The notes beneath the pieces are model-generated. The model was not told the DNA's origin. It saw nothing but the letters and a program-made list of their open reading frames with translations, and made no database searches. Made by a program: the position numbers and the translations under genes. From a virus: DNA of 21,614 nucleotides. The stretch is from positions 1 through 21,614 of the IMG/VR virus record IMGVR_UViG_3300024278_000016; one strand, given 5' to 3'. Below, in pieces: positions 1 to 21,614 of the stretch; positions within the stretch are counted from its first letter, which is position 1, and every line of letters begins with the position of its first letter.

Positions 1-288
1 ACAAAGGCGACAGCCGAGACGGTCGCTGGGCTTCCCGGCAAAGAGGGCGGCATGTTGGACGCCTTTGCGAAATATGCGGCCCCTGCATCCAGCGTTGCAA
101 ACATCGCGGATAAGGCTGGCGCTTTCGGAGGCCAGCCGATGCAGGCTCCGCAGGCTCAATTTCAACAAGGCCCCGGCTTTGCTGGGTTGCTGACTCCTAC
201 TGAGCAGGTTGACCCGGAAAAGCGTCGTCAGGCTCAACAAATGGCCGTGCAAGGGCTGCTCGGTGGCTATGGGAGGAACTATGGCTGA
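1..288 (+). CDS. C-terminal part of a phage virion-region protein (truncated by window edge)
   Basis: The reading frame is open from base 1 to the TGA at 286-288, so the start probably lies upstream. An internal ATG at 52 would give only 78 residues. The visible part is rich in Ala, Gln and Gly and ends in a Gly/Tyr-rich tail (LLGGYGRNYG). I recognise no domain. Its stop overlaps the ATG of the next gene by 8 bases, so the two are probably translated together, and it belongs to the same late operon as the two predicted ejection proteins downstream. A small internal or core protein is possible, but this rests on context only. Confidence 0.6.
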   Translation, partial: TKATAETVAGLPGKEGGMLDAFAKYAAPASSVANIADKAGAFGGQPMQAPQAQFQQGPGFAGLLTPTEQVDPEKRRQAQQMAVQGLLGGYGRNYG

Positions 289-1561
289 ACAAGGCGGACT
301 CCTCGACTTCCTGAACTCCCCGGGCGGAATGGGCTTGCTGTCCGCTGTCGGCGCTGGCCTGGCTGGCGCTCGTCGCGGAGGCACTTGGAACGCGGTCGGC
401 TCTGGCTTGCTTGGTGGTGTGCAAGGCTACGCGCAAGGGCAAGAGCTGCAACGTCAAAACGAGTTCGCCACTCAGCGCGGCAAGCTGTTCGACATGCAGG
501 CGCAGCAGTTGGAGCAAGCGCAGGCAGCGGCTAAGGCTGAGGCTGAGAGGCAAGCGGCACGCGACGCCTACCTTGGCGGCGTAGGTAAGGTGACAAGCCC
601 GCGTCTTGATGCGCAACCAAACCAAGCCGATCCGCGCCAGATGCTGGGCCTCGGATTCGACCCGAAGTTCATTGAAACCTACATGAATGCGGGCAACCTC
701 GGGAAAGCCAAGATCAAGGATTTCAAGGAAATCAGAAACCCTGATGGCACCGTGTCTGTGGTCGGCTTCGATGAGTTTGGCAACGTCACAAACACCAAGC
801 AAACGCCTTTCAAGGCGCCTGATGTTCGCGACTTCGGCGGATACGTGGGCGGTGTTGATCCGATCACTGGAAAGGTGACGAACTACGGTCAAAAGACCAT
901 GACGCCGGACGGCTTGGCCGCTGACCGACGCGCCCGAGAGGCTGCGACTCGCGAATCCATGTCGGTGACATACCAGACGGATGGTTCGGGCAACTTGGTG
1001 GCGGTGCCTAACCGTGTTCAGCCTGGCGCACCTGTTCAAAGCATCCCTGTGATGGGCCCCAATGGTGCGCCGATGGCTGGCAAACCGTCAGAGGCAGTCG
1101 CCAAAGAGCGCATGTCCATCAACCAACAGAGAGCGGCAATTCAAGGTGCATTGAACGCCGTGAAGGAAACGCCTTCTGCTTTCTCGCTTGGCCGCGGTCT
1201 CGCCACTCTGAGCGGAACAGTACCTGAATCAATCGCGGGGCGGACGGACTCGGACGCTGAGCGCAAAGCTCGCGCATTTGTGTTCAACAACGTGTCTGCA
1301 ACCATCAACGAGCGCGCGGGCGCTGCGCAGTCTGCTCAAGAAATGGCGCGACTGCGCTCGTTCCTGCCTGGCGAGACGGACAACGCGGCTCAGATTCAAT
1401 CCAAGCTCGAAGGCTTTTTGGGTTACTTGGATGAGCGGGAAAAGGGCATTGGCGGCAAACCTTCCGCCCCATCCGGCGGTCCTGCTGTTGGTGAGGTCCG
1501 CAAGGGATACCGATTCAAGGGCGGCAACCCAAGCGACCCCAAGAACTGGGAGAAAGTTTAA
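281..1561 (+). CDS. Predicted internal virion / DNA-ejection protein
   Basis: This is a 426-residue protein. I chose the ATG at 281 because GGGAGG (271-276) lies just before it; the frame is open further upstream to 209, but that start has no ribosome site. The N-terminus is Gly/Ala-rich and hydrophobic (FLNSPGGMGLLSAVGAGLAG). A Gln/Ala/Glu-rich stretch at about residues 50-90 is likely helical or coiled coil. The middle is repetitive polar sequence, and the C-terminus ends in a basic, aromatic tail. This make-up and its place before the fibre genes resemble the internal or ejection proteins of short-tailed phages, which cross the envelope with the DNA. No enzymatic motif is visible. The role is inferred from composition and position. 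Confidence 0.6.
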   Translation: MAEQGGLLDFLNSPGGMGLLSAVGAGLAGARRGGTWNAVGSGLLGGVQGYAQGQELQRQNEFATQRGKLFDMQAQQLEQAQAAAKAEAERQAARDAYLGGVGKVTSPRLDAQPNQADPRQMLGLGFDPKFIETYMNAGNLGKAKIKDFKEIRNPDGTVSVVGFDEFGNVTNTKQTPFKAPDVRDFGGYVGGVDPITGKVTNYGQKTMTPDGLAADRRAREAATRESMSVTYQTDGSGNLVAVPNRVQPGAPVQSIPVMGPNGAPMAGKPSEAVAKERMSINQQRAAIQGALNAVKETPSAFSLGRGLATLSGTVPESIAGRTDSDAERKARAFVFNNVSATINERAGAAQSAQEMARLRSFLPGETDNAAQIQSKLEGFLGYLDEREKGIGGKPSAPSGGPAVGEVRKGYRFKGGNPSDPKNWEKV

Positions 1562-1563
1562 TC

Positions 1564-3126
1564 ATGTCTGGACCCTGGGAAGACTTCGCGCAATCCGGTC
1601 CTTGGGATGATTTCAAGCCGCGCGGCGTATTGCAACCTGAAGCCAAGGCCGACCCGACAGCCGACATGAGTACGGCTGACAAGTTCCTTGCAGCGACTGG
1701 CTCCGGCATCGCTTCTGTTGGGCGCGCTGTGGGTCTTGGTGGCGTTCTGAGCAAGTTCGGCCTGCCTGGCACCAAAGCAGAAGCCGACGCCATTGACGCG
1801 CCTTTGCTGAACACGACAGCCGGTAAGGTTGGGCGGCTCGTTGGAAACACTGCGGCGGTTGCACCGGCGATGTTCATCCCTGGCGCGAACACCTACGCAG
1901 GCGCAACGCTTGTCGGCGCTGGTGTTGGTGGCCTGACCACGGAAGGGGATCTGTCTGATCGCGCAAAGGCAGCGGCTTTCGGTGCTCTCGGTGGCGCTGC
2001 TGGCAAGGGGGTTGTGGACGCAGGCGGCAAGATCGCCAGCCGATTCCTCAACAGCAAAACGGCAGAGGTTGCTGCCAACAAGGCGACCAACGCAACCCGC
2101 GACGCCACGCTGGCTGCTGGACGCCAAGCCGGTTACGTTGTGACCCCTTCGCAAGCTGGCGCGGGCGGTATCGTCAACAAGATTGCGGAAGGATTGGGCG
2201 GCAAGATCAAGACTCAGCAACTCGCCTCACTCAAAAACCAAGCGGTCACAGATCGCCTTGTGAGGAAGTCGCTCGGTTTGGCAGATGATGCACCGTTGAC
2301 GCCCGAAACCCTCAGCGCTGTGCGTCAGCAAGCCGGACAAGCCTATGAGGCCCTGCGCGGCATTGGCACGGTTTCTGCGGATGCTGATTTCAAGTTGGCG
2401 CTCCAGCAGGCCAGCAAGCAGACGCAAGGCGCATCCCGCAGCTTCCCTGGCTTGGTCAAGGCCAACCCGGTTGACGACATCGTGAAGGCTCTGGATCAGC
2501 CTCAGTTTGACGCGGGCGACGCCATCGACGCGGTGCGGGTGCTGCGCGACCAGGCGGACGGCTTTTACACCTCAGGCGACAAAGCCAGCGGCAAGGCCAT
2601 CAAGGGCATTGCAAACGCCTTGGAGGACTCACTAGAGCGTGCTGCGCAACAAACCGGCTCGCCTGAACTTGTGAACGCATTCCGTGAGGCTCGCAAGACC
2701 ATTGCCAAGACATACACGGTTCAAAGCGCTTTAGGGGCTGGTTCCGTCAATGCTCAGAAGCTCGCTTCGCAGCTGACCAAGGGTAAGCCGTTGTCCGGCG
2801 AACTCAAGCAAGTAGCGCAGTTCTCGCAGGCTTTTCCCAAAGCCACTCAGTCCGGCGTTGACGTGCCAGCGTTCAGCCCGCTTGACGTTTTTTCGGGTGG
2901 GATGGGTGTTGGCATGGGCAGCGCTCCGCTCGTTGTTGCAACGGCCTCCCGGCCTATCGCAAGGTCGATGGTCCTGAACCCGGTGTATCAGCGCGCAATG
3001 GTCAACCCGGCGCCTTACAAGGTCGGAGTTCTGCCAAGGGTGGCAAACCGAGTTCTCAACTCGGAAGCTGCGGGGCTTCTGTCTGTTCCGGTTGGCTCAC
3101 TGCTGGCAATCGATGCAGCAAAGTGA
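1564..3126 (+). CDS. Predicted internal virion / DNA-transfer protein with GPW-[ED]-DF repeats
   Basis: This 520-residue protein starts 2 bases after the previous stop, with GGGAGA about 10 bases upstream. The first 17 residues hold two copies of a short motif (GPWEDF and GPWDDF). Short repeated GPW motifs of this kind recur at the N-termini of phage internal or ejection proteins in my recollection. Residues of about 80-180 are Ala/Gly-rich and hydrophobic, suitable for membrane insertion. A largely helical region follows, and the C-terminus is again hydrophobic. It lacks any lysozyme or transglycosylase motif I can see. It is the last gene of the ejection-type cluster before the reversed membrane gene and the fibre genes. 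The family assignment is from pattern; the exact role is inference. Confidence 0.6.
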   Translation: MSGPWEDFAQSGPWDDFKPRGVLQPEAKADPTADMSTADKFLAATGSGIASVGRAVGLGGVLSKFGLPGTKAEADAIDAPLLNTTAGKVGRLVGNTAAVAPAMFIPGANTYAGATLVGAGVGGLTTEGDLSDRAKAAAFGALGGAAGKGVVDAGGKIASRFLNSKTAEVAANKATNATRDATLAAGRQAGYVVTPSQAGAGGIVNKIAEGLGGKIKTQQLASLKNQAVTDRLVRKSLGLADDAPLTPETLSAVRQQAGQAYEALRGIGTVSADADFKLALQQASKQTQGASRSFPGLVKANPVDDIVKALDQPQFDAGDAIDAVRVLRDQADGFYTSGDKASGKAIKGIANALEDSLERAAQQTGSPELVNAFREARKTIAKTYTVQSALGAGSVNAQKLASQLTKGKPLSGELKQVAQFSQAFPKATQSGVDVPAFSPLDVFSGGMGVGMGSAPLVVATASRPIARSMVLNPVYQRAMVNPAPYKVGVLPRVANRVLNSEAAGLLSVPVGSLLAIDAAK

Positions 3127-3132
3127 GGCGAG

Positions 3133-3375
3133 TTACCTTAGGTTGTTCAGCCAAATTCCAATGGCGCCAAACAAAAACATCGCAACAAAAGCGACAAGAA
3201 CAGCAAGCCATCGAATCCAAGGCTTGCGCTTCGTCAGGGTGCGATCCAGCAAGGCCCGCTTTGTCGGGCCATCTTTCATCCATCGTCTGACTGCCATCGT
3301 GGCGGGTATGCCGAACACAGTCAGGATGGCCAGCACAAAAAACGGCGCCGCCATCTGTACCCAAAACTGATCCAT
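3133..3375 (-). CDS. Small two-helix membrane protein, reversed within the late region (moron-like)
   Basis: This 80-residue protein is encoded opposite to every neighbour. The ATG at 3375 has AGGGGG upstream at good spacing; a GTG at 3381 is also possible but closer to that site. Two hydrophobic segments are clear, at about residues 8-26 (FFVLAILTVFGIPATMAV) and 58-75 (LAVLVAFVAMFLFGAIGI), separated by a strongly basic stretch (RTLTKRKPWIR). It ends 6 bases from the end of the converging virion gene. A reversed small membrane gene between late genes is typical of a moron, expressed separately and possibly in the lysogen, for example to modify the envelope or exclude other phages. I recognise no family, so the function is open. 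Confidence 0.65.
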   Translation of the reverse strand: MDQFWVQMAAPFFVLAILTVFGIPATMAVRRWMKDGPTKRALLDRTLTKRKPWIRWLAVLVAFVAMFLFGAIGIWLNNLR

Positions 3376-3407
3376 CCCCACCCCCTAAAAGTTTCCCGAA
3401 TCTTACC

Positions 3408-3441
3408 AAGCCCGCAGGCATAGCGCCTAGCGGGCTTTTTT
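3408..3441 (+). terminator. Rho-independent terminator before the fibre gene
   Basis: AAGCCCGC (3408-3415) pairs with GCGGGCTT (3430-3437). The loop contains a further AGGC/GCCT pairing, and a run of six T (3436-3441) follows. The T run is on the + strand, so it acts on rightward transcripts. It would cut off or reduce readthrough from the virion genes into the fibre gene. Confidence 0.8.
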
Positions 3442-3454
3442 GTTTGAGGTGCCC

Positions 3455-4111
3455 ATGCCTGTACCTGCATCCCTTGCTTCACTGTCCACTACCGCGGGCA
3501 GCAATCCGCCGAGTGGTGGAGAGAACCCGTTCCCTGATCTGGACGACCATTTGCGCGCTGGTTACTCGTTCGCAGCCCAAAACCGGGACGCCATCGCTGG
3601 CAAGTTGAGCGCTTCGGCTGTGTCGGCTTTCGGGCTGACGCTGATTGATGACGCAAACGCTGGCGCAGCTCGCACCACGTTGGGCGCGGTCGGCTTGACC
3701 GGCGATGAGACTGTTGCAGGCGTCAAGACCTTCAGCAGCTCACCGGTTGTCCCGGCTGCGACTACCTCTGGTCAGGCGACCAACAAGGGGCAGATGGATG
3801 CGGCCGTTGCGCTGCGCGTTGCCTTGTCTGACTTCACCGGCTCAAACCAACAGATCGCGGCCAGCGGGTTCCAAAAGTTCCCAGGTGGGCTGATCGTGCA
3901 GTGGGGCGAGGCAAGCGTCGTGTTCGACAGCTACTCCATCACATTCCCCATCACGTTCCCCAACGCTTGTTGGCAGTGCATCGGCGGATATCGCGGGATC
4001 GACTCGGTGATGGGGCAGCTCGGGAGCACATCCTTGACCACTTCAGGCGCAAGCGGGAACGCGTTCGGAACAGGCACCCAAACCCTGTACTGGATCGCCA
4101 TTGGCTACTGA
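3455..4111 (+). CDS. Tail fibre protein with gp53-like C-terminal domain
   Basis: This 218-residue protein starts at the ATG at 3455, with GAGGTG at 3446-3451; a TTG at 3440 is in frame but lies in the terminator T run. The N-terminus is low complexity and probably the virion-attachment part. Residues of about 55-110 hold the fibre phrases seen in phage tail fibres (DDANAGAARTTLGA, then ATNKGQMDAAVA). The last 75 residues match the gp53-like fibre tip: QKFPGGLIVQWG, then TFPITFPNACWQ and a final YWIAIGY. Such tips trimerise and bind the cell surface. It is followed by its own terminator and then two spike genes, so this phage carries several receptor-binding proteins. The family call is firm; the receptor is unknown. 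Confidence 0.85.
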   Translation: MPVPASLASLSTTAGSNPPSGGENPFPDLDDHLRAGYSFAAQNRDAIAGKLSASAVSAFGLTLIDDANAGAARTTLGAVGLTGDETVAGVKTFSSSPVVPAATTSGQATNKGQMDAAVALRVALSDFTGSNQQIAASGFQKFPGGLIVQWGEASVVFDSYSITFPITFPNACWQCIGGYRGIDSVMGQLGSTSLTTSGASGNAFGTGTQTLYWIAIGY

Positions 4112-4134
4112 CCCACATCTCACACAAAAAACAC

Positions 4135-4159
4135 AAGGCTCGCTTCGGCGGGCCTTTTT
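4135..4159 (+). terminator. Rho-independent terminator between fibre and deacetylase spike
   Basis: AAGGCTCGC (4135-4143) pairs with GCGGGCCTT (4148-4156) with one G-U pair. It is closed by a TTCG tetraloop and followed by TTTTT. This is a compact, stable terminator. Confidence 0.85.
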
Positions 4160-4174
4160 CATTGCTGAGGCTCT

Positions 4175-6094
4175 ATGACCATTCTCACATCTGCAAACGG
4201 CTCGCTTCCCCTGACGCTTCGCAAGGGCGAAACCTTGGTGATTCGGAACTACTCGGGGGTGGAGACTGTGACGGGTTCCATCGCTGCGCGTGAGGCAACA
4301 AAAGACGGTGCGGTTGTGTACGGCCCCCACAAGTTCGCCGCATCCGTTGTCATTACGACCACGGGAACGCTCGATTATCAAATCGTGATGGGCGATATGA
4401 CCACACCAGAGATCAGCGGTGTGTCTGTGGCGAGTTCTGGTCGCGTTCAATCTTTGACGGTGGGCGACGGCCCTGAGCTTGTCATTCAGCCGGGCAAGAA
4501 GTCAGGTTTCGGCTTCCGTGGATCGATGGGCCGCCAAATCTGCACATGGCCGTCGCTGTCTGTGGTCGCTGGCGACGCAACGCTTGTGAGCGATGTCCCG
4601 CCGATGCCAGACGGTGCTACACAGTCGGTGCGGGTGGGTCGATCTGTTGGCATCACGACTGCGCAGGCTGCTGTTGCGCTGGCTGCATACACACCGGCCA
4701 CCGGCACCTATCCATCAATCGGCATTTGGGTGAAGAACCCCGGCACGCGCCCGCTGGACTTCCGTGTGCGCCTGTGGAATGCGGCCTTCTCGCGTTCCAT
4801 CGTCTACGGTGGAAGCGCCCGCCCTGGTCGCGGCTGGGAGTTCTACACCATGAGCCCGCAGGCGACGGTGTTGTCCACTTGGACATTCGGAACCGATCAG
4901 ATCGCAGCCGTGCGCGTCGAGCAGTTTGACGCGGGCTCAAATGGTGCTTGGGTCGATGGTGAGTCGCTGATTTTTGGCGCGACCTACGCAGACATCAAGG
5001 GTCGCCCGCGCTTCCTGCTGACCTTCGACGACGTGCCGAGCAACGTCTATCGGCCCTCTCCACTCACTGCTTCGTCGCCTGTGAGTGGCCGCTCATCGAA
5101 GCAGATGATGGATTACTACGGCTTCCGTGGCACGGTGTTCCTGACGGGCAAGGTGTTCAACGCCACCAGCCAGGGTGCGACAACTTCCGACATCCTGCCC
5201 TTGCTCGATGCTGGTTGGTCTGTCGGCTCGCACTCCATGACTCACCCGGTCAACGCGGCTGGCGATGGTCTGCGCTTGCTTGGCCCGATGGGCTACAACC
5301 TCTCGCGCCAAGCGGGCAACGGCCGCAACGATTGCCGCGTCACCAGCACCACGGCGAGCACCGACACACTCACCTGCGAGGGCAACCACAACCTGAGCGT
5401 GGGCAGTCGGATTGTGTTCTACGACCAAGTTCCGACCGGCTTGCAAGCTGGCGTCACTTACTGGCCGTTCTCGGCGAGCGGCAACACCTTCAAGCTCGCA
5501 GCTACCGAATCACTCGCAAACGCAGGGACCGCCATCAACCTGACAAGCGATTGGACGGGTGCGGCTGAATATCGGTTTGCTGGCTCCGCCAACGACGACT
5601 CAGCCATCTACGCCGACATCATGGCGGGCATCGACTGGATCAGTTCATTCGGCATTCGAGGGCATGAACAGTATTTCGCGCTGCCCCAAGGCGGCTGGGA
5701 TCACTTCGTCCGCACTGCTGTTGAGCGTGCTGGCATCCGTTACACCCGAGGCATCGCAACCACTTCGGTTACCCATCGCTCGATCCACATGGGTCTGACC
5801 AACTCGGCCCGCCCGACTGGCGGAACGGTAAGCAGCTCCCCGCATTGGGCGTGCGGCTGGCCTGAACAGGCTGATGCGATTAGCACGGACAACGTGTATA
5901 GCCTGGCGCAAGCAACTGCGTATGTAGACGCCTGCATCACCAACGGCTACACCGGCGCCAACTACCACCACAACGCCAACGACACGCCCGACGTGCTCGA
6001 TGGACTGTTGGCCTACCTCAAGACCAAGAGCGATGCAGGTCTGATCGACGTCGTGACCATGTGGGACTTGGATCAGGAACTGAACTGCTGGTAA
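4175..6094 (+). CDS. Tail spike with CE4 polysaccharide deacetylase domain
   Basis: This 639-residue protein has GAGG 7 bases before the ATG. Residues 1-75 form a domain shared with the next gene and are probably the virion anchor. Residues of about 100-270 look like a beta-sandwich, perhaps carbohydrate-binding. The rest is a polysaccharide deacetylase (CE4/NodB fold). Its motif 1 is LLTFDD (281-286). Its motif 2 is GSHSMTH (351-357), giving a probable metal triad of Asp286, His353 and His357. A motif-3-like FALPQGGWD lies at 501-509 and a late histidine pair at 598-599. Between motifs 2 and 3, about residues 387-468 form an inserted module of the type found in other phage tail proteins (TDTLTCEGNHNLSVG, NTFKLAATE). 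It probably removes acetyl groups from capsule or O-antigen during adsorption. Substrate and activity are inferred. Confidence 0.85.
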   Translation: MTILTSANGSLPLTLRKGETLVIRNYSGVETVTGSIAAREATKDGAVVYGPHKFAASVVITTTGTLDYQIVMGDMTTPEISGVSVASSGRVQSLTVGDGPELVIQPGKKSGFGFRGSMGRQICTWPSLSVVAGDATLVSDVPPMPDGATQSVRVGRSVGITTAQAAVALAAYTPATGTYPSIGIWVKNPGTRPLDFRVRLWNAAFSRSIVYGGSARPGRGWEFYTMSPQATVLSTWTFGTDQIAAVRVEQFDAGSNGAWVDGESLIFGATYADIKGRPRFLLTFDDVPSNVYRPSPLTASSPVSGRSSKQMMDYYGFRGTVFLTGKVFNATSQGATTSDILPLLDAGWSVGSHSMTHPVNAAGDGLRLLGPMGYNLSRQAGNGRNDCRVTSTTASTDTLTCEGNHNLSVGSRIVFYDQVPTGLQAGVTYWPFSASGNTFKLAATESLANAGTAINLTSDWTGAAEYRFAGSANDDSAIYADIMAGIDWISSFGIRGHEQYFALPQGGWDHFVRTAVERAGIRYTRGIATTSVTHRSIHMGLTNSARPTGGTVSSSPHWACGWPEQADAISTDNVYSLAQATAYVDACITNGYTGANYHHNANDTPDVLDGLLAYLKTKSDAGLIDVVTMWDLDQELNCW

Positions 6095-6114
6095 GCCGCA
6101 TCCATTGATACCGC

Positions 6115-6136
6115 AGCGGGCAACGCCGCCCGCTTT
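6115..6136 (+). terminator. Hairpin after the deacetylase spike gene, probable weak terminator
   Basis: AGCGGGC (6115-6121) pairs exactly with GCCCGCT (6128-6134), followed by TTTCCCTT. The T tract is interrupted, so termination is probably partial. Confidence 0.6.
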
Positions 6137-6162
6137 CCCTTCCTGAACAACGAGGTTCAGCC

Positions 6163-7797
6163 ATGACCATCCTGACATCCGCGTCGGGCGCTCGTCCTTT
6201 GTCTCTGGCAAAGGGTGAGACGCTCATCATCCGCAACTATTCCGGCACGGAAACCGTAACGGGTTCGACTGCTGCAAGAGAGGATGCAAGCGCAGTCCTA
6301 GGCGCGGGTGCGGTGGCCTATGGCCCTCAGACTGGCGCGGCAACCGTCACGATCAGCACGACTGGATCGCTGGATCATTCTTCGGTCATGGGCGATCCGC
6401 TGCCCGCTGCTGACGTTCCTTCCAGCTTCGTCGCCCCAATTGACACGCCTGTCGGCTTTCGCTGGACAGGCCACCCGCTGACCCTGCGCCGCTCCGCTTC
6501 GGGCATCGTCACTGACTTTTCCATCACGGACTACATCCCGGCAATCACGAACATCTGGTACGTTGACCCGGTGAACGGCAACGATGGCACGGCGGCGGTC
6601 AACAACCGCTCGCTTCCTCTGCGCAACCTGAGTACCGCTCTGGCGAAGACCGATGTAGACCAAATCCGCATCATCAACCTGACTGGCGATTTCTTCGCCC
6701 GCACCTCGGCAGGCTGGAACAACATTCAACCTTCGCGCCCGTTGTCTGTGGTGGTTGAGTCGGGCCGGTTTGTCTCGATCAATGCCGGCTCTGCATCTCT
6801 GCCGACATGGGCGGTAAACGGCACTTACAGCAACGTCTACAGCACCACGATTTCGTCTGCCAGTGCAACGGGCGTGACCGACCTTTCCGCACGCACAGCG
6901 CACCCCGGTTTGGTGATCGCCAACAGTAAGCACACAGAGGTGCTGTCCTCTGTCGCCCGCCCGTTCCGAGTGCTCAAGAAGGTCGCCAGCCTGGCCGCTG
7001 TTTCCGCTGAGGCTGGAACCTGGTTCCACGACGGCACCCAGCTCCATGTGCGCGCCCACGATGACCGGAACTTGGTCGGCGATACGTCCATGCAGCCGAC
7101 GGCCAACACGAACAATGGCCGATTCCCCGCTGCCGTCAACAACATGAGCATCTACGTCCAAGGTGTTGACTTCGTTGGTGGCCGCCCGTTCTATGCCACG
7201 GTTGTGGAGGCATCGGCCCCAACTGGCTGCTCGCTGTACTTCAACGACTGCACGTTTCAAGGTGGCGGGCTGGCTAACGGGCTGGGCATTGAGTTCAACA
7301 TGCCCGTTTACCTGTACCGCTGCGGCGCGTTCTTCAACTGGAATGACGGCTTCAACTACCACTGCCCGACCGCTCCGGCTGCGGCTGGTGCCGCAACCTC
7401 TCCAAGCATCATTGAGGTTGAATGTCTCGCCTATGGCAATGGCACCACTGGCAGCACGGCAGCAAGTGACAACGCCAGCACGGCGCACGAGTACACCAAC
7501 GCCATCCGCCTCAATTGCGTCTATGAGGACAGCGCGGATCGCGTGCTGGTGGACATCGACAACGTGCATTCGTGGAACTTGGCGCCCTACGTCGGTCAAG
7601 CAACCACTGTCGCAGCAGGCAAGGAAAGCGTCGCCGCCCTGAACGCCTGCCGCATGTGGTTGGACTCGGCTGTGGTAATCGACGGGCAAAACCCCAAGTT
7701 TGCATCTGACTCAACGGCCATCCTGCGCCACCACGACAGCGGGCTTGCGGTCAACACGGCTGGTTACACCGGCACCGTTCGCGCCTACATCGGTTAA
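6163..7797 (+). CDS. Beta-helix tail spike sharing the N-terminal domain of the deacetylase spike
   Basis: This 544-residue protein has CGAGG before the ATG. Its first 40 residues match the previous spike at 32 positions by direct comparison (MTILTSA, KGETL, IRNYSG, ETVTGS, AARE), and similarity continues to about residue 78. From about residue 131 the pattern NIWYVDPVNGNDGT followed by PLRNLSTAL is the usual entry to a right-handed parallel beta-helix. The following 350 residues are Asn/Gly/Thr/Val-rich, as in pectate-lyase-like spikes. No catalytic residues can be assigned by eye. It is likely a second receptor-binding or depolymerising spike docking at the same kind of virion site as its neighbour. 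Confidence 0.8.
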   Translation: MTILTSASGARPLSLAKGETLIIRNYSGTETVTGSTAAREDASAVLGAGAVAYGPQTGAATVTISTTGSLDHSSVMGDPLPAADVPSSFVAPIDTPVGFRWTGHPLTLRRSASGIVTDFSITDYIPAITNIWYVDPVNGNDGTAAVNNRSLPLRNLSTALAKTDVDQIRIINLTGDFFARTSAGWNNIQPSRPLSVVVESGRFVSINAGSASLPTWAVNGTYSNVYSTTISSASATGVTDLSARTAHPGLVIANSKHTEVLSSVARPFRVLKKVASLAAVSAEAGTWFHDGTQLHVRAHDDRNLVGDTSMQPTANTNNGRFPAAVNNMSIYVQGVDFVGGRPFYATVVEASAPTGCSLYFNDCTFQGGGLANGLGIEFNMPVYLYRCGAFFNWNDGFNYHCPTAPAAAGAATSPSIIEVECLAYGNGTTGSTAASDNASTAHEYTNAIRLNCVYEDSADRVLVDIDNVHSWNLAPYVGQATTVAAGKESVAALNACRMWLDSAVVIDGQNPKFASDSTAILRHHDSGLAVNTAGYTGTVRAYIG

Positions 7798-7804
7798 CCA
7801 ACTT

Positions 7805-7821
7805 GGCCCGAGTGGGCCTTT
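7805..7821 (+). terminator. Short hairpin before the holin gene
   Basis: GGCCC (7805-7809) pairs with GGGCC (7814-7818) around a GAGT loop, followed by TTT. The stem is short, so it may only attenuate transcription into the lysis genes. It lies 5 bases before the holin ATG. Confidence 0.45.
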
Positions 7822-7825
7822 CATC

Positions 7826-8248
7826 ATGGACAGTCAAATGGAACTCGGAACGGCAGCCGCAAGCGCGGCGGGTATGGCAGCAGCGAAGGGCGCAGGCGGT
7901 GCGGCGCTCGGTGGCGCTGTCGTCGGCGGCCTGACCCTCTCGGCCCTGGTGGTGATGCTGCTCAAGCAGCCGCGCACATCAAGGGAGTGGGCTGTGGCGC
8001 TGATCTCGACGCTGGCGTGCTCGCTTGGCCTCGGCGGCTGGCTGGTGATCTACCTGGGGTTCAACACACACGCGGCATCGGCTGATCCGGTGGTGGCCTG
8101 GTTTGGCCTGCTGGAGATCGGTGGGACCATCTTTGCGGCTGGCTTGCCTGGGTGGGTGTTGGTGCGCATCGCGTTCAACACGATGGGCAAGTATCAGGAC
8201 AAGTCGGCCACTGACGTTTACAAGGACGTGAAGGGGATGCTGCCGTGA
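7826..8248 (+). CDS. Probable three-helix holin
   Basis: This 140-residue protein starts at the ATG at 7826; an in-frame ATG at 7838 could be a second, shorter start, as some holin genes use two. Three hydrophobic segments are visible at about residues 27-46, 54-78 and 89-117. A Gly/Ala-rich N-terminus precedes them and a charged, soluble C-terminal tail follows. Its stop overlaps the GTG start of the endolysin by four bases (GTGA), and spanin genes come next. Holins of this layout form the inner-membrane lesion that lets endolysin reach the wall. No obvious ribosome site precedes 7826; GGAC precedes 7838. The holin call rests on topology and position. Confidence 0.75.
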   Translation: MDSQMELGTAAASAAGMAAAKGAGGAALGGAVVGGLTLSALVVMLLKQPRTSREWAVALISTLACSLGLGGWLVIYLGFNTHAASADPVVAWFGLLEIGGTIFAAGLPGWVLVRIAFNTMGKYQDKSATDVYKDVKGMLP

Positions 8249-8652
8249 CGCTGGACGAACGCAGCGAGAAGCGCTTAGAGGGTGTGAATCCAACCCTCGT
8301 GAGCATCGTGAGAAGGGCAGCCAAACGGCTGCCTTTTTCTTTGTTCGTCGTGGAAGGGCTGCGTACCAAGGAGCGCCAAGCCGCGCTCTACGCGCAGGGG
8401 CGCACCAAGCCTGGGCCAAAGGTCACTTGGACGATGAACTCCAAGCACATCGATGGGAAGGCGGTAGACCTTGCCCCGCTCATTGATGGCGTCATCGACT
8501 GGAAAGACTTGAAGAAGTTCGACCAGATCGGCAAGGCCATGATCGAGGCGGGCAAAGAGGTCGGCGTCCTCGTCCGATGGGGGGCCGATTGGGACATGGA
8601 CGGTTTGCCGCGTGAGCGTGGCGAGTCCGACTCCCCGCACTTCGAGATATGA
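8245..8652 (+). CDS. Endolysin, M15-family L-alanyl-D-glutamate peptidase
   Basis: This 135-residue protein starts with GTG inside the holin stop codon. The M15 metallopeptidase pattern is clear: SKHIDGKAVDL gives zinc ligands His68 and Asp75, and DSPHFE near the end gives catalytic-type Asp129 and zinc ligand His132. This is the same arrangement as the phage T5 endolysin (His66, Asp73, Asp130, His133), which cuts the L-Ala-D-Glu bond of peptidoglycan stem peptides. The upstream EGLRTKERQAALYAQGRT is the usual substrate-side helix. There is no signal peptide, so it needs the holin. The ATG of Rz overlaps its stop. Confidence 0.92.
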   Translation: MTLDERSEKRLEGVNPTLVSIVRRAAKRLPFSLFVVEGLRTKERQAALYAQGRTKPGPKVTWTMNSKHIDGKAVDLAPLIDGVIDWKDLKKFDQIGKAMIEAGKEVGVLVRWGADWDMDGLPRERGESDSPHFEI

Positions 8653-8975
8653 CCCCCTACCTCATCGCAGGCGCTGCGCTCATCTCTGCCGCTGCCGGGT
8701 TCTATGGCGGGTGGACGATCAAGCAAGGGCAGTGGGACGCGGCAACCGTGGCCGCACATACCGAGCGGGAAGCAGCCCTATCGACCATTGCAGAGTCGAT
8801 CCAAAAGATCGATGTCAAGCAGCAGACCATCCGAGAAAGGGTGATCCGTGAAACCGTTGAAAAGCCTGTGTATCGCGACTGTCGCCATGAGCCTGACAGC
8901 TTGCGCGACATCAACGCAGCCCTCAGTGTCTCCGCTGGTGCAGGCGATGTGCCCGCCTCTGACGCCGCTCGATGA
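8649..8975 (+). CDS. Rz: Rz-like inner-membrane spanin
   Basis: This 108-residue protein has its ATG overlapping the endolysin stop by four bases. One N-terminal transmembrane segment lies at about residues 4-22 (YLIAGAALISAAAGFYGGW). A helical, charged periplasmic region follows (about 25-70), then a tail with an RDCRHEPDSLRDINAAL motif typical of Rz proteins. The i-spanin pairs with the lipoprotein Rz1 across the periplasm to fuse the two membranes in the last step of lysis. Rz1 starts inside this gene in another frame and supports the assignment. Confidence 0.9.
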   Translation: MTPYLIAGAALISAAAGFYGGWTIKQGQWDAATVAAHTEREAALSTIAESIQKIDVKQQTIRERVIRETVEKPVYRDCRHEPDSLRDINAALSVSAGAGDVPASDAAR

Positions 8976-9060
8976 CCCGTCATTCGGTGCCACGACCCGC
9001 AAGCTGGTCGAGGTTGCCGGGATCTACTACAAGTGCCGCGCCGCTGCGGGGGTGAAATGA
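8848..9060 (+). CDS. Rz1: Rz1-like outer-membrane spanin lipoprotein, nested in Rz
   Basis: This 70-residue protein starts at the GTG at 8848 inside Rz in the +1 frame and runs 85 bases beyond its end. It has a short basic N-terminus, a hydrophobic segment and a lipobox (MSLTAC) with the lipidated Cys at residue 19. The mature part of about 52 residues contains prolines near its start (QPSVSP, PPLTP), as usual for Rz1. It partners with Rz. Its stop overlaps the ATG of the metallophosphoesterase gene by four bases. Confidence 0.9.
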   Translation: MKPLKSLCIATVAMSLTACATSTQPSVSPLVQAMCPPLTPLDDPSFGATTRKLVEVAGIYYKCRAAAGVK

Positions 9061-10214
9061 GCTATTCCGACCTGATCCCATTCGCCACGGTTCGCCAACT
9101 CGAATACATCGAGGCAATCGAGAAGGCTGGAAGTATCTCCAAAGGCGCGAAGGCTTTGGGCATCACCGACAGGGTTCTTAAACGCGCCCTGGCTTCGATC
9201 CGAAAGCGTGCAGCACTCCAAGGCCACTCCCCCGCCCATGACATGACCAAGACCGTCCCCGACGGCTTCACGGTCAAGGGCGTGTCCACCTACTACGATC
9301 AAGACGGCAAGCCGCGTGGGCAGTGGGTCAAGTCTGCTGTTGATGAGTCGGCCCGCTTCTCTCTCATGCAGGAGGCTATCGGCTCACTTGCTGACGAGGT
9401 GAGGGGGCTCGCCAAGCCCACACCGAAGCCCAAGCAGACCCATGATGATCTGCTGGCCGTTTACCCTCTCGGTGATCCTCACTTTGGCCTCTACGTTTGG
9501 GGCAAGGAGTGCGGTGAATCGTTCGACCTGGCCGAAGCCCGCCGCCTGACAATCGGAGCAGTGGACCGGCTTGTCGATGCTGCGCCGCCTGCCAAGACTG
9601 CGCTAATCCTCCCCTTGGGGGACGTGTTCCACGCTGACGACCAAAGCAACCAGACGCCAGCCCACAAGCACCAATTGGACGTTGACTCGCGTTACGTCCA
9701 CGTCCTCAAGGTCGGCATTGAGACATTCCGCCACGCGATCTATCGGGCGCTTCAAAAGCACGAGCGTGTGCTTGTCCGCTTCGTTAGCGGTAACCATGAT
9801 CCACATGCCGTGTGGGCGCTGGCCTTCTCAATCTCTGCCTACTTCGACAACGAGCCGCGGGTAGAGGTTGACCTGTCCCCTGCAAAGCATTGGTTCTATC
9901 GCTTCGGCAACGTGCTTCTGGGCGCATCGCATGGCGATACAACCAAGCCCGAACAGCTTCTAGGCGTCATGGCTTGCGACCGTGCGCAGGATTGGGGGCA
10001 GACGCATCATCGCTATTGGTACTGCGGCCACGTCCACCATTCCAGCGTCAAAGAACTCTCAGGCGTGACCGTCGAGACATTCCGCACCCTTGCAGCCGCT
10101 GACGCCTACGCGATGGGCCACGGCTACAGGGCAGGGCGCGACATGCGCTGCATCGTCCACCACAAGCAGTACGGTGAAATCGAGCGTCACCGATGCGATG
10201 TGGCAATGATCTGA
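9057..10214 (+). CDS. Metallophosphoesterase with N-terminal helix-turn-helix domain
   Basis: This 385-residue protein starts at the ATG overlapping the Rz1 stop. Residues of about 12-52 look like a helix-turn-helix (QLEYIEAIEKAGSISKGAKALGIT reads as two helices with a turn; shown here only as description, key part SISKGAKALGIT). Residues from about 130 form a calcineurin-like phosphoesterase with all metal motifs: GDPH (139-142), GD (188-189), GNHD (245-248), SHGD (291-294) and GHVH (324-327). The family includes nucleases such as Mre11/SbcD and phosphatases. The DNA-binding start suggests action on DNA, perhaps in processing or packaging. Translational coupling to the lysis genes places it in the late programme. 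The substrate cannot be told from sequence. Confidence 0.88.
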   Translation: MSYSDLIPFATVRQLEYIEAIEKAGSISKGAKALGITDRVLKRALASIRKRAALQGHSPAHDMTKTVPDGFTVKGVSTYYDQDGKPRGQWVKSAVDESARFSLMQEAIGSLADEVRGLAKPTPKPKQTHDDLLAVYPLGDPHFGLYVWGKECGESFDLAEARRLTIGAVDRLVDAAPPAKTALILPLGDVFHADDQSNQTPAHKHQLDVDSRYVHVLKVGIETFRHAIYRALQKHERVLVRFVSGNHDPHAVWALAFSISAYFDNEPRVEVDLSPAKHWFYRFGNVLLGASHGDTTKPEQLLGVMACDRAQDWGQTHHRYWYCGHVHHSSVKELSGVTVETFRTLAAADAYAMGHGYRAGRDMRCIVHHKQYGEIERHRCDVAMI

Positions 10215-10381
10215 CCCCCGAAGAAGCCGAGCGCCTGGCTATCCCCTTCGGCTTGACGTATTTGTCAAGAGAGGGCTACGAAAAGTTGGCGCTACTTCTG
10301 GCCTACGTCATCCGGCTTGAGAGAAATCGCAAGGATGCGCCGGAGCACCTTAGGGATGTGGCTGGGTGGCGCGTCGGCTGA
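10193..10381 (+). CDS. Small late protein of unknown function
   Basis: This 62-residue frame overlaps the end of the metallophosphoesterase by 22 bases. It has a protein-like composition: LTPEEAERLAIPFGLTYLS, then a hydrophobic helix (KLALLLAYVIRL) and a charged tail. No strong ribosome site precedes the ATG, so it would rely on coupling with the gene before it. It is the last gene of the rightward late operon. I recognise no family. Confidence 0.55.
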   Translation: MRCGNDLTPEEAERLAIPFGLTYLSREGYEKLALLLAYVIRLERNRKDAPEHLRDVAGWRVG

Positions 10382-10432
10382 AGATTTTTCCTCAAGACCA
10401 TCCCGAACTGAAAGAAAAGTCGGGCGGCTGAT

Positions 10433-10481
10433 GAAAAAATTGCCGCCCCGGTTTGAGCATCGTTGAGAGGCTTGGGGCGGC
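10433..10481 (-). terminator. Terminator of the leftward four-gene operon
   Basis: On the minus strand GCCGCCCC (10481-10474) pairs with GGGGCGGC (10449-10442), an exact 8-base stem with a 24-base loop. It is followed by AATTTTTTC (10441-10433). The position just after the operon's last gene supports a terminator. The loop is longer than usual. Confidence 0.7.
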
Positions 10482-10538
10482 GGCCAATTGTGAGGGCGAC
10501 CGCGATCCCGCAATCCTGCGCTGTGCGCTTGACCCTCG

Positions 10539-10644
10539 GATCTACACCCGTTTGCTACCCCTAGACCGTGTTGCCTTGCAATGCAGAGCACGGGGATCGG
10601 GGCAAGGTGCCGCGTGTACTTTGCAGCGCGATCGGGTGCAGATC
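10539..10644 (-). ncRNA. Candidate structured RNA closed by a 12-base-pair long-range stem
   Basis: Bases 10539-10550 and 10633-10644 form an inverted repeat matching at 11 of 12 positions. On the minus strand the odd pair becomes a G-U wobble, so all 12 can pair, which favours a leftward transcript. Inside are further complementary pieces such as CCTTGC (10574-10579) with GCAAGG (10602-10607). Nothing resembles a complete tRNA. It would be transcribed with, and just after, the four-gene operon. It could instead be a DNA site such as a protein-binding cruciform. This is a structural suggestion only. Confidence 0.35.
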
Positions 10645-10693
10645 TGAAGGCCCCTTTCGAGGCACTGTAATTCTATCCAGCCATCAAGATGTG

Positions 10694-10981
10694 TCAATCA
10701 CGCTTCGGCAATCCCGCCATGTCGCGAAGTCGCATGTAGTTGGCTCGCCATGTGTCGTCGTTGTAGAAGCCGCACCCGTAAGCCTCATCAGCTTCGTGCA
10801 TCGCCTTTACTACAGCGGCCCACCTCGCTTGCTCATCCTCCGCCACCAGCGCGGCGAACTTGGCGAGGTCTGCGGTGTCGGCCATCCATGGGGTGTCCTG
10901 TGACCTCCCGTCGTAGACCCATGGCGGCTGTATCCCCGCCTCCTGCGCCATCTGCTTGATTCGGTCGGTTTGGTCGGTCAT
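10694..10981 (-). CDS. Small phage protein of unknown function, last of the four-gene operon
   Basis: This 95-residue protein starts at the ATG at 10981 with GGAGGA upstream, and its start overlaps the previous stop by four bases. It begins MTDQTDRIKQMAQEAGIQPP and has a helical, Ala/Glu-rich middle (LAKFAALVAEDEQARWAAVV) common in small accessory phage proteins, then an aromatic segment (GCGFYNDDTWRANYM). No catalytic motif or membrane segment is visible. It is followed by the operon terminator. The function is not known to me. Confidence 0.75.
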   Translation of the reverse strand: MTDQTDRIKQMAQEAGIQPPWVYDGRSQDTPWMADTADLAKFAALVAEDEQARWAAVVKAMHEADEAYGCGFYNDDTWRANYMRLRDMAGLPKRD

Positions 10982-11223
10982 GTTTCCTCCGCGAGTCGTT
11001 TGATTTCTTCGGCCAGTTGCAGGAGGTCGGCGCGAGAAAGTGGCGCGCTGTAGTAGTGGTCGCATTCCTCCCACGCTTCAAAATCGCCACCGACCTTCTG
11101 GATGCTGAAGACCTGCCGACGCTCAAGCCATGAAAGCCACTTTTCGCCATCCGGCTTAACGTCCGATGCGTAGGCGTGAGGCTTTGCCTCCACTTCAGGC
11201 AATGCAAGTTGAGGGTCGGTCAT
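10978..11223 (-). CDS. Small phage protein of unknown function
   Basis: This 81-residue protein uses the ATG at 11223 with GAGGCGAG upstream. Four-base overlaps join it to the genes on both sides. It is acidic and soluble, with an aromatic core (KWLSWLERRQVFSIQKVGGD, then EECDHYYSAPLSRADLLQLA) and a helical end. No known motif is recognised. Confidence 0.75.
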   Translation of the reverse strand: MTDPQLALPEVEAKPHAYASDVKPDGEKWLSWLERRQVFSIQKVGGDFEAWEECDHYYSAPLSRADLLQLAEEIKRLAEET

Positions 11224-11426
11224 GCGTCTCGCCTCCATTCGTAAACCTTTCGCATCTTGTCGCATGGCGTGAAGCGCAGCGGCTTCATCATCGCCCGCCT
11301 GCGCTGTCGCATGCTTCCGCCTGTCTTGCGCTTCTGCACGCGGGCGAAATGCCACACCTTGAACAGTGGCGAGCCCTCCGGGCTGACGTGGTAGATCAGG
11401 TCAACAAAATCGGGGCGGTCGGTCAT
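11220..11426 (-). CDS. Small basic phage protein of unknown function
   Basis: This 68-residue protein uses the ATG at 11426 with AAGGAG upstream, and overlaps both neighbours by four bases. The first half is neutral (FVDLIYHVSPEGSPLFKVWHF). The second half is strongly basic (VQKRKTGGSMRQRRRAMM), which would suit nucleic-acid binding. No zinc or helix-turn-helix pattern is visible. Confidence 0.75.
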   Translation of the reverse strand: MTDRPDFVDLIYHVSPEGSPLFKVWHFARVQKRKTGGSMRQRRRAMMKPLRFTPCDKMRKVYEWRRDA

Positions 11427-11623
11427 GCGGGCTCCTTGGTGGGGGCGAACTTGTTCAGGGCGTCGCAGATCATCTGCGCCGATTCCTCGTCGAAGCATTC
11501 GCACATGACCTCGCTGTCTGAGTCAATTCCGGCGTAATCAGCCTTCTTTCCGGTGTCCAGCACGCTATGACTGAAGCAGCAGTGATTAGACAATGATCTG
11601 TTCACGACTTTGAATCTGCTCAC
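11423..11623 (-). CDS. Small Cys-rich phage protein, first of the four-gene operon
   Basis: This 66-residue protein starts at the GTG at 11623, chosen because AAGGAGAG sits 5 bases upstream and no ATG is available. It begins SRFKVVNRSLSNHCCFSHSV and contains VMCECFDEESAQMICDALN. I recall small phage proteins with the same NRS...HCCF...CECF...A..I layout, but no function for them. The paired cysteines may bind metal. It lies next to the attachment core, so in a lysogen it would be the gene nearest the host junction. Confidence 0.78.
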   Translation of the reverse strand: MSRFKVVNRSLSNHCCFSHSVLDTGKKADYAGIDSDSEVMCECFDEESAQMICDALNKFAPTKEPA

Positions 11624-11762
11624 GTTCTCTCCTTCCCGCCATCTACTGGATGGGCGTACAGTGTAATGCTGGTGCACGAATGGTGCATTTTGTTTGCGCC
11701 AACTGGCCGCCAGAGTCCGCCCGCTCCCTACATAGCGACATGCGACAGAGGGCATTCTTTGG

Positions 11763-11808
11763 CTTCACACGGCAGGGGTCGCAGGTTCGAACCCTGCACC
11801 GCCCACCA
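11763..11808 (+). other. attP: attP core: exact 3' part of tRNA-Val(CAC)
   Basis: The segment fits a tRNA from the end of the anticodon stem onward: loop TTCACAC (11764-11770, anticodon CAC at 11766-11768), stem GGCAG, variable GGGTC, T arm GCAGG-TTCGAAC-CCTGC (11781-11797), acceptor ACCGCCC (11798-11804), discriminator A and encoded CCA (11806-11808). The 5' half is absent: no GGGCGGT acceptor strand or D arm lies upstream. Temperate phages with tyrosine integrases often carry such a tRNA end as the crossover core, restoring the host gene after insertion. The integrase ends 63 bases away. The left edge of identity with the host gene cannot be fixed from here. Confidence 0.85.
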
Positions 11809-11813
11809 CACGG

Positions 11814-11855
11814 AAGCCCTTGCAAATCAACAGTTTGCAGGGGCTTTTCCTTTTT
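11814..11855 (+). terminator. Strong terminator just beyond the tRNA core
   Basis: A 13-pair stem (11814-11826 with 11834-11846, one G-U pair) closes a 7-base loop. TTTTCCTTTTT follows (11845-11855). After integration it would end transcription of the restored tRNA-Val and shield the converging integrase gene. On the minus strand the T tract is missing. Confidence 0.85.
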
Positions 11856-11871
11856 CCGACCCCGCATTTTT

Positions 11872-12840
11872 CTAGCCATGGTGTAAACGCTGGTGCATTT
11901 CTCCCAGCTTTTCCAACGCCTCGCGCTGTGGTGCAACCTGGGTGTGAGCGTATCGCTCCGTGGTTTTAACCGTCGTGTGGCCGAGGATGTCGCGCACCAC
12001 GTGCAGTGGCACGCCGTGGCCTAACAGGATCGTGGCGCACGAATGCCTGAGGTCATGAAAATGGACGTGCTCCATCTTCGCCGCCTCTCTGGCCCGCCTG
12101 AATCCCGTCTTGACGCCTTCGAAGTTGATCGGCAAGGGCAGGTAAGCCAGCCACGGGCGCAAGGCCGGGACAATCGGCACCTCTCGATATCGCAAGGTCT
12201 TGGTGTTGCCAGCCTGTAGGCGGATCGTGTCGGCGCCAATGTCGGCCTTCTCGATCTTGCACACCTCACCACGCCTGCACCCGGTCAGCAGGGCAATCCA
12301 GATCGCGGCGCGCACGTTCTCGCTCGCGTGGTCGGCCAGTTCCTTGACCTGCTCCATGCTCAGGTAAACCGTGCGCTTGTTGTTCTCCGGCAGGCGCTTG
12401 ACCAAGCTGGAGTAATCGACCGGCGTGCGGCCTTCGTGCCAAGCGATAGACAGCCCTTTTTGAAGCGCCCCAAGGCTGCGATTGATCGTGGCCGGCGCGT
12501 AGTGGCCCGTCATGTCCTTGATGATGTGCCGAACCGCCTCCTTGGTCTGTGAGGCCCGGTAACGCTCCACCCATTGCCCGATCCGCACCGCGTGGTGCTT
12601 GGCCGTCTCAGGGCTGCGCAGCGTGGCGGTGTGGGCAATGTAGAGCGTCATGATCTCGCTCAGTCCTGGGTCACCAGGGATAACCGGCGCTCGGTTTCGG
12701 CTGAGTGCTGCTCTGAGTTCGGCTTCGACTCGCTTGGCCTCACCCTTAGATGTGCCCGGCGGCAAGCGTCGGTGAACGCGTTGACGGCTGACGCAGACAC
12801 TGATTTCGAAGCCGCCTGCTTTTGTTTGTTTGATAGGCAT
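11872..12840 (-). CDS. int: Tyrosine-family site-specific integrase
   Basis: This 322-residue protein starts at the ATG at 12840; the upstream GTG at 12870 has no ribosome site. The N-terminus (VCVSRQRVHRRLPPGTS) looks like the arm-binding domain, residues of about 55-145 are the core-binding domain, and 155-322 the catalytic domain. The active set is complete: Arg189 (TGCRRGE), Lys214 (NTKTLR), His262 and Arg265 (HDLRHS), His288 (LGHTT) and the nucleophile Tyr297 (TERYAH). It should insert the phage at tRNA-Val using the adjacent core. Its first 181 bases are also read in another frame by the excisionase-like gene upstream, so expression of the two is linked. It lies at the far end of the early operon. 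Confidence 0.95.
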   Translation of the reverse strand: MPIKQTKAGGFEISVCVSRQRVHRRLPPGTSKGEAKRVEAELRAALSRNRAPVIPGDPGLSEIMTLYIAHTATLRSPETAKHHAVRIGQWVERYRASQTKEAVRHIIKDMTGHYAPATINRSLGALQKGLSIAWHEGRTPVDYSSLVKRLPENNKRTVYLSMEQVKELADHASENVRAAIWIALLTGCRRGEVCKIEKADIGADTIRLQAGNTKTLRYREVPIVPALRPWLAYLPLPINFEGVKTGFRRAREAAKMEHVHFHDLRHSCATILLGHGVPLHVVRDILGHTTVKTTERYAHTQVAPQREALEKLGEMHQRLHHG

Positions 12841-12995
12841 GTGTGGTTCTCTCTGAGCCAGGCTTTGCACTGTTCAAGGTCGTATCGCTTGCCGCGAGCC
12901 CCGACCGGCTGGAATGGCATTCCGTCAGCCGTGAGACGCTGGACTTGGCGCTCGCTGATTCTGAGCGCGGTTGCTAGTTCGCTCGGGGTCAGCAT
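12660..12995 (-). CDS. Excisionase-like helix-turn-helix DNA-binding protein, overlapping int
   Basis: This 111-residue protein uses the ATG at 12995 with AAGGAG 6 bases upstream. Residues 1-50 hold a MerR/excisionase-type winged helix: LTPSELATALRISERQVQRL, then PVGARGKRYDLEQCKAWLRE. The rest is polar and runs 181 bases into int in another frame. A small DNA-binding gene directly before int is the usual place of xis, which steers the integrase to excision. The long tail could be functional or simply lack a stop; it reads protein-like (NAFTDACRRAHLRVRPSES). It could also be a regulator of int. Confidence 0.75.
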   Translation of the reverse strand: MLTPSELATALRISERQVQRLTADGMPFQPVGARGKRYDLEQCKAWLRENHTCLSNKQKQAASKSVSASAVNAFTDACRRAHLRVRPSESKPNSEQHSAETERRLSLVTQD

Positions 12996-13111
12996 TTCGA
13001 CTCCTTGTATTTCGCAGCCATGAACAGCGCAAACGCGATCCACTTGAACAGCGGGACGCGAGATGCGAACGGATGGCGGCGCGTGAAGGCGAGGAAGTTT
13101 GGCGTCTGCAT
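12989..13111 (-). CDS. 40-residue protein with one hydrophobic helix
   Basis: The ATG at 13111 has AAGGAG at good spacing and overlaps the previous stop by one base (TGATG). The stop at 12989 lies 7 bases inside the excisionase-like gene. The N-terminus is basic (FTRRHPFASR) and is followed by a short hydrophobic run (PLFKWIAFALFMAAKY), which could insert in the membrane. Gene position and ribosome site make it credible despite its size. I do not recognise it. Confidence 0.65.
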   Translation of the reverse strand: MQTPNFLAFTRRHPFASRVPLFKWIAFALFMAAKYKESKC

Positions 13112-13374
13112 CACTTCTCCTTGTGCTCGGCCTGGGTGGCGAAGTAGCGATTCACAGCGTCCTCGTGTGAGTCACCTTCGACCCACACAACATCGTGAGC
13201 GCCAAGGCCTGTCTTAACGGGGTACGTGCGGGAGAGTCCTAGCTCCCTCCGGATACCTTGCACGCCGACCCGGGCGATAAGATCGGCTGACGCCAGTATC
13301 GCCCGCCCATTCTGTGCTCCTACGCATGCCATCCCGTGCGGGTCAGCAAGCGCGACTTCCAAAAGGTTGCCCAT
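13111..13374 (-). CDS. Small phage protein of unknown function
   Basis: This 87-residue protein uses the ATG at 13374 after a GGAGGGGGAGTG ribosome site. Single-base TGATG overlaps couple it to both neighbours. It is mixed alpha/beta (ADPHGMACVGAQNGRAILAS, then HDVVWVEGDSHEDAVNRYFA). No motif is recognised. Confidence 0.75.
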   Translation of the reverse strand: MGNLLEVALADPHGMACVGAQNGRAILASADLIARVGVQGIRRELGLSRTYPVKTGLGAHDVVWVEGDSHEDAVNRYFATQAEHKEK

Positions 13375-13631
13375 CACTCCCCCTCCCCATTCAGGACTGG
13401 CACAACGTCGCCGCTTGCAATCCATACCAGCCCATCAATTGATCCCGATTCGGGCATGAGCGCCCATTCACCAGGGTAGGCGTCTTGTTCATCCATCAGC
13501 CAAGCGGCCACGAGTTGAACTTCACGCCCATTCAGTTGTTCGGCGCCGCTGCGCATTGGCCGCCCAGCGTATGTTTGCCGGATCTGAATTCGGCACAACA
13601 CCGGGGCTGCGCGGTGATCTTCCCAGTCCAT
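13374..13631 (-). CDS. Small phage protein of unknown function
   Basis: This 85-residue protein uses the ATG at 13631. Its ribosome site and start repeat, nearly base for base, those of the next gene. It contains two short beta-rich parts (APVLCRIQIRQTYAG and EWALMPESGSIDGLVWIA) and an acidic C-terminus. TGATG overlaps join it on both sides. No family is recognised. Confidence 0.75.
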   Translation of the reverse strand: MDWEDHRAAPVLCRIQIRQTYAGRPMRSGAEQLNGREVQLVAAWLMDEQDAYPGEWALMPESGSIDGLVWIASGDVVPVLNGEGE

Positions 13632-13999
13632 CACTCCCCCTCCCCCGCCATAGCAGCGGCGGCGCGGACGCCAGCGTATCTGCGAGCCTTCTGCTTGTCG
13701 CCGCTGTGGTCTGCGTAGGTTTCGCGAAAACGATCGGTCGTGCTGATCAGGTCTTTGTCGTTGATCATCGCAACCACACCGATGGTGTGCCACTCGATGT
13801 CGATGTTGCACGCGGCCTCAAGTCTTGCTTCGTCGCCGTCGTCATGCAGCGGATTCCAGGGCACCTCACGGTTTCGCTCGTCCAAGGTTGAGAGACAGCC
13901 AAGCCCCGGATGCCATGCGTATTCGCCAGGCCCATTGCCTGCACGCATCCCCGCAGCTTTCGCCGCCCTCTGTAGCAGCTCTCGGTCGGTGGTGGTCAT
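13631..13999 (-). CDS. Phage accessory protein resembling the NinX/DUF2591 type
   Basis: This 122-residue protein uses the ATG at 13999 with AAGGAG upstream. The sequence TTDRELLQRAAKAAGM and, later, WNPLHDDGDEARLEAACNID follow a layout I associate with the NinX/DUF2591-type phage proteins, in which WNPL-DDGDA-RL is the strongest part. Function in that group is unclear. The match is by recollection of pattern, so another small family is possible. The start overlaps the previous stop by four bases. Confidence 0.75.
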   Translation of the reverse strand: MTTTDRELLQRAAKAAGMRAGNGPGEYAWHPGLGCLSTLDERNREVPWNPLHDDGDEARLEAACNIDIEWHTIGVVAMINDKDLISTTDRFRETYADHSGDKQKARRYAGVRAAAAMAGEGE

Positions 14000-14250
14000 T
14001 GGTGCTCCTTCATGGCGCGGATGGCCTTTGCGTAGTCCTTGGAGTGCCAGCCCCATGAGTCGGGGCCTTCGCCGTCTTCGTCGGTCTGCTCGCAAGCACC
14101 TGCCGCCGCCTCAATCGCCCTGTCTGCGGCGAGGGTGCAGAGGCGTTCCTCCGCGATCTGGCCGATTTCCTGAAAGTCGCTGCTCTGCGCCTCGGCGTAG
14201 TCCTGGGCGGCTTTGCGCATCTGCGCCACTTGCTCTGGGGTGAACTTCAT
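13996..14250 (-). CDS. Small helical acidic phage protein
   Basis: This 84-residue protein uses the ATG at 14250 with AAAGGAGG upstream. It is mostly helical and acidic (FTPEQVAQMRKAAQDYAEAQ, then AADRAIEAAAGACEQTDEDG) with an aromatic turn (DSWGWHSKDYAKAI). Four-base overlaps join it to both neighbours. The function is unknown. Confidence 0.75.
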   Translation of the reverse strand: MKFTPEQVAQMRKAAQDYAEAQSSDFQEIGQIAEERLCTLAADRAIEAAAGACEQTDEDGEGPDSWGWHSKDYAKAIRAMKEHQ

Positions 14251-14426
14251 GGGGCCTCCTTTGCTGCTTCGATGGCGCGGTCACACTCGCAGCACGCGGC
14301 TTCGGGCTCGTCTTTGTGGATGAGCATGAAGTCCCATGCGTAGCAGTAGTGCCATCCTTCGTTGAACTCCTCCGGCGTCAAGTCTTCGCCGGTTTGCTGA
14401 AGGTGTCTGCGGCGTTCAGGTGTCAT
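14247..14426 (-). CDS. 59-residue Cys/Trp-rich phage protein
   Basis: This short gene uses the ATG at 14426, with AAGG 7 bases upstream, and exactly fills the gap between its neighbours with four-base overlaps on both sides. It reads LTPEEFNEGWHYCYAWDFML, then IHKDEPEAACCECDRAIEAA. The GWH-CY-WD-LIHK pattern with following cysteines is one I recall from small prophage proteins of unknown role. The Cys pair and Cys-x-x could bind zinc. Tiling makes the gene call secure. Confidence 0.78.
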   Translation of the reverse strand: MTPERRRHLQQTGEDLTPEEFNEGWHYCYAWDFMLIHKDEPEAACCECDRAIEAAKEAP

Positions 14427-14725
14427 TTGTTGGCCTTCGCTTGTTCCGCCAGGCGGATCAGATCGTGGTCATACGAGTCAGTCCCGATGACAGAGCCCTT
14501 GTCGGCCATTGCTTGGCATTGCTCGGCAAGTCGAACGCGGATGCTTTCTATCTGCTCATCCGTCAACGGCTTGCGCAACCTCTCCACCTCCGCCCGCAGT
14601 TGGTCGCGCTCGGCTTCGAGTGAGGCGATGCTTGCGGCTTGGGTGCGCAGCATGTCGGCTGCGTCTTCTTCGACAGCTTGGTGGTTGTCCAATGCTTGGG
14701 CCAGCCTCAACGCTTCGCTGCTCAT
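14423..14725 (-). CDS. Small coiled-coil phage protein
   Basis: This 100-residue protein uses the ATG at 14725 with AAGGAG upstream. Residues of about 5-70 predict a continuous helix with heptad-like spacing (SIASLEAERDQLRAEVERLR), then LTDEQIESIRVRLAEQC. It probably forms a coiled-coil dimer. Four-base overlaps join it to both neighbours. No enzymatic feature is visible. Confidence 0.78.
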   Translation of the reverse strand: MSSEALRLAQALDNHQAVEEDAADMLRTQAASIASLEAERDQLRAEVERLRKPLTDEQIESIRVRLAEQCQAMADKGSVIGTDSYDHDLIRLAEQAKANK

Positions 14726-15576
14726 GCTTGCTCCTTGGTGATGGGGGCGGGCGGGATGTTCAACGCCAACGCATTGCGCCCAGCCGGACACCGGCAGAAG
14801 CCAACGCACCGGCCATCCCGGTAGACATGGCCCTTCCCTTCGCACACAGAACAGGCCGCAGATTCGCTGCCCTTGGTGATGCCGTGGTGGGCTTCGACTG
14901 CGCGGGCAAATGCGATAGCCTCGTGCTGCGTCATGTCGTCAATGCCCTGCGAGTTCCAGAGAGCCCACATCTCGTCATCCGTCATCGGCTCCGGCTTGGG
15001 GGTGGCGACAACATGGCGGCAGACCTTGAGTGCAGCTTCCATCCAGTCGCATGGCTTCGGGCCGCTGCCAGCCTCATCAAGCGCAACCTGAGCCAGTCGG
15101 GCCACCTCCCCGCCGCTGGGCTGCTGCGCCTTCGGGTATCCGTCCGCGATGGACTGATAGACGGCCATGTCCGCTGCACTGGCGATGCTGGGCTGCTGCG
15201 CCTGCTCCTGGCTGGCGGGCGGGGCCGATTGCCGAGATGCTCCCCACGCATCGCGTGCCAGGAAGTAATCCGGCTGCCCACCGTTCATGCGACTTTGCTT
15301 GGTGTGGCCTTCAAACCATTTATCGAAGGGCTCCCCACCCTCTGCGGGCTGGGCGGTACGGCGGTTCCAGGCGGCATTGGCGCGAGATTTGACCGTGGAG
15401 TTGTCGGCATAGCCTCCTTTACTTGTGTCTCCGATAGCGGATTGGGCGCAGCCGCAGTTAGGGCACTCGCAAATCACTCGCTCAGCGTAAGCGTAACGCT
15501 CGCTCAACTGCTCAATTCGGGTACGTGGCGCTGTGCCGCAGAACGGGCACGGCAGCAGTTGGTTTTCGGTGGTCAA
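14722..15576 (-). CDS. Lar-like zinc-ribbon protein with added accessory modules
   Basis: This 284-residue protein starts at TTG 15576, supported by GGGAGA upstream and by overlap with the previous stop. The first 75 residues resemble restriction-alleviation (Lar) proteins: LLPCPFCGTAPR, then ICECPNCGCA and ANAAWNRR, a two-knuckle zinc ribbon. Residues of about 80-115 hold a PFDKWFEGH...ARDAWGASRQ module found in related form in two other genes here. A second Cys cluster (CSVCEGKGHVYRDGRCVGFC) near the C-terminus is another zinc-binding candidate. Lar proteins modulate type I restriction of the host. Here the length is much greater than Lar alone, so it looks like a fusion. Anti-restriction activity is inferred. 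Confidence 0.75.
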   Translation of the reverse strand: MTTENQLLPCPFCGTAPRTRIEQLSERYAYAERVICECPNCGCAQSAIGDTSKGGYADNSTVKSRANAAWNRRTAQPAEGGEPFDKWFEGHTKQSRMNGGQPDYFLARDAWGASRQSAPPASQEQAQQPSIASAADMAVYQSIADGYPKAQQPSGGEVARLAQVALDEAGSGPKPCDWMEAALKVCRHVVATPKPEPMTDDEMWALWNSQGIDDMTQHEAIAFARAVEAHHGITKGSESAACSVCEGKGHVYRDGRCVGFCRCPAGRNALALNIPPAPITKEQA

Positions 15577-15775
15577 TTGATTCTCCCTGTATTCGGGATA
15601 CTGACCCCCGATGCTTGAATGAATCTTTCTAATATAGCCACGCGGCGTTCTAGGGCAAGAATAGCTCTTGCCATACCGTCCGCTGACATATGCCGCATTC
15701 CATAATCAGGTGCAGCTTCATTTTCGTATACACGGTAACGAAACTCATTCAGGCTAAGTTGGTTTTCGGTGGTCA
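15557..15775. repeat. 19-base exact direct repeat, 200 bases apart, at two gene starts
   Basis: AGTTGGTTTTCGGTGGTCA occurs at 15557-15575 and 15757-15775. It encodes the shared N-terminus MTTENQL of two successive genes. The 15776 gene begins with ATG and the 15576 gene with TTG. Recombination between the copies would remove the gene between them. Confidence 0.9.
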
Positions 15776-15776
15776 T
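15573..15776 (-). CDS. Small phage protein of unknown function
   Basis: This 67-residue protein uses the ATG at 15776 with AAGGA upstream. After MTTENQL it reads EFRYRVYENEAAPDYGMRHM, then a helix (GMARAILALERRVAILERFI). Its start DNA is copied at the start of the downstream gene. Overlaps join both sides. The base composition is slightly richer in A+T than the neighbouring genes. The function is unknown. Confidence 0.72.
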   Translation of the reverse strand: MTTENQLSLNEFRYRVYENEAAPDYGMRHMSADGMARAILALERRVAILERFIQASGVSIPNTGRIN

Positions 15777-16069
15777 TGCTTGGTGTCCTTGGTGGGGTGG
15801 GTGGCCATCACTTGCTCCACTCCTTGTGCGGGTGTGGGCAGACCTTTTGTGCGGGGCATCGGTCGCAGTAGTACGGGTCCTGCATCTTGCGGCCCTAAGA
15901 TGCACCCCCACGGCCTGGGTGTCTTGTCGGTCCACCACTCCACAACGATGGGAATGTGCATGGCCGCTTGCGTGCAAAGCGCCTGAAGTTCTTCCTGGTT
16001 GGCCTTGGTCTGCAAACGCTGCTCGGCGCACAGGGCGTTGTATTCCTGCTCGGTGAGTAGGTACTGCAT
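15773..16069 (-). CDS. Probable frameshifted Cys-rich phage protein
   Basis: The open frame from the ATG at 16069 gives 98 residues. The first 58 look normal (QYLLTEQEYNALCAEQRLQT to PRPWGCIL). The remaining 40 are Pro-rich and unlike a folded protein. A +1 shift near 15893-15898 joins PWGCIL to GRKMQDPYYCDRCPAQKVCP and a PHKEWSK end, stopping at 15808 and giving 86 residues. I recall intact relatives with just this CxxCPAQ..CP...KEWSK ending. So this is probably a one-base insertion that breaks the gene, or a sequence error. A programmed shift is less likely, because no clear slippery site is seen. Confidence 0.7.
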   Translation of the reverse strand: MQYLLTEQEYNALCAEQRLQTKANQEELQALCTQAAMHIPIVVEWWTDKTPRPWGCILGPQDAGPVLLRPMPRTKGLPTPAQGVEQVMATHPTKDTKQ

Positions 16070-16440
16070 CACTCCCCCCTCTCGCGCTCGGCCTGGGCGG
16101 CTGGTGCGTCAGACCAATCCAATCGCGCCGGCTCGCTCCCAGCGTCTGCAATCCATCCGCTGGTTGTCGCTTGCTGCGCGGGCTTGAGCGTGATGACGAC
16201 CTCCAACCCGAGGTGTGCGGCCAGCTTCGTCAGATGGCGCAGCTCGACGCGGTATCTGCCTGACTCGTAGTTGGTCACGCTGGTGCGCTCCAAGCCAAGC
16301 ACGGCGGCAACCTCGGCCTGAGTCATGCGTGCGGCTTGGCGCATGGTGAACATGGTCGCTGCGAGCTGGTCAACGTCTGGATCGGGCAGCTTCGCTTTCG
16401 AGACTGGCTTGATGTCGTCGGTGTTCAGTTCGATCTTCAT
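16069..16440 (-). CDS. XRE-family helix-turn-helix regulator in the early operon
   Basis: This 123-residue protein uses the ATG at 16440 after a GAAAGGGGG site. Residues of about 31-85 form a Cro/CI-type domain (MRQAARMTQAEVAAVLGLER, then SVTNYESGRYRVELRHL). The N-terminal 30 residues are acidic, and the C-terminal tail is polar. It is distinct from the CI-like and Cro-like proteins near 21100. It may tune the long operon or a host gene, and a role as an antitoxin-like regulator is conceivable, although no toxin gene is recognised beside it. A single-base overlap couples it to the frameshifted gene. Confidence 0.85.
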   Translation of the reverse strand: MKIELNTDDIKPVSKAKLPDPDVDQLAATMFTMRQAARMTQAEVAAVLGLERTSVTNYESGRYRVELRHLTKLAAHLGLEVVITLKPAQQATTSGWIADAGSEPARLDWSDAPAAQAERERGE

Positions 16441-17096
16441 TCCGCACCCCCTTTCCCCGCCTGGGCGGACATGGCGGCGTCGATGGCCAAGATCGCCGAA
16501 GCCTTGACGGGCACCATGCCGGTGTTTGCCGCCTGCTTGGCGACTCTCACACACAAGCGCCATTCGCTGGCGTGAGGCTCCGGCACCACCCCCGCATCCA
16601 GCGCAGCGGCTGGGGCTTGAGGGGCGGCTTGCAGCATGGCGTACCACGCCTGCTTGAGCATGCTGCGGTTCAACGTGTGCGCATTACCAGCGTCCACCAT
16701 TTCATCGGTCGGCTCCACCGGCACCAGCTTCCACCCATCCGGCACAACACCGCGCAGCCGGGTGGATTGCCACTGGGCGTCGCGGGCGGCGATGACTGCG
16801 CGGGCCGCTTGGTAGTCAGATGGCGAGAGCACCGGGATGGTGTAAGCGCCTTGGTCGTCCTTCTTGAAGCCGAGCCATGACAGCCTGCCTTCGCGCACGG
16901 CCTTCGTAATGGTCGCCTCAATCTCCGCATCCACCATCGCCTCCGGCACCTCTGCCGCAGGGGCGGTGAGGGCGGCTTGCCACGCCTCCCATTGCAGCGT
17001 GAAGGTTCGGCAGCCGATGGGCTCGACGTTCATGTCGGGGCAGTGATCGACATACCAGCGCTCGAAAGCCTCGCGCATCTGTTCGGTGTGGCTCAT
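16437..17096 (-). CDS. Mosaic phage accessory protein
   Basis: This 219-residue protein uses the ATG at 17096 with GGGGAG upstream. It appears assembled from short modules common in phage accessory genes. Residues 1-45 have AFERWYVDHCPD...LQWEAWQAAL. A charged middle follows. Residues of about 118-165 read VPDGWKLVPVEPTDEMVDAG, then AWYAMLQAAPQAP. The end is Ala-rich. Such modules recur in many early phage genes, but no activity is known to me. Four-base overlaps join both neighbours. Confidence 0.78.
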   Translation of the reverse strand: MSHTEQMREAFERWYVDHCPDMNVEPIGCRTFTLQWEAWQAALTAPAAEVPEAMVDAEIEATITKAVREGRLSWLGFKKDDQGAYTIPVLSPSDYQAARAVIAARDAQWQSTRLRGVVPDGWKLVPVEPTDEMVDAGNAHTLNRSMLKQAWYAMLQAAPQAPAAALDAGVVPEPHASEWRLCVRVAKQAANTGMVPVKASAILAIDAAMSAQAGKGGAE

Positions 17097-17482
17097 GCTT
17101 GCTCCCCGGTTGCTTTGGCGATGGCGGCGCGGACTGCGCGCCAGATCACCTGTGTCTCGTCAGAGATCGCGCAGATGCGATCGCTTGATGTCTTCACCTC
17201 AGGGCCAAGCGGCCAAAAAGTTGACCACTCGGCATCCACCAACTTCAGCGCCTCCAAAAGCTCAGGCGCGGCGGCGAGCAGGCGGGCGTCAGGCACGGCC
17301 CTTTCATCGGGCAGCGAAGAAAGAACCCAAGCGATAGGCCGACCGTCCCGGTGGACGGGTATCTCGATGTCGAGATCAGCTTTTGCCAAGTAGACGGTTG
17401 GCGCGCAGCGAGGGCCAGTCAGCCCACTTGTCTCACCCCATCCGCAGGACCAAGGCCCCGGCGTGTGCTTTGCGTTGCTCAT
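17093..17482 (-). CDS. Phage accessory protein of the HTPGPW type
   Basis: This 129-residue protein uses the ATG at 17482 with AGGAG upstream. It begins MSNAKHTPGPWSCGWGET and contains DARLLAAAPELLEALKLVDA. Both are hallmark phrases of a widespread group of small phage proteins whose function is unknown. The C-terminal 40 residues are helical. Four-base overlaps couple both sides. Confidence 0.82.
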   Translation of the reverse strand: MSNAKHTPGPWSCGWGETSGLTGPRCAPTVYLAKADLDIEIPVHRDGRPIAWVLSSLPDERAVPDARLLAAAPELLEALKLVDAEWSTFWPLGPEVKTSSDRICAISDETQVIWRAVRAAIAKATGEQA

Positions 17483-17673
17483 TTGGGTTGCTCCTGGCGG
17501 GCGGCGCGTGCTTGCCAGCCTTCCCACAAGTTGTTGAGGTAGTGGCGATGGCTGCCGTAGTGATTGCCTTCGCGAAGTTCCGCGATGCCTTCGGCTGTGA
17601 ACTTGAACCGGCTGTTGCGGTTCGCGTGGTCGGCATACCAAGCCTCAAACGATTCGCGCTCTGCGTTGCTCAT
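17479..17673 (-). CDS. Small phage protein of the FEAWY...WQA type
   Basis: This 64-residue protein uses the ATG at 17673 with AGGAG 6 bases upstream. It consists almost wholly of the module FEAWYADHANRNSRFKF to LWEGWQARAARQE, which is also seen in the 16437-17096 gene and in the Lar-like protein. It is the first gene after a 76-base spacer with a hairpin, so it may start a subset of the operon with separately controlled expression. Confidence 0.78.
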   Translation of the reverse strand: MSNAERESFEAWYADHANRNSRFKFTAEGIAELREGNHYGSHRHYLNNLWEGWQARAARQEQPK

Positions 17674-17700
17674 CTCTCTCTCCTGTCTGGTCTGTCTGGT

Positions 17701-17742
17701 GGGCACCCTTGGTGCTAACCGGCCCCCTTAGGGTGGGTGCCC
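17701..17742. promoter_or_regulatory. Inverted repeat in the only sizeable gap of the operon
   Basis: GGGCACCC (17701-17708) and GGGTGCCC (17735-17742) are exact complements 26 bases apart. They lie between the exonuclease gene and the small genes. There is no T run on the minus strand, so it may be an mRNA stability, processing or attenuator element rather than a terminator. Confidence 0.5.
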
Positions 17743-17749
17743 GGAAAAG

Positions 17750-18373
17750 TTAGGCGGCGCGGAGTGCCGTCAGTTGCGTGACCGTTGCTTCGACTTCAGC
17801 CAGGAAGGAGACAGCCTCAGCCTCATAGGTACGAATCAGTTCGTCATCGCGCAGGACACGACAGACGAACATCTGAAGGTCAGCGGGCATCCGAGGATCG
17901 AAGCTCACAAAGTCGCACCAGGCTCGGCCAGTGCAGGCCATCTGCCATTGCATCTGCGGGATGTACTTGGCGGGCGCTGCCTTGCTCAACAGCGTGTCAA
18001 TGTGCGCCTTGGTTTCGGGGCACTTGATTTCGATGAGCCCATCCGTTGACACCAGGCCATCAGGCGAAGCGCCAGACATGGGGATGGTCGGGTGCGGGAC
18101 CATGCCAACCTCAGTCACCAGCAGACCAAACTCGGCTTCGTAGGCGGCGCGGGCCAGTGGCTCGCAATCGGTGCCCCACTTCATCGCAGCATTTGTGAAG
18201 CCTTCGGCAGCCTTGCCGGTCAGACGTTCGGCCACAAGTTCGGCGCGGTAGTTGGCGCGGCTGGCTGCTTCTCCGACCTGGACCTTGGCAAGCACGTCAG
18301 CCAGGCGCGAAGCCGTCAGCTTGCCGACACGTTGAGCGAACCACTCGGGCGAACCTTGGATGATGTTGCTCAT
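17750..18373 (-). CDS. YqaJ-like recombination exonuclease
   Basis: This 207-residue protein starts at the ATG overlapping the bet stop by four bases. The lambda-exonuclease/YqaJ fold is clear: GSPEWFAQRVGKLTAS (7-22), GTDCEPLARAAYE with Glu71, SPDGLV with Asp105, IEIKCPE with Glu115 and Lys117, and YIPQMQWQMACTG (137-149). The D-ExK set binds metal for 5'-to-3' digestion of one DNA strand. The Bet partner then loads on the exposed strand. Together they form the phage recombination pair used for repair, circularisation or genetic exchange. Confidence 0.92.
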   Translation of the reverse strand: MSNIIQGSPEWFAQRVGKLTASRLADVLAKVQVGEAASRANYRAELVAERLTGKAAEGFTNAAMKWGTDCEPLARAAYEAEFGLLVTEVGMVPHPTIPMSGASPDGLVSTDGLIEIKCPETKAHIDTLLSKAAPAKYIPQMQWQMACTGRAWCDFVSFDPRMPADLQMFVCRVLRDDELIRTYEAEAVSFLAEVEATVTQLTALRAA

Positions 18374-19146
18374 TGCTTGACCTCGCTTGCGTCGATCACG
18401 ACTGCTTGATTCGCTGCGGCCTTCAGGTCGGCTTGATGCTTCTGCCAGAAGGCGGCTTTGTGCGCACCTTTGGGGAGTGCCTGGAAGGCAGCAGACAGGG
18501 CATCAGGACCGTTCTTTGCAGCTTCCTGCATCGGCGGCAGGTGCTGGGCCTCAAACTCGGCCAGGCCATCGGGCGCGTTTTGCTCGGCAGATTGGTTCGG
18601 GTTGCGTGCGGCCCGGATGCTTTGCGGCGTCACATCAGATTCAGCGATCCGCTCAGCCTCGTCTTGGTCGTAGATGCCGGAGAAGCCGAACGCCAATCGG
18701 GCGCACTGAATCATGGCCTTGTGACGCAACATACGGCGCGGGTGGCTCATCCACGGGCCGACGTTCGATCGCTTGCACTCGCTCATGTACTCGGTGACCT
18801 CAACCGGGTGATTGCGATCTTTGCGGTACATCACGCAGGTGCAAGACTCGTCATCCTGCTTGAACGACATGCCATCGAAAGCCGGGTGGCTGTTGATGAT
18901 CCGCGACCAGCCATCGACGCCGACAACAGGAATGATCCCGTTGTTCTTGTCGGGGAAGGCGTAGATTTCCTTCGTCCAAGGGTTGAGCGCGTATTGGTCA
19001 GCGACCAGCAGCAGGGCAGTCAGTTGGGCGTCAGTGACTTGGCCTTTGAACACCGTTTGCTTCAGGGTGCCGACAAGCTCCATGCCGTCGCCCATGCTGA
19101 AGCGCGTTGCCAGCTTGGTCGTGAGTGTGGTCAGTGCATTGCTCAC
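18370..19146 (-). CDS. bet: Bet-type single-strand annealing recombinase
   Basis: This 258-residue protein starts at the GTG at 19146, preceded by GGGGG at 7 bases and overlapping the previous stop (GTGA). The long open frame upstream of it is not protein-like. Residues of about 40-90 carry the Redbeta/Bet signature (TALLLVADQYALNPWTKEIY, then PVVGVDGWSRII). GPWMSHPRRMLRHKAMIQCA follows at about 145-165. The last 60 residues are a looser region that could contact the exonuclease. It anneals complementary strands made by the exonuclease encoded next to it. Confidence 0.93.
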   Translation of the reverse strand: MSNALTTLTTKLATRFSMGDGMELVGTLKQTVFKGQVTDAQLTALLLVADQYALNPWTKEIYAFPDKNNGIIPVVGVDGWSRIINSHPAFDGMSFKQDDESCTCVMYRKDRNHPVEVTEYMSECKRSNVGPWMSHPRRMLRHKAMIQCARLAFGFSGIYDQDEAERIAESDVTPQSIRAARNPNQSAEQNAPDGLAEFEAQHLPPMQEAAKNGPDALSAAFQALPKGAHKAAFWQKHQADLKAAANQAVVIDASEVKQ

Positions 19147-19379
19147 CGCATCACCCCCAGCAGTTGGCCGACCGAGTGCCAGTCGATGTGCTTGAGTTCT
19201 TCGTAGCCCCAGCCGATAAGCGAGAAGACGATGAAGACGGAGGCGGCGTAGATCAGCACCACGAGCACCTTTTCGAGCGTGGTCATGGGGGCCTTGTGGC
19301 CTTCGATCACGCCCGGCGCAAACATGCGGTGGAGGTCGTTCTTTGCTTGGAACTGCACGATGTTGTCTGTGTCGGTCAT
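19143..19379 (-). CDS. Small single-pass membrane protein
   Basis: This 78-residue protein most likely uses the ATG at 19379, with GAAGGA upstream. An ATG at 19409 overlaps the previous stop but lacks a ribosome site. A soluble N-terminus (TDTDNIVQFQAKNDLHRMFA) precedes one transmembrane segment at about residues 37-58 (VLVVLIYAASVFIVFSLIGW). A short tail follows. It stands just before bet, in the position where lambda carries small host-modifying genes. The function is unknown. Confidence 0.7.
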   Translation of the reverse strand: MTDTDNIVQFQAKNDLHRMFAPGVIEGHKAPMTTLEKVLVVLIYAASVFIVFSLIGWGYEELKHIDWHSVGQLLGVMR

Positions 19380-19405
19380 GGCGAGTCCTTCGTAGGTGAT
19401 GAGGT

Positions 19406-19534
19406 TCATGCGGGCCAGTCTTCGTGTTCAGGGTCAGCGGCCAGGACGCGGACGGCGAATCGGTCAAACAGAACAACAGCGATTGCCGCGATGGTCAGAA
19501 GGCCGAGAGTTGTGAGAAGGGTTGCTTCGTTCAT
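19406..19534 (-). CDS. 42-residue single-pass membrane protein
   Basis: The ATG at 19534 follows AGGTGGAGGA and overlaps the previous stop by four bases. A hydrophobic helix spans about residues 5-25 (TLLTTLGLLTIAAIAVVLF), with an acidic C-terminus (DPEHEDWPA). It is small but well tiled in the operon. With the next gene it makes a pair of membrane proteins before bet. Confidence 0.65.
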   Translation of the reverse strand: MNEATLLTTLGLLTIAAIAVVLFDRFAVRVLAADPEHEDWPA

Positions 19535-19713
19535 TCCTCCACCTCGATCCGGTAAGCGTCCGGGGTGTCGTATCGCTCGCGCAGAGCGGACACGCGCAGA
19601 TCGCAGTGGCGGCGGGACTTGGCCCAAGTCGTTTCGATTGGCTGACCCGTTTCAAGGTCAATCACGCGGATCGTGTAGAAGCTCTCGGCTTCGCGTTCTT
19701 CGTAGCGGCTCAT
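19531..19713 (-). CDS. Small charged phage protein
   Basis: This 60-residue protein uses the ATG at 19713 with GAGG 8 bases upstream; a TTG at 19725 is possible. It is highly charged with a beta-like core (SFYTIRVIDLETGQPIETTW), then a basic helix (AKSRRHCDLRVSALRERYD). No motif is recognised. Confidence 0.7.
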   Translation of the reverse strand: MSRYEEREAESFYTIRVIDLETGQPIETTWAKSRRHCDLRVSALRERYDTPDAYRIEVEE

Positions 19714-19721
19714 GGCGTGCC

Positions 19722-20081
19722 TCAAATCGCGTCTTCAGCATGGAACTCGGCATGAGCACGAGCGATGCGGTCGATGAGGGCCAAGGCGCGTTCTTTGGCG
19801 TCCTTGCCGCGGGCGACATCAGCGATGATCGAAAGCATTTCGATCTCGTCTGCATCACCGTTTTTGCCTGCGAAGTGGTCAGAGACAACCCACGCGACGG
19901 TCTGGCCGTTCTCGGCGAAACCCGGCGTCTGCACAAGCGAAGTCGGCGACTTCATCCAGCAGCCGACGAACTCGGCGTAAAGCATTTGATATGCGCCATT
20001 CAGGCGCTCTGCGATTGCTTCGCGGAAGTGAGCAAAGCTGTCCTCAGCCTTCGTCACCATGTCCAATTCATTGCGCCCCAT
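19722..20081 (-). CDS. First gene of the leftward early operon, unknown function
   Basis: This 119-residue protein uses the ATG at 20081 with AAGGGG 6 bases upstream. It is the first gene after the operator-bearing promoter region, the place of N in lambda, but it is not Arg-rich like N and shows no RNA-binding motif. It has an acidic helical N-terminus (DMVTKAEDSFAHFREAIAER), an aromatic middle (GAYQMLYAEFVGCWM), a beta-like stretch (GQTVAWVVSDHFAG) and a helical end. The function is unknown. Confidence 0.75.
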   Translation of the reverse strand: MGRNELDMVTKAEDSFAHFREAIAERLNGAYQMLYAEFVGCWMKSPTSLVQTPGFAENGQTVAWVVSDHFAGKNGDADEIEMLSIIADVARGKDAKERALALIDRIARAHAEFHAEDAI

Positions 20082-20175
20082 TTCTACCCCTTCGCTTGTT
20101 TGCTGCGATGGGTATAAGTACACCACACAGTGAACAGGAACGCAAGCAGAAAAACACTGCAAGGTGTACTTATTT
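20082..20175 (-). promoter_or_regulatory. Leftward early promoter region with two repressor-type operators (OL-like)
   Basis: ATAAGTACACC at 20114-20124 recurs inverted at 20163-20173. Each continues so that the sites read GTACAC-N6-GTGAAC (20118-20135) and GTACAC-N6-GTGTTT (20169 to 20152 on the minus strand). The same half-site occurs between cI and cro. Promoter boxes are weak: TACTTA or TTATAC on the minus strand near 20113-20122 could be the -10, overlapping the operator. The region stands directly before the early operon, so repressor control is expected. Confidence 0.7.
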
Positions 20176-20202
20176 GCGGGGGCTCAGTTGTTAGGGCGCA
20201 AA

Positions 20203-20227
20203 AAAAGCCACCTAAAGGGTGGCTTTT
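20203..20227 (-). terminator. Bidirectional terminator between the cI side and the early operon
   Basis: AAAAGCCACC (20203-20212) pairs with GGTGGCTTTT (20218-20227) with a 5-base loop. On the minus strand a run of seven T follows, and on the + strand TTTT follows. It ends the two-gene operon next to cI before the early promoter. Confidence 0.88.
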
Positions 20228-20244
20228 GCTTGTGGGGGCTGTCT

Positions 20245-20430
20245 CTAGCCCTGCTTTGCGGCCGTGTTCTTCTGGATCTCGTGAAGCCTGTAGCCGACGC
20301 CAAGACCGATCCAGAGCAGCATCCCCACGACTCGGTTCCCGATGTCGTCAGAGAACAGGCCAGCCATGAGCCCACAGAACCAAGCTAGAGCTAGAACGAC
20401 CTGGATGCTGATTTCAACGAATCGATTCAC
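20245..20430 (-). CDS. Two-helix membrane protein beside the repressor
   Basis: This 61-residue protein most likely starts at the GTG at 20430, because GGAGG lies 7 bases upstream; a TTG at 20436 sits too near that site. Two hydrophobic segments are clear, at about residues 6-24 (ISIQVVLALAWFCGLMAGLF) and 32-48 (VVGMLLWIGLGVGYRL), with a short polar tail. It overlaps the 57-residue gene by 17 bases and ends just before a strong terminator. Being between cI and the early promoter, it resembles the place of lambda rex genes. A lysogen function such as exclusion is therefore possible. I recognise no family. Confidence 0.72.
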   Translation of the reverse strand: MNRFVEISIQVVLALAWFCGLMAGLFSDDIGNRVVGMLLWIGLGVGYRLHEIQKNTAAKQG

Positions 20431-20587
20431 GCTCAATCCTCCGCGCCTCTTGCACCCGAATGATGGACATTGCCTTCAGTGCCCATGGCTGGAACAAGAC
20501 CATTGCTGGGGCAATCTTCTGCGGCAGCGGATGCTCTGCACGCTTGGCGGGTTCAACTACAGGTGAAGTCTCAACTACTGCTGACAT
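20414..20587 (-). CDS. 57-residue charged protein, first gene of the operon beside cI
   Basis: The ATG at 20587 has an excellent ribosome site (AGGAGG, 5 bases upstream). The N-terminus is Pro/Val/Glu-rich (SAVVETSPVVEPAKRAEHPL), the middle aromatic (MVLFQPWALKAM) and the end a strongly charged helix (IIRVQEARRIERESIR). It has its own promoter with a perfect TTGACA and overlaps the membrane-protein gene. The pair is probably co-expressed. No family is recognised. Confidence 0.7.
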   Translation of the reverse strand: MSAVVETSPVVEPAKRAEHPLPQKIAPAMVLFQPWALKAMSIIRVQEARRIERESIR

Positions 20588-20605
20588 GCTTTCCTCCTGT
20601 CAAGG

Positions 20606-20641
20606 ATTCCACATGCCACCCACCTAGGCTGTCAACTAGGT
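20606..20641 (-). promoter_or_regulatory. Sigma-70-like promoter with dyad around its -35, for the two-gene operon
   Basis: On the minus strand TTGACA (20635-20630) is followed after 18 bases by TGGAAT (20611-20606). The -35 is enclosed by an exact inverted repeat, ACCTAG (20622-20627) with CTAGGT (20636-20641), which suggests operator control. The start codon at 20587 lies at a fitting distance. The dyad does not resemble the GTACAC sites, so a different regulator may act. Confidence 0.65.
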
Positions 20642-20655
20642 CACAAGTTGATGAC

Positions 20656-20671
20656 TGGACGCTTTCGTCCA
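20656..20671. other. Perfect hairpin after the cI gene
   Basis: TGGACG (20656-20661) and CGTCCA (20666-20671) pair around CTTT. It lies 23 bases after the cI stop, upstream of the next promoter. No T run follows on the minus strand, so it may protect the transcript end or weakly pause transcription. Confidence 0.5.
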
Positions 20672-20693
20672 AATGGGCCGCGTTTGACCCTTC

Positions 20694-21131
20694 TCATTGC
20701 CCGGTTTTGTCCGCATCGCCCGAATGGCCGATGGCTTGCTGTATCGCCAAAACAGCAGCGGCAAAGGCTTTGGCCTGGTCTGCTGGGTTCTTGATGGCGT
20801 CAAGCGACATGGCTAGATGAACCGCCATAGGGCCAAACTTTGATCGATCAACCTCCGCGATGTCGGCGTCTGTCTGCGCATCCGCCTTTGCCATGCGGTC
20901 GGCCTGGCTGTCGTCGCCATCGTGCGGGACATCTAGCCAGTAGCGCGGAAGCCCCAGCTTTTGCTCAATGTCGCGGGCTATGTCCTCGCCAAACCCTCTG
21001 CGACCGTTCTTCATGTCGCTGATTTGTTGCGGGGATCGCCCGATCTTCTCAGCCAAAACCTTGTCACGCCAGCCTTTCTTGCGGGCGTAGCTCAAGAGGT
21101 TCTCTAGTCGGATCAATGCGTCCTCACTCAT
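20694..21131 (-). CDS. CI-like repressor without a protease domain
   Basis: This 145-residue protein starts at the ATG at 21131. Residues of about 8-60 hold an XRE-type DNA-binding domain (ARKKGWRDKVLAEKIGRSPQ, then QISDMKNGRRGFGED). A LPRYWLD linker follows. The rest is a polar, helical tail. There is no S24/LexA-type peptidase (no catalytic Ser/Lys pattern), so cleavage under RecA control as in lambda CI is unlikely. It is divergent from the Cro-like gene across three GTACAC sites. No ribosome site precedes the ATG; a small hairpin (GCGCT-ACTC-AGCGC) does, after a TACATT -10 candidate. A Cro-type role is possible but the layout favours CI. Confidence 0.8.
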   Translation of the reverse strand: MSEDALIRLENLLSYARKKGWRDKVLAEKIGRSPQQISDMKNGRRGFGEDIARDIEQKLGLPRYWLDVPHDGDDSQADRMAKADAQTDADIAEVDRSKFGPMAVHLAMSLDAIKNPADQAKAFAAAVLAIQQAIGHSGDADKTGQ

Positions 21132-21149
21132 GCGCTGAGTAGCGCACAA

Positions 21150-21214
21150 AATGTACACGTCGGGGTGTTTACAAAGTACACGACATGCTGTAGTCTGTAC
21201 ACCTATGACGAACA
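21150..21214 (+). promoter_or_regulatory. cI-cro intergenic region with three operators and divergent promoters (OR-like)
   Basis: GTACAC occurs at 21153, 21176 and 21197, all in the same direction, 23 and 21 bases apart. The 18-base sites read GTACAC-N6-GTGTTT (21153-21170), GTACAC-N6-CTGTAG (21176-21193) and a weaker one at 21197-21214 covering the cro start. The rightward promoter has TTTACA (21168-21173), a 17-base spacer and TAGTCT (21191-21196). Leftward, TACATT (21155-21150) may be the -10 for cI with no good -35. Spacing is like lambda OR1-3. Confidence 0.75.
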
Positions 21215-21498
21215 CCCCGATCAAACAACTGACGGATCTGCTGAATTCCATACCTCGGGATCAGCAGGAAAAGCTAGCCGAAGCCTGCGGCACATGCCTT
21301 GGACAGCTTCGCAATGTTGGGTACGGCTATCGCGATTGCGGCTATCTCTTGGCAGTGAACCTTGAGCGGGAGTCTGGCCGGCTTTTCGGAAAACACCGGA
21401 AAGTGTACCGCTGGACGCTGCGCCCCAACGACTGGCACGTCATGTGGCCCGAACTCGTCGGCCGCAAGGGCGCCCCCTCTGTTCTTGAGGAGGCGTGA
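21205..21498 (+). CDS. Cro/YdaS-like DNA-binding protein
   Basis: This 97-residue protein starts at the ATG at 21205. Residues of about 5-55 follow the YdaS/Cro pattern common in phages of beta-proteobacteria: IKQLTDLLNSIPRDQQEKLA, then CGTCLGQLRNVGYGYRDCG and AVNLERESG. The region after WTLRPNDWHVMWPEL is also typical. It probably represses cI and limits early genes during lytic growth. No ribosome site precedes the start and the predicted transcript would begin only a few bases before ATG, suggesting a leaderless mRNA. The next gene begins one base after its stop. Confidence 0.85.
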   Translation: MTNTPIKQLTDLLNSIPRDQQEKLAEACGTCLGQLRNVGYGYRDCGYLLAVNLERESGRLFGKHRKVYRWTLRPNDWHVMWPELVGRKGAPSVLEEA

Positions 21499-21499
21499 G

Positions 21500-21614
21500 A
21501 TGGCAGATCGCCTGATCTTCAGTGAGCCGGCCCCTGCTGCTGATAGCTGGGTATGGCGGGTTCCTCCTGCAGAGCTTTTAACAGCAGAGCCGCTTGTTCT
21601 GGATGGAGTCGAAC
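21500..21614 (+). CDS. Start of a replication-side gene (truncated by window edge)
   Basis: The ATG at 21500 follows GAGGAGG by 8 bases and lies one base after the Cro-like stop. Thirty-eight codons are visible, beginning MADRLIFSEPAPAADSWVWR and ending open at the edge. Its place, second gene of the rightward operon, is where lambda-type phages carry replication or regulatory genes (cII or O). No domain can be recognised in the part present. Confidence 0.65.
   Translation, partial: MADRLIFSEPAPAADSWVWRVPPAELLTAEPLVLDGVE

Follow-up and report, generated by a model that had tools for sequence, protein, structure and literature searches.

A probable phage tail-spike protein with a predicted jelly roll and a CE4/NodB domain that carries an inserted beta module

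Deacetylation by phage spikes is proven for Aristophanes gp41 (PMC8471582) and for Possum gp66 and G7C gp63.1 (PMC9569702), all of SGNH fold, and SGNH proteins of Klebsiella prophages, acting as receptor-binding proteins, are active esterases (PMC13123978). These tail proteins either deacetylate a glycan of the host surface or have esterase activity; they differ from the protein described here in fold and chemistry, being SGNH hydrolases rather than metal-dependent CE4 enzymes. A second precedent is the turret hub protein gp31 of Haloferax tailed virus 1 (HFTV1; PDB 8qpg), an archaeal virus that carries it on its capsid turret: the protein has Zn sites and galactose-binding-like and deacetylase-like domains, and glycan degradation has been proposed for it (PMC12494034). 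Gordonia phage Lton gp25 and similar actinophage proteins, annotated as minor tail proteins, have a borderline PF01522 match, and their similarity to the present family is weak and limited to a single homologue (L006). Cellular enzymes such as 3rxz, 7ax7, 2cc0 and 4nz1 (a Vibrio chitin de-N-acetylase) have the same CE4 barrel, without the insert or the phage anchor described below. No direct precedent for CE4 enzymes in phage tails, or for an FCCH module in phages, was found in a literature search that left most subscription papers outside. The first-pass annotation of this locus had set a deacetylase spike apart from most described spike enzymes, which cut glycan chains; that contrast is weakened by the established SGNH spikes and by the solved virion CE4 protein of HFTV1, with its identical domain layout.

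The window, the whole stretch of DNA analysed, is an IMG/VR virus contig of 21,614 bases, classed as a linear sequence that may be a fragment. The gene of interest is an open frame throughout (639 amino acids). Its parts and its closest neighbours are:

3440-4111, Gp53-like tail fibre gene (Pfam and PHROG profile searches)
4175..6094, + strand, whole ORF, jelly roll plus CE4 protein of tail-spike type, 639 aa
4175..4402, + strand, anchor-like N-terminal segment, residues 1-76, common to the next ORF (identity to 6163-6402)
4523..4999, + strand, carbohydrate-binding-module-like jelly roll, residues 117-275 (predicted structure match)
5000..5296, + strand, CE4/NodB domain part 1, residues 276-374 (PF01522)
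5027..5032, + strand, D285-D286 of motif 1 (T283-F-D285-D286), expected base and expected metal ligand, respectively
5231..5245, + strand, motif 2 (H353-S-M-T-H357), expected metal ligands
5297..5584, + strand, E1-FCCH-like beta module with linkers, residues 375-470 (missing in L006 and L010; profile hits elsewhere)
5585..6091, + strand, CE4/NodB domain part 2, residues 471-639 (alignment and structure match)
5678..5692, + strand, motif 3 region (A502-L-P-Q-G506)
5960..5971, + strand, motif 5 region (N596-Y-H598-H599)
6163..7797, + strand, tail-fibre-like ORF whose anchor is the same and whose C-terminal part differs (phrog_32409, tail fiber protein, E 3.3e-26)
8245-8652, M15-type endolysin (Pfam and PHROG profile searches)
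8649-8975, Rz-like spanin (Pfam and PHROG profile searches)

The CE4 ORF is thus surrounded by tail-fibre, endolysin and spanin genes, and an exonuclease gene is also among its neighbours. The gap separating the Gp53-like gene from the CE4 gene holds a GC-rich hairpin-like sequence with a T-run after it (4134-4165), which may be a terminator. An ORF on the minus strand (11872-12870) looks on inspection like a tyrosine recombinase/integrase, suggesting a temperate phage. No PHROG or NCBIfam family matched the CE4 protein, and PDB sequence searches, single and profile, gave chance matches only. Direct scans of IMG/VR with the protein sequence, and of genome contigs with that of the CE4 region, returned no relatives; alignment queries were needed in both cases.

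The only Pfam domain found in the protein is PF01522 (Polysacc_deac_1; residues 277-358, E 1.1e-7), with a score of 32.2 bits, above the curated Pfam cut-off of 23.1. Motif 1 (TFDD) and motif 2, H(S/T)xxH, supply D285, D286, H353 and H357; in keeping with established CE4 knowledge, we take D285 to be the base and the other three to be the metal ligands. Motif 3 departs from the canonical RxP(Y/F)G: Pro and Gly are kept, the aromatic residue is absent and Ala502 stands in place of Arg, so that the motif set is not fully canonical. Motif 4 (DxxDW) was not found in the window protein; the pair T571-D572 is kept in the alignment of homologues. Toward the C-terminus, the sequence N596-Y-H598-H599 is a candidate for motif 5 with its catalytic His; YHH is kept in all eight homologues that are complete up to that point, and aligns with YFH in the HFTV1 protein.

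Structure prediction gave a CE4/NodB fold, with Z scores of 14-16 against solved CE4 enzymes; AlphaFold models matched 3rxz with Z 18.0 over 223 residues and 7ax7 with Z 15.6 (rmsd 2.5, 181 residues), and the structural matches include chitin deacetylases. Confidence in the better model is moderate (mean pLDDT 70, pTM 0.67, nine sequences). An SGNH fold for this protein is ruled out, fold and family match both being CE4. Several claims of the first-pass annotation are borne out by these results, among them the CE4 domain itself and an intact Asp-His-His set, now located as D286, H353 and H357 in motifs 1 and 2. Its description of the enzyme as sitting on a phage anchor needs amendment: both parts are present, but a jelly roll that it had not recognized intervenes. 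According to the models, residues 117-275, between anchor and enzyme, are a jelly roll resembling carbohydrate-binding modules (Z 12.5 against CBM11 and 11.6 against CBM36; VIA-align, AlphaFold models), with pLDDT mostly 70-87 in its strands.

Jelly roll and CE4 domain together have the HFTV1 turret protein as their top solved-structure match (Z 20.9 and 19.3 for two models; Foldseek E 2.5e-14). As in the window protein, a jelly roll is followed by CE4 in one chain with DD and HxxxH (motifs TIDD and HGYNH), and motif 3 (VYPSG) is without Arg; the inserted module is absent. Profile-profile comparison with gp31 was not significant, motif 1 being misaligned, so that the relation rests on structure. 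The next viral matches among predicted structures include gp673 of Bacillus phage G, a protein of Arthrobacter phage Qui named "esterase" and a putative myovirus polysaccharide deacetylase; together with the HFTV1 match, they indicate that CE4 proteins of virion type recur.

Between GP.GY and (A/T)NDD, the window protein has 96 residues where L006 and L010, which are 44-47% identical to it in the CE4 domain, have 10, substantiating the earlier proposal of a beta module inserted between motifs 2 and 3. The GC content of the insert (61.8%) matches its flanks, and an insert at the same site is found in several other contigs: an assembly error is thereby excluded and there is no sign of recent arrival, a recent insertion being rejected for want of any GC break. 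Only one module, at this site, is present in the window protein, in a Massilia terrae homologue (L011), in Curvibacter phage P26059A and in L007 and L030. In L028 and L036, a second is found between motif 1 and a YGF helix, matching the module profile at E 8e-18 in L028. The second copy of L036 is more diverged: its E of 1.9e-4, above all 500 shuffles, came from a profile that included the corresponding L028 copy, the first-pass profile having done no better than shuffle.

The module is likely to be a widespread E1-FCCH-like repeat. Its profile matches repeats in open frames of 4000-5500 codons in other Burkholderiales genomes, and also a Phage-tail_3 protein. This likely name comes from one such giant ORF carrying module repeats (L017), which matches PF16190 (E1_FCCH) with E 1.2e-12 over the whole protein, the best stretch overlapping the insert-profile match; the window protein itself gave no PF16190 match up to E 1. 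Open frames in this Burkholderiales group (L017-L022) range from about 940 to 5500 codons, those of 4000-5500 codons having several module repeats. Sheath, baseplate and minor tail proteins of unrelated phages also match the insert weakly, at E 0.06 or worse.

DSSP assignment of the better model (construct numbering) gives the order beta3 (E233-236), insert strands (272-352), helix (360-374), placing the module in the beta3-alpha3 loop; beta3 is the strand that precedes motif 2 (H353/H357). In L028 and L036, the second site falls after motif 1 (D285/D286), with which beta1 ends, and before alpha1. Barrels of this kind have a catalytic face formed by the beta-alpha loops; judging from topology, both module sites should flank the metal. 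The loop position and the site of the second copy in two relatives are consistent with a module that widens the surface near the active site.

The homologue set comprises nine distinct sequences (the window protein, L006, L010, L011, L028, L036, P26059A, L007 and L030). The first six of these keep DD and HxxxH, with YHH in all five that are complete. In the other three, DD and YHH are kept and the positions of H353 and H357 are occupied by Q and D (QTHND, QTYQD and QSYYD); PF01522 gives no match to any of them. They form one well-supported clade in a tree of the cores, which otherwise resolves only the L006/L010 pair, so that the order of insert gain and loss cannot be derived from it. The P26059A protein (ASJ79271.1) and its two clade members share the jelly roll, CE4-like domain and insert site with the window protein at 27-30% identity; their anchor is unrelated. 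With both metal histidines lost in this clade, some phages evidently put the fold to use with no standard metal site, and the identical Q/D replacement in all three suggests a constrained new role, perhaps binding. Elsewhere, an unannotated phage protein (L038 247-2178, LT985570) has a CE4-like domain with FDN as motif 1 and no His in motif 2, and is a possible pseudoenzyme.

At the N-terminus, residues 1-76 match the opening of the next ORF (6163-6402) at 67% identity, the basis for regarding them as a common virion anchor; this segment has low model confidence and no matches in the phage collection searched. The CE4 protein and the 6163-7797 product may be two spikes sharing one attachment site. 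In phages related to Curvibacter P26059A, another anchor, MPKTIKEVY..DY.G, precedes differing C-terminal domains: CE4-like and beta-helix-like in L004 (371-2239 and 2892-4850), and in L005 (5001-6353 and 7035-8381) SGNH-like hydrolase, by its GDSLTHG motif. L005 also has an extra copy of the anchor just upstream of, and in a different frame from, an ORF that matches CE4 weakly (PF01522, E 0.00048).

Our preferred reading, which we consider probable, is that the protein is a spike or fibre of a tailed phage whose jelly roll binds, and whose CE4 domain deacetylates, a host surface glycan. The domains, the insert, the conserved motifs, the fold similarity and the common anchor are observed; virion location, activity and substrate and the role of the insert are what we infer. 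The N-terminus would fix the protein to the virion and the CBM-like jelly roll would bind the glycan, from which the C-terminal CE4/NodB barrel, with metal held by D286, H353 and H357 and D285 as base, would remove acetyl groups; the beta module, placed on the catalytic side by its beta3-alpha3 loop position, would shape or extend the glycan-binding surface. Metal-dependent deacetylation is the most likely function, and shaping of the binding surface the most likely role of the insert.

One alternative is a receptor-binding protein in which CE4 catalysis is marginal or gone, the domain acting as a lectin-like support for jelly roll and module. The three Q/D homologues, all insert-bearing, and LT985570 speak for this reading, and the window protein itself lacks the motif-3 Arg; but loss of that Arg need not mean inactivity, since the Zn-bearing HFTV1 protein is also without it, and the window protein and all its closer relatives keep D285, D286, H353, H357 and H598/H599. 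We therefore regard a non-catalytic window protein as unlikely, at perhaps one chance in several. If the deacetylation expected of the spike does occur, its substrate could also be peptidoglycan or a secreted exopolysaccharide (e.g., poly-N-acetylglucosamine) rather than capsule or O-antigen, helping the phage to enter the wall locally or to pass through a biofilm. N-deacetylation of chitin-like or peptidoglycan chains is known for many CE4 enzymes, and the structural matches to chitin deacetylases favor such a substrate; the fold does not reveal the substrate, however, and the combination of a common tail anchor with a CBM-like domain in a spike favors a glycan of the outer surface, making this second alternative improbable.

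A third possibility is that the gene is a moron, borne by a prophage and encoding a secreted deacetylase of host type that is no part of the virion. The Massilia terrae chromosome (L011 5338-7128) encodes a protein with the same jelly roll, CE4 domain and insert, among chemotaxis, GntR-family and glycosyltransferase genes in a non-phage context; its N-terminus (MVTRREVLILGAATACLPACGGGGG) reads, by inspection, as the signal of a probable lipoprotein. This homologue means that the jelly roll plus CE4 unit alone is no proof of a virion protein. In samples of 393, 399 and 398 genomes (family, order and phylum, respectively) around Massilia terrae, the full architecture was found in that species only, the remaining matches being short, partial and mostly to the module alone. 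Inspection shows no evident signal peptide in the window protein, whose N-terminus recurs in the next, tail-fibre-like ORF and whose gene lies between tail-fibre and lysis genes, all of which make a moron origin very improbable.

A more speculative extension, which we put forward as possible but doubtful, combines the two kinds of variation in the family. The module would be a transferable specificity cassette, entering or being duplicated between two active-site loops of the CE4 domain (0, 1 or 2 copies), and the Q/D clade would have turned into a glycan binder after a fixed loss of its metal histidines, H to Q and H to D.

Virion CE4 proteins were already known, and phage deacetylase spikes of SGNH fold proven. 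What appears to be new is a small family of homologues with 0, 1 or 2 copies of a module at two beta-alpha loops predicted to lie on the catalytic face, a clade within it in which both metal histidines are replaced, and a lipoprotein-like chromosomal homologue in Massilia terrae. Judging from the match with the turret protein of an archaeal virus, a jelly roll joined to CE4 seems to be an arrangement that recurs in virions. Removal of acetyl groups instead of chain cleavage is a recognized means by which phages reach the host, the enzymes described in tails being SGNH esterases; the CE4 relatives described here, varying in both insert number and catalytic residues, form a natural comparison set for the role of the insert and for the question of whether the fold can serve as a pure binder.
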